A stretch of 64,000 nucleotides of DNA. Source: Patiriisocius marinistellae (GTDB lineage Bacteria; Bacteroidota; Bacteroidia; Flavobacteriales; Flavobacteriaceae). Positions 1 to 64,000 of this stretch are shown in pieces. Both the position numbers and the translations under genes were made by a program. The stretch is from the NCBI RefSeq assembly GCF_009014635.1, contig NZ_BKCF01000005.1:1-64000 (forward strand), read 5' to 3'. Every line of letters begins with the position of its first letter. Position 1 is the stretch's first letter. Below the pieces are notes generated by a model. That model had not been told where the DNA came from and did no database searches. It saw nothing but the letters and a program-made list of their open reading frames with translations.

Positions 1-1670
1 TACCACAGAGTCAAGCCTTCTTGGATGCAGATTGTGACGGTGATGGTATTACCAATGGACAAGAGATTATTGACGGTACAGATCCTCAAGATCCTTGTAG
101 TGGAGATGCTGCAAATGCTACATTACCACAATCAGGTGATTACTTGGATGCAGATTGTGATGGTGACGGAGTTACCAATGGTGATGAAATTTCAGATGGA
201 ACGGACATTAATGATCCTTGTGACTTTAATGAAGCTAGTGTGACATTGCCGCAGACAGGTGACTTCTTAGATGCAGATTGTGATGGCGATGGTGTTACTA
301 ATGGAGATGAAATAAATGACGGAACTGATCCTACCGATCCTTGTGACTTTGATGATGCAAGCGTAACACTTCCACAGACACAAATATTCTTGGATGCAGA
401 TTGTGACGGTGATGGTGTTAGTAATGGAGATGAAATTTCAGATGTAACGGACATTAATGATCCTTGTGACTTTAATGAAGCTAGTGTGACATTGCCGCAG
501 ACAGGTGACTTCTTAGATGCAGATTGTGATGGTGATGGCGTTAGTAATGGAGATGAAATTTCAGACGGAACTGATCCTACCGACCCTTGTGACTTTAATG
601 ATGCAAGCGTAACACTTCCGCAGACACAAATATTCTTGGATGCAGATTGTGATGGTGATGGTGTTACCAATGGAGATGAATTAATGGATGGAACAGACCC
701 ATTAGATCCTTGTGATTTCAATATCAATAGTGTTACGCTACCTCAAGATGCGGATTTCTTAGATGCAGATTGTGATGGTGACGGTGTAACTAATGGAGAT
801 GAGATTATGGATGGAACAGATCCTACAGATCCTTGTGATTACATTGATGCTAGTCAAACAACAGGAACAAGCACTGCTTGGAACGATTTAGATTGTGATG
901 GTGATGGTGTAACTAATGGTGACGAGATTATGGATGGTACAAACCCTCTTGATCCTTGTAGTTATGATAGTGATAGCCAGGATATAACTAATACAACTAC
1001 TGCATTTAATAATGCAGATTGTGATGGCGATGGTGTAACTAATGGTGACGAGATTATGGACGGAACTAACCCACTTGATATTTGTGACTTTATTATAGAT
1101 AGCCAAACGATTGATCCTGCCGCTCAATGGTATGATATTGATTGTGATGGTGATGGGGTAACTAATGGAGATGAATTAATGGATGGGACAGATCCACTAG
1201 ATCCTTGTGATTTTGAAATTGGAAGTGTAACAGTTGAGCCGAGTATCGCTTTCTTAAATGGTGATTGTGATGGTGATGGCATTCCTAATGGAATAGAACT
1301 TGGAGATGATAATGGAAACGGAATACCAGATTACTTAGAAATAAACAATGGTAATCCAGATGGGGACCTTGATATCTTTGATATAATGACTCCTAACGGA
1401 GATGGATTGAATGATGTGTTTACTATAAGAGGTATTCACTTATACCCTAATAATAATGTGAAAATATATAACCGTTGGGGAGTATTAGTTTATGATGTTG
1501 ATGGATATGCGCAAGGTGATAACTTCTTTAGAGGCTTCTCTGATGGTCGTGTAACAGTAACAGAGGAGGAGCAACTTCCTGTAGGAACTTATTATTATGT
1601 TGTTCGCTACGTTGTGGAAAGTGGAGAAACTAAAAAACAAGCTGGTCCATTATACATCAATAGAAAATAA
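1..1670 (+). CDS. T9SS-exported calcium-repeat adhesin, C-terminal part (5' partial)
   Basis: The reading frame is already open at base 3 and enters the window mid-repeat, so the start lies upstream. The visible part holds 11 Asp-rich units built on DCDGDGVTNGDEI with DGTDPxDPC, resembling thrombospondin type-3 Ca2+-binding repeats, with a period near 41 residues. The last ~95 residues (from MTPNGDGLNDVF through IYNRWG to the final strand) match the gliding motility-associated CHU_C domain, the type B T9SS sorting signal. It is therefore probably a long secreted or surface-attached protein with Ca2+-rigidified stalk. A PorP/SprF gene follows, as is usual for SprB-like adhesins. Adjacent repeats are almost identical in DNA, suggesting recent expansion. 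Confidence 0.9.
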   Translation, partial: PQSQAFLDADCDGDGITNGQEIIDGTDPQDPCSGDAANATLPQSGDYLDADCDGDGVTNGDEISDGTDINDPCDFNEASVTLPQTGDFLDADCDGDGVTNGDEINDGTDPTDPCDFDDASVTLPQTQIFLDADCDGDGVSNGDEISDVTDINDPCDFNEASVTLPQTGDFLDADCDGDGVSNGDEISDGTDPTDPCDFNDASVTLPQTQIFLDADCDGDGVTNGDELMDGTDPLDPCDFNINSVTLPQDADFLDADCDGDGVTNGDEIMDGTDPTDPCDYIDASQTTGTSTAWNDLDCDGDGVTNGDEIMDGTNPLDPCSYDSDSQDITNTTTAFNNADCDGDGVTNGDEIMDGTNPLDICDFIIDSQTIDPAAQWYDIDCDGDGVTNGDELMDGTDPLDPCDFEIGSVTVEPSIAFLNGDCDGDGIPNGIELGDDNGNGIPDYLEINNGNPDGDLDIFDIMTPNGDGLNDVFTIRGIHLYPNNNVKIYNRWGVLVYDVDGYAQGDNFFRGFSDGRVTVTEEEQLPVGTYYYVVRYVVESGETKKQAGPLYINRK

Positions 1671-1686
1671 ATAAATCAATAATAAT

Positions 1687-1708
1687 CCCGCCTTTGTTGG
1701 CGGGGTTT
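1687..1708 (+). terminator. GC-rich hairpin after the adhesin gene
   Basis: CCCGCC (1687-1692) pairs with GGCGGG (1699-1704) around a 6-base loop, followed by GTTT. It lies 16 bases after the adhesin stop and 17 before the next start. The T-run is short, so it may attenuate expression between adhesin and SprF rather than end the transcript. Confidence 0.6.
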
Positions 1709-1720
1709 AAATAAAGACTT

Positions 1721-2674
1721 ATGAAAAAATTACTTATACCTTTTTTGGGGTTGCTGTTTCTAGGGTTTTCCAGCGTTGAGAGCTATGGTCAACAAGATGC
1801 CCAATATACCCAGTATATGTATAATACATTGAGTATCAATCCTGCCTATGCTGGTAGTCGTGATGTCTTCAGTTTTTTAGGATTGTACAGAAACCAATGG
1901 TTTAATAGTATTGAAGGTGCTCCTAATACACTAACATTATCTGCTCATTCTCCTGTGGGAGAACATGTAGGGTTAGGTTTAAATATTGTAAGGGATGAAA
2001 TCTTTATTACGAATGAAACATATTTTGACCTTGCTTTTAGTTACAATTTTAATATAACAGAGAAAGGAAAACTTTCTTTAGGTCTCAAAGGAGGAGGTCA
2101 TTTATTGGATGTAGATACAGCACGTTTAAATACGGGTGGGTTTAATAATGGCGACCCAGACGCCGAGATCAATATAGACAATAAGTTTTCTCCTCAATTT
2201 GGTTTAGGGGCTTATTATTACACTGATAAATTTTATGTTGGCTTAAGTGCACCAAATGTTTTAGAAACTGATCATTTTGATGAGAGCCAAACAGACCCTA
2301 ATAGTCTTTCTAGTGCAACAGCTAAGGAGAAGATAAACTATTACCTTATGGCAGGTTATGTGTTTGAAATAAATTCTGACTTAGATTTAAAACCATCTGG
2401 ATTATTAAAAGCTGTTGAAGGAGCACCTATTGCGGTAGATCTTTCTTTAAACGCTTTGATAAAAGATAAAGTTACTTTAGGAGTTGCGTATAGATGGAGT
2501 GCAGCAGTTAGTGCAATGGCAGGTTTTCAAGTAACAGATAAAGTAATGCTTGGATTTGCGTATGACCGTGAAACAACAGAACTAAATCAATACAATTCAG
2601 GTTCGTATGAGATTTTCTTACGCTATGAGTTATTCAAGAAAGAGGAGCGTTTAATTTCTCCAAGATTCTTTTAA
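1721..2674 (+). CDS. PorP/SprF family type IX secretion outer-membrane protein
   Basis: 317 residues with a signal peptide (cleavage near SYGQQ) and the family opening QDAQYTQYMYNTLSINPAYAG. In this family the mature protein is an outer-membrane beta barrel that partners a CHU_C-bearing adhesin and is needed for its secretion or surface attachment, as SprF is for SprB. Strand-like segments alternate aromatic and polar residues to the end. Position directly after a CHU_C adhesin and directly before an OmpA-like gene is the standard SprF arrangement. Which substrate it serves is inferred from adjacency. Confidence 0.93.
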   Translation: MKKLLIPFLGLLFLGFSSVESYGQQDAQYTQYMYNTLSINPAYAGSRDVFSFLGLYRNQWFNSIEGAPNTLTLSAHSPVGEHVGLGLNIVRDEIFITNETYFDLAFSYNFNITEKGKLSLGLKGGGHLLDVDTARLNTGGFNNGDPDAEINIDNKFSPQFGLGAYYYTDKFYVGLSAPNVLETDHFDESQTDPNSLSSATAKEKINYYLMAGYVFEINSDLDLKPSGLLKAVEGAPIAVDLSLNALIKDKVTLGVAYRWSAAVSAMAGFQVTDKVMLGFAYDRETTELNQYNSGSYEIFLRYELFKKEERLISPRFF

Positions 2675-2693
2675 TATTTTAAACAACTGACAG

Positions 2694-4643
2694 ATGAAAT
2701 ATTGTATTAATATTATTGCAGTTATTTTCTTGCTAAACGCAGGGTTAGTAAATGCTCAAAAGAAGGCAATTAAAAAAGGTAATAAAGAAATTGAAGGCTA
2801 TTCTTATATAGATGCGCAAGAACAATATCTTAAACTTGCTGACGAAGGTTTTAAGTCTGAAGATTTATTTAAGGGTCTAGGTGACTCCTATTACTTTACA
2901 GCAGATTACATAAACGCTTCAAAATGGTATGGTGAGTTATATCAATTTATGGAGTTAAATGATACTCCAGATTACCTATATAGATACGCACAATCTTTAA
3001 AAAGTGCTGAACAATATAAATTATCTAATAAGATAATGATTGAGTATAGAAGTGCTGCTGGTATTCCTGATCCAAAAGAAAATAATGAGGAGAAAATGAA
3101 AGAAATAGTTTATAATTCTGGTAGATATGAAATACGACCGGTTTCTTTCAATTCATCGTTATCAGATTTTGCTCCAGCTTTCAATGGTAATAAATTAACA
3201 TTCGCATCTAATCGTATTGTAGGAAGCAAGCCTGATAAAATTCATAATTGGAATGAACAACCTTTCTTGGATTTGTATTCTGTAATTATGGAAGGTGCTT
3301 ATTCTGGGACTGTACCTGAGAAAATTGATGACAAGTTAAATACTCAATATCATGAGTCGACAGCTGTTTACACTAAAGATTTGAATACAATATATTTCAC
3401 AAGAAATAATTATACAAAAGGAGATTATAAATCTGACAATAGTGGAACAAATAGATTAAAGTTGTACAGAGGAATTAAAAACGAAAAAGAAAAATGGGAT
3501 ATTATTGAACTTCCATTTAATAGCAATGAATATTCTGTAGCCCATCCAGCTTTGAGTGTGGATGAGAAAACATTATATTTTGCCAGTGACATGCCAGGAG
3601 GTTTTGGACTTTCAGACTTATATAAAGTAGATATTACAAACGATGGTTTTGGAACTCCTATAAACTTAGGTGATAACTTTAATACAGAGCAAAGAGATAC
3701 ATTCCCATTTATTAGCAGCGATAACATGTTATATTATGCATCAGAAGGACTTACTGGTTTAGGTGGTTTAGATATATTTGTTGCAGACTTAAATCAAAAT
3801 ACTGCCTTTGATGGTATTGTCAATGTTGGTAAACCAATAAATAGCCCTAAAGATGATTTTGGCTTTATTATACATGGAATATCTAGAAAAGGTTTCTTTT
3901 CTTCTAATAGAGATGGAGGAAAAGGATTTGATGATATTTATGGGTTAACTGAATTAAAACAACTTCAACGTATTTGTACTCAATCTGTAATAGGAATTAT
4001 TCGTGATAAAAATACCAATCAAATTATCTCAGGTGCTAAAGTAATTTTGCTAAGCGATGCTAATGAAGTTTTAGCAGAAGATATCTCAGATGATAATGGA
4101 GCATTTAAATTAGGGGAGATTGATTGTGAAAGAACTTATACTGCAAGAGCAACAAAAAATGGATATAGTATTGCTGAAAAAATTTTCACAAGTACTGCTG
4201 AGCTAGCATTAGAACTTGACCTTACTCTTAATATGTCGCCTATAATTACAGGTCCATCTGTTGCTATTGGAACAGATTTAACAACCCTGTTAAATTTAGA
4301 AAATATTAATTTTGACTATGATAAAAGTTTTATTAGACCAGACGCAGCTGCGATTTTACAACGAGTTGTTAACTATATGAATGAATACCCAACGGTTAAA
4401 ATTGATGTGCGTTCACATACAGACTCAAGAGGTAGAGATTCCTACAACCAAAAACTATCTCAAAGAAGAAATAAAGCGACAAGAGAGTGGTTGATTAACA
4501 AAGGCGGTATTTCAAGTACTAGATTATCAGGTCAAGGATATGGTGAGTCAAGGTTGGTTAATGAGTGTTCTAATGGCGTTCCTTGTGGGGATGAAAAACA
4601 TGAAAGAAATAGAAGATCTGAGTTTATAGTAGTTAGTAAATAA
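2694..4643 (+). CDS. OmpA family protein with PD40 repeats (SprE/PorE-like layout)
   Basis: 649 residues. Order: signal peptide (to ~21), TPR-like helices (~25-130), WD40-like PD40 beta-propeller repeats with LTFASNR, LYFASD and FFSSNRDGG signatures (~150-420), a carboxypeptidase-regulatory-like fold (~435-510), and a C-terminal OmpA peptidoglycan-binding domain (~530-649) with NFDYDKSFIRPDAA and a DxRxHTDSRGRDSYN motif. It likely anchors the surface machinery to peptidoglycan. It starts 19 bases after the SprF-like gene and probably shares its transcript. The trio adhesin/SprF/OmpA is common in flavobacteria; exact subfamily is not certain. Confidence 0.9.
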   Translation: MKYCINIIAVIFLLNAGLVNAQKKAIKKGNKEIEGYSYIDAQEQYLKLADEGFKSEDLFKGLGDSYYFTADYINASKWYGELYQFMELNDTPDYLYRYAQSLKSAEQYKLSNKIMIEYRSAAGIPDPKENNEEKMKEIVYNSGRYEIRPVSFNSSLSDFAPAFNGNKLTFASNRIVGSKPDKIHNWNEQPFLDLYSVIMEGAYSGTVPEKIDDKLNTQYHESTAVYTKDLNTIYFTRNNYTKGDYKSDNSGTNRLKLYRGIKNEKEKWDIIELPFNSNEYSVAHPALSVDEKTLYFASDMPGGFGLSDLYKVDITNDGFGTPINLGDNFNTEQRDTFPFISSDNMLYYASEGLTGLGGLDIFVADLNQNTAFDGIVNVGKPINSPKDDFGFIIHGISRKGFFSSNRDGGKGFDDIYGLTELKQLQRICTQSVIGIIRDKNTNQIISGAKVILLSDANEVLAEDISDDNGAFKLGEIDCERTYTARATKNGYSIAEKIFTSTAELALELDLTLNMSPIITGPSVAIGTDLTTLLNLENINFDYDKSFIRPDAAAILQRVVNYMNEYPTVKIDVRSHTDSRGRDSYNQKLSQRRNKATREWLINKGGISSTRLSGQGYGESRLVNECSNGVPCGDEKHERNRRSEFIVVSK

Positions 4644-4664
4644 ACCTTAATACTTAAGCAATAA

Positions 4665-4696
4665 AAAACCCATTTGTCTCAAGGCAAATGGGTTTT
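4665..4696. terminator. Bidirectional rho-independent terminator
   Basis: Perfect 12-base inverted repeat AAAACCCATTTG (4665-4676) / CAAATGGGTTTT (4685-4696), with A-run before and T-run after, placed between two convergent genes (OmpA protein on +, small lipoprotein on -). It can serve both. Confidence 0.9.
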
Positions 4697-4716
4697 GTAA
4701 TTTAAACTACAATAAA

Positions 4717-4953
4717 TTAATTATCGTCGTTCCCTTCAATTTCATCTTCAACTTCTTGAGCAGCGTTTTCAATAGCATCACCAGTCTTTTCTGCAGCATT
4801 TTCAATAGCATCTCCAGCTTCTTCAAGATTGTTTTCAATATCCTCACCAGCTTTTTCAAGAGCTTCATTAGTGCTGTCTTTTGTAGTTTCTCTACAAGAA
4901 GAAATTGATACTACCATTGCTAAAGCAGCAAATGTTACAAGTACTTTTTTCAT
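4717..4953 (-). CDS. Small acidic lipoprotein, heptad-like repeats
   Basis: 78 residues. Lipoprotein signal with lipobox SISSC (Cys ~20), then a highly acidic tail of repeats such as EKAGEDIENN, EEAGDAIENA and EKTGDAIENA, with an 11-residue periodicity typical of long amphipathic helices. Closest in character to the three genes at 8006-8747, so a paralogous family. A TACCTTTG -7 box lies on the minus strand at 4980-4987. Function is unknown; related short acidic Bacteroidota lipoproteins have no established role. The + strand ORF over the same bases is an antisense shadow. Confidence 0.8.
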   Translation of the reverse strand: MKKVLVTFAALAMVVSISSCRETTKDSTNEALEKAGEDIENNLEEAGDAIENAAEKTGDAIENAAQEVEDEIEGNDDN

Positions 4954-4997
4954 AATGTTTGGGTTAAGTGTTAATGGTGCAAAGGTAATAATTTTTC

Positions 4998-5768
4998 CTA
5001 TTGAGGATTCTTTTCACTTAAATATTTCCAGTACCTTTTAGGTACATGTCTTACATGTAATTTCATATTTTTTCGTGATTTGATATTTGTGCTTTTAAAA
5101 TAATTTTTCCATAAATTTTGATAGTCAAATTCTTCTAAAGTAAAATAATTACTGTTTTTTTCTGAAATATTAATTGAACGGTCAAGATCAATACAAATGG
5201 TTTCTACCGTTTTTAAATTATAATACAAACCATATTTTCGTTTTAAATCATAAATAATCCATCGTTGGTCTGCATACCTATTTTTAAAATGTTTCAAATT
5301 TAACGGCAATACGTTAAAGTCGGGTTCAATAGTAGCAAAGTAAATACCATCTTTCGTAAGTCTAAATCTCACAAAAGCATCCATACGGTGTTTTTCTCTT
5401 CGTACCATTTTTGCAACTTTAGAGGTTCTTAAAACATGTTTATTTCCATAGTCACCATCAATACTTTTTAAGCTCTTAAACGCATATCTTATATATTCAA
5501 GCAAGGTGTTTTCTATATCATCATATTCACTTAAAAAAGCACGATAAATGTTAGAAGTACCCGCTGACGAACATTTTTTTTTCAATCCTTTCCAGACTCT
5601 CTCTGCTTTTCTTTCTTCAGTAATAACTGTTTCACAAACCTCAAAAAAAGTATCTGTAGCAATGGTTGATTTACAGATGCTTACCTTATCAATTTTTCGT
5701 TCATAAACCTCAAAGACGCATGTTAAAAAACCTTCAAAACTCCCATCATATTTAAGTATGAAAATCAT
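4998..5768 (-). CDS. DUF4130 / TIGR03915-type putative DNA repair protein
   Basis: 256 residues, recognisable from the opening YDGSFEGFLTCVFEVY, the KAERVWKGL segment, the YIRYAFKS region and the RREKHRMDAFVRF motif that mark the family called TIGR03915 putative DNA metabolism protein (DUF4130). In other bacteria this domain occurs fused to UdgX-type uracil-DNA glycosylases, which is the main reason for a DNA repair assignment. Its start ATG overlaps the stop of the upstream radical SAM gene by 4 bases, so the two are translationally coupled. No biochemical reaction is established for it. Confidence 0.88.
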   Translation of the reverse strand: MIFILKYDGSFEGFLTCVFEVYERKIDKVSICKSTIATDTFFEVCETVITEERKAERVWKGLKKKCSSAGTSNIYRAFLSEYDDIENTLLEYIRYAFKSLKSIDGDYGNKHVLRTSKVAKMVRREKHRMDAFVRFRLTKDGIYFATIEPDFNVLPLNLKHFKNRYADQRWIIYDLKRKYGLYYNLKTVETICIDLDRSINISEKNSNYFTLEEFDYQNLWKNYFKSTNIKSRKNMKLHVRHVPKRYWKYLSEKNPQ

Positions 5769-7048
5769 ACGCTCAGGGGAAGATTAGAAGTGAAAAGGTT
5801 TAATTGATTACTATACGTTTTTGAAAATTTACTTTTTGATTCTTGTAAAATAAGTCCTTTTATTTGAGCAGCAGTCCTGTCTTTTGTTTCAAAATTTCTA
5901 GAATTACACACCATAAAATATTTTGCTCTGTTGAGCGCTATACCAATTGCCTTTAAATGTTCCCAATTTAATTTTCGAAACCTTCGAGCATTAATAATTT
6001 TATGGACACTCTTCATTCCAAGACCAGGAATTCTTGCAAGCATGCGTTTATCTGCTGTATTGACATCAATTGGAAAGTGCTGAAGATTACGTAAAGCCCA
6101 ACTTAATTTTGGATCAACATCAGTATCAAGATTAGGATGTTCCTTATTCAAAAGCTCTCTTACATCAAATCCATAAAACCTTAGTAACCAATCTGTCTGG
6201 TACAATCTATTCTCTCTAAGTACAGGAACTTCAGTGCCAATGGAAGGTAACCGCTCGTCATAACTAATAGGAATGTATCCAGAATAATACACTCTTTTTA
6301 AATTATAATTTTTATAAAATTGAGCAGAGGTATACATGATTTCTGCATCTGTTTCTCCACTTGCACCTACAATCATTTGAGTGCTTTGACCTGCAGGCGC
6401 ATAAATAGGGGTAGATTTTATAAGCTTCTTTTCATTCTTATATTGTATAATTTCATTTTTAACCTTTTCCATCGGTTTTATAAAATCTGCTCTGTTTTTA
6501 TCCGGAGCTAATAATTTTAATCCTTTTACAGAAGGTATTTCAATATTAACCGAAAGTCTATCAGCATACAGCCCAGCTTCTCGCATCAACTCATCACTTG
6601 CCCCAGGGATTGACTTTAAATGGATATAACCGTTAAAATTTTCTTCCTCTCGTAATTTTTTTGCAACTGCAATAAGTCGTTCCATTGTGTAGTCTGCATC
6701 TTTGAAAATACCACTACTTAAAAAAAGACCCTCAATATAATTTCGGCGATAGAAGTTGATGGTTAAATCCACCACTTCTTGTACTTTAAATGCTGCGCGT
6801 TTGATGTCGTTACTTTTCCGAGTAACACAATAGGCACAGTCAAAAATGCAATGATTAGTCAAAAGTATTTTTAGTAGTGAAACACATCGACCATCCTCAG
6901 TGTAGGTATGACAAATACCCATACCACTGCTATCACCAAGACCTTTGTTTTTATTAGATCGTTTACTACCACTTGAAGAGCACGATACATCATATTTTGC
7001 TGCATCAGCAAGGATGTTTAATTTTTCTTTAATGCGTTCAAAATTCAT
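5765..7048 (-). CDS. Putative DNA modification/repair radical SAM protein (TIGR03916 type)
   Basis: 427 residues. Near the N-terminus CxxxCxxC (Cys67, 71, 74, in NHCIFDCAYC) is the radical SAM [4Fe-4S] signature; a helix-hairpin-helix DNA-binding motif (ARIPGLGMKSVHKII, around residues 335-350) sits near the C-terminus. This combination matches the family annotated as putative DNA modification/repair radical SAM protein, almost always beside a DUF4130 gene as here. It probably acts on DNA with radical chemistry, substrate unknown. A TAATTTTG -7 box on the minus strand (7079-7086) lies ~30 bases before the start. The divergent S24 regulator likely controls it. Confidence 0.92.
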   Translation of the reverse strand: MNFERIKEKLNILADAAKYDVSCSSSGSKRSNKNKGLGDSSGMGICHTYTEDGRCVSLLKILLTNHCIFDCAYCVTRKSNDIKRAAFKVQEVVDLTINFYRRNYIEGLFLSSGIFKDADYTMERLIAVAKKLREEENFNGYIHLKSIPGASDELMREAGLYADRLSVNIEIPSVKGLKLLAPDKNRADFIKPMEKVKNEIIQYKNEKKLIKSTPIYAPAGQSTQMIVGASGETDAEIMYTSAQFYKNYNLKRVYYSGYIPISYDERLPSIGTEVPVLRENRLYQTDWLLRFYGFDVRELLNKEHPNLDTDVDPKLSWALRNLQHFPIDVNTADKRMLARIPGLGMKSVHKIINARRFRKLNWEHLKAIGIALNRAKYFMVCNSRNFETKDRTAAQIKGLILQESKSKFSKTYSNQLNLFTSNLPLSV

Positions 7049-7087
7049 AAATTAGTAATTTTTTCTTCGGAAATATTACAAAATTAT

Positions 7088-7140
7088 GGAAATAATCCGT
7101 TAAGTGGGAAAAATTCCGAAGAAAAATTTGGATATATTCC
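7088..7140. promoter_or_regulatory. Three GGA-N5-TCC dyads in the divergent promoter (candidate operators)
   Basis: Three copies of GGA-N5-TCC lie at 7088-7098, 7107-7117 and 7130-7140, between the radical SAM operon and the S24 regulator. The third extends to the palindrome TTTGGA-N5-TCCAAA (7127-7143) and overlaps the -33 TTG (7128-7130) of the regulator. The first is adjacent to the -7 box of the minus-strand operon. Placement fits binding sites of the S24 regulator; this is inference. Confidence 0.6.
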
Positions 7141-7157
7141 AAAAAAAAGTATATTTG
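7128..7157 (+). promoter_or_regulatory. Promoter of S24 regulator (TTG-N19-TATATTTG)
   Basis: TTG at 7128-7130 and TATATTTG at 7150-7157 with 19 bases between match the Bacteroidota -33/-7 consensus. The ATG at 7161 is only 3 bases after the -7 box, so the mRNA would be leaderless or nearly so. This also argues against the GTG at 7104, which lies upstream of the promoter. Confidence 0.7.
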
Positions 7158-7160
7158 AAT

Positions 7161-7931
7161 ATGGAATCAAAACTTTCTATCGAAGCTCGAAGATTTAAAA
7201 AAATTAGAGAAGAGCAACATCACACCCAACAATCGTTTGCCGAATTACTGAAAATAGGAGCGACAACGGCAGATATTGAACGTGGTAAGACTAAAATTTC
7301 TGGTAAAATAGTGATGGAATTACTTAAACAATTTTCAATAAATCCTTTGTGGTTATTTGGAGAAAGCTATACTAAAGTTGTTAATATTAATGGGGGAGAC
7401 GTTAGTCCTAAAGTAATTACACTTGATGTTAATCAAAATGATACGATTGCTTTAGTAAATCAAAAGGCAGCTGCAGGGTATCCACACAATATTCAAGATG
7501 TTGAATGGTATGAAACATTGCCGGCTTTTAACATTCCACTGCCACAGTATCGCAATGCAACGTATAGGGGTTTTCAAGTAGAGGGTGATAGTATGCTCCC
7601 TAATATTAGGCCTAATGAATGGGTATTAGGAAAAGCTGTTCCTAATGTTTCAGAAGCCAGTGATAGCAAAATTTATATAGTAGTATTGAATGATTCTGTT
7701 CTCGTAAAAAAATTACAAAAAGTACCTAATTCTCCCGAGAAAGTAAGGCTTATATCATTAAATCAAGAATACATTCCTATTGAAGTTGAGGTTAAAAATA
7801 TTCAAGAATTATGGTTAGTGAATAGCAAGCTTACATTTGGGATTGACGAGCCTAATGAAAGCTCACTCTTAAGAGAGCTACAACAATCAATGGAAGAGTT
7901 AAAAGGGCAGATTAATAATTTAAACACTTAA
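7161..7931 (+). CDS. XRE/S24 (LexA-like) self-cleaving transcriptional regulator
   Basis: 256 residues from the ATG at 7161 (an upstream in-frame GTG at 7104 was rejected because the promoter lies between). N-terminal helix-turn-helix (RFKKIREEQHHTQQSFAELL) and a C-terminal S24 peptidase domain with the catalytic Ser in VEGDSMLP and Lys in VLVKKL. The linker has KAAAGYP, which carries the Ala-Gly pair at which LexA/CI-type repressors cut themselves. It ends in a short coiled coil (SSLLRELQQSMEELKGQI). Divergent to the radical SAM/DUF4130 operon, it probably senses DNA damage and represses both promoters. A prophage origin is not supported, since no phage genes are near. Confidence 0.88.
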   Translation: MESKLSIEARRFKKIREEQHHTQQSFAELLKIGATTADIERGKTKISGKIVMELLKQFSINPLWLFGESYTKVVNINGGDVSPKVITLDVNQNDTIALVNQKAAAGYPHNIQDVEWYETLPAFNIPLPQYRNATYRGFQVEGDSMLPNIRPNEWVLGKAVPNVSEASDSKIYIVVLNDSVLVKKLQKVPNSPEKVRLISLNQEYIPIEVEVKNIQELWLVNSKLTFGIDEPNESSLLRELQQSMEELKGQINNLNT

Positions 7932-7950
7932 CTTAAATGCTATTAAAAAA

Positions 7951-7980
7951 AAAAGCGATTCTTATATAAGAATCGCTTTT
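7951..7980. terminator. Bidirectional terminator, perfect 30-base palindrome
   Basis: AAAAGCGATTCTTAT (7951-7965) is followed at once by its exact reverse complement (7966-7980), with A-run before and T-rich bases after. It separates the convergent S24 gene (+) and small lipoprotein genes (-). Confidence 0.9.
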
Positions 7981-8005
7981 CTCTTTTAAAAATGATAATT
8001 ATTTT

Positions 8006-8242
8006 TTAATTATTATCATCTGTTTTGATTTTAACGTCGCCATTATCATCTGTTTTGATTTTAACTTCGTCACCATCAACTTCTTTGATTTTGACTTTAT
8101 CACCACCGTCTTTCATTTCAATGTCGGCGTTATTGTCACGAGCGTCTTCAATAATAGTTTCAGCTTCAGTCTTTTTTTTATCTTCACAAGAGGTAAGTCC
8201 TATTGCGAATATGGCAACTGCCATTAAAATTATTTTTTTCAT
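8006..8242 (-). CDS. Small charged lipoprotein with KIKxDD repeats
   Basis: 78 residues: signal peptide, lipobox GLTSC, then a Lys/Asp-rich mature part with the recurring element DxVKIKEVDGDEVKIKTDD and a near-repeat GDVKIKTDDNN. The repeated KIKT/DD pattern suggests short beta strands rather than the helices of its neighbours. It lies 20 bases downstream of the next small lipoprotein gene on the same strand, so all three (8006-8747) may be one transcript. Function unknown. Confidence 0.75.
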   Translation of the reverse strand: MKKIILMAVAIFAIGLTSCEDKKKTEAETIIEDARDNNADIEMKDGGDKVKIKEVDGDEVKIKTDDNGDVKIKTDDNN

Positions 8243-8262
8243 TTAATTGTTTTAAATGGTTA

Positions 8263-8481
8263 TTAGTTGTCGTCTTCTCCTGTAATTGCATCTTCTACAT
8301 CATCTGCAGCATCTTCGATCGCATCACCTGCATCGTCAATTGCATCTTCGATATCATCCGCAACATCGTCTGCATCATCAGTTACTTCTACTTCTATTGT
8401 TTCTTTTTTAGTATCTCTGCAAGAAACAAATGTTGTTCCAAGTACTGCTACTGCTGCTAGTGTTAAAAATATTCTTTTCAT
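8263..8481 (-). CDS. Small acidic lipoprotein, helical DAxEDA repeats
   Basis: 72 residues with lipobox TFVSC (Cys ~21) and an extremely acidic helical tail (DDADDVADDIEDAIDDAGDA type repeats, 11-residue period). Clearly the same kind of protein as the gene at 4717-4953, with the same SCRxTxK junction after the lipobox. The + strand ORFs across this gene are Ser-rich antisense shadows produced by the repetitive GAT/GCA codons. Envelope location is inferred from the lipobox. No function can be given. Confidence 0.78.
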   Translation of the reverse strand: MKRIFLTLAAVAVLGTTFVSCRDTKKETIEVEVTDDADDVADDIEDAIDDAGDAIEDAADDVEDAITGEDDN

Positions 8482-8528
8482 AATATATTGAGTTAAGGTT
8501 AATGTTAGTTTATTAAAAATTATTGTGA

Positions 8529-8747
8529 TTAGTCATCATCACCTATTCTGTCTATCTCTTCATCAATTTCATCATTGACTCTCTCGTCAACTTTTTTTGC
8601 AGCACGTTCTAGAATGCCGTCATCGTCTGTGCTTTTTGCTTCTACTTCACGAATAACTGTTTTAGTTTCAGTTGTTTTTTCTCTACAAGAAGTTGTTGTA
8701 GCAAATGTAACAACTAATAATGTTAGGGATAAAATTATTTTTCTCAT
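8529..8747 (-). CDS. Small acidic lipoprotein
   Basis: 72 residues, lipobox TTTSC followed by REKTTETKTVIREVEAK and an acidic tail with ERAAKKVDERVNDEIDEEID, again predicted as one amphipathic helix. The SCRxxT junction is shared with the genes at 4717 and 8263. A TACATTTG -7 box on the minus strand at 8775-8782 could drive the block 8747 to 8006. Function unknown. Confidence 0.75.
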   Translation of the reverse strand: MRKIILSLTLLVVTFATTTSCREKTTETKTVIREVEAKSTDDDGILERAAKKVDERVNDEIDEEIDRIGDDD

Positions 8748-9205
8748 AATGATAGGTTAATGTTAAGAGTAGTACAAATGTAAATTTTTAACATTCTTGA
8801 TATGATAATTTTATGATAAAACTTTCGTAAAGCATTCACAATTTTTCTGTACTTTATAAAGAAAAAATGTCCTTTAAATTATTATATTTTTCTTAGAAAA
8901 ACTTCAAAAAAATAATACCAAGGAATGAATGGATACAAACCGTAAAGACTATTACAGAGTGCGTGATTTCTATATACATTAGTTAAATAATATGAATATT
9001 GAACTTGCTAAAATATCTCCAATAAGGGTATTCACAGGAACATATACATATATTTATTAAGAAGGAAATTTTTTGCAGTAGGAGTAAACTTCACTCGGGA
9101 AGAGGTAGTATCACCAGATTTTAATAATTATCGTAATTGAAACTTACAAAGAGCTATTACCTTTTAGACGGTATTTGAATAAAGCGGTGAAAGTATAAAA
9201 TGTAA
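8748..9205. other. 458-base gap with possible decayed coding remnant
   Basis: No RNA gene or intact ORF was recognised. On the + strand, the frame running through 9012-9200 reads like protein (for example KFFAVGVNFTREEVVSPDF near 9066-9122) but is broken by at least three stops, suggesting a gene relic; nothing identifies its family. The left end (8748-8790) holds the promoter region of the small lipoprotein block. Confidence 0.3.
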
Positions 9206-10468
9206 CTATATTTTTCCCGTATATTCCATCACTACTTTTGTAGCCCCAGTATTACTATTAATCCAATGCCCAGAAATCATCCCAGTTTTACTTCGGAAAT
9301 TTTTATCAATTACTAATTTGTCAAGTATTTCACTACATTCTTCCTTATTGCTAATCGAAAATAATCCAGCCAAAGAACGAAGCCTTTCCGCCTCAGGAAA
9401 TTTTGAGTAATTACATCCTATTACAATAGGAACCCCAAAAGTTGCAGGTTCTAAAATGTTATGCAAACCGGTATTTCCCATCGCTCCACCCACATAAGCA
9501 ATATCTGCATAACTATATATTTTAGTCAACAACCCTATAGTGTCAATTATGAATACTTGATTGTCTTCTATTTTCAAAGGGTCAGCATTTTTTGCAATAT
9601 GCTCAGATAATGTTTCACTATATGAAATATTTTCAACCTTTAATTTATTTCGTAAACTCATCACTTTTGAGACTTCTATTTGGTGGGGAGCTACTATAAA
9701 CTTTGTGGTTTTTGGAGCATTATTTATGTAATCAATAAGTACATCCTCATCTTCTGGCCACGTACTTCCGCAAACAATACATGTGGCATCTCCTTTAAAT
9801 TTTTCTATAAAAGTAAGTGTATTGTCCATTTCAATTTGGTGTGATACACGATCAAACCTTGTGTCACCACTAACAGTACAGTTAGTAAAGCCTAGTTTTT
9901 TCAATAGTTTCTCACTATTTTGGTCTTGGAGAAAAAAATGGTTAAAAGCTGTAAGTGCTTTACGCATAAAATTTCCATAGGGTTTAAAGAAGAGTTGATT
10001 TTCTCTAAATACACCTGAGACTAAAAGAGTTTTAATGTTGTTACGTTTCAGCTGTGCTAAATAATTGGGCCAAAATTCATACTTCACAAATACTGCAAGC
10101 GATGGGTTTATAGCCTTAATAAATTGCTTTGCATTAGCCGTTGTATCCATTGGTAAATACGCAACAGCGTCTGCAATGGGCGTGTTTTTTTTATTTTCGT
10201 AGCCAGATGGTGAGAAAAAAGTTACAACCAATTTATGCTGCGGAAACTTTAATTTCATAGCTTCCATTATAGGTAATCCTTGTTCAAATTCGCCCAAAGA
10301 GGCACAATGAAACCATATTGTTTTATCGCCAAGTTTAATTTGAGTATTTAAAATAGCAAATGTTTTTTTTCTTCCTTGAACAAATAATTTGAGTTTAGGG
10401 ACAACCCATTGCGCTACCCAAAGACCAGCAGAGATAATATATGTAAGTACGTTATAGATGATGCGCAT
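9206..10468 (-). CDS. waaA: 3-deoxy-D-manno-octulosonic acid (Kdo) transferase
   Basis: 420 residues, usual length for the family. N-terminal membrane segment (YNVLTYIISAGLWVAQWVV), acceptor-side motif WFHCASLGEFEQGLP, and the donor-side signatures VCGSTWPEDE, KFIVAPHQIE and the C-terminal GGAMGNTGLHNILEPATFGVP of a GT30 glycosyltransferase. It adds Kdo to lipid A precursors on the inner face of the cytoplasmic membrane, the first step of LPS core assembly. It is divergent from the DegT aminotransferase gene, with ~150 bases between. Confidence 0.95.
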   Translation of the reverse strand: MRIIYNVLTYIISAGLWVAQWVVPKLKLFVQGRKKTFAILNTQIKLGDKTIWFHCASLGEFEQGLPIMEAMKLKFPQHKLVVTFFSPSGYENKKNTPIADAVAYLPMDTTANAKQFIKAINPSLAVFVKYEFWPNYLAQLKRNNIKTLLVSGVFRENQLFFKPYGNFMRKALTAFNHFFLQDQNSEKLLKKLGFTNCTVSGDTRFDRVSHQIEMDNTLTFIEKFKGDATCIVCGSTWPEDEDVLIDYINNAPKTTKFIVAPHQIEVSKVMSLRNKLKVENISYSETLSEHIAKNADPLKIEDNQVFIIDTIGLLTKIYSYADIAYVGGAMGNTGLHNILEPATFGVPIVIGCNYSKFPEAERLRSLAGLFSISNKEECSEILDKLVIDKNFRSKTGMISGHWINSNTGATKVVMEYTGKI

Positions 10469-10541
10469 AGGCTGCTAAATTACAAAATTGCGGTTTATAG
10501 TTTTCATCAACGACAATACTCTTTTGCATCTTGTATTTTAG

Positions 10542-10549
10542 TATTTTTG
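10542..10549 (+). promoter_or_regulatory. -7 box TATTTTTG before the DegT gene
   Basis: Exact TAnnTTTG match, 72 bases before the ATG at 10622. A TTTTG lies 15 bases upstream, shorter than the usual spacer, so the -33 assignment is weak. Confidence 0.4.
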
Positions 10550-10621
10550 CATTTTAGAAATAAATAATAGGTTTTCTGACAAACGATATTAAATAGTTAC
10601 CCCACTTACAGGGCGTTGAAG

Positions 10622-11779
10622 ATGAAAAAAATACAAATGGTAGACCTTAAGGGTCAATATGCTGCAATTAAAGAGCGCGTAGACGCTTCTATTCAAGAAG
10701 TAATTGAGACAACTGCTTTTATAAATGGGCCAGAGGTAAAAGCTTTTCAAGAGGAATTAGAAAGTTATTTAGGTGTAAAACACGTTATTCCATGTGCTAA
10801 TGGGACAGATGCTTTGCAAATAGCAATGATGGGTCTTGGTTTAAAACCTGGTGACGAAGTAATTACTGCAGATTTTACCTTTGCTGCAACTGTAGAAGTA
10901 ATTGCTCTTTTGCAATTAACGCCTGTTTTAGTTGATGTTGATCCAGTAAACTTTAACATTGATATTGCTGCGTTAGAGAAAGCAATAACACCTAAAACAA
11001 AAGCAATTGTTCCTGTTCATTTATTTGGACTTGCGGCAAATATGGATGAAATAATGGAGCTTGCTGACCGCCATAACCTTTATGTAATTGAGGATAATGC
11101 ACAAGGTATAGGTTCAAAATATACATCAAAAGATGGTACAAAGACAATGACAGGCGGAATAGGTCACGTAGGGTCTACGTCATTTTTCCCTTCTAAAAAC
11201 CTTGGATGTTATGGAGATGGAGGTGCTATATTTACCAATGATGATGATTTAGCACATACTTTAAGAGGAATCGTAAATCATGGAATGTATATTCGCTATC
11301 ATCATGATGTAGTAGGAGTAAATTCTAGATTAGATTCTATCCAAGCAGCAGTATTGCGTGCAAAATTGCCAAAATTAAATGAATACAATACAGCGCGTAG
11401 AAATGCAGCAAGAAAATACTCAGCAGCCTTTGCTGGTGTTGAACAAATTGTAACTCCTACTGGTTATTGTAATGCTGGAAATACAATTTGCGATACCTGT
11501 GATTGTCATGTGTTTCATCAATATACACTACGAATAATCAATTCAGATAGAGATGCACTAGTGAAGCATCTAAATGATAATGATATTCCTTGTGGAGTTT
11601 ATTACCCAATTCCATTACACTTACAAAAAGCATATGCCGATTCTAGATATAATGAAGCTGACTTTAAAGTAACAAATCAATTAGTTAAAGAAGTTATATC
11701 ATTACCAATGCATACAGAGCTTGATGATGACCAGATAGAATTTATCACTAAGACAGTGATAGATTTTGTAACAAAATAA
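10622..11779 (+). CDS. DegT/DnrJ/EryC1/StrS family PLP aminotransferase
   Basis: 385 residues from the ATG at 10622 (a TTG six bases earlier is in frame but less likely). Fold-type I sugar aminotransferase motifs: PCANGTDALQIAMMGLGLKPGDEV, VIEDNAQGIGSKY, and the PLP lysine in FFPSKNLGCYGDGG. A Cys-rich insertion (CNAGNTICDTCDCH, near 285-298) precedes HQYTLRI and could bind a metal. The family transaminates nucleotide-linked sugars for LPS or capsule, which fits the neighbouring waaA; the exact substrate cannot be read from sequence. Confidence 0.9.
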   Translation: MKKIQMVDLKGQYAAIKERVDASIQEVIETTAFINGPEVKAFQEELESYLGVKHVIPCANGTDALQIAMMGLGLKPGDEVITADFTFAATVEVIALLQLTPVLVDVDPVNFNIDIAALEKAITPKTKAIVPVHLFGLAANMDEIMELADRHNLYVIEDNAQGIGSKYTSKDGTKTMTGGIGHVGSTSFFPSKNLGCYGDGGAIFTNDDDLAHTLRGIVNHGMYIRYHHDVVGVNSRLDSIQAAVLRAKLPKLNEYNTARRNAARKYSAAFAGVEQIVTPTGYCNAGNTICDTCDCHVFHQYTLRIINSDRDALVKHLNDNDIPCGVYYPIPLHLQKAYADSRYNEADFKVTNQLVKEVISLPMHTELDDDQIEFITKTVIDFVTK

Positions 11780-11790
11780 TTGTTACAAAA
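11764..11790 (+). repeat. 10-base inverted repeat across the DegT stop codon
   Basis: TTTTGTAACA (11764-11773) and TGTTACAAAA (11781-11790) form a perfect hairpin including the stop codon, just before the terminator at 11797. It may protect the mRNA 3' end. Confidence 0.5.
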
Positions 11791-11796
11791 AATAAT

Positions 11797-11831
11797 GCTC
11801 AAATGTAAATAAACTCATTTGGGCTTTTTTT
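11797..11831 (+). terminator. Rho-independent terminator after the DegT gene
   Basis: GCTCAAATG (11797-11805) pairs with CATTTGGGC (11816-11824) with one G-U pair, followed by seven T residues. Confidence 0.85.
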
Positions 11832-11979
11832 GTGCCTTTTTTGCTCAAAAAAAGTAATTTCTGCTCATTTTTAGTCAATTAACAGTGGTTTAACGAAGGT
11901 TTAACTGTTTAATATTGGAATTGTTACTAGTGATTTGTTGTTTTGTAACCGTTGGAAAAACTCCAGTAAAATTAAAGTT

Positions 11980-12171
11980 ATGAAGTTGATTAAAATTAGA
12001 AGAAAAACTAGAACTGAAAAAAGATTTTCACCTGCAATGGGTATTTTGACTGCAAATGTAACGTACGTTAAAAAAACAGTCTTAAGCATTCCAGTTAAAA
12101 CATTACACAAGTATAGAGAAACCTATTATGGCGAAGTAAAAGATTGCGAAGATTGTAGAATAACAGCATAA
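11980..12171 (+). CDS. Small basic protein of unknown function
   Basis: 63 residues from the ATG at 11980 (an in-frame ATG at 11935 would add 15 unconvincing residues). The sequence is basic at the start (MKLIKIRRKTRTEKRF) and ends in HKYRETYYGEVKDCEDCRITA with a CxxC pair. No signal peptide or membrane segment. The composition looks like a real protein and it has its own terminator (12189-12226). The overlapping minus-strand ORF at 11901-12110 has worse composition and no context. No family recognised. Confidence 0.55.
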   Translation: MKLIKIRRKTRTEKRFSPAMGILTANVTYVKKTVLSIPVKTLHKYRETYYGEVKDCEDCRITA

Positions 12172-12188
12172 CGCAGCTTAATAAATTA

Positions 12189-12226
12189 AAAATCCCGAAT
12201 GAACATTTTGTTTCATTCGGGATTTT
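12189..12226. terminator. Bidirectional terminator
   Basis: Perfect 15-base inverted repeat AAAATCCCGAATGAA (12189-12203) / TTCATTCGGGATTTT (12212-12226) between the small + strand gene and fabD on the minus strand. Confidence 0.9.
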
Positions 12227-12248
12227 CAATTTTATGGTTATTGAGATT

Positions 12249-13133
12249 TTAGCTTATTTCAGCTTTGCTTGTGGTAACACCTCTATCAATTTTGCGCATT
12301 AAACCTTGAAGTACATTTCCTGGGCCTACTTCAACAAATTCCGTTGCACCATCTTTAATCATGTTCTGCATGCTTTGTGTCCATTTAACAGGTGCTGTTA
12401 ATTGGAAAATCAAATTTTCTTGAATTTCCTTTGGATCTGTAACTGCAAACGTAGAAACGTTTTGATAAATTGGGCAAGCAGGTTCTGTGAATACTGTTTC
12501 TTTAATTGCTGCGGCAAGTTCTTCTCTAGCGGGTTCCATCAATGGACTGTGAAAAGCGCCACCTACAGGTAAAATTAATGCTCTTTTTGCGCCAGCTTCT
12601 TTTAAAGCTTCACATGCTTTTCCAACAGCTGCTATATCACCGCTTATTACTAATTGTCCAGGGCAATTGTAATTTGCGGCTACAACAATCCCATCTTGGT
12701 TTGCACAAATAGATTCCACCGTACTATCTTCTAATCCTAAAACAGCGGCCATAGTACTAGGTGTTGATTCACATGCTTTTTGCATTGCTAAGGCACGTTT
12801 GTAAACTAATTTTAACCCATCATCAAAAGCAATGGTACGATTTGCTACTAATGCCGAAATTTCTCCAAGTGAGTGACCTGCAACCATATCTGGTTTAAAG
12901 GCATCACCCATTACTTCGGCAAGGATTGTGGAGTGCAAAAATATTGCGGGTTGTGTAACTTTAGTTTCCTTTAGTTCTTCAGGTGTGCCTTCAAACATTA
13001 TTTTGGTTATATCAAACCCTAAAATATCATTTGCACGTTCAAACATTTCTTTAGCTTTTGGCGAGGAATCAAATAGATCTTTCCCCATTCCTGTAAATTG
13101 GGCGCCTTGTCCTGGAAATACGTATGCTTTCAT
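12249..13133 (-). CDS. fabD: Malonyl-CoA:ACP transacylase
   Basis: 294 residues, normal FabD length. Opens with the family signature FPGQGAQFTGMGKDL; nucleophile Ser in GHSLGEISAL; the malonyl-binding Arg lies in LVYKRALAMQKAC; the catalytic His in GGAFHSPLME; C-terminal FVEVGPGNVLQGLMRKI. It transfers malonyl from CoA to acyl-carrier protein in fatty acid synthesis. It appears to be a single-gene unit here, without the fabH/fabG/acpP neighbours seen elsewhere. Confidence 0.96.
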   Translation of the reverse strand: MKAYVFPGQGAQFTGMGKDLFDSSPKAKEMFERANDILGFDITKIMFEGTPEELKETKVTQPAIFLHSTILAEVMGDAFKPDMVAGHSLGEISALVANRTIAFDDGLKLVYKRALAMQKACESTPSTMAAVLGLEDSTVESICANQDGIVVAANYNCPGQLVISGDIAAVGKACEALKEAGAKRALILPVGGAFHSPLMEPAREELAAAIKETVFTEPACPIYQNVSTFAVTDPKEIQENLIFQLTAPVKWTQSMQNMIKDGATEFVEVGPGNVLQGLMRKIDRGVTTSKAEIS

Positions 13134-13169
13134 AGTTAGTTTTAGTTTTATAATTTGTAAAAATAATTA

Positions 13170-13197
13170 AACCTCTTTCAAATGAATGAAAGAGGTT
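13170..13197 (-). terminator. Hairpin after the flavin-type stress protein gene
   Basis: Perfect 11-base inverted repeat AACCTCTTTCA (13170-13180) / TGAAAGAGGTT (13187-13197). Read on the minus strand it is followed by a T-rich stretch, fitting termination of the gene at 13270-13770 before fabD. Confidence 0.6.
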
Positions 13198-13204
13198 CAA
13201 ATAA

Positions 13205-13247
13205 TTAATATTTCAGAAGAAAATAATATATGCTTCGGAAATATTAA
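13205..13247. repeat. 15-base inverted repeat containing the CTTCGGAAAT motif
   Basis: Bases 13205-13219 and 13233-13247 are reverse complements with one mismatch; the right arm is CTTCGGAAATATTAA. One of the few places where the dispersed motif forms a close inverted pair. Confidence 0.6.
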
Positions 13248-13269
13248 TGGGGAAAATAATTGTTTTTAA

Positions 13270-13770
13270 TTAAACTTTTAGTGTTCCTGAAACACCTAAA
13301 TCTTGTTTTTCTCCAGTAACAGCAGCTTTACCCATTTTAAACAAGCTCACTAATGCATTACTTTTTGAATCCCAATAAGCGGCTTCCTTAGGAGCAAATT
13401 TTATCGCTGTAATCTTTGGGTCATTAACACCTTCAAACCAAGCATCATCGGTGCTGCTATATAGCTCTTTAATTATATCTTTATCTCTAAAAATACCTGC
13501 ATTTCCATAAACACTCAAAAACTTCATGTTTTTATTACCGTTGTAGAATAATTGGGTTTCACTATTTGCAGCAATATTTTTATTGTGCTCACTGTTTGCG
13601 TTACTTAAAAACCAGATGCTACCATCTTCTTCTACTTTTTTAGTAGACATTGGTACAGCATTAAGTGGCTTTTCGCCCAAGTTAGTGACCATCATTGCAA
13701 AATCAACTGCTTCAGCAATTTGTTTAATTTTATCTTTCGCGTCTTGATTATATAGGTTTTGTGTGCTCAT
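13270..13770 (-). CDS. Pyridoxamine 5'-phosphate oxidase-like general stress protein
   Basis: 166 residues, size and layout of the general stress protein 26 branch of the split-barrel flavin-binding family: FAMMVTNLGEKPLNAVPMST, DGSIWFLSNANSEHNKNI, and KFLSVYGNAGIFRDKDIIKELYS. Split-barrel proteins bind FMN, F420 or heme; substrate is not deducible. Monocistronic by appearance, with its own downstream hairpin. True PdxH is excluded by the short length and lack of the PLP-contact C-terminus. Confidence 0.85.
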   Translation of the reverse strand: MSTQNLYNQDAKDKIKQIAEAVDFAMMVTNLGEKPLNAVPMSTKKVEEDGSIWFLSNANSEHNKNIAANSETQLFYNGNKNMKFLSVYGNAGIFRDKDIIKELYSSTDDAWFEGVNDPKITAIKFAPKEAAYWDSKSNALVSLFKMGKAAVTGEKQDLGVSGTLKV

Positions 13771-13857
13771 AGTTTTTTATTTTTAATAAAGATACTACGA
13801 GGATTAGTTACTTTGCGCTAAGAAATTACTAAACTAAAACGAATGTTTTGTTAAAAA

Positions 13858-14361
13858 TTAAATACGCTCCCATGTCTCATAAGTAAAGGCATATTTATGC
13901 TTTTCGTCTTTCTCGTGTTTTTCTTTTAAAACTAACTCCCATTGAGTTTTATCAAATTCAGGGAAATAAGTATCAACTTCAAAAGTGCCATGAACTCTAG
14001 TAAGTTCAATACGGTCAGTAACCTCTATGCCCAATTTATATATCTCGCCACCACCTATTATAAAAGGAGTGGTATCGATTGAAGCTTTAATCAATGCTGC
14101 ATCAATCGAGTTTACAACAATAACATCTTGTTCGCGACCTTCAGGAACTTTTGGAGTGTACTTTTTACTTCGTGTAATAATAATATGCAATCTTCCGGGT
14201 AAGGGTTTAGGGAAAGACTCAAACGTTTTACGCCCCATGATCATAGGGTGTCCCGTAGTAAGTTTCTTAAACCTTTTAAAGTCGTCTGGTAAATGCCAAA
14301 CTAAATCGTTGTCTTTACCAAGTTCATTATTCTCGCCAGCGGCCGCTATTATTGTAATCAT
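13858..14361 (-). CDS. folA: Dihydrofolate reductase
   Basis: 167 residues with the DHFR opening IIAAAGENNELGKDNDLVWHLPDDFKRFK, MGRKTFESFPKPLPGR for cofactor binding, and FIIGGGEIYKLG plus a TYFPEFD segment near the C-terminus. Produces tetrahydrofolate for one-carbon metabolism, cytosolic. Its start ATG overlaps the stop of the upstream 2TM gene by 4 bases (14358-14361), so the two are translationally coupled. No thyA is adjacent in the window. Confidence 0.96.
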   Translation of the reverse strand: MITIIAAAGENNELGKDNDLVWHLPDDFKRFKKLTTGHPMIMGRKTFESFPKPLPGRLHIIITRSKKYTPKVPEGREQDVIVVNSIDAALIKASIDTTPFIIGGGEIYKLGIEVTDRIELTRVHGTFEVDTYFPEFDKTQWELVLKEKHEKDEKHKYAFTYETWERI

Positions 14362-14843
14362 CCTTGTTCTGGGGGTAGTTGGTTAGGGTTGTTCTTTTTA
14401 ACTCTAGGAAGTTCTGATTTTGTGTCGCGGGTCATTTCTTTGAGCGCGTCTTGTTCTTTTGCAATTTTATTTTCTCTAACAGTAACTTCTTGCATTGCTT
14501 GTTTTTTAAGTTCGGCAACGCGTACTTCTTGTTTTGCTTTTAGTTTTTCTAATTGTTTGTCTTCCCATTCTTTGTCCATAAATTTATTAGTGATAAATAC
14601 ATTGAAAAGATGAATTAGAAATATAAAGACCCAAATTAATATTGCAAAAATCCACCAATCGTTTGGTAAAATATCTTTACCTACGTTAAGAATATTCAAA
14701 ACAATAATTAAAACCGAACCTGCTAGAAAGGCCACAAAATGCCGCATCAGTTTTTTCTTTTGGGCAATACGACGACGGGCATAATCATACTGCTCGCGTG
14801 ATTCAGAATCAATTCTTTCTTTATTTTTATTTTTTGAAAACAT
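14358..14843 (-). CDS. 2TM domain-containing membrane protein
   Basis: 161 residues. The N-terminal EQYDYARRRIAQKKKLMRHF leads into two membrane helices (~34-52 and ~65-85), which is the 2TM domain of Bacteroidota, followed by a basic coiled coil (~90-140) with alternating Lys/Glu. In other genomes 2TM domains accompany LytTR regulators; here it precedes folA with a 4-base overlap. Role unknown. Confidence 0.85.
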   Translation of the reverse strand: MFSKNKNKERIDSESREQYDYARRRIAQKKKLMRHFVAFLAGSVLIIVLNILNVGKDILPNDWWIFAILIWVFIFLIHLFNVFITNKFMDKEWEDKQLEKLKAKQEVRVAELKKQAMQEVTVRENKIAKEQDALKEMTRDTKSELPRVKKNNPNQLPPEQG

Positions 14844-14915
14844 AGTTGGTTACCTTTATAGTTGGTATAATATATAGTAAAAGTACCCAATTTTAACAAT
14901 TTTGCCTATCGCTTT

Positions 14916-15998
14916 ATGGAAGATTTAAGAAATGAATTCCCAGCATTACAAGGTCAAACTTATTTAAACACAGCAAGCTCTGGACTACTTTCTAAGACCC
15001 TTTACAGGTGGAGGGCAGCTCATGAAAAGGAGCTATTAGAAAACGGAGCCAACTTTACAATCCGTAAAAAAATTCCTGAGGATACACGCCAAGCAGTAGC
15101 TCAATTTTTTGACGTAAAAGTAGATGAGGTGGCATTAATTCCTAATTTTTCATTTGGTTTTAATTCGGTTTTAGAAGGGTTGTCAAAGGGGCAAAAAGTG
15201 TTAATGCTTAAAAATGATTATCCGTCACTGCGATGGCCCATTGAAACACGTGATTTTAATGTGTGTTATGCTGAAATTTCTGAAAACCTTGAAGCAAATA
15301 TTTCCGAAGCCTTTGAAAAACACCGTCCAGATATTTTTGTGTTCTCAATTGTGCAATGGTTGAGTGGTGTAAAAATGGATTTTAATTTTTTAAAAGAATT
15401 AAAGGCACATTACCCTAATGTGTTATTTATGGCAGATGCTACACAGTATTTAGGGACAGAATATTTTAGTTTTGCTAATAATGCAATTGATGTTGTAGCT
15501 GCAAGTTGTTATAAGTGGCTGTTAGCAGGCTTCGGAAATGGAATAATGCTGGTAAAACGCGAAGCACAAGAAAAAATTTATCCAGCGACTATAGGTTTTA
15601 ATGGTGCCGAAACGTTTGAAAGTAATGCAGAAGACACAAAATTTAATAGGCATTTTGAACCAGGCCATCAAGACACTTTTAACTGCGGAAGTCTTCATCA
15701 AGCAATCCTCCAAGCCGAAAAATATGGAATTGATGCTATAGCAAATAAAATTAATGTGCTTAAAAGTACTGCTATAGAAGGATTAAGTGGATTAGGGTTG
15801 CTTACTTCAATGACAGCAAATCGATCAACTCACTCCTCAATTATTAATTTTAAAGGGGATGGTGTTCTATTTCAGAAATTAAAAGAAAAAAATATTATAT
15901 GTTCCCTTCGTGGTGGAGGCATAAGGGTAAGTTTTCATTATTATAACGACCTAGATGATGTTGCCAAATTATTGGATACATTAAAAAAGGAGTTATGA
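14916..15998 (+). CDS. Class V aminotransferase-fold PLP enzyme (cysteine desulfurase-like)
   Basis: 360 residues. N-terminal FPALQGQTYLNTASSGLLS, Asp of the cofactor pocket in LFMADATQYLG, and the PLP lysine in AASCYKWLLAGFGNGIM. The catalytic Cys loop of true desulfurases is not apparent, so an aminotransferase, lyase or epimerase role is equally possible. The next gene starts inside its stop (4-base overlap at 15995-15998), suggesting co-translation with an outer-membrane protein of unknown role. Confidence 0.85.
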   Translation: MEDLRNEFPALQGQTYLNTASSGLLSKTLYRWRAAHEKELLENGANFTIRKKIPEDTRQAVAQFFDVKVDEVALIPNFSFGFNSVLEGLSKGQKVLMLKNDYPSLRWPIETRDFNVCYAEISENLEANISEAFEKHRPDIFVFSIVQWLSGVKMDFNFLKELKAHYPNVLFMADATQYLGTEYFSFANNAIDVVAASCYKWLLAGFGNGIMLVKREAQEKIYPATIGFNGAETFESNAEDTKFNRHFEPGHQDTFNCGSLHQAILQAEKYGIDAIANKINVLKSTAIEGLSGLGLLTSMTANRSTHSSIINFKGDGVLFQKLKEKNIICSLRGGGIRVSFHYYNDLDDVAKLLDTLKKEL

Positions 15999-16807
15999 AA
16001 AATATTTTATGGGTTTTTATTTTGCTACTAACGATACCTGCATCTTTTGGTCAAGGAGCTATTGATGGTTTTTTCAAAGAAAAGGGTAGTGGTTCTATAG
16101 TTTTGGGAGCGGGATTTGAGGATACAAAAAATTATTTTGCGGGTAATACGCGTACAGACATAAGTAGATCACTTTATTATGGTAGTCTTTTTGGCGCTTA
16201 TGGCGTTACAAATAATTTTGATGTCAATGTTTCTGTACCTTTTTTAAGTAGTAATGATAATACAAGCTTCCAAGATATTTCAATTTATGCTAAATATAAA
16301 GTAGCAACTTTTGAAAAAAACAACTTTAAATATGATGTAGGAGTTGCTGGGGGATTTTCAACTCCTTTAACAGATTATGATGTGGGTGGTCTCAATGATA
16401 TAGGGCAGCAAGCCACTGTTGTAAGTGGTAGAATATTGATACATGTGACGTATGATTTTCAATGGTTTGCTACATTACAAACAGGTTATGCTTATAAATT
16501 TGATGAAGTCCCCGAAAGTTTGTTAACTACACTAAAGCTAGGAAAGGCAACCTCAAAATGGTATTATGATGTTTTTTTTGATTATCAGCATTCCTTTGGC
16601 GGGATTGACTATTTAGGTACACCTCAACCACAAAATTTTAAAGAATTTGGGGTAGATTTCAAAAAAGTGGGTGGTACAGTATTTCATTCTTTCAATAAGC
16701 AATGGGGTGGTTATTTAAGTTTAGGTTATGTTATCAATGGTCGAAATGTTTTTCAAGGTCCAAGTTATGGAATAGGTGCAGTTTATAATTTTAAGCGTGT
16801 AAAATAA
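15995..16807 (+). CDS. Predicted outer-membrane beta-barrel protein
   Basis: 270 residues. Signal peptide MKNILWVFILLLTIPASFGQ, then alternating strands rich in aromatic residues and Gly, such as GSIVLGAGFEDTKNYFAG, LYYGSLFGAYGVTNNFDVNVSVPFL and a final strand YGIGAVYNFKRV. This is the pattern of a small outer-membrane barrel of the transporter/OMP type (DUF or meta-pathway-like). Overlaps the PLP-enzyme stop by 4 bases. No substrate can be inferred. Confidence 0.7.
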   Translation: MKNILWVFILLLTIPASFGQGAIDGFFKEKGSGSIVLGAGFEDTKNYFAGNTRTDISRSLYYGSLFGAYGVTNNFDVNVSVPFLSSNDNTSFQDISIYAKYKVATFEKNNFKYDVGVAGGFSTPLTDYDVGGLNDIGQQATVVSGRILIHVTYDFQWFATLQTGYAYKFDEVPESLLTTLKLGKATSKWYYDVFFDYQHSFGGIDYLGTPQPQNFKEFGVDFKKVGGTVFHSFNKQWGGYLSLGYVINGRNVFQGPSYGIGAVYNFKRVK

Positions 16808-16841
16808 AATTGTTTACTTCGGAAATTTTAATTTCATAAAA

Positions 16842-16876
16842 CTCCTTTTTAATATTAAAAGAGTAGTTTTATTGCA
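16842..16876. repeat. AT-rich near-palindrome upstream of galE
   Basis: ATAAAACTCCTTTTTAAT and ATTAAAAGAGTAGTTTTAT face each other across this interval with only small interruptions, so the region can form a long cruciform or RNA hairpin. There is no T-run, so it may be an mRNA end-stabiliser for the barrel gene or an operator for galE. Confidence 0.45.
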
Positions 16877-16890
16877 TAGAAATTTTGAAA

Positions 16891-17907
16891 ATGAAAATAG
16901 TAGTTACTGGAGGTTTAGGTTTTATAGGCTCTCATGTAGTTGTTGAATTGCAACAAAAAGGATTTGAGGTTGTTATTATCGATAACCTATCAAACGCCGA
17001 TAAAAATGTGCTTAATGGTATTGCCGAAATTACTGGTATCACTCCCGTTTTTGAAGAACTAGACTTGCGAGATAAAGACTCTGTTGTTGATTTCTTTTCT
17101 AGATATACTAAAATTGATGGCGTAATACATTTTGCTGCTTCAAAAGCAGTGGGCGAAAGTGTTGAAAATCCATTATTGTATTATGAAAATAACTTGAATA
17201 CGTTAGTTTATGTATTACAAGAAATGCAGAAAAAGGAAAACGCTAATTTTATATTCAGCTCCTCTTGTACCGTTTATGGACAGGCAGATATAATGCCTAT
17301 AACAGAAAACGCACCAGTAAAACCAGCCGAATCTCCCTACGGAAACACAAAGCAAATAGGGGAGGAGATTATTAAAGATGTTTGTAACGTAACACCTAGT
17401 TTAAAGGCAATTGCTCTTAGATACTTTAACCCAATTGGAGCTCATAAAAGTGCAATTATTGGTGAATTACCAATAGGTACACCACAAAATTTAGTTCCAT
17501 ACATTATGCAAACCGCAACTGGACAACGAGAACAACTTTCTGTCTTTGGAGATGATTATCCTACGCCAGATGGCACAGCAATACGAGATTATATTCATGT
17601 AGTAGATCTAGCTAAAGCACATGTTGTGGCGCTTGAAAAATTATTAAAGAATGATATGCAATCTAATTTTGATTTTTTCAATATTGGAACCGGAAAAGGA
17701 AGCTCAGTAATTAAAGTTGTAAATACTTTTAAAAAAGTAACAGGAACTAATTTAAATTATAAAATAGTTGCTCGCCGTAAAGGTGATGTTGTTGAAGCGT
17801 ATGCAAATACAACAAAGGCGAAGAGTATTTTAGGTTGGCAAACCGAGTTAACATTAGAGGATGCATTAGCTGATGCATGGAGGTGGGAGCAGAAAATTAG
17901 TTCTTAA
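16891..17907 (+). CDS. galE: UDP-glucose 4-epimerase
   Basis: 338 residues from the ATG at 16891 (an in-frame TTG two codons earlier is less likely). Rossmann NAD motif VTGGLGFIGSHVVVELQ, catalytic SSSCTVYG and YGNTKQ (YxxxK), substrate-side RYFNPIGAH and the terminal GWQTELTLEDALADAWRWE. Interconverts UDP-glucose and UDP-galactose for surface polysaccharide. It appears to stand alone, with no galactose-use genes nearby, which favours a role in LPS or exopolysaccharide precursors. Confidence 0.95.
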   Translation: MKIVVTGGLGFIGSHVVVELQQKGFEVVIIDNLSNADKNVLNGIAEITGITPVFEELDLRDKDSVVDFFSRYTKIDGVIHFAASKAVGESVENPLLYYENNLNTLVYVLQEMQKKENANFIFSSSCTVYGQADIMPITENAPVKPAESPYGNTKQIGEEIIKDVCNVTPSLKAIALRYFNPIGAHKSAIIGELPIGTPQNLVPYIMQTATGQREQLSVFGDDYPTPDGTAIRDYIHVVDLAKAHVVALEKLLKNDMQSNFDFFNIGTGKGSSVIKVVNTFKKVTGTNLNYKIVARRKGDVVEAYANTTKAKSILGWQTELTLEDALADAWRWEQKISS

Positions 17908-17965
17908 ATTATAATTTCATTCTGTTTTAATCAATAATAGTTTAGTTGTTTAAAAAACCTTTTAT

Positions 17966-19231
17966 ATGGATTACTTTTTAATAATTACAGTATTGGTTTT
18001 TTTGGCTGCAGCATTTGGATATACAAATGTTCGGTTTTTGAAGTTACCTAATACAATTGGATTAATGTTGATTACTATTTTATTCACTTTTGCGGTGTTT
18101 ATTTTAAGTTATATTGACGATTCTTTATTAAACGCAGAACGATATATAATAACACAGATTGATTTTAAAAAAGTATTGCTAGATATTATGCTTAGCTTTT
18201 TACTTTTTGCTGGTGCATTACATACAAATTTTGACGAGTTAAAAACACAAAGATGGCCAGTGCTTTTGTTTTCCACAGTAGGAGTAATTGTTTCAACATT
18301 CTTAGTGGGAACAGCTATGTTTTATGTGTTACAAATTTTAAGCTTTAATATAGAGTTTATACATTGTTTGTTATTTGGGGCTTTAATCTCTCCAACAGAT
18401 CCAATTGCAGTATTAGGAATTTTAAAAAAGGCGGGAGTTCCTAAAAAATTAGAAGCTAAAATTGTAGGAGAGTCTCTATTTAATGATGGTGTAGGAGTAG
18501 TTGTTTTCTTAACTATTTTTCAAATTGCAGAATTAGATAAAAATGGCACAATAAATCCAATGGATGTGGTGGTATTGTTTTCTCAAGAAGTTTTAGGCGG
18601 AATATTATTAGGACTACTATTAGGGTATATAACATATAGACTTTTAAAATCAATTAACGACTATGACATTGAGGTCATAATTACTCTTGCAACAGTAATG
18701 GTTGGAACTGCTATAGCTCAAAAACTTCATCTTTCAGCACCATTAGCTATGGTTACAGCAGGGCTTTTTGTAGGTAATGATATAATTCGTCAGAGGTCAA
18801 TGTCTCACACTACAGAAACCTACGTTGATAAATTTTGGGAGCTAATAGATATTTTATTAAACACCATCCTTTTTGTATTAATAGGTATGGAAATACTAGT
18901 CCTTACTTTTTCATTAAATTACATTATTGCTGGATTTTTGGCAATTCCAATAATATTAGCATGTCGCTATGTGTCCTTACTCTTACCAATTAGTATCTTC
19001 AGAAAAAAATTAAAATTTATACCTAAAACCAACTTAATAATGACTTGGGGTGGACTTAGAGGAGGTATTTCTATAGCACTCGCACTAGGATTGACAGAAA
19101 CAATGGAGCGGGATTTATTTGTTGTAATTACATATGTGGTTGTTGTGTTTTCAATTTTGGTTCAAGGACTTACGGTAGGTGCTTTGGTGAAACGAGTGCG
19201 GGTAAAATATATGCATGAAATAGAAAATTAG
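17966..19231 (+). CDS. CPA1-type Na+(K+)/H+ antiporter
   Basis: 421 residues with about 12 hydrophobic segments. Hallmarks of the Na_H_Exchanger family: ALISPTDPIAVLGILKKAGVPKKL in the fifth helix and KIVGESLFNDGVGVVVFLTIF (the two acidic residues of the ion site), then MTWGGLRGGISIALALGL. An inner-membrane exchanger for sodium or potassium against protons, expected in a marine bacterium. There is no long cytoplasmic C-terminal domain. Confidence 0.92.
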   Translation: MDYFLIITVLVFLAAAFGYTNVRFLKLPNTIGLMLITILFTFAVFILSYIDDSLLNAERYIITQIDFKKVLLDIMLSFLLFAGALHTNFDELKTQRWPVLLFSTVGVIVSTFLVGTAMFYVLQILSFNIEFIHCLLFGALISPTDPIAVLGILKKAGVPKKLEAKIVGESLFNDGVGVVVFLTIFQIAELDKNGTINPMDVVVLFSQEVLGGILLGLLLGYITYRLLKSINDYDIEVIITLATVMVGTAIAQKLHLSAPLAMVTAGLFVGNDIIRQRSMSHTTETYVDKFWELIDILLNTILFVLIGMEILVLTFSLNYIIAGFLAIPIILACRYVSLLLPISIFRKKLKFIPKTNLIMTWGGLRGGISIALALGLTETMERDLFVVITYVVVVFSILVQGLTVGALVKRVRVKYMHEIEN

Positions 19232-19246
19232 TCATTTATTATAAAA

Positions 19247-19279
19247 TTGCCTTAGCAATTTTTAAAGTAGTTATCTTTG
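19247..19279 (+). promoter_or_regulatory. Promoter of era (TTG-N22-TATCTTTG)
   Basis: TTG at 19247-19249 and TATCTTTG at 19272-19279. The start codon at 19284 begins only 4 bases downstream, implying a leaderless transcript. Confidence 0.65.
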
Positions 19280-19283
19280 CACT

Positions 19284-20186
19284 ATGGAAGAAACTACAGT
19301 ACAACATAAAGCTGGATTTGTAAATATTATAGGAAACCCTAATGTGGGTAAAAGTACCTTAATGAATGCCTTTGTAGGCGAACGACTCTCTATAATTACT
19401 TCAAAAGCACAAACCACACGTCATAGAATTTTAGGAATTGTAAATGGTGATAACTTTCAGATGTTACTTAGCGACACTCCAGGAATTATAAAACCTGCGT
19501 ATGAGCTACAATCAAATATGATGGACTTTGTAAAAAGTGCGTTTGAAGATGCAGATGTATTACTTTACATAGTTGAGCTTGGAGAAAAGGAGTTAAAGGA
19601 TGAGGCGTTTTTCAACAAAATTAAAGCAAGCAAAATTCCCGTTTTATTATTACTTAATAAAATTGATAAAGGGAATGAAGTGTTGTTAAAAGAAGCTTTA
19701 GAACATTGGGGAGAAAAAGTGCCTAATGCAGAGATTTTTGCGATATCTGCTTTACAAAACTTTGGCGTAGCCGAAGTCTTTACTCGTATTATAGAACTGC
19801 TTCCAGACTCACCTCCATTTTATCCTAAAGATCAATTAACAGATAAGCCAGAACGGTTTTTTGTAAACGAAACTATCCGAGAGAAAATATTGATTCATTA
19901 TAAAAAAGAGATTCCTTATTCTGTAGAGATTGATACAGAAGAGTTTTTTGAAGATGAAGATATTATTCGTATTAGAGCTGTGATTATGGTGGAGCGTGAT
20001 TCTCAAAAGGGGATTATCATTGGTCACAAAGGGGAAGCTATCAAACGCGTGGGGATTGAAGCAAGAAAAGACCTTGAAAAGTTCTTCGGAAAACAAATAC
20101 ACTTGGAAACATATGTAAAAGTGAATAAAAACTGGAGAAGCGATGTGAGACAGTTGAGGCGTTTTGGGTATAATAACAAAGGATAG
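19284..20186 (+). CDS. era: GTPase Era
   Basis: 300 residues. G1 GNPNVGKSTLMNAF, switch region TSKAQTTRHRILGI, G3 SDTPG, G4 LLNKID, and a C-terminal KH RNA-binding domain with GHKGEAIKRVGIEARKDLEKFFG. Binds 16S rRNA and helps 30S maturation at the inner face of the membrane. It has its own promoter directly upstream. Another ribosome GTPase gene (der) follows after the disrupted M90 peptidase gene. Confidence 0.97.
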   Translation: MEETTVQHKAGFVNIIGNPNVGKSTLMNAFVGERLSIITSKAQTTRHRILGIVNGDNFQMLLSDTPGIIKPAYELQSNMMDFVKSAFEDADVLLYIVELGEKELKDEAFFNKIKASKIPVLLLLNKIDKGNEVLLKEALEHWGEKVPNAEIFAISALQNFGVAEVFTRIIELLPDSPPFYPKDQLTDKPERFFVNETIREKILIHYKKEIPYSVEIDTEEFFEDEDIIRIRAVIMVERDSQKGIIIGHKGEAIKRVGIEARKDLEKFFGKQIHLETYVKVNKNWRSDVRQLRRFGYNNKG

Positions 20187-20253
20187 TTAATTTTTATTCC
20201 TTGTCAATCTTAGTTTATTTTAAAATTAGGTTGCTAGTATTAGTTTAATTTTC

Positions 20254-20271
20254 TTCAAAGTATACTTTGAA
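20254..20271. promoter_or_regulatory. Perfect 18-base palindrome before the M90 peptidase gene
   Basis: TTCAAAGTA is followed immediately by TACTTTGAA. It lies 34 bases before the likely ATG at 20306, the right distance for an operator overlapping the promoter. The regulator is unknown. Confidence 0.45.
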
Positions 20272-20305
20272 AGTTTTTGATTTACTAAAGTTTAAATCTA
20301 TTTAT

Positions 20306-21076
20306 ATGCTTCTCCCAATAATTCTATTTGTTCTACTCGTTATTTTTGCTATCTACGCGTTTAGTACTTTAAAAAGCAAGGCTGTGCAAAAATTTCCGAA
20401 GGAATGGGACAAAGCATTGTTAAATCGTGTGCAGTTTTATAAAAATCTATCTGAGGAAAAAAGAAAGGTTTTCAAAAAACGAATGATGGCTTTTTTAAGT
20501 GAAATCAATATTGAAGGTGTTAAAACACAAGTAACAGAAGAAGATAGAATGCTAATTGCTGCAAGTGCAGTAATACCCGTTTTTGGATTTGGTGATTGGC
20601 GTTACAATAACTTGAGTAGCATACTCATTTATCCAGATAATTTTACTGAAGATTTAGAATTTACAGGCTAGGGTAATCAACGCATGATTGCAGGTCTGGT
20701 AGGAACGGGACGGTTTGAAAAGCAAATGATCTTGTCAAAAAGAGCAATTCATCATGCATTTGAAAACAACACAGACAAGCACAATACACCCGTACATGAG
20801 TTTGTGCATTTGCTTGATAAGCTTGATGGTGAAACAGATGGCATTCCAGAACGCTTGTTGGAACATAAGTATATCATACCTTGGACAAAATTAATGCATG
20901 ATGAAATGGAGTCCATTAATAATAATGAAAGCGACATTAGAAAATATGGAGGAACAAATCAAGGCGAATTCTTTGCGGTTGTAAGCGAATATTTTTTTGA
21001 ACGTCCAGACCTCTTTGAAAAAAAACATCCAGAATTATACCAGATGCTTGTGAGGTGCTTTCAACAAAAACCTTAA
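20306..21076 (+). pseudogene. M90 (MtfA-like) zinc metallopeptidase interrupted by one in-frame TAG
   Basis: Two stretches, ending at 20671 and resuming after it, are in the same frame (20267 and 20684 differ by 417 = 139 codons) and are separated only by TAG at 20669-20671. The N-terminal part has a membrane anchor (LLPIILFVLLVIFAIYAF), then FPKEWDKALLNRVQFYKNL, ALAA-like and VFGFGDWRYNN. The C-terminal part holds the zinc motif HEFVHLLDKLDG (HExxH) and the downstream Glu in QGEFFAVVSEYFFE. Together they match the whole MtfA/M90 family, about 256 codons. No other lesion is seen, so the stop is recent, a read error, or read through. The start is ATG 20306; a TTG at 20267 is possible. Confidence 0.85.
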
Positions 21077-21241
21077 AAATATGTTGTTTAGCTTTTAAAC
21101 ATAGCATACATATTGAGTTTTTTCTAATGAATAATATTTCCGAAGAAAGTCAGAATAATCTTTAATTTCGCTTACATTTTTAGCTTTATAAAGTTTAAGT
21201 AGAACTACCTGTTATACATGGTTTTTCTGTCAAATAAAGAG

Positions 21242-21249
21242 TATTTTTG
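21242..21249 (+). promoter_or_regulatory. -7 box TATTTTTG of der
   Basis: Exact TAnnTTTG match 23 bases before the der ATG. No TTG sits at the expected spacing upstream. Confidence 0.5.
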
Positions 21250-21272
21250 CAAACTATTAAATTTGATGAATT

Positions 21273-22574
21273 ATGAGTATAGTTGCTATCGTAGGACGCC
21301 CTAATGTGGGAAAATCTACTTTTTTTAATCGGTTGATACAAAGGAGAGAAGCCATTGTTGATGCTGTGAGTGGGGTTACACGAGACCGCCATTATGGGAA
21401 AAGTGATTGGAATGGGAAAGAATTTTCTGTGATTGATACTGGAGGTTATGTGAAAGGTAGTGATGATGTTTTTGAAGCCGAAATAGATAAACAAGTAGAA
21501 CTTGCCATTGATGAAGCTGATGCTATTATCTTCATGGTAGAAGTAGAAGCGGGAGTTACAGGAATGGATGAGGAAGTAGCCCGTTTACTTAGAAAATCTA
21601 AAAAGCCTGTCTTCTTAGCCGTTAATAAAGTGGATAATGGACAGCGTGCTCAAGATGCTGTTGAGTTTTATTCCTTAGGTTTTGAGAATTTTTATACTAT
21701 TTCGAGTATTAATGGAAGTGGGAGTGGAGAGCTGCTGGATGATTTAATAAAAGCATTGCCAGAGCAAGAACAAAAAACTGAAGATGCATTACCACGTTTT
21801 GCTGTAGTAGGAAGACCTAATGCTGGAAAATCATCATTTATAAATGCTTTAATTGGTGAGGAGCGTTACATAGTAACAGATATTGCGGGAACAACAAGAG
21901 ATAGTATTGATACAAAATACAACCGTTTTGGGTTTGAGTTTAATCTTGTTGATACTGCAGGAATTAGAAAAAAACGAAAAGTTAAAGAAGACTTGGAGTT
22001 TTATTCTGTAATGCGAAGTGTACGCGCTATAGAACATAGTGATGTTATTATTCTTGTTTTTGACGCCGAACGTGGATTTGACGGTCAAGTACAAAAAATA
22101 TTTTGGCTAGCACATCGCAACAATAAAGGTGTTGTAATACTGGCTAACAAATGGGATTTAATTGAAAAAGATACTAAGAGCGCTAAGGAATTTGAAACTT
22201 ATATTCGTCGACAATGTGAACCTTTTACAGATGTGCCTATTGTTTTTATGTCAGTTTTAAACAAACAGCGCATTTTCAAAGCTATTGAAACAGCTGTTGA
22301 GGTTTATGAGAATAGAAGTAAGAGGATAAAAACGAGTGAGCTAAACGATACGTTGTTGCCAATTATTGACAGAACGCCACCTCCACAGCACAAAGGAAAA
22401 TATGTAAAAATTAAATACATTACACAATTGCCTACACCGCACCCGTGTTTTGCGTTTTTTGCAAACTTGCCTCAATATATAAAGGACCCATATAAGCGTT
22501 ATCTTGAAAATCAATTACGTAAAGAGTTTGATTTTAATGGTGTACCTGTAACTGTTTATATTCGTAAAAAATAA
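21273..22574 (+). CDS. der: GTPase Der (EngA)
   Basis: 433 residues with the diagnostic tandem GTPase domains: [14 protein letters not shown] (residues ~8-21) with DTGG and NKVD, and [14 protein letters not shown] (~183-196) with DTAG and NKWD. A KH-like domain (~350-433) contains [17 protein letters not shown]. Required for 50S ribosome assembly. Its stop is 2 bases from the GTG start of the next gene, so that gene probably depends on der transcription. Confidence 0.97.
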
Positions 22575-22576
22575 CT

Positions 22577-23185
22577 GTGCGTTTCATTGCTATTATAGTC
22601 TCTTTTTTATGTGTTGTTTTTTTTATGAGTTGTAATAATATAGCCGAAAAAAACAACAACGAAGTCCTTGATGCCTCCAAAAAAATAAATATTAGTCTTG
22701 AAAAAGCAAACATTGAAAGCCAAAGCGTTAATGATGCTACCTTACAAATAGCAATCAAAGAATACCCTTTATATTCAACACAGCTAATTCAAGTTTCAAA
22801 GGCAAGTGAACAATTAAGGTTAGTAATTGACTCATTAAAATCTAACGGACTTGAATTAAGTGAAAACTATCAAGAAATGAACGGTTCAAAGTATTATGAT
22901 ACGTTGTTTTTTGAAGGGGATAATATTTCAGAAAAGGGCCAAACTCTAGTGAGTGCTATCGAAAATTATAGACATACGCTACGTTCAAATTTTAGGGATA
23001 GGATGCCTCAATTTATAAAAACGGTCCAACCACTTTTTACAACTCACAGTATTAATGGTAAATTATGGCTTGTATATCATTTTAAAGGATTCTCAACAAT
23101 TACAACAATTACAAAACTCACTCAAATAGAGGCAGATATAGTGCAAACCAATAATAGACTGGTTGATATGATATCTCAAATGTAA
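22577..23185 (+). CDS. Lipoprotein resembling the GldM periplasmic N-domain
   Basis: 202 residues from GTG 22577, directly after der. Lipobox FFMSC (Cys ~18), then an all-helical region whose landmarks match the first periplasmic domain of gliding protein GldM: EVLDASKKINISLEKAN, YYDTLFFEGDNISEKG, and the near-terminal WLVYHFKGFSTITTITKL with TQIEADI. GldM is an inner-membrane T9SS motor component with one helix and four periplasmic domains. Here only the first domain is kept, on a lipid anchor in place of the helix. The similarity is by eye from memory of GldM; role unknown. Confidence 0.7.
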   Translation: MRFIAIIVSFLCVVFFMSCNNIAEKNNNEVLDASKKINISLEKANIESQSVNDATLQIAIKEYPLYSTQLIQVSKASEQLRLVIDSLKSNGLELSENYQEMNGSKYYDTLFFEGDNISEKGQTLVSAIENYRHTLRSNFRDRMPQFIKTVQPLFTTHSINGKLWLVYHFKGFSTITTITKLTQIEADIVQTNNRLVDMISQM

Positions 23186-23273
23186 CATTAGTTTAGATAG
23201 CTTGTTTGTTTTATATCGCGGCAACAATTATTTGTTTAAACCGTTGTTTTATAGTCAATCAAAAATCAATCGC

Positions 23274-26039
23274 ATGCGCTTACTAACCTTAACGCTATTT
23301 TTTTTCACATCCATAATATTTGCTCAAGAGTTTATTATTGAGGGTTCCCTTACAGATGCACAAAGTGGTGTTCCTCTAGAATCTGCAACAGTCTATGCAG
23401 AGAAAATTCAAGATTCAACCTTAGTAACATATACTATAAGTGATCAAAATGGATATTTTAAATTAATTGGGAATTCTGGAGCAAAAGAGGTAAATGTCAA
23501 TATTAGCTTTATAGGTTATGAAGGTTACTTGAAAAAAGTTTCAATAAAAGATAGAATTGTAAACTTAGAAAATATAAAAATGTTGCCTTCTTCTGAAAAA
23601 CTAGACGGTATAACCATCACCGCAAAGCGAGCACCTGTAACAATCAAAAAAGATACATTAGAGTTTAACGTAGCATCTTTTAAAACTAAGAAAGATGCAA
23701 ATGTAGAGGATCTTTTAAAAGAACTTCCTGGCGTTGAGGTAGACAGTGAAGGGAATATTACTGTTAATGGAAAACCAGTAAATAAAATTCTAGTAAACGG
23801 GAAACCATTCTTTGGAGATGACCCAACCATTGCCACCCGAAATCTTACTAAAGAGATAGTTGATAAAATTCAAGTAACAGATACAAAAACGGATAGCGAA
23901 GCATTTGCTGGAGAAGCTGGTGATGATGAAAATAAGACCATCAATATTACAATTGATGAAGAAAAAAATAAAGGAATCTTTGGAAGAGTTGCAGCTGGAG
24001 GAGGTACTGATGAAAGGTTTGAATATGCAGGGCTAATTAATTATTTTGATAATGAATTAAGAGTAAGTGCGCTAGGAGGTGGTAATAATACAAATTCGCC
24101 TGGGTTTAGCTTTGGAGAATTAGATAAAATGTTTGGTGGCGCTCGGTATGTTTCTATGAACAGTAACGGGGCTATTAATTACGGAGGGCGCAATTTTGGA
24201 GGAGGACAAGGAATTACAAACTCAAGAGTAGGTGGTGCTAATTTTGCAGATGAGCTGGGTAAAGAGACAGAAATTTCCGCAGACTATTTTTATTCAGCAT
24301 CAAATTCGTTTAATAACGAAATTAGAAATAGAGAAAATATCCTTCCAGATGATAGGTTTATTTCAAACAGTGCTTCAAGTTCAAAGAGTGAAACTGATGG
24401 TCACAATGTAAATGTCTCATTCAAAACTGAAATAGACAGCACATTTCAGATTGAAATAAGACCCCAATTTAATTATAGTAAGGGGGTAAGTGCATATAGT
24501 GATACTGAAACTTCTAGTAGATTAAACGGGGATATAACAAACCAATCAAGCACTAATAGATTAAGTGAGAGCAAAAATTCTTCTTTTGAAAATAGACTAG
24601 AACTCACAAAAAAATATGGTGCTAATGGCGGGTTTTTTAGAATACGATTTAATAACGATGTTTCTAAAGATGAAAATGATGACGAGCTGCAAAGTAATAC
24701 AGAGATTTTTGGCGATGACCCTAATACCATTATAAGAAATCAACGCACTGACGGTGAACAAAAGAATAGTGGGTTTGAGGTACAAACAAGATTAAGGTAT
24801 CCTATATTTTCAAAAAAATTGTACCTTGAAGGTACATATACTTACGAAACTGATGACAGAGAGGATAAACAGAGTGTTTTTGATTTTGATGAAGGTACTC
24901 AAACCTATGGTCTATTTAATATTGAGCAAAGCACAGATTTTAATAACAAAAATAAGAGTTCTAAACCAGAGATTGGGTTGACATTTAGAGGCGAAAACTT
25001 TAATATTTCAGCAAATGTAGGATACGTCTCTAGAAAATTAGAGAGTGATGACCAAGTAAGGAATGTAACTTTTAAAAATGACTTTGACGCCATCGAAGCA
25101 GGGCTGAGGTCAAGCTATTCCTTTACTAAAAAGCTTCACAGTTGGATGGGGTATAGGCTAAGTAACAACGCACCTTCAGTGGGGCAGTTGTCGCCTTATG
25201 TGAATGTTACAAACCCACTTAACATTAGGACTGGAAATCCAGATTTAAAACCTACAAACCGTCATAGCATTTATGCTGGAGTGAATAATTATGATTATCA
25301 AACCAAGTCTGGGTTTTTTGGTTATTTAAATGGTAGTTTGAGTAACGATAATGTAGTTTCAAAAACCACAACAGATGAAAATTTTGTTAGAACTACAACA
25401 TTTACAAATGTGGATGGCGTTTATGATTACAACGCAAATCTAGGGTGGAATAAATCAAAACAATTAGATAGTATTCGCACCGTTAAATTAAATTTAGTTT
25501 TAAATTTCTATGGAAATAAAACCGTCAATTTTAATAATGAAATTCAATATGATAGTCGTACAATAACTTTTAGTCCCAAAGTAGGAATAGGTTTTACTTG
25601 GAAAGATTTATTTACAATAGAACCAACATACTCAATTAGTTCAAGTAAAAATACATTTGATCTTGTCGCTTTTGAAGATGAGACATACTTACAGCATACT
25701 TTAGAATTGGAAACTAATTTTACATATCCTGAAAGGTTTGAGTGGAACAATGATATTAATTATAATTATAATCCAGACGTTGCAGATGGTTTTCAAAAAA
25801 GTGCTGTTTTTTGGAACACCTCAGTTTCATATTCAGTCATCAATAATAAAGGGTTGTTAACCCTAAAAGCATACGATTTGCTAAACCAGAATACAAATGC
25901 TCGCCGCACCTCCACAGCAGATTATATTCAAGATATTCAAAGCACCGTATTACAACGATACTTTATGCTAAGCTTTAGTTATAAGTTTAATACTTTAGGC
26001 AAGAAGGGTGAGACTGATGATAATGGCTGGTGGGATTAA
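23274..26039 (+). CDS. Outer-membrane beta-barrel receptor with CarboxypepD_reg-like N-domain
   Basis: About 921 residues from ATG 23274 (an in-frame TTG at 23202 adds 24 residues before the signal peptide, which is less natural). Signal peptide ending in IIFAQ; a carboxypeptidase regulatory-like domain (IIEGSLTDAQSGVPLESATVY); a plug-like section (IKKDTLEFNVASFKTKKDANVEDLL, NGKPVNKILVNGKPFFGDDP); then a long barrel ending in the aromatic strand RYFMLSFSYKFN. Matches the outer membrane beta-barrel family (PF14905) related to TonB-dependent transporters. No TonB box was identified. Substrate unknown. Confidence 0.88.
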   Translation: MRLLTLTLFFFTSIIFAQEFIIEGSLTDAQSGVPLESATVYAEKIQDSTLVTYTISDQNGYFKLIGNSGAKEVNVNISFIGYEGYLKKVSIKDRIVNLENIKMLPSSEKLDGITITAKRAPVTIKKDTLEFNVASFKTKKDANVEDLLKELPGVEVDSEGNITVNGKPVNKILVNGKPFFGDDPTIATRNLTKEIVDKIQVTDTKTDSEAFAGEAGDDENKTINITIDEEKNKGIFGRVAAGGGTDERFEYAGLINYFDNELRVSALGGGNNTNSPGFSFGELDKMFGGARYVSMNSNGAINYGGRNFGGGQGITNSRVGGANFADELGKETEISADYFYSASNSFNNEIRNRENILPDDRFISNSASSSKSETDGHNVNVSFKTEIDSTFQIEIRPQFNYSKGVSAYSDTETSSRLNGDITNQSSTNRLSESKNSSFENRLELTKKYGANGGFFRIRFNNDVSKDENDDELQSNTEIFGDDPNTIIRNQRTDGEQKNSGFEVQTRLRYPIFSKKLYLEGTYTYETDDREDKQSVFDFDEGTQTYGLFNIEQSTDFNNKNKSSKPEIGLTFRGENFNISANVGYVSRKLESDDQVRNVTFKNDFDAIEAGLRSSYSFTKKLHSWMGYRLSNNAPSVGQLSPYVNVTNPLNIRTGNPDLKPTNRHSIYAGVNNYDYQTKSGFFGYLNGSLSNDNVVSKTTTDENFVRTTTFTNVDGVYDYNANLGWNKSKQLDSIRTVKLNLVLNFYGNKTVNFNNEIQYDSRTITFSPKVGIGFTWKDLFTIEPTYSISSSKNTFDLVAFEDETYLQHTLELETNFTYPERFEWNNDINYNYNPDVADGFQKSAVFWNTSVSYSVINNKGLLTLKAYDLLNQNTNARRTSTADYIQDIQSTVLQRYFMLSFSYKFNTLGKKGETDDNGWWD

Positions 26040-26297
26040 TATTGAATAGTGAAAAATATAGATAGGCGGTTTCTTTTTAAATGATTTATAATTTTAAAGA
26101 GTTGAGGGATTTTTTGAATGGACTTTTTACTTCGGAAATTTGACTACGGGAAGCAAGTACAATTTATTAAAATTTGTTGACACAATTTAAAATTAGAATC
26201 AAAGTCACCACTTATTTTTAATCAACCACCGCCACTTTTTTTGAAGTAGTTTATTTTATAATTGACATAGGTTTTTTTGAGTACTATTTAGTTAAAA

Positions 26298-27113
26298 TTA
26301 CCAGCCTCCAGAAGCTCCTCCGCCTCCAAAGCCACCTCCACCGAAGCCTCCGCCAAAACCACCTCCAAAGCCTCCGCTTGAAGAGCCGCCACCAAAACTC
26401 CCACCTCCAAAGCCACCAGTACGGCCCATGTTTGAAAGTATAATAATGTCTAGTAAACTACTTCCTGTACTTGATCCATTACCACCTTTTCCTCCTCGTC
26501 CATTTTTCTTAGAGCTTAGTGCAATTACAAATACAATAAAAAGGAAAATTAAAAAGAAAATTACTTGAGGAGGAATGCCGCCTTCATTTGAGAAGTCACG
26601 TTCTTCTTTAAATTCTCCATTAAGTGCCGCAAAAATTGAATCTGCTGCTTGGTCAAGTCCACCATAAAAATTCCCTGCTTTAAATTGTGGTACCATTACA
26701 CGGTTTATAATACGCTCAGCCATTAAATCTGTAATACGGTATTCAATACCATAACCCGTATTAATATCAACATGTCGATCATCTTTAGCTAATAATATTA
26801 AAATACCATTGTCTTCATCTGCTTGACCAATGCCCCATTTTTGTCCCCACTTTGCTCCTAAAAACGAAATATCTTCCCCTTTAGTGGTGCTAATAATGGC
26901 GACGACTATTTGGGTTGAGGTAGAATCTGCATATCTAACTAATTTTTGTTCAAGTGAACTTTTCTGCGAAGGTGTCAACAAATTAATATAATCATACACA
27001 GATGTCTGCTCCTTAGGAACAGATGGGATTTCAAATTGCGCCACTACATTTCCACTCATTAATAAAGAAAGAGTAAAAAGTAAAGCAGAAATATATGTTT
27101 TAATTTTGTTCAA
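26298..27113 (-). CDS. TPM domain protein with glycine-rich tail (YgcG family)
   Basis: 271 residues: signal peptide (to VVAQ), TPM phosphatase-like domain (~30-170, with VYDYINLLTPSQKSSLE and GILILLAKDDRHVDINTGYG), a membrane helix (~190-212) and a C-terminal Gly/Phe-rich tail (repeats of GGGFGG). The family is anchored in the inner membrane with a periplasmic or luminal domain. It is first-neighbour to a second TPM gene and LemA, the usual trio in Bacteroidota. Biochemical role in bacteria is not settled. Confidence 0.9.
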   Translation of the reverse strand: MNKIKTYISALLFTLSLLMSGNVVAQFEIPSVPKEQTSVYDYINLLTPSQKSSLEQKLVRYADSTSTQIVVAIISTTKGEDISFLGAKWGQKWGIGQADEDNGILILLAKDDRHVDINTGYGIEYRITDLMAERIINRVMVPQFKAGNFYGGLDQAADSIFAALNGEFKEERDFSNEGGIPPQVIFFLIFLFIVFVIALSSKKNGRGGKGGNGSSTGSSLLDIIILSNMGRTGGFGGGSFGGGSSSGGFGGGFGGGFGGGGFGGGGASGGW

Positions 27114-27169
27114 ATTATTGTTGATTAATACTCAAGTAAACAAGTTTAGTTTATTGTGAAATCAGCGAT

Positions 27170-27607
27170 TTATCCCACTGATATATCATCTGGTAATTCA
27201 TTAACATCTCCAGATTTATAAGGGAAGTACTTTTTTAATTGTTCCCCAGCTTTTATAATTCCATCGACAAGGCCTTGGGCAATATTTCCTTTCTTAAAAT
27301 GGTCAATAATGACGTCTTTAGTGCTTTCCCAAAAATGTGGTGATACTTTATCATTGATGCCTTTATCTCCCATAATAACAAGTGTTCTGTCTTCAACGGC
27401 AACATAAATAAGTACACCGTTGCTATGCTTTGTGTTATTCATGTGTAGAATATCAAAAATCTCTGCAGCTCGATCAAAGGCATCAATTATTGAAGTAGCT
27501 TCAAGATGTACGCGTATTTCTCCACTGGTATTCCCTTCAGCAATACGAATAGCATTAATAATACTAGCCTCGCCTTCAGCTGTTAAAAAATCTTCTACTT
27601 TTGACAT
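27170..27607 (-). CDS. Soluble TPM domain protein
   Basis: 145 residues without signal peptide or membrane helix; TPM-type core with EAEGEASIINAIRIAEGNTSGEIRVHLE-like start (residues ~9-38), NGVLIYVAVEDRTLVIMGDKGIN and GLVDGIIKAGEQLKKYFP. Co-directional between the unknown secreted protein and the YgcG-like gene. Part of the conserved LemA-TPM-TPM cluster; function unclear. Confidence 0.88.
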   Translation of the reverse strand: MSKVEDFLTAEGEASIINAIRIAEGNTSGEIRVHLEATSIIDAFDRAAEIFDILHMNNTKHSNGVLIYVAVEDRTLVIMGDKGINDKVSPHFWESTKDVIIDHFKKGNIAQGLVDGIIKAGEQLKKYFPYKSGDVNELPDDISVG

Positions 27608-27662
27608 TAGCGGTGTTCTTTAATTATTTAAAATATTATTTTCTTCTGAAATATATTTCAAT

Positions 27663-28610
27663 TTAATTTTTCGTTTTAAATGTTTCAATTACTTTTTTAA
27701 TATCGCTTTCTGCTTTCACGCTTTCTGAGAGATATGTTCCAACAAATATAAAGTAGCCTCCATCTTCATTAAATAAGATTACTTGATACATTTCTTCGTT
27801 CTCAGTATTGTCATTTTTAGCATAAAGTGCGTAACCATCTATAGAGTCTAAACTAATATCTTCAACTCCCTTTTCTTTAATTAAAGAATAAGTATCTGGA
27901 TAGCTATTTAACCTTGAGATGCAAAACTTTTTTTTATCTCTGATTTCTACTTCGGCGTATGATTTATCTATTATTAACGTAGCCTTATCTTCACTTTCAG
28001 TAGGTGTTTTTAAATCTCTGTTAAAAAACATAGCATTTCCAATTACCGAGTTAAACTTTAGAGCACCAACTGTTTCATCTACAGTAAAGGCTAATGTTTC
28101 TCTAGGGGATAATGCTAAATCATTATCTATATACGCTGAAAGTACACTTGCTTTTATCGACTTTCCAGCTGCAATATCTTCTTGTAAATGCATGCCATTA
28201 ATCAACATTGTAAATTCATTATTTCCATAAATCAACATTTCTTTTGAAAATACTAAACCATTAGCAGATTGATCTAACTCAATATATAGGCCATCATATC
28301 CAGCAATTTTAATTTCTTTTTTGCTTTTCAACTCCATACCCTGTTTTTCTAACATTTCCGTAGTAAATCCATTTTTTACTTCTGGATAAGGCCCTGGAAT
28401 TTCCATAGTCATTATCATCATTGTTTGATCTTCAGGATTTGCCAATCCTTTAAAGTTTGTGGACTGTTCAAAAGTTGTAGGTGGTATGAGGTAAATGTTT
28501 GTTCCCTCAATTAAAACATGTTTTTCTGTGATTGACGTAGGTAACTCTTGTGCATAGCAAAAATTAGTCAATAAGGACAGCCATATTAAAATTTGAAAAC
28601 TTTTAAACAT
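27663..28610 (-). CDS. Secreted protein of unknown function
   Basis: 315 residues with a signal peptide ending CYAQ and no membrane helix afterwards. The sequence suggests two similar alpha/beta halves (about 25-160 and 165-315), each with an amphipathic strand region followed by a helix ending (DIAAGKSIKASVLSAYI; SESVKAESDIKKVIETFK). Sits inside the LemA/TPM cluster, 20 bases from lemA, so probably co-transcribed. No family recognised. Confidence 0.75.
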   Translation of the reverse strand: MFKSFQILIWLSLLTNFCYAQELPTSITEKHVLIEGTNIYLIPPTTFEQSTNFKGLANPEDQTMMIMTMEIPGPYPEVKNGFTTEMLEKQGMELKSKKEIKIAGYDGLYIELDQSANGLVFSKEMLIYGNNEFTMLINGMHLQEDIAAGKSIKASVLSAYIDNDLALSPRETLAFTVDETVGALKFNSVIGNAMFFNRDLKTPTESEDKATLIIDKSYAEVEIRDKKKFCISRLNSYPDTYSLIKEKGVEDISLDSIDGYALYAKNDNTENEEMYQVILFNEDGGYFIFVGTYLSESVKAESDIKKVIETFKTKN

Positions 28611-28629
28611 TGATGATATTCTTTAAAAA

Positions 28630-29238
28630 CTATTTGCTAAAATCAAACTCCACATTAGGAGCAACATCACTACCTTCTTTTGCTTTGAAATAGGCTATTT
28701 GATCAAATTTCCCAACAAAATTATTTATCATATTATTTGGAAAAGTTTGAATGTGCTTATTAAATGGTCTTGCGCTTTCGTTAAAACGATTACGCTCCAC
28801 ATTGATTCTGTTTTCAGTGCGCTCTAGTTCGTTGATGAGTTCTTTAAAATTTTCATTAGCTTTTAAGTCTGGATAACGTTCAAATACTGCAAGTAATCTT
28901 GATAATGCTCCAGTCATGTTTTCTTGAACCTGTTGAAATTGCGCCATTTTCTCAGGTGTAATGTTTGTTGGGTCTATTGTTATTGAAGTTGCTTTGCTTC
29001 GAGCTTCAATAACCTTAGTCAATGTTTCTTGCTCAAATTCAGCATATCCTTTTGCCGTATTTACAATATTAGGAATAAGATCAGCTCTACGCTGGTAAGC
29101 ACTTTCAACATTACCCCACTGTGCTGTTGCATTTTCTTTGAGATCAATTCCAGTGTTGTAAAATTTAGGTCCCATTGTAAACCCTATAATAGCAAGAATA
29201 GCTACGACTGCGATAATAAAAATGAGTGATTTTTTCAT
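28630..29238 (-). CDS. lemA: LemA family protein
   Basis: 202 residues: N-terminal membrane helix (LIFIIAVVAILAIIGFTMG), then helical LemA core with QWGNVESAYQRRADLIPNIVNTAKGYAEFE, and RNRFNESARPFNKHIQTFPNNMI. Such proteins sit in the inner membrane with the helix bundle facing the periplasm. It starts 10 bases downstream of the MerR gene, and the TPM genes follow. Confidence 0.94.
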   Translation of the reverse strand: MKKSLIFIIAVVAILAIIGFTMGPKFYNTGIDLKENATAQWGNVESAYQRRADLIPNIVNTAKGYAEFEQETLTKVIEARSKATSITIDPTNITPEKMAQFQQVQENMTGALSRLLAVFERYPDLKANENFKELINELERTENRINVERNRFNESARPFNKHIQTFPNNMINNFVGKFDQIAYFKAKEGSDVAPNVEFDFSK

Positions 29239-29248
29239 GATTTGTATT

Positions 29249-29578
29249 TTATAGTTGGTTTTTTATTTTAAGTAATTCTGCTTTAACACTGGATAGTTTT
29301 CTAATGATTTCAAAATTATCTAGCGTTTTCTTTTTATTTTCTTTTAAATGGATTTTAGCACCCTCAAGAGTAAACCCTCTTTCTTTAACTAGGTGATAAA
29401 TTAATTCCAGATTTTTAATGTCGGCTGGTGTAAATTTTCGATTTCCTTTAGCGTTTTTTTTAGGCTGTAATACATCAAATTCCTTTTCCCAAAAACGAAT
29501 CAAACTATTATTCACGCCAAAAGCAGTGGCTACTTCGCCAATATTATAATATAGCTTTTCAGGTAAATTTATGTGCAT
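29249..29578 (-). CDS. MerR family transcriptional regulator
   Basis: 109 residues: winged helix-turn-helix (YYNIGEVATAFGVNNSLIRFWEKEFDVLQP, KNAKGNRKFTPADIKNLELI), then a short coiled coil. No Cys effector site, so a small orphan type MerR. Leads the lemA/TPM cluster on the minus strand and could regulate it. Confidence 0.9.
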   Translation of the reverse strand: MHINLPEKLYYNIGEVATAFGVNNSLIRFWEKEFDVLQPKKNAKGNRKFTPADIKNLELIYHLVKERGFTLEGAKIHLKENKKKTLDNFEIIRKLSSVKAELLKIKNQL

Positions 29579-29699
29579 TGTTTAATAGGTCATGTTTAGT
29601 TGTTAGGCAGTATTTAAAGCTTTGAAAATCTGTAAAGATCATTTTTAAAATGTCCTTTCAATAATTTTAGATAAAGTTCAATCAAATTTAAATGAAACA

Positions 29700-30677
29700 C
29701 TAATCTAAACTTTGATTTTCCGCTTGAGATTTCTTTAATATATCTGCAAATTCTTCGGGGCTTAAATTTCCGTAGTAAAAGTTAATAGGATTTATGCGTT
29801 CTCCATCTTTAAAAACTTCATAGTGTAAATGTGGAGCCTCAGATCTTCCCGTACTTCCTACAAACCCAATGAGGTCACCACGTTTTACTTTGTAACCCCT
29901 TTTGACATTGTATTTGTAGAGGTGTGCGTAAAGACTTTCATACCCAAAACCATGTTCTATGCGTATGTGATTACCATAACCAGAAGCTGAGTTGTCTGCT
30001 CTCGTCACAGTGCCATCACCACTCGCGTATACTGGCGTTCCACGAGGCGCAGTAAAATCCATCCCAAAATGAAACTTACGTGCCTTTGTAAATGGGTCTG
30101 TACGATACCCGTAACCAGAAGCCATGCGTGTTAAATCTTCATTATTTACAGGTTGTATTGCTGGAATCGCAGCTAATAATTCTTCCTTTTCTTCTGCCAT
30201 AATCGCAATCTCATCTAGTGATTTTGATTGTACAACAATTTGTTTTGTGAGAATGTCTAATCTTTTATTACTTGAAACTATTAATGAAGAATTGTCAAAC
30301 CCTTCAAGGTCTTTGTATCTATTAATTCCACCAAAACCAGCTTTACGTTGCTCATCTGGTATAGGGTTTGCTTCAAAATAAACACGATACAAATTATTGT
30401 CGCGATCTGCAATTTCATGAAGCACCACCTCTGCTTCATTCATTTTTTTATTCAATAAATCTAGCTGTAATTCTAGGTTCGCTAGCTCACGTGCTTGTGT
30501 TTTCTCCTTAGGAGTTTCAAACCCAGGGAGATTTATAAAAAATAGCATTAATAGGAAGCCGCTTAATACAACACCCAATACACTCAAGAAAAAAATGCTC
30601 GTCTTGCGGCCCTTTTTTCGTTCTATTTTTCGATAGGAAAGAGTTTCGCTATCGTAATAATATTTTACCTTAGACAT
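29700..30677 (-). CDS. M23 family peptidoglycan metallopeptidase
   Basis: 325 residues: cytoplasmic start, membrane helix (~30-50), periplasmic coiled coil (~60-90), LytM domain (~200-310) with zinc ligands in HFGMDF (HxxxD) and HLHYEV (HxH), plus the GYGNHIRIEHGFGYESLYAHL motif. A likely cell-wall endopeptidase in the periplasm. Divergent from alaS, an arrangement common in Bacteroidota. Confidence 0.94.
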   Translation of the reverse strand: MSKVKYYYDSETLSYRKIERKKGRKTSIFFLSVLGVVLSGFLLMLFFINLPGFETPKEKTQARELANLELQLDLLNKKMNEAEVVLHEIADRDNNLYRVYFEANPIPDEQRKAGFGGINRYKDLEGFDNSSLIVSSNKRLDILTKQIVVQSKSLDEIAIMAEEKEELLAAIPAIQPVNNEDLTRMASGYGYRTDPFTKARKFHFGMDFTAPRGTPVYASGDGTVTRADNSASGYGNHIRIEHGFGYESLYAHLYKYNVKRGYKVKRGDLIGFVGSTGRSEAPHLHYEVFKDGERINPINFYYGNLSPEEFADILKKSQAENQSLD

Positions 30678-30691
30678 ACGCCAAAAAAACT

Positions 30692-30699
30692 TATTTTTG
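30692..30699 (+). promoter_or_regulatory. -7 box TATTTTTG of alaS
   Basis: Exact TAnnTTTG match ~100 bases before the alaS start. Between them an imperfect hairpin (30711-30730, one mismatch) lies in the presumed 5' leader. Confidence 0.45.
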
Positions 30700-30797
30700 C
30701 TCGTTGATATGTTGCGCTTTTTAGCACAACGTTACACAAATATAGAAATTGTTTCGCTACTACACTAAATCGTATTAGCTACCACAAAATATAACCT

Positions 30798-33410
30798 ATG
30801 AAGTCCAGCGAAATACGCTCCAAGTTTTTAGAGTTTTTTGAATCAAAATCACACGATATTGTACAATCTGCACCTATGGTGTTGAAAAACGACCCTACGT
30901 TAATGTTTGTCAATAGTGGGATGGCACCTTTTAAAGAGTATTTCCTCGGAAACGGTACCCCTAAGAACACTAGGTTAACTGATACACAAAAATGTCTTCG
31001 TGTTAGTGGAAAACATAATGATCTTGAAGAAGTAGGTTACGATACCTATCACCACACTTTATTTGAAATGCTGGGTAATTGGAGTTTTGGAGATTATTTT
31101 AAAACCGAAGCAATCGCTTGGGCGTGGGAGCTTTTAACCGAAGTTTTCAACATAGACAAAGACATTTTATATGTAACTGTTTTTGAAGGGAGTGATGATG
31201 CTGATAATCTCAAAATGGACACGGAGGCATACGATATTTGGAAGCAATATATTTCAGAAGATAGAATTCTTAAAGGGAATAAAAAGGATAATTTTTGGGA
31301 AATGGGCGACCAAGGACCATGTGGGCCTTGTTCTGAAATACATGTGGATATTCGCTCTGCAGAAGAAAAAACCAAAGTTGATGGCAAGTCATTAGTAAAC
31401 ATGGATCATCCACAAGTGGTGGAAATTTGGAATCTCGTTTTCATGCAATACAACCGCAAAGCAAACGGTAGCCTTGAGGTTTTGCCCAATAAGCACATTG
31501 ATACTGGGATGGGGTTTGAGCGTTTATGTATGGTGTTGCAAAATGTAACATCTAACTATGATACAGATGTTTTTACACCTATTATTCGTGAAATTGAAAC
31601 CATCACAAATACAGATTACGGGAAAGATGAAAAGATTGATATTGCGATTAGAGTAATTAGTGACCACGTGCGCGCGGTAGCATTTTCAATCGCAGACGGA
31701 CAATTACCAAGTAACACAGGAGCAGGTTATGTAATACGTCGTATTTTAAGACGTGCTGTACGTTATGGTTTTACATTTTTAGATAAAAAAGAACCTTTTA
31801 TTTACAGGCTCGTTTCAATATTAAGTGCAAGAATGGGCGATGCTTTTCCTGAAATTAAAAGCCAAAAACAACTTATTGAAAATGTAATTAAAGAAGAAGA
31901 AACTTCCTTTTTACGCACTCTAGACCAAGGATTAGTTTTACTTGATAGAATGATTGAAGGTGAAAGTTCTAAAGAAATTTCTGGTGCAAAAGTGTTTGAG
32001 TTGAAAGATACTTATGGTTTTCCAGAAGATTTAACAGATCTTATTCTAAGAGAAAGAGGTTTTACATATTCAAAAAAGGAATTTGCCAAAAAATTACAAG
32101 AACAAAAAGATAGAGGGAAAGAAGCATCTGCATCACAATCTGATGATTGGGTTGTCATAAAAGAAGATGCAGAAGAGGAGTTTGTAGGGTATGATACACT
32201 AGAAACACAAGTAAGCTTAACGCGCTACCGTAAAGTAACATCAAAGAAAGACGGTGAGCAGTATCAACTTGTATTTAATATGACACCATTTTATGCAGAA
32301 GGTGGTGGGCAAGTAGGAGATAAAGGTTATTTAGAACAACCTAATGGCGACGTTATATACATCCTTGATACTAAAAAGGAGAATAATTTAATTATTCACT
32401 TCGCAAAAAACTTACCTAAGAATTTAGATGCGACAATGAAAGCAGTTGTTGACGTAAAACAACGCTATAGAACAGAGTGTAATCATACAGCTACACATTT
32501 ATTGCACCAAGGGTTGCGCGAAATTTTAGGAACTCACGTTGAGCAAAAAGGAAGCTCGGTACACTCAAAATATTTACGCTTTGACTTTTCACATTTTTCA
32601 AAAGTTACTGATGAGCAATTACGTGATGTTGAAGATTTTGTAAATGCAAGAATAGCAGGTCGTTTACCACTTCAAGAAAACCGAAGTGTTCCCATGGAAC
32701 AAGCAATTGAAGAAGGTGCGATGGCGCTTTTTGGAGAAAAATATGGAGATGCGGTGCGTACCATTCGTTTTGGGCAATCGATAGAACTTTGTGGAGGAAC
32801 TCATGTGGCCAATACTGCAGATATATGGCACTTTAAAATTAAAGGTGAAGGAGCAGTTGCAGCAGGAGTTCGCCGTATTGAAGCAATTACCAATGATGCA
32901 GTAAAAGATTATTTTGCAGAAAACGATAAGGCTTACGCCGATATAAAATCACTTTTAAATAATGCCAAAGAACCTACTGCAGCTATCGAAAAAATACAAT
33001 TAGAAAACGCAGATTTAAAGAAACAAGTAGAACAATTATTAAAAGATAAAGCTAAAAATATTAAAGGCGATTTAAAAGCCGAAGTCAGTCAAATCAACGG
33101 AGTTAATTTCTTGACAAAGGAATTGGATTTAGACGCTAATTCACTCAAAGATTTAGCTTTTGAACTTGGGGGAGAAATAGATAATTTATTTATTCTCTTT
33201 GGAAGTAATAATGATGGGAAGGCTTTATTAACGTGCTACATCGACAAAAAACTAGTGGCCGAAAAAAGCCTCAATGCAGGAACTATTGTTAGAGAGCTAG
33301 GAAAACACATTCAAGGTGGCGGCGGCGGACAACCATTTTTTGCGACAGCAGGTGGAAAAAACCCTGATGGAATTGCAAAAGCACTTGAAGAAGTAAAAGC
33401 TTATTTATAG
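30798..33410 (+). CDS. alaS: Alanyl-tRNA synthetase
   Basis: 870 residues, the full bacterial length. Catalytic class II core with [30 protein letters not shown] and [15 protein letters not shown]; editing domain with zinc ligands [10 protein letters not shown] and [13 protein letters not shown]; a coiled-coil stretch (~715-745); C-Ala domain ending in [20 protein letters not shown]. Charges tRNA-Ala and clears mischarged species. GSCFA gene follows by 4 bases, so the two are co-transcribed. Confidence 0.98.
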
Positions 33411-33414
33411 TAGA

Positions 33415-34365
33415 ATGAAACTCCAAACAACAATTCCACTTTCAGCAGCGCTAAATCAAATTGATTATAACTCAAAAGTGCTTTTTTTAGGGAGTTGTTT
33501 TGCTGAGAATATTGGGGAGAAGTTGGAATACTTTAAGTTTCAAAATTTAGTAAACCCTTTCGGGATTATATTTCATCCTATTGCAATAGAGAAGTTAATT
33601 ACTCGCGCAATTAATGAAGTCAATTTTACAGAAAATGATATCTTTTATCATAATGAACAATGGCATTGCTTTGAAGTTCATTCTTCGCTTTCAAATGCAG
33701 ATAAAGAGTTGTTTTTGTCAACGCTTAATGCAGTTATAGATGATTTTAAAAATTATATTTTTGAAGCTTCTCATTTAGTATTGACCTTGGGAACAGCCTG
33801 GGTATATCGTGAAATTGCAAGCGATATGGTAGTTGCTAATTGTCATAAAATTCCGCAGAAAAAGTTTTTAAAAGAATTGCTGTCGCCTTACGATGTAAGC
33901 GATGCATTGCAAGGTATTGAAGCTTTAATTAAAAATGTAAATCCTAATTGTATAATCATTAATACGGTTTCGCCCGTGCGACATACTAAAGATGGTATTG
34001 TAGCAAATAGCCTAAGTAAGGCGCGTTTGATTTCAGGTGTTCACGATGTTATAGAACCTAGAAAAAACACTCATTATTTTCCATCTTTCGAGATTATGAT
34101 GGATGAACTTCGTGATTATCGTTTTTACGAAGAGGACTTAATCCACCCTAACAATACTGCTATTTCTATTATTTGGGAAAAATTTAAAACGGTTTGGATT
34201 GCTTCGGAAACGGAACCACTTCAAAAAAAAATTGACACCATTCAAAAAGGGCTACTCCACCGTCCTTTTAACGAGGAGAGTGAGGGGCATTTAAAATTTA
34301 AAGAAGATTTAAAGTCTAAAATTTCCGAAGTAAAATACATATTACCTCAAGTAGATTTTAATTAA
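33415..34365 (+). CDS. GSCFA domain protein
   Basis: 316 residues, named by the eponymous motif LGSCFAENIGEKLEYF, with VNPFGIIFHP, LVLTLGTAWVYR and a late DLIHPNNTAISIIWEKF block. These blocks resemble those of SGNH hydrolases (Ser in GSCFA, Asp/His in DxxHP), so an esterase role is plausible, with no signal peptide visible. Follows alaS closely in many flavobacteria. Substrate unknown. Confidence 0.92.
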   Translation: MKLQTTIPLSAALNQIDYNSKVLFLGSCFAENIGEKLEYFKFQNLVNPFGIIFHPIAIEKLITRAINEVNFTENDIFYHNEQWHCFEVHSSLSNADKELFLSTLNAVIDDFKNYIFEASHLVLTLGTAWVYREIASDMVVANCHKIPQKKFLKELLSPYDVSDALQGIEALIKNVNPNCIIINTVSPVRHTKDGIVANSLSKARLISGVHDVIEPRKNTHYFPSFEIMMDELRDYRFYEEDLIHPNNTAISIIWEKFKTVWIASETEPLQKKIDTIQKGLLHRPFNEESEGHLKFKEDLKSKISEVKYILPQVDFN

Positions 34366-34408
34366 GTTATTTTAAAGTAACTGCCATCAATTTAGCGATA
34401 TACGTCAA

Positions 34409-34450
34409 ATGCCCTATTGAATCTGTTTGATTCTTAGGGCATCTTTGTTT
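34409..34450 (+). terminator. Terminator of the alaS operon
   Basis: ATGCCCTA and TAGGGCAT close a long stem (34409-34442) that also holds GAATC/GATTC, followed by CTTTGTTT. Confidence 0.8.
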
Positions 34451-34496
34451 CATAACTAATCATTCCTCTATAGATGAGGATTTAAAACCCAAAATT

Positions 34497-35012
34497 ATGA
34501 AACTTTTCAAACATTTTTTCCTTACAATTATTATGGTATCCTCTCTTGTTGCTTGTAAAAGCGATGACGACGCAGGCGGCGATGGAGCTGCAGCAGATGG
34601 CACTTTGACGGCAACAGTGAGCGGTGCAGGTTTTACTAGTAATGCTGCTGCAACAACTGCAGTAATTCAAAGCGCAGGTGGCACCCAATCGCTATTAATA
34701 ACGGCTAACGATTTAGGTGGTAAAAATATAACGCTTACTGTGAGTGGTGGTTACGAGGGTGTTGGCACCTATAATATAGGTGGAGATAATATGGTTTTTG
34801 TAACAGGTTCTTACATTGAAGTAAATCCTTCAAACCCACAAGATGCACAAACATGGTCAGCACCATATGCAGATAGCGGAATTGCAGGTGAATTAAATAT
34901 AACCGAAGTAAGTGATACTGCAGTAAAGGGCACTTTTTTCTTTGATGGTAAAAACAACAATGATGACTCTATTAAGAATATTACATCTGGTTCATTTAGT
35001 ATCAATTTATAA
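34497..35012 (+). CDS. DUF6252-like lipoprotein
   Basis: 171 residues. Lipobox SLVAC (Cys ~20), an acidic Gly-rich linker (KSDDDAGGDGAAADG), then a beta-sandwich-like region (~40-171) with LLITANDLGGKNITLTVSGG, a calyx-like YEGVGTYNIGG and final GTFFFDGKN ... ITSGSFSINL. This layout matches the small DUF6252 lipoproteins of Flavobacteriia. Outer-membrane anchored, function unknown. It has its own terminator. Confidence 0.72.
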   Translation: MKLFKHFFLTIIMVSSLVACKSDDDAGGDGAAADGTLTATVSGAGFTSNAAATTAVIQSAGGTQSLLITANDLGGKNITLTVSGGYEGVGTYNIGGDNMVFVTGSYIEVNPSNPQDAQTWSAPYADSGIAGELNITEVSDTAVKGTFFFDGKNNNDDSIKNITSGSFSINL

Positions 35013-35061
35013 CAGATTATAAAGTTGTAATTATTGAGGAGTAATTACAATGTTTGAAGAG

Positions 35062-35089
35062 CCCTGCGCTGTGGAGTGCAGGGTTTTTT
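35062..35089 (+). terminator. Rho-independent terminator after the DUF6252-like gene
   Basis: CCCTGC (35062-35067) / GCAGGG (35078-35083) followed by six T residues; the CTTCGGAAAT motif follows at once (35090-35099). Confidence 0.9.
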
Positions 35090-35110
35090 CTTCGGAAATA
35101 TTTAAAAATT

Positions 35111-35353
35111 ATGATGATAGCTATTGTTTTTGGACTTCTGCTTATATTTATCTGTACTATTATTATACTAGTGTTTAATTTCAGAAATAAGTTGCTCAGA
35201 AAAACACATAGTCATACATGTCAAAATTTATCAAAATCATTACAAGTACATTCTTCTCAAATTGAAGAGAGACACTATTATTTTAAAAAGTATGATTTTT
35301 TGGAATACAATCTAAACGAGTCACTTGTTGTTCAACATAAAATAGTTTTGTAG
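35111..35353 (+). CDS. Small single-pass membrane protein
   Basis: 80 residues from ATG 35111 (an upstream in-frame start at 35054 lies inside the terminator). A strongly hydrophobic N-terminal helix (MIAIVFGLLLIFICTIIILVF) and a basic, His-rich cytoplasmic tail. Its stop is 4 bases before the kinase gene, so the two may be one unit and this could be a kinase accessory. No family recognised. Confidence 0.5.
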   Translation: MMIAIVFGLLLIFICTIIILVFNFRNKLLRKTHSHTCQNLSKSLQVHSSQIEERHYYFKKYDFLEYNLNESLVVQHKIVL

Positions 35354-35357
35354 CTTT

Positions 35358-37328
35358 ATGACAACTAACTCATTAAGCAAAATATCTTTGTTAAAATTAA
35401 ATCTTATCTCCTTTGTTTTCTGCTTTTCATTTGCCTTTTTAAATGCGCAAGAAAGACTGGATAGCTTGATTGAAGTTTCAAAAAACCAACAGGGAGAACA
35501 GTTAGTAGTTACCCTCAATGAATTGTCATGGGAGTATAAAAATTCAATCCAAGACAGTGCCTTTTATTATGGTAGAAAAGCCCTTAAAATTTCGAAAAAA
35601 GAGAATATAAAAAAGGGTATTGCTGCTTCTTACAATAGTATTGCCAGTGCATTCCAAGCTGGAGGTATGTTTGACAGCGCTCAAGTATATCAAAACCGGA
35701 GTTTTAAAATACATAAAGGGCTTGATGATAGTTTAGGCATGGCAGATAATCATAATAATCTAGGTATTATTCTGGATGAGTCTGGAGCTTATGACAGTGC
35801 ATTAAAAAATTATTTTGATGCTTTAAAAATTTACGAAAACACCTCTAATAATGAAGCTAATGTTGCAATGGTATTAGGCAATATTGGTATTGTTTATAAA
35901 AAGCAAAAAGAATTTGATAGAACGTTGTCATATTATAAGAGAGCTTTAAAAATTTATGAATCTACTAAAAATGAAGTAGGCCAAGTTATTACAAGAGGAA
36001 ATATAGGTTCGTTATTGCTTCAAATGGAAAAGTATGAGGAAGCAATTAGTTATGCAATCGAGGCAGCAAATCAATATGAAAAATTGGGGTATGTGCGTTA
36101 TGTTCCCTACATGCAAAATAATATTGCAGTAGCAAAAGACAGTTTAAAGTTTCATGAGGAAGCAAAAGCGTTGTATTTAAAAGCTATTCAGCAATTTAAA
36201 GCTGATAAAAATTTTTATGAGCTAACAAATACCTATATAGGGATAGGTCAAAATTCACTATATAAAAATCAACCTCAAAAAGCAATTAATTACTTTGAGC
36301 AAGCATTAATGTTAGCTAAAGAAAATAGCTTTAAAGAATTTGAAGTTAGAGTGTATGATAAATTAGCAAGCGCATTCGCACGAAATAAAAATTATAAACA
36401 AGCATACCAATTTAAACAGTTATTTAATGCTGAGAACGATAGCCTTTTTAGAGCAGATAAAACAAAAACAATCTTTGAACTTGAAACAAAATACCAAACT
36501 CAACTCAAAGAAAAAGAGATTTTAAAACAACGGGCTCAACTAGCTGAAAAGGAAATAGAAGTCAATCAAAAAAATAATCTTCTTTATGGAAGTTTAGGTA
36601 TAGCCATTATTCTTGGATTATTAGGATATTTGTTTTATAACCAACAGCGTCTTAAAAATCGTCAGCTTAAAAAGGAGGTAGAGTTAAAACAGGCATTAGC
36701 TAATATTGAAACAAAAAATAAATTACAAGAACAGCGCCTTCGTATTTCACGTGACTTGCATGATAATATAGGGTCACAACTTACATTTATTATAAGTAGC
36801 CTTGATAATCTAAAGTTTGGTTTTCCCGAAATGAAAGAAAAATTAGCAAGCAAATTAGGCGGTATAAGTCAATTTACATCTCAAACAATTTATGAACTTC
36901 GGGATACGATATGGGCAATGAATAAAGAAGAGATTTCGTTTGAAGATTTACAAGTGAGGATAGCAAATTTTGTAGAAAAAGCAAAAGGTGTTTCAACAAC
37001 TTCGGTTGGGTTTATTGTGGATGATAATGTATCTAAAAAAGCAATGCTAAGCTCTGTAGTTGGGATGAATGTATATCGTATTATTCAAGAAGGAGTTAAT
37101 AATGCAATTAAATACGCAGATGCAAATAGTATTGATATTAAAATTTCAGAAGAGAAAAATTTTTTTAAAGTTGTGGTCAAAGACGATGGGAGAGGTTTTA
37201 ATATAAATGAAGTGGTAATGGGCAATGGACTTAATAATATGAGAAAACGTACACGAGATATTGAAGGGGAAATTGTCTTTAATTCTGAAATATTAAATGG
37301 AACAGAAATTGTTTTAAAAATTTTGTAA
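35358..37328 (+). CDS. TPR-sensor histidine kinase (HisKA_3 type)
   Basis: 656 residues: signal peptide (to NAQ), 6-7 tetratricopeptide repeats (~30-370), coiled coil, one membrane helix (GSLGIAIILGLLGYLFY, ~400), HisKA_3 dimer/phosphoacceptor with the His in SRDLHDNIGSQL, and HATPase_c with DDGRGF and NGLNNMRKR. A periplasmic TPR domain senses an unknown partner; the partner regulator follows. Typical NarL/DesK-type two-component arrangement in Bacteroidota. Confidence 0.95.
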   Translation: MTTNSLSKISLLKLNLISFVFCFSFAFLNAQERLDSLIEVSKNQQGEQLVVTLNELSWEYKNSIQDSAFYYGRKALKISKKENIKKGIAASYNSIASAFQAGGMFDSAQVYQNRSFKIHKGLDDSLGMADNHNNLGIILDESGAYDSALKNYFDALKIYENTSNNEANVAMVLGNIGIVYKKQKEFDRTLSYYKRALKIYESTKNEVGQVITRGNIGSLLLQMEKYEEAISYAIEAANQYEKLGYVRYVPYMQNNIAVAKDSLKFHEEAKALYLKAIQQFKADKNFYELTNTYIGIGQNSLYKNQPQKAINYFEQALMLAKENSFKEFEVRVYDKLASAFARNKNYKQAYQFKQLFNAENDSLFRADKTKTIFELETKYQTQLKEKEILKQRAQLAEKEIEVNQKNNLLYGSLGIAIILGLLGYLFYNQQRLKNRQLKKEVELKQALANIETKNKLQEQRLRISRDLHDNIGSQLTFIISSLDNLKFGFPEMKEKLASKLGGISQFTSQTIYELRDTIWAMNKEEISFEDLQVRIANFVEKAKGVSTTSVGFIVDDNVSKKAMLSSVVGMNVYRIIQEGVNNAIKYADANSIDIKISEEKNFFKVVVKDDGRGFNINEVVMGNGLNNMRKRTRDIEGEIVFNSEILNGTEIVLKIL

Positions 37329-37440
37329 ATAAGGCATTTGCCCTATATAAATTAAAAATTTAATTGCTGAAATTTGATACAATTAAACAAAGTGATTCTT
37401 TCAACTAACTAATTATTTTGCTAAACTAAATCCATAAAAA

Positions 37441-38091
37441 TTGTCTTTAAAGATAGCCATTGTTGACGATAACAGTTTCTTGATTCATGCGGTCAAGGAA
37501 AAGTTGTCGTTTTTTGATGATGTCCATGTAAAACACACTTCATTAAATGGGAGCGAGTTGTTATCAAAACTTGATGAAAATCATGTTATTGATTTGATTT
37601 TGATGGATATTGAAATGCCAGTACTTAATGGTATTGAGACAACAGAGGTGGTAAAGAAGAAATTTCCGCAGATAAAAATTATTATGCTTACTGCTTTTGA
37701 TAATGATGAGCATATTTTTAATGCTATTAAGGCTGGGGCAGATGGGTATTTATTAAAAGAGACTGGACCGCAGGAATTGTATGATGGAATTCTAGAGACA
37801 ATTTCTGGAGGGGCGGCGATGAATCCATCAATTGCAATGAAAACGCTAAAATTATTACGTAATCCGTTGAATATTGATAATCGTAAAGACAAGGAGGAAA
37901 TTTCTCTATCAAAAAGAGAGGTTGAGGTTTTAGAGCAATTAAGTACAGGTTTGAGTTATTCATTGATTGCAAATAATCTTTTTTTGTCACCAAGTACGGT
38001 GAGAAAACACATTGAAAATATCTACAAAAAACTGCAAGTGCATAGTAAAATTGAAGCTGTTCAAAAAGCGAAAAATCATAATATCATATAA
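37441..38091 (+). CDS. LuxR/NarL-family response regulator (TTG start)
   Basis: 216 residues. REC domain with acidic pocket (IVDDNSF), phospho-Asp in LILMDIEMP, TAF and KE; LuxR HTH at the C-terminus (SKREVEVLEQLSTGLSYSLIANNLFLS...TVRKHIENIYKKL). No ATG occurs at the right place; TTG 37441 begins LKIAIVDD as the family does. Partner of the preceding kinase, separated by 112 bases. Confidence 0.94.
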   Translation: MSLKIAIVDDNSFLIHAVKEKLSFFDDVHVKHTSLNGSELLSKLDENHVIDLILMDIEMPVLNGIETTEVVKKKFPQIKIIMLTAFDNDEHIFNAIKAGADGYLLKETGPQELYDGILETISGGAAMNPSIAMKTLKLLRNPLNIDNRKDKEEISLSKREVEVLEQLSTGLSYSLIANNLFLSPSTVRKHIENIYKKLQVHSKIEAVQKAKNHNII

Positions 38092-38189
38092 TTTGCGTTA
38101 ACAATATATTGAGAGTTTATTGTTAATCTTTCTTAATCGCATAGGCAAGTAATAACGTGCCGTGTAATTTTAATAAAAAAATTATATCT

Positions 38190-39116
38190 ATGAAATATTT
38201 CCTTTTTCTTACCTTTTCTTTAGCCCTTTTATCTTGTACATCATGTAATAAAAATGATGATAATAATGGAGGTGAAGTTACCATAACAACTCCAGAAACA
38301 CGTGGGCTTGGATATTCTTTGAGCGAAAAAGACTTTTCAAATACCTATTTAGATTTACGAAGTGCGCTCCAGAGCAATCCAAATATTTCTATCGTAGCAG
38401 AAGTAAACCATACCCAAAATGCACAAAATAATGGATTAGAGCTCCCAAATACTAGAGTTATACTTTTTGGAAATCCTGCGTTGGGTACACCTTTAATGCA
38501 AGAAGACCAATTGGCAGGGTTAGATTTACCACAAAAAATGCTCGTATATGAAAATGCAGATAACAACGTATTTGTAGCGTTTAATACGACTACATATTTG
38601 AGCGCAAGGCATGATGTGGGTAGCGCTCAAACCATAGGACAAATTAGCGCAGCGCTCAATAATATAGCAACAGGCGTTACTAATGGAACAGCGTCAGAAA
38701 ACCCTGCTACTTCAATTACATTAAATCAAGGAATCTCGACTGTAGTAAGTGATAACAACTTTAATCTTACATATAGTAAGTTGCGTAATAGTATTATGGA
38801 AAACGAAAATTTAACGGTAGTGGCGGAGTTGGATCACCAAGCAAACGCACAGAGCGTAAATATGGAACTAAATCCCACACGTTTGATTGTCTTTGGGAAT
38901 CCTAATCTGGGGACACCTTTAATGCAAAATAAACAAACCACTGCCATTGATCTACCGCAAAAAATGCTAGTTTGGGAAGATGCACAAGGTGTGGTAAAAA
39001 TATCTTACAATACACCAAGTTACTTAAAAGATAGACACGCAATTAATGGAAATGATGAGGTAATTAATACAATAAATACAGCCTTATTTAACCTAGCTGA
39101 AAATGCAGCTAATTAA
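38190..39116 (+). CDS. Lipoprotein with two tandem DUF302 domains
   Basis: 308 residues from ATG 38190. Lipobox LLSC with a second Cys soon after, linker, then two copies of DUF302 (~37-160 and ~180-300) with matching blocks: EKDFSNTYLDLRSAL / DNNFNLTYSKLRNSI, RVILFGNPALGTPLMQ / RLIVFGNPNLGTPLMQ, LPQKMLVYE / LPQKMLVWE, and SARHDV / KDRHAI. DUF302 has a compact fold of unknown role. It is after the response regulator but separated by 98 bases, so it may be a target of it. One domain per protein is the usual form; a tandem is less common. Confidence 0.88.
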   Translation: MKYFLFLTFSLALLSCTSCNKNDDNNGGEVTITTPETRGLGYSLSEKDFSNTYLDLRSALQSNPNISIVAEVNHTQNAQNNGLELPNTRVILFGNPALGTPLMQEDQLAGLDLPQKMLVYENADNNVFVAFNTTTYLSARHDVGSAQTIGQISAALNNIATGVTNGTASENPATSITLNQGISTVVSDNNFNLTYSKLRNSIMENENLTVVAELDHQANAQSVNMELNPTRLIVFGNPNLGTPLMQNKQTTAIDLPQKMLVWEDAQGVVKISYNTPSYLKDRHAINGNDEVINTINTALFNLAENAAN

Positions 39117-39141
39117 AAGAAGCCTCATTCAAAAAAAATCA

Positions 39142-39177
39142 AAACCCACGAAGCAAATTACATTGTTTCGTAGGTTT
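39142..39177. terminator. Bidirectional terminator between DUF302 gene and metK
   Basis: AAACCCACGAAGCAA (39142-39156) pairs with TTGTTTCGTAGGTTT (39163-39177) with two G-U pairs; T/A-rich on both sides. Confidence 0.85.
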
Positions 39178-39203
39178 GTTATTTTTTGTGTTTAATACAT
39201 GGT

Positions 39204-40460
39204 TTATAATCCAAACGCTTCTTTTACTTTGTCTACATAATCAAGCTTCTCCCAAGTAAACAACTCAACATCCATAGTTTTATCGCCACCATTTGGTAAT
39301 GAAAATGTTTTAGAGACAACTTCGTTTTTACGTCCCATGTGTCCATAAGCAGCAGTTTCGCTATAAATAGGTTGGCGTAAGTTTAGTCTAGTTTCAATTG
39401 CAGAAGGTCGCATGTCAAAAATTTGTGCTACTTTTTTTGCAATCTCTCCATCTGTTAAGTTTACTTTTTTAGTTCCGTAGGTATCTACAAAAATCCCCAT
39501 AGGTTCAACGACTCCTATTGCATAACTTACTTGTACTAAAAGCTCATCACAAACTCCAGCAGCAACCATGTTTTTAGCAATGTGTCTTGTTGCATAGGCT
39601 GCAGAGCGGTCTACTTTACTAGGGTCTTTTCCTGAAAAAGCACCACCACCGTGTGCGCCTTTTCCACCATAAGTATCAACAATAATCTTACGACCTGTAA
39701 GGCCAGTGTCACCATGAGGACCGCCTATTACAAATTTACCTGTAGGATTAATATGATAGGTAATATCATCATTAAACAATGCTTGAATTTCTGGTTTTAA
39801 TGTCGCTTTTACTCTTGGGATTAAAATAGAAACAATGTCACTTTTAATTTTAGCAAGCATTTTTGTATCATCAGCGTCAAAGTCATCATGCTGAGTTGAT
39901 ATTACAATACTGTCAATGCGCACTGGTTTATTATCATCACTATATTCAATAGTTACTTGACTTTTTGAGTCTGGCCTTAAATAAGGTATATCTTTTTCTT
40001 CTCTTCTAAGTACTGCAAGTTCTTGCAATAATTTATGAGATAAATCAAGTGCTAAAGGCATGTAATCTTCAGTCTCCTTTGTAGCATAGCCAAACATCAT
40101 TCCTTGGTCGCCTGCACCTTGTTCTTCCTTGGTGTCACGGTCAACACCACGATTAATATCGTCACTTTGCTCGTGTATCGCAGAGAGTACTCCACAGGAG
40201 TTACCGTCAAATTGGTACTCTCCTTTTGTGTAACCAATTTTGTTGATTACATCACGTGCAATTTTTTGCACGTCTAGATATACGTCACTTTTAACCTCGC
40301 CGGCAAGCACCACTTGTCCAGTAGTTACAAGCGTTTCGCAAGCTACTTTTGACTGTGGGTCAAAGGCAAGAAAATTATCAATTAATGCATCGCTTATTTG
40401 GTCTGCAACTTTATCTGGGTGTCCTTCCGAAACACTTTCAGAAGTAAATAAATACGCCAT
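39204..40460 (-). CDS. metK: S-adenosylmethionine synthetase
   Basis: 418 residues from the ATG at 40460 ([21 protein letters not shown]); an in-frame ATG further upstream at 40505 would lie in the leader and is rejected. Signature [15 protein letters not shown], the [12 protein letters not shown] motif, [25 protein letters not shown]. Makes SAM from methionine and ATP. The presumptive SAM-II-type riboswitch upstream gives feedback control by its own product. Confidence 0.98.
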
Positions 40461-40536
40461 AAAATGGGTTTTAATGTTTAAAATGTTGAGGTTGATTTGA
40501 CGCAAGTGGTCACAGAAGATTACAAAAAAAATGTAA

Positions 40537-40634
40537 TACCTGATTTAGCATTTTAATCCAATAGTTATTGGATTATTTTTTCTGAAATTTAAAATTTTCA
40601 GAAGAGGTTGCAAGCAGTCAAATCTTTCCTCTTT
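40537..40634 (-). ncRNA. SAM-II-type riboswitch with long loops (metK leader)
   Basis: Read on the minus strand, AAGAGG (40628-40633) pairs with CCTCTT (40602-40607) as P1, enclosing GATTTGACTGCTTGCAA, close to the SAM-II loop consensus. The conserved 3' element ATGCTAAATCAGG (40539-40551) includes GCTAAA and a CAG that pairs the loop CTG as pseudoknot P2. Between lie two extra hairpins (around 40579-40601 and 40556-40574), which matches the SAM-II variant with long loops described from Bacteroidota. It starts a few bases after the promoter and ends ~77 bases before the metK ATG. Confidence 0.8.
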
Positions 40635-40644
40635 AATTATTGAG

Positions 40645-40674
40645 CAAAGATACTTCTTTCTTATACAATGACAA
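40645..40674 (-). promoter_or_regulatory. metK promoter (TTG-N19-TATCTTTG)
   Basis: On the minus strand, TTG (40672-40674) and TATCTTTG (40645-40652) are 19 bases apart. Transcription would start near 40638, right before the P1 stem of the riboswitch, which supports both calls. Confidence 0.75.
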
Positions 40675-40677
40675 TGA

Positions 40678-41202
40678 TTATTGCTTTAAAAGCGTAGCTT
40701 GTTGTATTACTTGGATTGGGTATGAAAATACTTCGGGTATTTTTTCTTGAGTACCACCACTTTTCCATTTTTTCTCTGTTTGGACAAAAATAATTTCAAA
40801 TAATAAATGGTCTTCTTCAAAAGTTATAAAGGTGGTTAATAAACTGTCGTTAACTTCAAATAGTGTGTATAGTTTATTATTTATGACTTTGTTTTCTAAA
40901 AGTATTCCGTTGTTTTCATCGACTACATATATTCCTTTTTCAACATCTTTCTCTTTTAATGTGTATAAACGTTCTTGTCGTTGTTCTCCATTTCCGTAGA
41001 TAATAGTATAGGTGTATTCCTTTTCAAAACTAGTGGGTTGTAAATGGAATTCCATAGGATACTCGGTGTTCCCTTTGTCATTATAAATGTGTAGTGTACC
41101 AGTGTAATTCCCGAAGAAATCATGCGGGAAATTAATGGTTTTTTCTTGTGCCGAAATATAAAACACCGAAAAAAGGAGAAATAAAAGGAAAAATGAACGC
41201 AC
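40678..41202 (-). CDS. Secreted protein of unknown function
   Basis: 174 residues with a signal peptide (cleaved near YISAQ) and a beta-rich body: FFGNYTGTLHIYNDKGNTEYPMEF-type start, LLENKVINNKLYTLFEV, LLFEIIFVQTEKKWKSGG. Layout resembles small lipocalin-like or META-type secreted domains but no family signature was recognised. It ends directly upstream of the metK promoter. Confidence 0.75.
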   Translation of the reverse strand: MRSFFLLFLLFSVFYISAQEKTINFPHDFFGNYTGTLHIYNDKGNTEYPMEFHLQPTSFEKEYTYTIIYGNGEQRQERLYTLKEKDVEKGIYVVDENNGILLENKVINNKLYTLFEVNDSLLTTFITFEEDHLLFEIIFVQTEKKWKSGGTQEKIPEVFSYPIQVIQQATLLKQ

Positions 41203-41269
41203 TGTTGTATTTTTAGAAATGTAAAAGATAGCTATTTTGTTTATAACAATGAAAATTTAGATCTAAGGA

Positions 41270-41692
41270 ATGAAGGTAACATTAGAAAGAAAAAATGACG
41301 ATTATTTATTTGAGGCAAAAGGAAAAAGTGGCGTCCCTTTGCATATTGATAATACTGTAGATGGGGTGAGTAATGGCTCTAGCCCAATGGAACTGCTATT
41401 AATGGGTGTGGGTGGTTGTAGTGCTATTGATGTGATTCATATTTTAAAAAAACAACGACAAAAAATTACATCGTATACTATTGAAATTTCTGGTGAAAGA
41501 GAAAAAATAAAAGAGGCTAATCCTTTTAAATCAATGCATGTGCATATTAATCTCGAGGGAGAAATTTTACCTCAAAAAGCTATTAAGGCGGCTCAGCTAA
41601 GTTTTGAGAAATATTGCTCGGTTTCTATAACATTAGAAAAAAGTGTGATTATTAATTATTCAATTACACTTAATTCGGTTAAAATTGTATAA
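41270..41692 (+). CDS. OsmC family protein
   Basis: 140 residues: GSSPMELLLMGVGGCSAIDVIHILKKQ with the peroxidatic Cys, and SFEKYCSVSITLEKS with the second Cys, the usual pair for OsmC/Ohr peroxidases. Cytosolic thiol peroxide reductase or related function. First of three co-directional genes (OsmC, Rrf2, PAPS reductase family), which suggests a sulfur or oxidative role. Confidence 0.94.
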   Translation: MKVTLERKNDDYLFEAKGKSGVPLHIDNTVDGVSNGSSPMELLLMGVGGCSAIDVIHILKKQRQKITSYTIEISGEREKIKEANPFKSMHVHINLEGEILPQKAIKAAQLSFEKYCSVSITLEKSVIINYSITLNSVKIV

Positions 41693-41712
41693 CAATAAAA
41701 AACGATCTCTTT

Positions 41713-42120
41713 ATGTTGACTAGAAAAACTAAATATGGATTAAAAGCATTATCATTTTTAGCTAAACAAGAACCTGGAATTCCGGTCCAAATTTCAAAAA
41801 TTGCGGAGGCAGAAAATATATCTCTCAAATTTTTAGAAAGTATTTTATTGATGTTGAAGAAAAATGAACTGCTTATTTCTAAAAAGGGAAAAGGAGGTGG
41901 TTATATTTTAGCTAAAAGTCCTAACGATATATCGCTAGCATCTGTATATAGGGTTTTAGAGGGTCCTATTGCTTTAGTGCCTTGTGTGAGTCTAAATTTT
42001 TATCAAAAATGCGACGATTGTAAAGATGAAGAGACATGCTCAATTCATGATTTTATGATAGAAGTTCGTGACAGTAATTTAAAAATTTTTGAAAATAAAT
42101 CTGTAGCAGATTTAGTGTAA
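41713..42120 (+). CDS. Rrf2 family transcriptional regulator
   Basis: 135 residues: winged helix (TRKTKYGLKALSFLAKQEPG, ISLKFLESILLMLKKNELL, GKGGGYILAKSP) and a C-terminal CDDCKDEETCSIHD cluster with Cys positions typical of Fe-S-binding or metabolite-sensing Rrf2 proteins. In flavobacteria such genes head sulfate-assimilation operons. The dyad-like sequence before the next gene is the probable binding site. Confidence 0.93.
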   Translation: MLTRKTKYGLKALSFLAKQEPGIPVQISKIAEAENISLKFLESILLMLKKNELLISKKGKGGGYILAKSPNDISLASVYRVLEGPIALVPCVSLNFYQKCDDCKDEETCSIHDFMIEVRDSNLKIFENKSVADLV

Positions 42121-42205
42121 TATATTGCATTAGCTAAATAGTTGTAGTTAGTGTTAAAAAAAACTTATAATCTAATTTTCAATTTCATTATAGGTTTTTT
42201 TTAAA

Positions 42206-42237
42206 TACATTTGTTTATCCTAGTAGATAAATAGGGT
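42206..42237 (+). promoter_or_regulatory. Promoter and candidate Rrf2 operator before the PAPS reductase gene
   Basis: -7 box TACATTTG at 42206-42213, then TTTATCCTAGTAGATAAATAG (around 42214-42234) with ATCCTA facing TAGGGT as an imperfect dyad over the transcription start. Placement fits repression by the Rrf2 protein encoded just upstream; no data on its real site. Confidence 0.5.
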
Positions 42238-42240
42238 AAT

Positions 42241-42867
42241 ATGAATTTACATACGATAACCACTGGTTCTATAAGTGAGTTAAACAAAAAATATAGATTT
42301 AGTCAACCTAAATTAATTATTGAATTTGCTTTATCAATTGCAAAAAATCCATTGTTAACAACTAGCTTTGGGCCTAACTCAGCAGCTATTCTACATTCTG
42401 TTGCTACAATAAAAAATGATATTCAGGTTGTCTGGTGCGATACAGGGCATAACACTAACGCTACAATTAAGCATGCGGCTAAACTACAACACTTATTAAC
42501 ACTAAATCTTGATGTTTTTAGGCCAAAGAGAGCGCTCCCTATACCTACTAAAAATAAAAATGATACTCAAGAATTTGAATTATTTGTTGATACAGTAAAG
42601 TTAGAGCCATTTGCTAGAGCAATAAAACAGTATAAACCAGATGTGTGGTTTACTACAGTTAGAAAAAAGCAAGGTGCTTATAGAGACGAGTTAGATATAT
42701 TTAGTATAACTAATGATGGTGTATTACGAGTAAGTCCATTTTATCATTTTAATAATGAGCAAATTACTAGTTATTTGAATCTAAGAGGGCTCCCTATTGA
42801 ATATGATTATTTTGACCCTACAAAACCAGATGCTAATAGCGAATGCGGAATTCAATTTCTTGTTTAA
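42241..42867 (+). CDS. Phosphoadenosine phosphosulfate (PAPS/APS) reductase family protein
   Basis: 208 residues. PP-loop-like nucleotide motif TTSFGPNSAAILHSV near residue 40, VVWCDTGHNT, the KKQGAYRDELD stretch, and a C-terminal SECGIQFLV in which Cys matches the catalytic ECGLH Cys although His is replaced by Gln. The family reduces APS or PAPS to sulfite with thioredoxin. No cysD/N/J genes are in the window, so sulfate use must lie elsewhere, or this copy does another job. Downstream of Rrf2 with a probable operator. Confidence 0.88.
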   Translation: MNLHTITTGSISELNKKYRFSQPKLIIEFALSIAKNPLLTTSFGPNSAAILHSVATIKNDIQVVWCDTGHNTNATIKHAAKLQHLLTLNLDVFRPKRALPIPTKNKNDTQEFELFVDTVKLEPFARAIKQYKPDVWFTTVRKKQGAYRDELDIFSITNDGVLRVSPFYHFNNEQITSYLNLRGLPIEYDYFDPTKPDANSECGIQFLV

Positions 42868-42895
42868 TTGTATATTTCTTTTGTAAATTAGATGG

Positions 42896-43840
42896 ATGAA
42901 AATCCCATCAAAAATTGATTTTATAAATACTGTAGCTCGTGTATCTCCACATGTACATCAAACGCCTATTTTAACATCTAGACTTTTAAATGAAATTAGC
43001 GGTGCGCAGCTTTATTTTAAATGCGAGAATTTTCAAAAAATGGGTGCGTTTAAAATGCGTGGTGCCATCAATGCAATGTTAAAATTAAGTGAGGCTCAAA
43101 AGAGAGCAGGGGTAGTAACTCATTCGTCGGGTAATTTTGCTCAAGCAGTTTCACTAGCGGCAAAAAACTTGAATATTCCTGCATACATTGTAATGCCATC
43201 AAATGCGCCACAAGTAAAAGTCAAGGCGGTGAAGGGTTACGGAGGACAAATTACAACCTCAAACCCAACTATACAAAGTCGTGAAGAAGAAGCATTGAAA
43301 ATTGAAAAAGAAACAGGAGCAACATTTTTGCATCCCTCAAATAATATTGACGTTATTTTAGGGCAAGGAACCGCAGCATTTGAGTTACTTGAAAAACATA
43401 CAGATTTAGATATTATTGCAACTCCAGTGGGAGGAGGTGGGTTGCTTGCAGGCACAGCTGTTGCAGCACATTATTTTGGCAATACGTGTACTGTAATTGC
43501 AGGAGAACCCTTTGAAGCAGACGATGCATTTCAATCACTCCAAGCGGGTAGTATTCAATATAATGATACTGTAAATACGGTAGCAGATGGTTTGCGTACA
43601 CACTTGGGGAATCATAATTTTCCTATTATACAAGAGTTGGTTTCTCAAATTATACGTGTTGACGAAGAGGAAATTATAACCGCAATGAGATTAATTTGGG
43701 AGCGTTTAAAAATAATTATTGAGCCTTCCTCTGCTGTTCCTGTCGCAGCGATTTTAAGAGAAAAACATCAATTTAAAGGAAAAAAAATAGGGGTCATAAT
43801 TTCTGGCGGAAATGTCGATTTATCAAACTTGCCTTTCTAA
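42896..43840 (+). CDS. Threonine/serine dehydratase (PLP, fold type II)
   Basis: 314 residues. PLP lysine in KCENFQKMGAFKMRGAINAM, Gly-rich phosphate loop in TPVGGGGLLAGTA, and SGGNVDLSNL at the end. Length and lack of a C-terminal ACT-like domain fit catabolic threonine/serine dehydratase or serine racemase rather than biosynthetic IlvA. Only 28 bases after the sulfur gene, same strand. Confidence 0.93.
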   Translation: MKIPSKIDFINTVARVSPHVHQTPILTSRLLNEISGAQLYFKCENFQKMGAFKMRGAINAMLKLSEAQKRAGVVTHSSGNFAQAVSLAAKNLNIPAYIVMPSNAPQVKVKAVKGYGGQITTSNPTIQSREEEALKIEKETGATFLHPSNNIDVILGQGTAAFELLEKHTDLDIIATPVGGGGLLAGTAVAAHYFGNTCTVIAGEPFEADDAFQSLQAGSIQYNDTVNTVADGLRTHLGNHNFPIIQELVSQIIRVDEEEIITAMRLIWERLKIIIEPSSAVPVAAILREKHQFKGKKIGVIISGGNVDLSNLPF

Positions 43841-43869
43841 AATGAACAACTTTGCTTTAATTTGTCGCC

Positions 43870-44961
43870 ATGAGCAGAATTTTACTTGCGTTTTTTTTAT
43901 GTATTACAGTTTCTGCATTCGCACAGGAAACTCCACATGCAAACGTTGAGGTCAATTACTTTTATGGAACTATTCTAAGGCACAATAAGGATATTGCACA
44001 TTTAATAAAAGGACATCCAGAAGGATTTATTTTAAGTTACAACCAGCAAACCTTTGGTAAAAATCGTTGGGAAGAAGCCTTTAATTATCCAGATTATGGC
44101 TATTCAATTTTATACCATAATTCACATAATGGCACATTGGGGAATACTATTGGGGCATTAGGTCACTATAATTTTTATTTCTTAAATCGAAATTTAATGT
44201 TACGAGTTGCACAAGGAATATCTTATGCGACCAATCCATTTGATTTAGACAAAAACCCTAAAAACAATGCCTACGGAAGCGATTTACTCGCAACCACATA
44301 TATTCTACTCAACTATCAAAAGAAAAATATATTCAAAGGTTTTGGTGTTCAAGCCGGTTTAACTTTTATTCACAACTCAAATGCAAATTTTAAAGCACCC
44401 AATTCCAGTACAAATACCGTAGGTGTAAACCTAGGTATCACGTACGAGCTTGACGGAGGGTTAGAAAAAGAATATGTAGAAAATAATACCTTCGGAAAAG
44501 TGACTGCACCCATACATTTTAATTTGATGGTACGGGGGGGTGTTAATGAAAGTGATTTTTTAGGACTAGGGCAGAAACCATTTTTTATTCTTAGTGCATT
44601 TGCTGATAAACGCTTGAGTTTTAAAAGTTCTATCCAATTAGGAACCGAAGTATTCTTTTCAAAATTTTTAGAAAGTGAGATTGATTATATCGCTGCAGCT
44701 TTCCCAAACAGAGGAATATCTGGTGATGAAGATTATAAAAGAGTAGGGATTTTTGCAGGACACGAATTACATGTCAATAAATTATCTTTCATCACACAAA
44801 TAGGGTATTATATATATTATCCATACGATTTTGAAGGACGAATTTATTTTAGACCTGGTTTAAAATATTATATTTCAGAAAAAATATTTACCGAAGTAAC
44901 TCTTAAAACACACGGGGCAAAAGCAGAGGCAATTGAATTTGGATTAGGGTTTAGAATATAA
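43870..44961 (+). CDS. PagL/acyloxyacyl-hydrolase-like outer-membrane protein, copy 1
   Basis: 363 residues: signal peptide (to FAQ), then beta-barrel strands with VEVNYFYGTILRHNKDIAHL, EGFILSYNQQTFG, GHYNFYFLNRN and the HxS catalytic motif in FIHNSNANFKAPN (His168, Ser170), as in lipid A 3-O-deacylase PagL; then SGDEDYKRVGIFAGHEL and a C-terminal strand. About twice the length of PagL. First of three alternating hydrolase/GIN-lipoprotein pairs. Presumed LPS or lipid deacylase at the outer membrane; activity not shown. Confidence 0.82.
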   Translation: MSRILLAFFLCITVSAFAQETPHANVEVNYFYGTILRHNKDIAHLIKGHPEGFILSYNQQTFGKNRWEEAFNYPDYGYSILYHNSHNGTLGNTIGALGHYNFYFLNRNLMLRVAQGISYATNPFDLDKNPKNNAYGSDLLATTYILLNYQKKNIFKGFGVQAGLTFIHNSNANFKAPNSSTNTVGVNLGITYELDGGLEKEYVENNTFGKVTAPIHFNLMVRGGVNESDFLGLGQKPFFILSAFADKRLSFKSSIQLGTEVFFSKFLESEIDYIAAAFPNRGISGDEDYKRVGIFAGHELHVNKLSFITQIGYYIYYPYDFEGRIYFRPGLKYYISEKIFTEVTLKTHGAKAEAIEFGLGFRI

Positions 44962-44967
44962 TTTAAA

Positions 44968-45741
44968 ATGAAAAAAAAGACTCATATAATACAAAAAGCA
45001 CTTACAGTTTTTACAATTGTAGTCCTCTTAATTTCTTGTAATTCAGAAAACGGAAGCGATTGTTTTCAATCTGCAGGAACTATTGTGGAAACTAATTTTA
45101 CGGTAGCTCCATTTTCCGAAATTAGAGTAGAAGGAGAAGTCACTTTAACAATAGTTCAAGGTGAAGTACAAGAGGTTATTGTAGAGACCGGAGAAAATTT
45201 ATTGTCAGATGTACAAGTTACAGTTGAGGGTGATATTTTAGTTATTAGGGATGATAACACATGTAATTTTGTTCGTGATTATGGAGTGACGAAGGCGACT
45301 GTAACTACCCCAGTTTTAACTAAAATTCAAAACTCGTCAAGTTCTGACGTAACGGGAGTTGGGCAATTAACATTTCCGAAGTTAACCTTACAGAGTAATA
45401 CCTCGGGAGGATTAGCAGACCCATTAAAAGGTGGTGATTTTTATGTAAATGTTGCTTGTGATGAACTTAGGGTTAGCGCAAATGGGCAAAGTATATTTTA
45501 TGTAAGTGGCTCAGCTTCCACAACAATTATAAGTTTCCTTGATGAAAATCCTCGATTTGAAGGAAGAGATTTAGCAATAGAAAATTTAGAGGTGTTTCAA
45601 AGGAGCGCTAATAAAATAATAGTCAATCCTCTCAATGAAATTAAGGGGGCAATTGTGGGTACAGGAGATGTGATTTCAATCAACAGGCCGCCAATTGTTG
45701 AGGTTGAAGAACGGTTTACAGGACGTCTTATTTTTGAATGA
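44968..45741 (+). CDS. Lipoprotein with head GIN domain (DUF2807), copy 1
   Basis: 257 residues. Lipobox LLISC (Cys24), then Cys32 in DCFQSAG, then a beta-helix-like GIN (DUF2807) domain with FSEIRVEGEVTLTIVQG, VETGENLLSDV and Cys99 in TCNFVRDYG, ending in GRLIFE. Cys32 and Cys99 are conserved in the two other copies and could pair. Its stop overlaps the next hydrolase start (ATGA, 45738-45741), so the genes are coupled. DUF2807 is common on Bacteroidota lipoproteins, with unknown function. Confidence 0.82.
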   Translation: MKKKTHIIQKALTVFTIVVLLISCNSENGSDCFQSAGTIVETNFTVAPFSEIRVEGEVTLTIVQGEVQEVIVETGENLLSDVQVTVEGDILVIRDDNTCNFVRDYGVTKATVTTPVLTKIQNSSSSDVTGVGQLTFPKLTLQSNTSGGLADPLKGGDFYVNVACDELRVSANGQSIFYVSGSASTTIISFLDENPRFEGRDLAIENLEVFQRSANKIIVNPLNEIKGAIVGTGDVISINRPPIVEVEERFTGRLIFE

Positions 45742-46892
45742 TGCGTTGGGGATTTGCTTCATATTTCCAGTATAACTATTCACTATCGGTACTTTTATTT
45801 TTTGTTTTTTTGAGTGTGAATGCTCAAGATTTAGAAAATGAAAAGTTGCCTTCATTTTATAATATTCAAGTTGATTATTACTACGGAAATATACTAGAAC
45901 ATAACCCAGATTTATCTCATTTAATACAAGGACATCCCACAGGTGTTTTAGCCTCTTTTAACCGAAAATCTTACGGTGCAAAAAACTGGGAGCGTTTTTA
46001 TAATTATCCAGATATAGGGGTGACTTTTGGCTATCAAGACACTCATAATCCCATTTTAGGAAAGCAGTTAAGTTTAAATGGTCATTTCAGCTTTTATTTT
46101 CTAAAACGAAATTTACAGCTTACCGCAGGGCAGGGGCTTGCATATATTACAAATCCATACGATTTTAATAACAATCCATATAACAATGCCTATGGGTCAC
46201 GATTTACTACCTCGATGTTCTTTAAGTTAGGGTATGTAAAAGAGAATATTTGGAATGGCTTTGGATTTCAAACAGGGTTATTTTTCATGCATTATAGTAA
46301 CGGAAATTTTAAAGCTCCTAACACTAGTACAAATACAATAGGAATAAACGTAGGAGTTAAATATAATTTTAATCATGAAAATTTTCCAGCATATATATCA
46401 TTACAAGATGGGGAAAGTACTAAGGATTTTTCCGAAAGAATAAAATACAATATTATGTTTAGAGCTGGTATTAACCAAAGTGATGTCATAGGCTCGCCAC
46501 GATATCCTTTTTTTGTAATTTCGGGGTTTGCTGACAGGCGGTTAAATTATAAAAGCACCTTGCAAATGGGGGTGGATATATTTTTTATGAAATATCTTAA
46601 AAAATATATTGCGTATAGAGCAGTGGCGTTCCCGGAAGATGGATATTCAGGAGATGAAGACTACAAGCGAGTAGGTTTGTTTGTAGGGCATGAGTTGCGT
46701 TTTAGTAAAACTGCATTTGTAACTCAATTAGGGTATTATGTATATTTTCCGTTTGATAATGGTAATAGGATATACAACCGTTTAGGGATAAATAGATATT
46801 TGTTTAACGACAAATATTTTGCTGGAATATCAGTAAAATCACATTGGGCAAAAGCCGAAGCTATTGAATTTAGTGTAGGAGCAAGACTTTAA
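45738..46892 (+). CDS. PagL/acyloxyacyl-hydrolase-like outer-membrane protein, copy 2
   Basis: 384 residues: signal peptide after an N-terminal extension (cleavage near VNAQ), the same architecture as copy 1 (YNIQVDYYYGNILEHNPDLSHLIQGH) and motif FFMHYSNGNFKAPN (His185, Ser187). SGDEDYKRVGLFVGHELRF near the end. Its ATG overlaps the upstream stop by 4 bases. More similar to copy 3 than to copy 1. Confidence 0.82.
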   Translation: MMRWGFASYFQYNYSLSVLLFFVFLSVNAQDLENEKLPSFYNIQVDYYYGNILEHNPDLSHLIQGHPTGVLASFNRKSYGAKNWERFYNYPDIGVTFGYQDTHNPILGKQLSLNGHFSFYFLKRNLQLTAGQGLAYITNPYDFNNNPYNNAYGSRFTTSMFFKLGYVKENIWNGFGFQTGLFFMHYSNGNFKAPNTSTNTIGINVGVKYNFNHENFPAYISLQDGESTKDFSERIKYNIMFRAGINQSDVIGSPRYPFFVISGFADRRLNYKSTLQMGVDIFFMKYLKKYIAYRAVAFPEDGYSGDEDYKRVGLFVGHELRFSKTAFVTQLGYYVYFPFDNGNRIYNRLGINRYLFNDKYFAGISVKSHWAKAEAIEFSVGARL

Positions 46893-46906
46893 TTAGTATT
46901 TCTGAA

Positions 46907-47656
46907 ATGAGACATATTTTATACATATTTATTACATTAGGATTCATTAGTTGCGATGATGAAAACAGCTCAAATTGTTTCCAAACCGCAGGGGATATTG
47001 TGACTTCCGAAGTAAGTATAGCGGCATTTAATAAAATATTAGTTTGGGAACAAGTCACACTATTTATTGAAGAAGGCGACACACAAAAAGTGCGTATTGA
47101 AACTGGTGAAAATTTATTAAAGGATATTGAATTAGTAGTAATTGATGATCAGCTCAATATTTATGATAATAACAGCTGTAATTTTTTGAGAGATTATGGC
47201 ATTACTAAAGTATATGTAACCTCACCAAATATTACCGAAATTAGAAGTAGTACAGGCTTTCCCATTTCTAGTATTGGGACGTTAAATTACCCAGAAATTA
47301 AACTTATTAGTGAAGACCAAGGTGTCTCTGGAATAACACATACAGATGGCGATTTTAATATCACACTTGCTACCGAAAAATTAGATATAATTTCAAATGG
47401 TTTTGCAATTTTTAAGATAGATGGTACTGCAACAAATGCTAGTATGAGTTTATTCGCTGGTAATACGGGTATAGAAGCGCGAAACCTTGTAGTTGAAAAG
47501 TTAAATTTATACCACCGCAGCAGCAATAATATGTATGTAAACCCCATTCAATCCATTAGAGGTCAAATTGTTAGTTTTGGTAATGTGGTTTCGGTAAACA
47601 TGCCAGATTTTATTGCGGTTGAAGAATTGTTTGACGGTAGGCTACTTTTTGAATGA
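46907..47656 (+). CDS. Lipoprotein with head GIN domain (DUF2807), copy 2
   Basis: 249 residues. Lipobox GFISC (Cys16), Cys24 in NCFQTAGD, VWEQVTLFIEEGDTQ, IETGENLLKDIEL, Cys91 in SCNFLRDYGITK, the KVYVTSPNITEIRSSTG block, HTDGDF and terminal GRLLFE. Shares several blocks with copy 3 (SEDQ, HTDGDF, IRSSTG, HRSS) that copy 1 lacks, so copies 2 and 3 are the younger pair. Beta-helix-type predicted fold; envelope-anchored. Confidence 0.82.
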   Translation: MRHILYIFITLGFISCDDENSSNCFQTAGDIVTSEVSIAAFNKILVWEQVTLFIEEGDTQKVRIETGENLLKDIELVVIDDQLNIYDNNSCNFLRDYGITKVYVTSPNITEIRSSTGFPISSIGTLNYPEIKLISEDQGVSGITHTDGDFNITLATEKLDIISNGFAIFKIDGTATNASMSLFAGNTGIEARNLVVEKLNLYHRSSNNMYVNPIQSIRGQIVSFGNVVSVNMPDFIAVEELFDGRLLFE

Positions 47657-47687
47657 TTAAGTTATATTTACGCTTCTTAATTTCTAT

Positions 47688-48812
47688 ATGAAGCATTTCT
47701 ATTTTTTATTTATTTTCTGTTTTTGTAGCATTTCGCTATTAGCCCAAGATGCTCCCAAAGATGAAAGTAAAAAGTATTTTTCTTTGGAAGCAGATTACTA
47801 CTATGGTAGTATTTTAGAACATAATCCAGATATTCAACACGTTATTACAGGACACCCTCGTGGAGTTACTTTGTCTTATAATAGAAAGACATTTGGAGGA
47901 GAAGCTTGGGAGCGTTTTCATCGCTATCCAGATTGGGGTGTGACTGCTATTTATCAAGACATGCAGAATGAGTTTTTAGGCGAAGCTTTTAGTTTGTACG
48001 GTCATTATAACTTTTATTTTTTTCAACGTAATGTGGTTGTGAGGGTAGGTCAAGGTATTGCTTACAGTACAAACCCATTTGATCGTGAATCAAATTTTAA
48101 TAATAATGCATACGGAACAAGGTTTTTGAGTTCCACATTCTTAAAGTTTAACTATGTAAAAGAAAATTTTTATAAAGGATTTGGTTTTCATGCAGGATTT
48201 TCAATCATTCATTATAGTAATGCAAATTTAAAGGCACCTAATAATAGTACAAACACATTTGGGCTGAATGCTGGTGTGAGTTATCAGTTAGATTATGAGA
48301 ACCTTCCTGAATATACACCTATTCAAGAAGGGGAAAATAGCAAAGATTATGCAGAGCCTATTAAATATAATATAGCATTTAGATTTGGAGTGCACGAAAG
48401 TGATGTCGTAGGTTCTGGGCAATTTCCTTTTTATATTGTTTCGGCTTTTGCAGATAAGCGTATTAATTATAAAAGTACATTGCAGGCAGGTATTGATGTT
48501 ATGTTTTTGCCTTTCATGAAAGAGTTTATAAAATATCGCTCTATAGCTTTTCCTGAAGACGGATTATCTGGAGATGAAGATTGGAAACGGGTAGGATTGT
48601 TCGTAGGACATGAATTGCGATTTAATAAAGTTGCTTTTGTATCTCAATTGGGGTATTATGTATATTATCCATTTGAATTTGAAAACAGAGTTTATAACCG
48701 CTTAGGATTAAAACGTTATTTCTTAGGAGATAAAGTGTTTGCTTCTGTAACCGTAAGAGCACATTGGGCAAAAGCAGAGGGAGTAGAATTTGGTTTAGGA
48801 ATACGATTGTAA
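47688..48812 (+). CDS. PagL/acyloxyacyl-hydrolase-like outer-membrane protein, copy 3
   Basis: 374 residues: signal peptide (to LLAQ), FSLEADYYYGSILEHNPDIQHV, RGVTLSYNRKTFGGEAWERF, HxS motif SIIHYSNANLKAPN (His175, Ser177), GLSGDEDWKRVGLFVGHEL and the last strand GVEFGLGIRL. Same fold and order as copies 1 and 2, with the highest similarity to copy 2. Its stop lies 1 base before the next start. Confidence 0.82.
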   Translation: MKHFYFLFIFCFCSISLLAQDAPKDESKKYFSLEADYYYGSILEHNPDIQHVITGHPRGVTLSYNRKTFGGEAWERFHRYPDWGVTAIYQDMQNEFLGEAFSLYGHYNFYFFQRNVVVRVGQGIAYSTNPFDRESNFNNNAYGTRFLSSTFLKFNYVKENFYKGFGFHAGFSIIHYSNANLKAPNNSTNTFGLNAGVSYQLDYENLPEYTPIQEGENSKDYAEPIKYNIAFRFGVHESDVVGSGQFPFYIVSAFADKRINYKSTLQAGIDVMFLPFMKEFIKYRSIAFPEDGLSGDEDWKRVGLFVGHELRFNKVAFVSQLGYYVYYPFEFENRVYNRLGLKRYFLGDKVFASVTVRAHWAKAEGVEFGLGIRL

Positions 48813-48813
48813 T

Positions 48814-49566
48814 ATGAAAAAACTACTTTTAATATTGAGCGTTTTATGGTTGGTAAGTTGTACCTCACCTCAAGATTCATTAAATTGTTTTCAAAGCGCA
48901 GGTAAAATTATAGAAACCGAAATGAGCGTTGCTCCATTCACAAAAATAATTGTTTGGGAACGCACTCAGTTATTTATTTCACAAGGAGAAACACAGCGAG
49001 TTGTCATTGAAACTGGTGAAAATTTACTTGATGATGTAGAATTACAAGTCATCGATGGTGAACTCAATATTTTTAATAATAATAGTTGCAATTTAGTACG
49101 GGATTATGGCATTACTAAAGTATACGTGACCTCGCCCAACATTAACCAAATAAGGAGCAGTACAGGGCTTACAACACAAAGTATTGGTGTATTAAGATTC
49201 CCAGAGTTATTATTGTTAAGTGAAGATCAAGATAATGAAGATGAATTTCATACAGATGGCGATTTTATCCTTGATCTAGATGTTCAAAATTTAAGAATAG
49301 TTGCAAATGGACTTTCTAGATTTTATTTGAAAGGGAGTGCTGAAAGAGCAGATTTTGGACTTTTTTCTAGTGATTGCGGTATTGAAGCACGAGACTTAGT
49401 AATTCAAAATTTAAATATATTTCATCGCAGTACAGATGTAATGGTAGTTAATCCACAACAATCCATAACGGGAAGAATTGTAAGTGTTGGTAATTGTATT
49501 TCTACAAATAGACCTCCCATTATTAATGTAGAAACGCCATATCGTGGTGAGTTAATTTTTGAGTAG
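48814..49566 (+). CDS. Lipoprotein with head GIN domain (DUF2807), copy 3
   Basis: 250 residues. Lipobox WLVSC (Cys16), Cys25 in NCFQSAGK, IIVWERTQLFISQGETQ, IETGENLLDDVELQV, Cys92 in SCNLVRDYGITK, KVYVTSPNINQIRSSTG, HTDGDF, terminal GELIFE. Last gene of the six-gene array; no terminator hairpin is evident after it, and a repeat remnant follows at 49603. Confidence 0.82.
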   Translation: MKKLLLILSVLWLVSCTSPQDSLNCFQSAGKIIETEMSVAPFTKIIVWERTQLFISQGETQRVVIETGENLLDDVELQVIDGELNIFNNNSCNLVRDYGITKVYVTSPNINQIRSSTGLTTQSIGVLRFPELLLLSEDQDNEDEFHTDGDFILDLDVQNLRIVANGLSRFYLKGSAERADFGLFSSDCGIEARDLVIQNLNIFHRSTDVMVVNPQQSITGRIVSVGNCISTNRPPIINVETPYRGELIFE

Positions 49567-49602
49567 ATTAGTAGTAATCAAAAATTTAATTTTAGCAATT
49601 TT

Positions 49603-49624
49603 TCTAGTTGAGCGCAGTCGAAAC
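49603..49624. repeat. REP-like remnant
   Basis: TTGAGCGCAGTCGAAA in a spacer of ~159 bases: this core (and its reverse TCGACTGCGCTCA) recurs as short intergenic repeats in many bacterial genomes. Only one arm is visible here, no hairpin partner. Confidence 0.4.
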
Positions 49625-49725
49625 TTTCATTAAATTCTATAGGGTTCAGCTACATATGTTTCATTGAGAGGCTACTTTTATTATTACAGTTCTAAAGGGA
49701 TCACTCACAAAATTTAGAATTTAAA

Positions 49726-50631
49726 TTACTCTTTAGTTAATTCTACAAATAACTTTTCAAGCGTAGTGTTTTTTTGATGTAATTGCAGAATTTTTAAACC
49801 GCTATCGTGAGCAAAATCAAACACGTCTCCACGCATATCCTTCTCAGTATTGCAATAAATATTATAGACAAAACCAACTACATTTTCTACTTTTGACACG
49901 TTAGGTATTTTGCATAAAGCAACTTCTTCTACACGATAATCAAACTCTACCTCAATAATTTGTTGTTTACTTTTATTTAAATCTGCAATTTTTTTATCAA
50001 GTACAATTTCGCCTTTATTTATTATGATAACACGGTCGCACATAGCTTCCACTTCTTGCATTATATGTGTTGAAAGAAGGATTGTCTTTGGCTCTTTTTT
50101 ATTGCTAAAATTTTTAATTAATGACCTAATCTCAATAAGTTGATTAGGGTCAAGACCCGTTGTTGGTTCATCAAGGATTAAAACTTTAGGGTCATGTAAT
50201 AAGGCATTAGCAAGACCTACACGTTGACGATACCCTTTAGACAATTGCCCTATTTTTTTATGTGCCTCCGGAGTTAAGTCTGTTTGTGTGATGACTTCGG
50301 CTACCGCTGTTTTAGAGACACCGTAAATGTTTGCATTAAACTCTAAATATTCTTTTACATACATATCCAGATATAAAGGATTGTGCTCTGGTAAATAGCC
50401 TATGCTTTTTTGGACTTGTTTTTTTTCTTTATCTACGTCAAAACCATTTACTATAGCGCTACCTTTAGTTGCATTGAGATAGGTTGTTAGTATCTTCATC
50501 ATTGTAGATTTTCCTGCACCGTTAGGGCCTAAAAACCCTACGACTTCTCCCTCATTAATATGAAATGATACATTTTTTAAGGCCTGCTGATTTCCATAGG
50601 TCTTTGTGATATTTTTTATAGTAATTGCCAT
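49726..50631 (-). CDS. gldA: Gliding motility-associated ABC transporter ATPase GldA
   Basis: 301 residues: Walker A GPNGAGKST, signature LSKGYRQRVGLANALLHDP, Walker B VLILDEPTTGLDP and H-loop STHIMQEVEAMCDR. The wording VQKSIGYLPEHNPLYLDMYVKEYLEFNA matches flavobacterial GldA, partner of GldF and GldG in gliding. gldF/gldG are not in the window. A generic ABC ATPase remains possible. Confidence 0.85.
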   Translation of the reverse strand: MAITIKNITKTYGNQQALKNVSFHINEGEVVGFLGPNGAGKSTMMKILTTYLNATKGSAIVNGFDVDKEKKQVQKSIGYLPEHNPLYLDMYVKEYLEFNANIYGVSKTAVAEVITQTDLTPEAHKKIGQLSKGYRQRVGLANALLHDPKVLILDEPTTGLDPNQLIEIRSLIKNFSNKKEPKTILLSTHIMQEVEAMCDRVIIINKGEIVLDKKIADLNKSKQQIIEVEFDYRVEEVALCKIPNVSKVENVVGFVYNIYCNTEKDMRGDVFDFAHDSGLKILQLHQKNTTLEKLFVELTKE

Positions 50632-50680
50632 AATTTTATTTCTATTTCAAAACTAGTTAATTAAAAAAAGTAAGAAAACA

Positions 50681-50711
50681 TTTTGTCGTTTTAAAATAAT
50701 ACCTACTTTAG
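50681..50711 (+). promoter_or_regulatory. Promoter of the phe leader/pheA operon
   Basis: TTTTG (50681-50685) and TACTTTAG (50704-50711, one mismatch to TAnnTTTG) with 18 bases between. Transcription would begin ~12 bases before the leader ATG at 50730. Confidence 0.6.
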
Positions 50712-50729
50712 CCATAACAATAACGCACA

Positions 50730-50801
50730 ATGAATAACTCACGTACATATTTTAACTTTTGGTATTTCTTCTTTAGTCGAGAGGCCAGGGTTACTGTATA
50801 G
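50730..50801 (+). CDS. Aromatic-rich leader peptide (attenuator sensor)
   Basis: A 23-codon ORF, ATG 50730 to TAG 50801. Between codons 7 and 15 it reads YFNFWYFFF, with five Phe, two Tyr and one Trp codons in nine, then ends SREARVTV. This is the arrangement of a pheL/trpL-type leader: ribosome stalling at these codons when charged tRNA-Phe (or Tyr/Trp) is scarce would control the terminator at 50824. Upstream of pheA and DAHP synthase, the match of amino acid and pathway is exact. Confidence 0.85.
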   Translation: MNNSRTYFNFWYFFFSREARVTV

Positions 50802-50853
50802 TATATTACATATATAATTTACAAATCCTGAATGTTTATTCAGGATTTTTTTT
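50786..50853 (+). promoter_or_regulatory. Attenuator: competing antiterminator and terminator hairpins
   Basis: Terminator: AATCCTGAAT (50824-50833) / ATTCAGGATT (50838-50847) followed by eight T. Competing antiterminator: CAGGGTT (50786-50792) can pair with AATCCTG (50824-50830), one G-U pair. CCAGGG (50785-50790) can also pair with TTTTGG in the leader (50757-50762), across the Phe-Trp codons. This is the classic three-segment design. Confidence 0.75.
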
Positions 50854-50871
50854 GTTTTAAACCGAAATATT

Positions 50872-51741
50872 ATGAAATTAAAAATCGCAATCCAAGGAAT
50901 AGAAAGTAGCTTCCACGACCTTGCAGTAAGACAACTATTTCCTGAAGCCGAAGCAGAACTCGTGCCTTGTAATTCCTTTGCAAAAGTAACAGAAGCGGTT
51001 AAAAATTTTAACGCAGATTTGGGAGTTATCGCCATAGAGAATACCATCGCCGGAACTATCTTGCCCAACTATAAATTGATTGATGATGGTAACTTTAGTA
51101 TCCTTGGAGAGACATTTTTAACCATCGATATGTTTTTGATGGCATTACCGGGACAAACGGTCCATGACATTGATGAAGTCCATTCACATCCCGTAGCTTT
51201 GCAGCAGTGTACAACCTATTTACAGCGACTACAACCGCATTGTAAATTGATTGAAGGAAAAGATACCGCTAGTGAAGCAAAACGAATTTTAGATGATAAT
51301 TTAAAAGGAGTTGCCGCTATTGCAGGTAAGCAGGTGGCAGAAAAATATGGACTGGAAATTATAGCCAGTGATATTCAAGCAGAAAAAGAAAACAAAACAC
51401 GGTTTGTGGTTATAGGCCGAAATGCAACTAAAGAAATTGAACCTAATAAAGCTACATTAAATTTTGAATTGGATCACGAAATAGGAAGCCTTTCAAATAT
51501 ATTACAACTATTAGCAACATTTAAAATTAACTTGACTAAAATACAATCATTACCAATTGAAGGTAAACCTTGGCAATATTCATTTTTAGTTGAAGTATTA
51601 TTTGATGATTATGAGGTTTTCAAAGAAGTAATAACAATGCTCAAAAAAGCAGTGTTAGAATTAAAAATAGTAGGTGTTTATAAACATAATTTACATAACG
51701 CAATGAGCACTTTACACAAAGAACTAAATTATGCAGAATAA
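50872..51741 (+). CDS. pheA: Prephenate dehydratase
   Basis: 289 residues: PDT domain with FHDLAVRQLFPEAE, VIAIENTIAGTI, and the catalytic TRF in NKTRFVVIG; C-terminal ACT domain (~195-275, FELDHEIGSLSNILQLL) that senses Phe. Converts prephenate to phenylpyruvate. It is the first structural gene after the leader-peptide attenuator; the next gene begins inside it (11-base overlap). No chorismate mutase domain is fused to it. Confidence 0.95.
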   Translation: MKLKIAIQGIESSFHDLAVRQLFPEAEAELVPCNSFAKVTEAVKNFNADLGVIAIENTIAGTILPNYKLIDDGNFSILGETFLTIDMFLMALPGQTVHDIDEVHSHPVALQQCTTYLQRLQPHCKLIEGKDTASEAKRILDDNLKGVAAIAGKQVAEKYGLEIIASDIQAEKENKTRFVVIGRNATKEIEPNKATLNFELDHEIGSLSNILQLLATFKINLTKIQSLPIEGKPWQYSFLVEVLFDDYEVFKEVITMLKKAVLELKIVGVYKHNLHNAMSTLHKELNYAE

Positions 51742-52813
51742 AAAAGAATTGAGAACATGGTTAGACAAAATGGAGCTTGCACATCCATTAGTAATTGCTG
51801 GGCCATGTAGTGCAGAGACTGAAGAACAGGTATTAAAGATTGCACACCAATTAAAAAATACTGATGCAACTGTATTGCGTGCAGGAATATGGAAACCTCG
51901 CACACGCCCAGGAAATTTTGAGGGAGTTGGTGCTTTAGGTTTAAAATGGTTGCAAAAAGCAAAGGAAGAAACAGGTATGTTAACAACTACAGAAGTTGCA
52001 AATGCAAATCATGTAGATTTAGCATTAAAACATGATGTAGATATTTTGTGGATTGGTGCGCGCACAACGGTTTCACCATTTATAGTTCAAGAAATAGCAG
52101 ATGCCCTAAGAGGAACAGATAAAGTTGTGTTAATTAAAAATCCTGTAAATCCAGATTTAGCTTTATGGTTAGGAGCTGTAGAGCGTTTTTATACTGCAGA
52201 TGTTAAAAATCTAGGTGTAATACATAGAGGGTTTTCAACGTATGAAAAAACAAAATATCGTAATAATCCAGAGTGGCAAATACCAATTGATTTACAAAAT
52301 AAATTTCCAGATTTACCACTTATACTAGACCCCTCACATATTGCAGGGCGTCGTGATATTATTTTTGACCTTTGCCAGACAGCTTTAGATTTAAACTATG
52401 ACGGTATGATGGTAGAAACACATTACGATCCAGATAATGCGTGGAGTGATGCAGCTCAACAAATAACACCAACTACGCTTGACCAAATGACTATTGATTT
52501 AAGAATTAGGAAAAAAGATGGAACGGCTCTAGAGTTTAAAAACCAATTAAATACACTGCGTACACAAATTGATGTCATTGACAATAAATTGCTAGAGATG
52601 ACAGGTAAGCGAATGAAAATTGCAGATTCAATAGGTAGGCTTAAAAAAGAAAATAACGTTTCAATTTTACAAGCAAAACGATGGAATGAGGTTCTTGGAA
52701 GGATGATTCTTGAAGGGGAACAGCATCAATTAAGTGAAGAATTTATTCTTAAATTATACAAAGCAATTCACCAAGAATCAATCAACCATCAAAAGAAAGT
52801 AATTAATACTTAA
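51731..52813 (+). CDS. Bifunctional DAHP synthase / chorismate mutase
   Basis: 360 residues. N-terminal DAHP synthase (~15-260) with VIAGPCSAETEEQV, AGIWKPRTRPGNFEG, TEVANANHVD, LWIGARTTVSP, DPSHIAGRRD; C-terminal AroQ chorismate mutase (~275-360) with TLRTQIDVIDNKLLEMTGKRMKIADSIG. Supplies the first step of the shikimate pathway and prephenate for the adjacent PheA. Overlaps pheA by 11 bases. Unlike many Bacteroidota, no aminotransferase or tyrA lies between them. Confidence 0.95.
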   Translation: MQNKKELRTWLDKMELAHPLVIAGPCSAETEEQVLKIAHQLKNTDATVLRAGIWKPRTRPGNFEGVGALGLKWLQKAKEETGMLTTTEVANANHVDLALKHDVDILWIGARTTVSPFIVQEIADALRGTDKVVLIKNPVNPDLALWLGAVERFYTADVKNLGVIHRGFSTYEKTKYRNNPEWQIPIDLQNKFPDLPLILDPSHIAGRRDIIFDLCQTALDLNYDGMMVETHYDPDNAWSDAAQQITPTTLDQMTIDLRIRKKDGTALEFKNQLNTLRTQIDVIDNKLLEMTGKRMKIADSIGRLKKENNVSILQAKRWNEVLGRMILEGEQHQLSEEFILKLYKAIHQESINHQKKVINT

Positions 52814-52833
52814 AAACTGTATTTTTACTGCCA

Positions 52834-53784
52834 ATGAAAGGACTCGTTTATAAATCAACAGGAAGCTGGTACACCGTTAAATCAAATGCAGGAAAATTCT
52901 ATGACTGCCGTATTAAAGGTAAGTTTAGAATGGAAGGGATTAAAAGTACAAATCCCGTTGCCGTAGGAGATACTGTGGAGTTTGAAATTGAGACCATTGG
53001 TGATGAAACAATAGGGATCATCTCAAAGATTGATAAGCGAGATAACTATATTATTCGTAAAAGTGTCAATCTTTCAAAGCAAACACATATTATTGCTGCT
53101 AATGTTGACATTGCTTTTTTGCTAGTAACTCTTAACAATCCACCTACTTTTACAACATTTATTGACCGTTTTTTAGTGACTACCGAAGCGTATCATATAA
53201 AAGCGGTTTTGTTGTTTAATAAGATTGACACCTATAATGAAGATGAAATTTTAGAAGTAAAATACCTTGCAGCATTATATCGCAGCATTGGGTATGAATG
53301 TCTTGGAATTTCAGCAGAAACTGGGAAGAATATTGATAAAGTTAAGGAGATGATGCAGGACAAGGTGGTTATGTTTTCTGGACATAGCGGTGTTGGAAAA
53401 TCAACATTAGCAAATGCACTGGAACCAACGTTAGAGTTAAAAACAAAGAAAATTTCGGCACAGCATAGTCAAGGTCAACATACTACTACTTTTGCCGAAA
53501 TGTATGACCTTGATTTTGGCGCAAAAATTATTGATACACCTGGCATTAAAGGCTTTGGTGTAGTGGAAATGGAAAAAGAGGAAATTGGTGATTATTTTCC
53601 AGAATTTTTCGCTCTTAAACAAGAATGTAAATTTAATAATTGCTTACACATTGAGGAGCCTAAATGTGCTGTAAAAGATGCACTAGAAGAAGATAAGTTA
53701 GCTTGGAGCAGGTATAAAAGTTATGTGCAGATAGTTGAAGGAGACGAGGAACATTTTAGAAAAGATATTTACGAAAAAAAATAG
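52834..53784 (+). CDS. rsgA: Ribosome small subunit GTPase A
   Basis: 316 residues, circularly permuted GTPase: OB fold ([19 protein letters not shown]), G4-like LLFNKID first, then [14 protein letters not shown] (G1) and DTPGIKGFG (G3), then the zinc-binding [14 protein letters not shown]. Assists 30S maturation. Its stop is one base before the TTG start of dtd, so the pair is co-transcribed. Confidence 0.97.
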
Positions 53785-53785
53785 T

Positions 53786-54238
53786 TTGAGAGTAGTTTTA
53801 CAAAGAGTAAGTGAAGCCTCAGTAACAGTTTCAGGCGTTAGAATTTCTGAAATTAAACAAGGGTTATTAATCTTGCTAGGCATTGAAGCTGAAGACACAA
53901 AAGAGGACATCAACTGGTTAACATCAAAAATTGCTAAAATGCGCATTTTTAGTGATGCCGAAGGTGCGATGAATCTTTCAATATTAGATGTAAAAGGTGA
54001 TGCAATTGTAGTTAGCCAATTTACATTACACGCTTCCACTAAGAAAGGCAATCGACCTTCATTTATCAAAGCAGCAAGACCTAAAATTGCCATTCCTTTA
54101 TATGAGCGATTTATTGCAGCCTTAGAATTACAAATGAATAAAAAAGTGCAAACAGGCGAGTTTGGTGCTATGATGGATGTAGCACTTGTAAACGATGGGC
54201 CAATTACTATTACAATGGATTCAAAGAGTAGGTCTTAG
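53786..54238 (+). CDS. dtd: D-aminoacyl-tRNA deacylase (TTG start)
   Basis: 150 residues, normal Dtd length, if it starts at TTG 53786 ([15 protein letters not shown]); an ATG at 53735 would lie inside rsgA and add a non-family tail. SQFTLHAST and the closing VNDGPITI (NxGPxT-like) motifs of the active site are present. Hydrolyses D-amino acids from tRNA. Immediately after rsgA. Confidence 0.95.
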
Positions 54239-54301
54239 GTTTTTTAAAAATTATACTTTAGTTTTAATTGATTTCCATAGATTTGAAGCCAAACCTATTT
54301 T

Positions 54302-56194
54302 ATGCGTATCACTTACTTCTTTCTTCTATCGTTTATCAATTTTTTTTCTAATGCCCAAGACTATAGTGTAAATAATATTGATGCTACCTTAATTAAAAAT
54401 GCAAATGCTGTTGTTCGTAATGAAACTACAACAATTACTATAAATGATTTTGATTCTTTAGAAGAAGAATTTAGTTCTACAATAACTGTTTTAAATAGAG
54501 GTGGATGGGACGCCATTGATCCAGTTGTTTACTATAGCGGCGATGATAAAGTAAAAAAAATATCGGCAATTTTATATGATAGGGATGGCGATGTAATAGA
54601 AAAATATAAAGAAAAAGACTTCCTTGATGTCACGGCATCTGGTAGTAATTTATACTCAGACAATCGAAAAAAAATACTTGAGTTCATCCCTTCTTCCTAT
54701 CCGTTTACATTAACTTTTGAGTACGAATTAAAATCAAGAACAACTGGTTTCTTAAAACAATGGCTTCCGTTAAGAAAAACAACCGTTGCGGTGGAGTCTT
54801 CTAATTATAAAATCGTCAACGAAAGACAAATTCCAATCATTAAAAAAGCATACAATCTGGATAACTTTGATGTTACGGCTAAAAGTTTAAACGGAAATCT
54901 TGATTATACTATTAAGAATGTTTTAGCTTTTGAATCTGAATTTGCTAGCCCTCATTACTCAATGTACCTGCCAATAATGAGAGTAGCCTTGAAAAAATTT
55001 CAGCTTGAAGGAGAAATTGCCGAGGTTTCAACTTGGAAAGATTTTGGGATTTGGCAGAATGAAAACTTATTAAAAGATAGAGATAAGTTAAGCGATGCTA
55101 CTAAATCTAAAATAAATGAACTTGTTAAGGATTTAGATACAAAAAAAGAAAAAGTAAAAGCTATTTATGAATATATGCAAAATAAAACTCGATATATTAG
55201 TATACAAGTTGGGATAGGTGGATGGCAGCCATCAGCTGCTCAAGAAGTAGATGAGTTGGGTTATGGTGATTGTAAAGGGCTTACAAATTATACAAAAGCA
55301 CTATTAGATACGCAAAATATACCTTCATATTATACGATTGTAGATAGTGGGTCTGACGGCAGGGATATAGAAGAAGATTTTGTAGCAATGCAGGGCAATC
55401 ATGTTATACTTACGGTACCACTAGAAGAGGAAAATTTATTCTTAGAATGCACAAGTCAAGATTTACCCTTTAATTTTATAGGAACTCATACAGATGACAG
55501 AAAAGTAGTTATGTTAACTCCAGATGGTGGGGTTGTGGGTAAAACGCACTCGTACACTAAGGAGGATAATACACGTAATTTTGAGGCGACTGTTGTACTA
55601 GATGAAAATTTAATAATTACAGGTACACTTAAGGAAGTTTCAAGAGGTATTGAATATGATAATAGTTATTATTTAAAGGATGGAGATAGTGATGAATTAG
55701 ATGCATATTATAAAAAAAAATGGTCACATTTAAATGGTCTCCAATTATCAAACATTAAATTTGATAATGATAAAGTTAATGTGGTTTTTACTCAAGAATT
55801 ATCGTTCTTAGCTAAAAATTATACATCAAAAGCTGGTGATAGACTATTACTGAATCCTAATGTTTTTAATCGATTTGCTTACATTCCAGATGTTAACGGT
55901 GAACGAAAGCAAAGTGTTTATGTTCGACGAGGGAAAACTTTTAATGATACAACTACTATCATTTTACCAAAAGGTTATAAAGTAGAATCTATGTTTGATA
56001 CACTTGAAGTTTCAAATAAATTTGGGTCCTACAAAGCTACATTAGTAAAGAAAAATGAAACAACACTTATATATTCTAGAAACGTAGTTTTATATGCTGT
56101 TGATGAACCCAAAGAATCTTTTAATGAATTAGATACACTTATTAGAAAGCTGGTTAAGAACGATAATTCTAAAATTGTTCTAATAAAAAAGTAG
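54302..56194 (+). CDS. DUF3857/transglutaminase-like protein, apparent active copy
   Basis: 630 residues: signal peptide (to SNAQ), DUF3857 (~20-230) and transglutaminase-like core with Cys324 in GYGDCKGLTNY, His367 in GNHVILTVPL and an acidic Glu382 in LECTSQ, so the Cys-His-acid triad is complete. Then a C-terminal beta region (DUF3858-like) ending KIVLIKK. First of four tandem paralogues. Possibly a periplasmic or surface protein-modifying or peptide-bond enzyme; substrate unknown. Confidence 0.9.
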   Translation: MRITYFFLLSFINFFSNAQDYSVNNIDATLIKNANAVVRNETTTITINDFDSLEEEFSSTITVLNRGGWDAIDPVVYYSGDDKVKKISAILYDRDGDVIEKYKEKDFLDVTASGSNLYSDNRKKILEFIPSSYPFTLTFEYELKSRTTGFLKQWLPLRKTTVAVESSNYKIVNERQIPIIKKAYNLDNFDVTAKSLNGNLDYTIKNVLAFESEFASPHYSMYLPIMRVALKKFQLEGEIAEVSTWKDFGIWQNENLLKDRDKLSDATKSKINELVKDLDTKKEKVKAIYEYMQNKTRYISIQVGIGGWQPSAAQEVDELGYGDCKGLTNYTKALLDTQNIPSYYTIVDSGSDGRDIEEDFVAMQGNHVILTVPLEEENLFLECTSQDLPFNFIGTHTDDRKVVMLTPDGGVVGKTHSYTKEDNTRNFEATVVLDENLIITGTLKEVSRGIEYDNSYYLKDGDSDELDAYYKKKWSHLNGLQLSNIKFDNDKVNVVFTQELSFLAKNYTSKAGDRLLLNPNVFNRFAYIPDVNGERKQSVYVRRGKTFNDTTTIILPKGYKVESMFDTLEVSNKFGSYKATLVKKNETTLIYSRNVVLYAVDEPKESFNELDTLIRKLVKNDNSKIVLIKK

Positions 56195-56195
56195 C

Positions 56196-58043
56196 ATGAA
56201 GCAATTTCTGTTTTTTATCTTCTTAATTGCTACACTAAGTATTTATGCCCAAGAGTATAAATATACGCCAGTCACAATAGCTCAATTAACTGAGCAAAAG
56301 GATTCTTTGTTTCTTGAGGCAGATGCCAAGTATATTTTAAAAGATATTGAATATACTTATGGCCAAAAACTACGCATTTTTGAACGAATAAAAATTTATA
56401 CAAAAGAAGGTTTTGCCTTTGCAAAAGAAGAAATAGGTTTTACAACTATCGAGGATCTTGAAGCTTACACATACAATCTTGACGAGGGAGAAGTAAAAAA
56501 AACAAAGGTGCCCAGTTCTAGTATTTTTGTTGAAAAATTTGAAGATGAAAATACAATTACAAAAGTTACATATCCAGAAGTTAGAGTAGGTAGTATACTA
56601 GAAATTTCATATACTATCCCCTATGCTGGATTAAGAATGATAGGCGTACAATCAATCATCCCAATAAAATCTATCCGTGTATATTTAAAAAGTGCCGTTT
56701 TAAGAGAGTTGACGATTACTCAAAACCCATTAAGCGGGATTGTTTTAACTTCAGAAAAAAATGACGATGGGATTTTTTATTCTGGAAAAAATATACCTCC
56801 ACTCAAACAAGAAAAGTTTGTGACAAATATCCAAAATTATCGTGCCCAAATACGAATTGAACAAGTGGGGAGTTACGGTGAGCGATATATGGAAAGCTGG
56901 GAAGAAATTGCTGCGCTTTATAATGACACAGGCTTTTTCGGTAAGCAACTAGAACGCAAACGCTATTTTGAATATGACCTCCCAAAAATTTTAGGTGATG
57001 AAATAAATCCCTTAAAAAGAGCAAAGCTAATCTACGCTCATGTACAAGATAAAATGGAGTGGACAGAATATTATAGTAGGGGCTCAGAGGATATTAAAAA
57101 AGCATATAAAGAAGAAAAGGGCACTATTGCCGAAATTAATTTTATTGTAATTGCAATGATGCGCAAAGCAGGTCTCAACGCAAACCCGCTACTAACAGCA
57201 ACGTTGAGCCGTGGATATGTGCTTTCGCCCTCAGCTACTATATTTAATGCAACAATTTGTAGTGTTGAAATTTTTGGCAATACCTATATTTTAGATGCCT
57301 CAAGAAAAATAAATGCCTTTGGAGAATTATCAAACGAGATGATTAATGGGAACGGCCTCCTAATCTACAAAAATGATGATTGGAAATTGTTTCCTACCAG
57401 TCCCACTTTAGTCTCAAAGGAAATTAATATTGTAAATGCTACAATTGATCCCATTGTAAAAAATATTAAAGGCGAAATTAAAACAAGAATTAATGGCTAT
57501 TTCTCTAATAGATATCGTTCTAATTATGAAAATTCAATGAAAGATTCATATTGGGAAAACCTGGAAGAGATGCATAACACGCTTAAAATTGAAAATCCTA
57601 TAATTACGGGTGATGAGAATGTAGATTTACCAATAACTTTTAAAGCAAATTTTCAAAAAGAGACATATGTAGAGGACATTAATAATGAGCTATATTTTAG
57701 CCCTCTCTTTATCTTCGGAAATGAGGTAGACGAGTTTAATGATACTGAAAGAAAATATCCTTTAGACTTTAGATTTCCGTATCATAAGAGTTACAAGATA
57801 AATTTTACCATTCCAGATAATTATAAAGTAGTAAGCTTATTAGAGCCAAAAAATTTAGCGATGCCCGATGGGATTGCGAGCTTAAAGTATGATAATAATG
57901 TTTCGGGAAATCAAATACAGATCTCGATGGATTTTGAAATTAATTATTCGCTTTTAGGAGCTGATTATTATGAAGGTATAAAAAAAATTTTCACAGAATA
58001 TTTTAAAATTTCTAACGCTAAAATTGTTTTAGCAAAAAAATGA
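56196..58043 (+). CDS. DUF3857 protein, catalytic Cys/His lost (paralogue 2)
   Basis: 615 residues: signal peptide (SIYAQ), the same DUF3857 / transglutaminase-like / C-terminal layout as the preceding gene. At the Cys position it reads KGTIAEINF (Ile), at the His position FNATICSVE (Ala after Asn); the Asp in YILDAS is kept. So probably not an enzyme. Ends KIVLAKK. Separated by 1 base from the previous stop, so translationally linked. Confidence 0.88.
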   Translation: MKQFLFFIFLIATLSIYAQEYKYTPVTIAQLTEQKDSLFLEADAKYILKDIEYTYGQKLRIFERIKIYTKEGFAFAKEEIGFTTIEDLEAYTYNLDEGEVKKTKVPSSSIFVEKFEDENTITKVTYPEVRVGSILEISYTIPYAGLRMIGVQSIIPIKSIRVYLKSAVLRELTITQNPLSGIVLTSEKNDDGIFYSGKNIPPLKQEKFVTNIQNYRAQIRIEQVGSYGERYMESWEEIAALYNDTGFFGKQLERKRYFEYDLPKILGDEINPLKRAKLIYAHVQDKMEWTEYYSRGSEDIKKAYKEEKGTIAEINFIVIAMMRKAGLNANPLLTATLSRGYVLSPSATIFNATICSVEIFGNTYILDASRKINAFGELSNEMINGNGLLIYKNDDWKLFPTSPTLVSKEINIVNATIDPIVKNIKGEIKTRINGYFSNRYRSNYENSMKDSYWENLEEMHNTLKIENPIITGDENVDLPITFKANFQKETYVEDINNELYFSPLFIFGNEVDEFNDTERKYPLDFRFPYHKSYKINFTIPDNYKVVSLLEPKNLAMPDGIASLKYDNNVSGNQIQISMDFEINYSLLGADYYEGIKKIFTEYFKISNAKIVLAKK

Positions 58044-58047
58044 AACA

Positions 58048-59898
58048 ATGAAGTTTGTTTATTTATTACTAGTGAGTGTTGTTTGTCACATTTCGGCGTA
58101 TGCCCAAGACTATAAATTTGGAGATGTGAGCATCGCAGAGTTACAAGAAAAGAGTGATACAGAGTTTCCCGAAGCAGATGCAAAAGTAATCACACGGGAT
58201 GTGGAGTATAATTTTGGCGAAGTATTATATGTTTTTGAACGTATAAAAATTTATACAAAAGAAGGTTTTGAATATGCTAAATGGCAGATTGATTTTGACG
58301 ATGTGGAATCATTAAAGGCAAATACTTATAATCTTGAAAACGGAAAAATAGTTGTCACAAAAGTTGAAAAGGGGAGTATTTTTAATGAGGAGATAAATGA
58401 TGGAGAAGAGGTGAGTAAAATTTCGTTTCCCAATGTAAAAGAAGGATCCGTTTTAGAGTTAAAATATAAAGTGAGAGATATAGGACTTCGTTCCATTAAT
58501 TCGCAAAGTTATATTCCTATTGAGAGTGTGAAAGTACTTATTAAAAATCCATATTCAAGAGAGCTAAAAATAACTCAGAATCCACTTAGTGATATAGCCT
58601 TAAAAACACTTGAAAAACCTTATGAACTTTTATACGTAGGAAAGGATATTCCACCGTTGAAAAAGGAAAATTATGTGACTAGCTTGAGTACTTATCAAGG
58701 AAAAATTTACATAGAGCAAGTAGGAACGTACGGTCAAAATAAAATGAAGAACTGGACAGATGTAGCAGAGTTTTATAATGATGCACATTATTTTGGCGCA
58801 GAGGTAAAGAGAAGCGGTTATTTTAAAAGCGACCTTGATCCCTTACTAGTAAATGAGATAGAGCCACTAGAACTTGCAAAAAACATTTACTACTTTTTAC
58901 AAAAAAGGATGAAGTGGAATGAATTTTATAGTCGTGGCGCAGATGAAACTAGAACAGCTTATAAGGAAAAGGAAGGAAGTATAAGCCAGATTAATGTAAC
59001 GCTTACAGCAATGTTACGAAAGGCAGGTCTTAAGGCAAATCCAGTACTGGCTGCTACAAAAAGCCGTGGTTATATTTTATTCCCCACAATAATTGGGTTT
59101 AATGCTATATTAACAGCCGTTGAGATTGATGACAAAATTTACTTATTAGATGCATCAAGAAAAAATGCCGCTTTTGGTGAGCTTCCTAGTAACTTAATTA
59201 ATGGAATAGGACTTATCGTATATGAGAATGATATGTTTAAAACTATCCCTACTAGTCCTACAAAATCCTCAAAGAGTTTTGTGATTGCTAATGCAACATT
59301 AGATGTTACTTCTGGTGCTATCATAGGAGATTATAAACAACGATTAAGCGGTTATTTTGCAAATAGATATAGAAAAGACTATACAGATAAACAAGCAAAT
59401 GCTTACTGGAATGATCTTCAAAAAGAAAATAATTTACTTTATTTTTCAAAGACAGATACTAAAGATATGGCAAATTTGACAAAGCCTATTATGCTGGAAA
59501 CATCGTTTAAAAAAGAGTCTTATCTAGAAGAAATTTCAGGTAACTTATATTTAGATCCCTTGTTTATTTTTGGGTTAAAGGAAAATAAATTTACTGATGA
59601 AAACCGAAAATACCCTATAGATTTTGTGTTTCCTTATTCAAAAACTTATAAAATTACATTTAAAATACCAGATGGCTACACCGTAGAAAGTTTACCTGAA
59701 GGTGTTAATATTGCTATGCAGGATAACATAGCATCTATTAAATATGATAATAAAGTTTCAGGAAATTCCATTATGGTTTCGTTAGATGTTGAGGTAAATT
59801 ACCCATTGATAGCGGCAGATTATTATGAGGGAATTAAAACCATATTTACAGAATATTATAAAATTTCAAACTCGAAAATAGTACTTTCAAAAAACTAA
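58048..59898 (+). CDS. DUF3857 protein, catalytic Cys/His lost (paralogue 3)
   Basis: 616 residues: signal peptide (AYAQ). Very similar to paralogue 2 in layout (DTEFPEADAKVITRDVEYNFGE; ERIKIYTKEGFEYAK). At the catalytic sites it reads EGSISQINV (Ile for Cys) and FNAILTAVE (Ala for His), Asp kept in LLDAS. Ends KIVLSKN. Four bases after paralogue 2. Confidence 0.88.
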   Translation: MKFVYLLLVSVVCHISAYAQDYKFGDVSIAELQEKSDTEFPEADAKVITRDVEYNFGEVLYVFERIKIYTKEGFEYAKWQIDFDDVESLKANTYNLENGKIVVTKVEKGSIFNEEINDGEEVSKISFPNVKEGSVLELKYKVRDIGLRSINSQSYIPIESVKVLIKNPYSRELKITQNPLSDIALKTLEKPYELLYVGKDIPPLKKENYVTSLSTYQGKIYIEQVGTYGQNKMKNWTDVAEFYNDAHYFGAEVKRSGYFKSDLDPLLVNEIEPLELAKNIYYFLQKRMKWNEFYSRGADETRTAYKEKEGSISQINVTLTAMLRKAGLKANPVLAATKSRGYILFPTIIGFNAILTAVEIDDKIYLLDASRKNAAFGELPSNLINGIGLIVYENDMFKTIPTSPTKSSKSFVIANATLDVTSGAIIGDYKQRLSGYFANRYRKDYTDKQANAYWNDLQKENNLLYFSKTDTKDMANLTKPIMLETSFKKESYLEEISGNLYLDPLFIFGLKENKFTDENRKYPIDFVFPYSKTYKITFKIPDGYTVESLPEGVNIAMQDNIASIKYDNKVSGNSIMVSLDVEVNYPLIAADYYEGIKTIFTEYYKISNSKIVLSKN

Positions 59899-59903
59899 TT
59901 TAT

Positions 59904-61922
59904 ATGAAAAAGATAGTTACATTAATAGCATTATTAATCGTTGTTGTTGCATTTCCGCAGAATTTTAAACCAGGGAAAGTTTCAAAAAAAGAATTAGAAG
60001 AAACTGAGAATGCATTGAATCCAAAATCTAATGCTGCAGTACTCTATAGGGAACACAGAACGGCTTTTGTGTATAATCAATCTAAAGGCTTTGAGCAAGT
60101 GACCAATGTCTTTGAGCGTATTAAAATCTATAACCCAGAAGGCTATCGTTGGGCTACTAAAAAAATAAAATCATATAATCATGGGTCTGATAGAGAAGAA
60201 GTAAGCTCAATTAAAGGAACTACTTTTAATCTTGTTGGCGGGAAAGTTAAAAAAACAAAGCTTGATAAAAGTAATGTTTTTAAAGAGCGATTAAATGATT
60301 ATTTTATGGAGAACAAGCTTACGATGCCTAATCTACAGCCAGGTAGTGTGATTGAGATAGAATATACCGTGCAGTCTCCTTTTTTAGGAATTACAGACAT
60401 ACCATTGCAATACGAGATTCCCATTAATAAAATGATGGTGGATGTTAAAATTCCAGATTTTTATGTATACCGAAATTATGCAAATCCACAAGCTTCAAAT
60501 TCATTCACATTTGAAGAGAGCGATAAAAATATAGAAGTTGTCATCAGAGAACGAAGTGGTTTAGGTACTGCTAATTATGGTAACTTTAAAAGAGGTGGTG
60601 GATCATCTGGTATACAAAGTTATAAAGAAAGGCGCTATTTATTAGAAGAGGTGAATGTGCCACCTATAAAAAGGGCTGCTTATATTGATAATCTAGATAA
60701 CTATGCGGCAAAAGCAGTTTGGGAATTGACTGTTATAAAAAATGGAAATGGTATTCCTAAAATGCTATCAAACTCTTGGGAGAGTGTTTCAAAAACAATC
60801 TATGAACGAGATGATTTTATAAATAGCATAAATAACTCATCATTTTATGAAGATGATTTAAAAAACGCGCTTGGAGCTGAGACAGATCCTTCTGTTAAAA
60901 TGCAAATTGTGTATGATTTAGTCAAAAATAAAGTACGATGGAATGGGTATTACGGGTATTTTCCAGAGCAAGGAACAAAGAAGGCTTATAAAGAAGGAAA
61001 AGGAAATGTTGGCGATGTAAACTTGTTACTAATATCTATGTTGCGAAAAGCTCAAATTAACGTGCTACCTGTATTAATTAGTTCAAAATCTAATGGAATT
61101 CCTTTATTCCCTACGCGTTATGGATTTAATTATCTAATTGCTCAAGTAGAAATAGGAGGAAATACCTATTTGCTAGATGCTACCAAATTATACACAACAA
61201 TTAATGTGCTTCCAGAACGTGCCATAAACTGGCAAGGTCGAGTAATTCTCCCAGACGGAAGCTCAGATTGGGTGCCATTGTACCCAGATTTTAGTTCTCA
61301 AAAATTATCGTATGTTCAAGCCGAAATTAACCCCGATGGAACATTAAGTGCTAAAGTAAGAGGCCGAATGGGCGATCATTATGCAAAAGAATATAGAACC
61401 GAATTTTATGGTAAAAATGCTAATGACCAAATTGATGGAATGGATAAAAATGGTGAGGACGTCAAATTTTCAAATCTAGAAACGAAAGATTTAAATGCAT
61501 TTACAAAGAATATTACATTAAGTTATGATGCAAATGCAACATCATTGGTTGAGACTATTAACGATGAAATTTATATTTCACCTATGTTGTTTTTTGCGCA
61601 AAAGGAAAATCCCTTTAAAGAAAACACTAGGGAATATCCTGTGTTTTTTGATTTTCCAAAATCTGATAAATACAATATCACAATAAAAATACCTGAAGGA
61701 TATACCGTAAAATCATTACCTGAATCTGCAAAATCAGCATTAGCTGGAGATGCCGTGACTTATTCTTATTTGATAAGTGAGTCCAATGGAATGATTCAAC
61801 TTGCAGTGGCTATGGATATAAATAAACCCATTTTACTTCCCAGCGATTATCAATTTATTAAGGATATGTTTGGACAAATCGTTGGAAAAGAAAATGAAAA
61901 AATAGTGCTCTCAAAAATCTAA
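59904..61922 (+). CDS. DUF3857 protein, catalytic Cys/His lost (paralogue 4)
   Basis: 672 residues, longest of the four: signal peptide with AFPQ, ERIKIYNPEGYRWATKK, an insertion with a Gly-rich stretch (KRGGGSSGIQ, ~235), then the degenerate core KGNVGDVNL (Val for Cys) and FNYLIAQVE (Tyr for His), Asp kept in LLDAT. Ends KIVLSKI. Five bases after paralogue 3. Confidence 0.88.
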   Translation: MKKIVTLIALLIVVVAFPQNFKPGKVSKKELEETENALNPKSNAAVLYREHRTAFVYNQSKGFEQVTNVFERIKIYNPEGYRWATKKIKSYNHGSDREEVSSIKGTTFNLVGGKVKKTKLDKSNVFKERLNDYFMENKLTMPNLQPGSVIEIEYTVQSPFLGITDIPLQYEIPINKMMVDVKIPDFYVYRNYANPQASNSFTFEESDKNIEVVIRERSGLGTANYGNFKRGGGSSGIQSYKERRYLLEEVNVPPIKRAAYIDNLDNYAAKAVWELTVIKNGNGIPKMLSNSWESVSKTIYERDDFINSINNSSFYEDDLKNALGAETDPSVKMQIVYDLVKNKVRWNGYYGYFPEQGTKKAYKEGKGNVGDVNLLLISMLRKAQINVLPVLISSKSNGIPLFPTRYGFNYLIAQVEIGGNTYLLDATKLYTTINVLPERAINWQGRVILPDGSSDWVPLYPDFSSQKLSYVQAEINPDGTLSAKVRGRMGDHYAKEYRTEFYGKNANDQIDGMDKNGEDVKFSNLETKDLNAFTKNITLSYDANATSLVETINDEIYISPMLFFAQKENPFKENTREYPVFFDFPKSDKYNITIKIPEGYTVKSLPESAKSALAGDAVTYSYLISESNGMIQLAVAMDINKPILLPSDYQFIKDMFGQIVGKENEKIVLSKI

Positions 61923-61925
61923 ATC

Positions 61926-62252
61926 ATGGATATAAAAAACGCGCAAAAAGAAGTAGATAGTTGGATTAAAAACCATGGTGTTCGTTATTTTAACGAACTT
62001 ACAAATATGGCGCAACTTACAGAGGAAGTAGGAGAGGTAGCCCGTATTATAGCAAGAAGATATGGTGAGCAAAGCGAAAAAGAGAGTGATAAAAATAAAG
62101 ACCTAGGAGAAGAGCTAGCAGATGTCATGTTTGTAGTTTTGTGTCTCGCCAATCAAACAGGTGTTAATTTGCAAGAGGCTTTTGATAAAAAGTTAGACAT
62201 TAAAACTAAACGCGATCACGACCGTCATCATAACAATGAAAAACTTAAATAA
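61926..62252 (+). CDS. MazG-like nucleotide pyrophosphohydrolase
   Basis: 108 residues with the metal site of the MazG superfamily: QLTEEVGEVARIIARR (ExxE) and LGEELADVMFVVLCLAN (ExxxD). Single-domain, likely a house-cleaning NTP pyrophosphatase. Three bases after the last DUF3857 gene. Its stop overlaps the start of the next gene by one base (TAATG). Confidence 0.93.
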   Translation: MDIKNAQKEVDSWIKNHGVRYFNELTNMAQLTEEVGEVARIIARRYGEQSEKESDKNKDLGEELADVMFVVLCLANQTGVNLQEAFDKKLDIKTKRDHDRHHNNEKLK

Positions 62253-62491
62253 TGTTTAAAAGGATAATAAATTATAAAGGTTTTTGGAAGTCCGTTTTAA
62301 TTCTAGGTGTGAGTTTTGGGGTTATACTATTTCTTTTAAAATGGGCGTTTTCTGGTTTTTCATTTGAAAATCTATCACCCACACCTCGTTTTTTTATTGG
62401 TTGGGCGATGACCTCGCTTTTTTATGGTTTAATAATGACTTTCATAAAATTTTGGGCAAAGCTCAAAGAAAAAGACAATCGTAGTAAATGA
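62252..62491 (+). CDS. Small two-helix membrane protein
   Basis: 79 residues: two membrane helices (~13-33 and ~46-68) linked by FSFENLSPTPRFFIGW, with a charged tail. Overlaps MazG-like stop by one base and aroA start by four bases, so it is in the same transcript. Matches the small DUF6095-like membrane proteins of Flavobacteriia by layout; family call is tentative. Confidence 0.78.
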   Translation: MFKRIINYKGFWKSVLILGVSFGVILFLLKWAFSGFSFENLSPTPRFFIGWAMTSLFYGLIMTFIKFWAKLKEKDNRSK

Positions 62492-63723
62492 TAGCACAGC
62501 TAAAAAAAATAAATACAGTAAAAAACGCAGTCGTTGCTATCACTGGATCAAAAAGTGAGAGTAATCGATTGTTGATTTTACAAGCATTATTTCCAGACAT
62601 TGCAATTGAAAACCTATCAAATAGTGACGATACTGTTGTGCTTAGTAAAGCATTAAAAAGCACTAACCCCGTTGTAGATATTCACCATGCGGGAACTGCA
62701 ATGCGGTTTTTAACAGCGTATTTTGTAGCAAAAAAAGACTCAAATGTTGTGCTAACAGGTAGTTCAAGAATGCAAGAAAGGCCCATAGGGTTATTAGTAC
62801 AAGCGTTACGAGAAATGGGTGCAAATATTGAATATCAAGAAAACGAAGGCTTTCCGCCACTGCAAATTAAAGGTGTTGAAAAGTTAAAAAATAAAGTAAC
62901 AATAGCCGCGGGCGTGAGTAGTCAATATATTTCGGCATTAATGCTTATTGCGCCTAGTTTAAAAGAAGGACTAAAGATTGAATTGATAGGTGATATTACA
63001 TCGCGTCCTTATCTTGAAATGACATTAAAATTACTAAAAGAAATAGGTGTCACATATCATTTTCAAGGTCAAAACATTACAATTTCTCCTCTTACAAAGA
63101 TAGCTCCGCAAACAATAACAGTAGAGTCAGATTGGTCTTCGGCTTCTTATTTTTATAGTTTGGTAGCGCTCTCGAGTAACATGTCTGTGACGCTCTCTGC
63201 CTATAAAAAAGATAGCTTGCAAGGAGATGCTTCGCTAGCAACGGTGTATGAAAATTTTGGCGTGATTACTCAATTTAATGGCGATAATACCATTACTATA
63301 ACTAAAGAAAAAGAGGTTGATTTAACAGAGATACACCTTAATTTAATCAACACGCCAGATATTGCTCAAACAATTGCAGTGACAAGTTTTGGGTTGGGTA
63401 TTTCTTGTAATCTAACAGGTTTACATACGTTGAAAATTAAAGAGACAGACCGCCTTGAAGCTCTTAAAACTGAGCTCTCAAAACTTGGTGCTTCTATCAA
63501 TGTCACTAATAAATCCTTGCACCTTAAAGCAAATAGTGTAGCAAAAATTTCAGAAGTTAAAACAATTGAGACATACCAAGATCACCGTATGGCGATGGCA
63601 TTTGCTCCGTTAGCTTTGCTGTTTCCTGTCGCAATTGAAGATCCAATGGTTGTTTCAAAATCGTATCCAGAATTTTATAGTGATTTAGAAAAAATAGGAA
63701 TTAGCACTACATTTTTAGAATAA
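62488..63723 (+). CDS. aroA: 3-phosphoshikimate 1-carboxyvinyltransferase (EPSP synthase)
   Basis: 411 residues. GSKSESNRLLILQAL (phosphate-binding Lys/Arg), HAGTAMRFLTAY, MQERPIGLLVQALREMGA, KETDRLEALKTELSKLGA and YQDHRMAMAFAPLAL. Joins shikimate-3-phosphate and PEP in the pathway that also feeds the pheA operon 11 kb upstream. Its start overlaps the small membrane gene by four bases. Confidence 0.97.
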   Translation: MIAQLKKINTVKNAVVAITGSKSESNRLLILQALFPDIAIENLSNSDDTVVLSKALKSTNPVVDIHHAGTAMRFLTAYFVAKKDSNVVLTGSSRMQERPIGLLVQALREMGANIEYQENEGFPPLQIKGVEKLKNKVTIAAGVSSQYISALMLIAPSLKEGLKIELIGDITSRPYLEMTLKLLKEIGVTYHFQGQNITISPLTKIAPQTITVESDWSSASYFYSLVALSSNMSVTLSAYKKDSLQGDASLATVYENFGVITQFNGDNTITITKEKEVDLTEIHLNLINTPDIAQTIAVTSFGLGISCNLTGLHTLKIKETDRLEALKTELSKLGASINVTNKSLHLKANSVAKISEVKTIETYQDHRMAMAFAPLALLFPVAIEDPMVVSKSYPEFYSDLEKIGISTTFLE

Positions 63724-63743
63724 ATTTTTGATGTTAATATTTA

Positions 63744-63864
63744 CTTCGGAAATGTGACTATTTTTAAATAACTGCTATTAATTAAACCTATTGTTTGCAT
63801 TTTTCGTGATTATACAACTTAGTTTAATGAGATAAGAGCGCTTTGATACTTAATATTTCCGAAG
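63744..63864. repeat. Inverted pair of the CTTCGGAAAT motif after aroA
   Basis: CTTCGGAAAT at 63744-63753 and ATTTCCGAAG at 63855-63864 face each other 101 bases apart in the 277-base space after aroA. No other structure or gene was recognised between them. Confidence 0.5.
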
Positions 63865-63961
63865 AAATTAAAGAGTTTTGAAATTTCGGGAAAGAAAAGA
63901 CTGCAAATTTCAACGTTTTATTTTTGTTTTTACCCTCATAATGAGATTCTTCAAAAGATAA

Positions 63962-64000
63962 ATGCCGTTTTACTTGACAACGCCTATCGCCAGATTGTAT
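63962..64000 (+). CDS. Possible start of a gene cut by the window end
   Basis: An ATG at 63962 opens MPFYLTTPIARLY and is open to the window end. A -7 box TATTTTTG lies at 63919-63926. Too short to identify. Confidence 0.2.
   Translation, partial: MPFYLTTPIARLY

Follow-up and report, generated by a model that had tools for sequence, protein, structure and literature searches.

Tandem units of a long PagL-family barrel and a GIN lipoprotein in Patiriisocius marinistellae

The stretch of the Patiriisocius marinistellae genome analysed here (64,000 nucleotides of contig NZ_BKCF01000005.1; ‘the window’) carries, at positions 43870–49566, a gene for a PagL-family (PF09411) barrel followed by a gene for a DUF2807/head-GIN lipoprotein, a unit repeated three times as six co-directional open reading frames. 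We favour, with moderate confidence, the reading that each unit encodes an outer-membrane acyl-hydrolase and a GIN lipoprotein dedicated to it, the two components forming one module. The first gene would encode an exported, long-form PagL-family β-barrel whose Ser-His-Asn site may cut an acyl chain off an outer-membrane lipid, while the GIN lipoprotein would dock on the barrel and control folding, access or substrate choice. The functional pairing of the two proteins is well supported; catalytic activity, a lipid as substrate and physical contact between the partners are inferred.

Layout of the array

The A-type unit comes first and consists of hydrolase 1 (43870..44961, + strand, 363 residues; His168, Ser170, Asn171 and Asn182) and GIN lipoprotein 1 (44968..45741, + strand, 257 residues; lipobox Cys24 and two more conserved cysteines). 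Hydrolase 2, a divergent B-type protein (45738..46892, + strand, 384 residues), starts with a 4-nt overlap of the GIN 1 stop and is followed by GIN lipoprotein 2 (46907..47656, + strand, 249 residues), which by identity is nearest to the B-type and is unplaced in the tree. Hydrolase 3 (47688..48812, + strand, 374 residues; His175, Ser177, Asn178 and Asn189) and GIN lipoprotein 3 (48814..49566, + strand, 250 residues; lipobox Cys16, conserved Cys25 and Cys92) are both B-type. The junctions are, in order, a 6-nt gap, the 4-nt overlap and gaps of 14, 31 and 1 nt; the original prediction of six co-directional genes in strict threefold alternation, with gaps or overlaps of at most 31 bases, was exact to the base.

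All six Pfam matches were well above cut-offs, with E values of 1.7e-17, 2.7e-19 and 1.6e-22 for PF09411 in hydrolases 1, 2 and 3, and of 8.2e-36, 6.8e-35 and 8.6e-32 for PF10988 (DUF2807/head GIN) in the corresponding lipoproteins. The whole 3.3-Mb genome holds only four PagL-family and eight DUF2807 matches, three of each alternating in the array and five of the DUF2807 genes lying away from it, so the arrangement is not a matter of chance. A scan of genome contigs with the GIN alignment gave one distant match.

Upstream of the array, and on the same strand, lies a cluster that includes genes for an Rrf2-family regulator (41713..42120), a PAPS-reductase-domain protein (42241..42867) and a PLP-dependent enzyme (42896..43840), the last 29 nt from hydrolase 1. 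The convergent neighbour on the other side, gldA (gliding ABC ATPase; 49726..50631, − strand), probably does not belong to the unit.

Conservation and duplication of the pair

Strong matches to both proteins were found in 116 of 149 genomes of the family (window genome included), to the hydrolase only in 2, to the GIN protein only in none and to neither in 31, with one 51-residue GIN fragment falling below the strong-match cut in this count. Despite this distribution, no NCBIfam model covers the hydrolase or the GIN protein, and our literature search came upon no description of such a pair; the original prediction knew of none either. A GIN gene lay at most 156 bases downstream of 123 of the 139 strong hydrolase matches, and in 21 of these 123 the ends overlapped. 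Exceptions, with lone or oddly placed hydrolases, were a third copy in locus L041 and the rearranged locus L050; the order hydrolase–hydrolase–GIN occurred in L095 and, by coordinates, also in genomes G003 and G058. The more distant or outlying PagL-family loci had no such GIN in 17 of 20 cases (5–7.5 kb fetched per locus), which indicates that this type of enzyme in general needs no GIN partner. Whether the two families often occur apart, the check attached to the original prediction, therefore has a divided answer: the orthologues stay together, whereas the families at large separate, as these 17 loci and the five extra DUF2807 genes demonstrate. The claim that the two proteins work together is nevertheless upheld by their joint distribution and by the partner types kept through duplication.

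The history of the copies was followed in trees of 12 multi-copy loci from 11 genera. First copies grouped together for hydrolases (12/12, support 0.93) and for GINs (12/12, support 1.0), as did later copies (hydrolases 14/14, support 0.98; GINs 12/13, support 0.58), and no cross-type pair was seen in the 12 loci. Partners are thus matched by type, first-copy hydrolases with GINs of the first type and later hydrolases with GINs of the second, from which it follows that the unit was duplicated early and its partners were kept together. Within the window, copies 2 and 3 are the closest, as had been predicted (hydrolases 56% identical, against 47 and 50% for the other comparisons; GINs 55%, against 41 and 45%). 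The stepwise duplication proposed on that ground is supported, but the events are ancient: hydrolase 3 shares 72% identity with the second-copy hydrolase of another genus, and recent tandem duplication was rejected, the window copies being 41–57% identical and clustering by copy type across genera. On our reading, the array combines an old duplication of the unit into A and B types with one further B-like copy; the three copies presumably serve different lipids, conditions or partners.

A tree-distance partial correlation (34 loci) gave 0.68 for hydrolase and GIN, compared with 0.82 between the MetH halves, 0.69 for gldA and pheA, and 0.41 for hydrolase–gldA and GIN–gldA alike. The neighbours gldA and pheA are not known to interact. 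As their value matches that of hydrolase and GIN, the correlation was not decisive and was dropped as proof of contact.

Genomic context, active site and alternative readings

In relatives, the pair frequently closes methionine/sulfur operons at their 3′ end, in many cases downstream of a SAM riboswitch, a context absent from the original prediction. Of 61 loci, 41 had metF as the gene directly upstream, at a median distance of 34 nt, and a PLP-dependent enzyme took this position in nine other fetched loci. A SAM-I riboswitch was listed in the fetched stretch of 37 loci, and in 36 of them only same-strand genes lay between riboswitch and hydrolase. The array in the window lacks this setting, and we found no SAM control upstream of it: the sole Rfam match in the window at the gathering threshold is a SAM-II on the opposite strand, and the genome's one listed SAM-I is on a different contig. 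The two genes of the pair are probably co-transcribed. Counts of promoters and terminators matched chance expectation.

A module for nutrient uptake or salvage would explain the frequent placement in SAM-riboswitch operons. Here a wide barrel capped by the lipoprotein, resembling SusC/SusD in its logic alone, would import, or cut and import, a nutrient or lipid related to sulfur or methionine. The metF and same-strand counts agree with this proposal, as do the 16 strands predicted for the barrel, eight of them after the active site, in a model of low confidence (pLDDT 46.7). We consider it unlikely, since it leaves aside a hydrolase motif that is invariant (His-x-Ser-Asn, with Asn at +14 from His, in 77/77 hydrolases), since Pfam matched no TonB, plug or SusD domain in the window copies or in the 33 aligned members, and since several loci (L095, L097, L099 and L127-L129) keep the pair with no methionine genes seen alongside it.

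On our preferred reading the barrel is an enzyme, and by sequence its Ser-His-Asn site is apparently intact, though conserved residues alone do not prove activity. PF09411 was matched over the active site by 33/33 aligned members. Foldseek matches of the barrel model were generic large barrels (TamA, BamA, OmpG and others) and were set aside as evidence, given its confidence; an internal duplication of eight plus eight strands was likewise rejected after a profile comparison of the halves (best E 0.088, probability below 1%).

The original prediction went further, to a true lipid A 3-O-deacylase like PagL with the GIN protein as chaperone or regulator, which we regard as quite improbable. The PF09411 match and a short, non-significant local match to the solved PagL 2ERV around the active site (E 0.2) speak for it. 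Yet the active-site hairpin of the long hydrolases lies mid-chain, with about 195 (190–200) residues from His to the C-terminus, compared with 25–28 in short PagL-family proteins with the motif, and Asn replaces Glu at +14, although Asn and Asp also occur in short PagL-family proteins. Moreover, in one published lipid A from the family (PMC9470727) the reducing glucosamine retains 15:0(3-OH) as well as 17:0(3-OH). That two 3-OH chains are kept speaks against PagL-type activity being constant in that organism, and would bear on the pair if the pair occurs there. The description ‘PagL-like hydrolase’ holds for the family match, while the length past the active site and the predicted strand number are unlike PagL, and the label denotes family resemblance only. 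The hydrolases are indeed about twice as long as PagL, as had been noted (363–384 aa, against 166–176 aa for four distinct short PagLs taken from five plasmid records). Plasmids also carry related long barrels, whose only name is ‘acyloxyacyl hydrolase’.

The lipoprotein was modelled with better confidence (pLDDT 76.5) and matched the solved DUF2807 structure 3pet in Foldseek (E 3.8e-9, TM 0.69/0.79). GIN lipoproteins carry a lipobox and two further invariant cysteines, and 67 of 74 fit our search pattern (of the 67, Ser at +3 from the Cys in 42, Glu/Asp at +4 in 60 and Asp at +5 in 11). The export signal of surface lipoproteins, in which the Cys is followed by a polar residue and then by several acidic ones, has the consensus SDDFE in F. 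johnsoniae (PMC5080379). The GIN lipoproteins may lie on the surface. In one Bacteroidales protein (L001), GIN and outer-membrane barrel domains share a single chain. That the GIN protein is an independent surface adhesin, merely co-transcribed in a conserved gene order, would fit the widely conserved surroundings (gldA, pheA and tyrA nearby), the gldA–pheA correlation and a Porphyromonas gingivalis DUF2807 protein reported as an adhesin (PMC10949514), but is very unlikely given that the pairing survives other surroundings, that both genes were duplicated together without any exchange of partner types seen, and that the 149 genomes hold no strong GIN match without a hydrolase.

If the unit is an enzyme–lipoprotein complex, it would offer a handle on GIN-domain function and tie outer-membrane lipid remodelling to methionine/SAM status. 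It is a highly speculative extension that SAM riboswitches control surface-lipid salvage or remodelling, with SAM or methionine shortage turning on methionine enzymes together with GIN-guided outer-leaflet deacylation, possibly of sulfonolipids; were it true, the GIN domain would have a specific function, assisting an enzyme of the outer membrane as its partner.

Comparison with known systems

PagL deacylates lipid A at the 3-O position and is a small eight-strand barrel with its active site in the last hairpin, where Glu at +14 belongs to the triad. The array hydrolases resemble it (PF09411; PDB 2ERV) in a Pfam match over roughly the whole model, in His-x-Ser-Asn with the following P-N and in the predicted barrel; they differ in size, in the residues and eight predicted strands past the active site, in having a lipoprotein partner and in Asn at +14 where 2ERV has Glu. 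We tried this Asn as an OMPLA signature, or as proof against PagL, and rejected it: within the phylum, short members of the PagL family have Asn or Asp too (30 phylum loci surveyed, L175 and L181 being left out as having no clear motif), two Pseudoalteromonas PagLs have Asp, and PldAs from plasmids vary as well (Asn in seven, Asp in two and Glu in one of the ten PldAs examined), so the residue separates no groups.

OMPLA/PldA (PF02253) is a calcium-dependent dimer with phospholipase activity. The array hydrolases share with it a mid-chain active site in a larger barrel and the spacing of His, Ser at +2, Asn at +3 and Asn at +14 found in E. coli PldA, where these are the catalytic residues; this likeness is weak, as +14 varies. 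PF02253 was not matched by any of the 33 hydrolase members (E up to 1), and we know of no lipoprotein partner of OMPLA/PldA. The window genome carries a separate PF02253 gene.

SusC/SusD and other Bacteroidota pairs likewise encode an outer-membrane barrel next to its own lipoprotein; they differ in having no Pfam family in common with the array, whose barrel bears a hydrolase motif. The array lipoproteins, finally, share family and predicted fold with other DUF2807/head-GIN proteins (PF10988; PDB 3pet, 3ljy, 3lyc, 3jx8 and 4opw), from which they are set apart by the two extra invariant cysteines beside the lipobox and as dedicated, co-duplicated neighbours of one barrel.

Pairing of the hydrolase and GIN genes

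The six co-directional genes of the array lie exactly at the position given in the original prediction, 43870–49566, and alternate strictly between hydrolase and GIN lipoprotein as it had claimed. ORFs 1, 3 and 5 matched PF09411 (PagL) and ORFs 2, 4 and 6 matched PF10988 (DUF2807/head GIN), all well above Pfam cut-offs; none of the six matched an NCBIfam model at E up to 0.1. The rest of the genome holds one more PagL-family match and five more DUF2807 matches. A GC content of ~33%, the neighbouring gldA and the gene content suggest a member of the Flavobacteriaceae. Convergent with the array is gldA, encoding a gliding-motility ABC ATPase (TIGR03522 over cut-off; 49726–50631, − strand). The genome also contains a PF02253 phospholipase A match (G000:C3:212640–213275, − strand), present in only 19 of 149 genomes of the family.

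Search profiles, each made from the window's three copies of a protein, were run against these 149 genomes (own included; G-numbers). Strong hydrolase matches, down to E 7.4e-41, numbered 139 in 118 genomes, and strong GIN matches, down to E 5.6e-28, 133 in 116 genomes; weaker matches (11 for the hydrolase, the weaker listed ones for GIN, and those unlisted) were left out as other paralogues. With these cuts, both proteins were present in 116 genomes, the hydrolase only in two (G015 and G016), GIN only in none, and neither in 31. One left-out GIN match, a 51-residue stretch in G089 (E 1.5e-17; assembly 82% complete, 260 contigs), may represent a fragment of a genuine GIN; G089 gave no hydrolase match.

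A same-strand GIN lay within 1,500 bases downstream of 133 of the 139 strong hydrolase matches. The gaps, taken between match ends, were at most 31 bases in 88 cases and at most 156 in 123, with 21 overlapping; seven were of 332–516 bases, one of these (G022) from a gene matched in two pieces, and three were of 1,116–1,160 bases (G113, G058 and G003) because a second hydrolase lies in between. Of the six hydrolase matches lacking a downstream GIN, two belong to a locus that is rearranged (G144), one is a third copy with no partner (G063), one lies near a contig end (G015), one has its GIN match on a different contig (G088) and one is partial (G016). Among fetched loci (L-numbers), L041 has a third hydrolase copy that lacks a GIN of its own, and in L095 the order is hydrolase–hydrolase–GIN (likewise, from match coordinates, in genomes G003 and G058); five loci (L071, L081, L089, L091 and L093) carry a small gene between hydrolase and GIN, which from our reading of the sequence we take to be glyoxalase/VOC-like.

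We sampled 20 further loci, taken from the window genome's fourth PagL-family gene and from weaker or other PagL-family search matches. Three carry both genes: L127 and L128, from other families of the order, and L129, from the window's own family. No such GIN was present in the other 17 (5–7.5 kb fetched each). Thus, the idea that the two families belong together holds for the orthologous pair, which is nearly obligate, but not for the broad families, which are not tied to each other.

A literature search with thin coverage of subscription journals returned no published account of the pair in the text available to it. The DUF2807/head GIN literature, going by titles and abstract openings, is not about this pair, and for acyloxyacyl hydrolases touching flavobacteria only unrelated work was found.

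Duplication history

We compared 61 loci: the window and 60 stretches selected among the 118 genomes, most of them from long contigs. Together they hold 77 hydrolases and 74 GINs. Pairs are repeated at 12 loci in 11 genera. In the trees, the first-copy hydrolases of these multi-copy loci formed one clade (12/12, local support 0.93), as did the first-copy GINs (12/12, 1.0), and the later copies grouped likewise (hydrolases 14/14, 0.98; GINs 12/13, 0.58). The exception, window GIN 2, fell outside the later GIN clade in the midpoint-rooted tree; by identity it is closest to later-type GINs (55 and 54%, versus 41% to GIN 1). The same clades include a few loci beyond the twelve: the single pairs of L049, L055 and L086 each combine a later-type hydrolase with a later-type GIN, and in L050, which is rearranged, a first-type GIN accompanies hydrolases of the two types. 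No cross-type pair was seen. The window's three copies share 41–57% identity. The tree topologies indicate an ancient duplication of hydrolase and GIN as one unit. Of the two proteins, GIN is the faster-evolving: average tree distances across 34 loci are 1.28 for GIN, 0.84 for the hydrolase and, for comparison, 0.55 for metF.

Operon and riboswitch context

The gene directly upstream of the hydrolase was metF in 41 of the 61 loci (median gap 34 nt), usually preceded by two metH pieces; met gene names were verified with NCBIfam on one locus, L062. There, MetH (methionine synthase) is split into two adjacent genes (L062:3936–7635), and pieces of both kinds cluster in ~50 of the 61 loci. A PLP enzyme is the direct upstream neighbour in the window, where a PAPS reductase and an Rrf2 regulator precede it, and in nine more loci. 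In 51/61 loci, a gene for a GldA-like ATPase occurs no more than six genes downstream, on the opposite strand.

SAM-I riboswitches were found in 118 of the 149 genomes and, among the 150 matches listed, lay on the same strand within 12 kb upstream of at least 71 of 119 hydrolase arrays. Where a listed SAM-I fell inside the fetched DNA (37 loci), the stretch from riboswitch to hydrolase held nothing but same-strand genes in 36, the exception being L083; every gap was at most 150 nt in 20, and in 16 the riboswitch was followed by exactly metH-N, metH-C, metF and hydrolase. No SAM riboswitch was found ahead of the array in the window. A SAM-II riboswitch (40535–40637, − strand) stands in front of gene 39204–40505, presumably an S-adenosylmethionine synthetase from our reading of its sequence. 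The pair is kept where no met genes were seen alongside (L095, L097, L099 and L127–L129); the pairing is therefore more robust than the operon context.

Proposed function and comparison with known proteins

The most economical reading is that the pair would comprise a candidate acyl-hydrolase barrel in the outer membrane and a dedicated GIN lipoprotein partner that would dock on that barrel. That GIN and a barrel can form one machine is shown by a Bacteroidales protein (L001:6584–8209) carrying GIN (E 1.9e-38) and an outer-membrane barrel domain, OMP_b-brl_2 (E 1.6e-6, just over cut-off), in one chain. Upstream of its gene are an ECF sigma factor gene and a gene of 460 codons that has no Pfam match and, farther away, cysE and a cysK-like gene; this sulfur-gene context may be coincidence. 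Lipid A is a possible substrate, although that of Zunongwangia profunda retains both 15:0(3-OH) and 17:0(3-OH) on its reducing glucosamine (PMC9470727). Sulfonolipids, which PMC9304779 describes as outer-membrane lipids of Bacteroidota, are an attractive alternative candidate.

In its predicted fold, the GIN agrees with DUF2807 proteins of solved structure. Three cysteines are invariant in 39 aligned GINs: Cys16 of the lipobox, Cys25 and Cys92 (copy 3 numbering). In the 67 of 74 GINs that fit the search pattern, the commonest residues after the lipobox Cys are [D/N]-S-E-N, similar but not identical to SDDFE, the surface-export consensus of F. johnsoniae lipoproteins (PMC5080379). All 33 aligned hydrolases have Gln where signal-peptidase cleavage is expected (Q20), agreeing with the Bacteroidota Q-rule (PMC5837995); a loose text pattern for this Gln fits only 49/77. 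Of 70 invariant positions in those 33, residues 1–200 contain 37 and the remainder 33, which makes the C-terminal half about as conserved as the Pfam-covered part.

All 77 hydrolases have His-x-Ser-Asn and an Asn at +14 from the His. The residues at these positions have catalytic roles in PagL and PldA. The original prediction of a PagL-like hydrolase is borne out by PF09411 as a family resemblance. In these hydrolases 190–200 residues separate the His from the C-terminus, versus 25–28 in short PagL-family proteins with the motif, and an AlphaFold model of low confidence (pLDDT 46.7) has 16 strands, eight of them before the end of the hairpin with the active site and eight beyond. The active-site spacing is identical to that of E. 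coli PldA, but the hydrolases do not match the PldA family PF02253, and the +14 residue is variable in both the PagL and PldA families; for these reasons we name the protein a long-form PagL-family barrel, not PagL.
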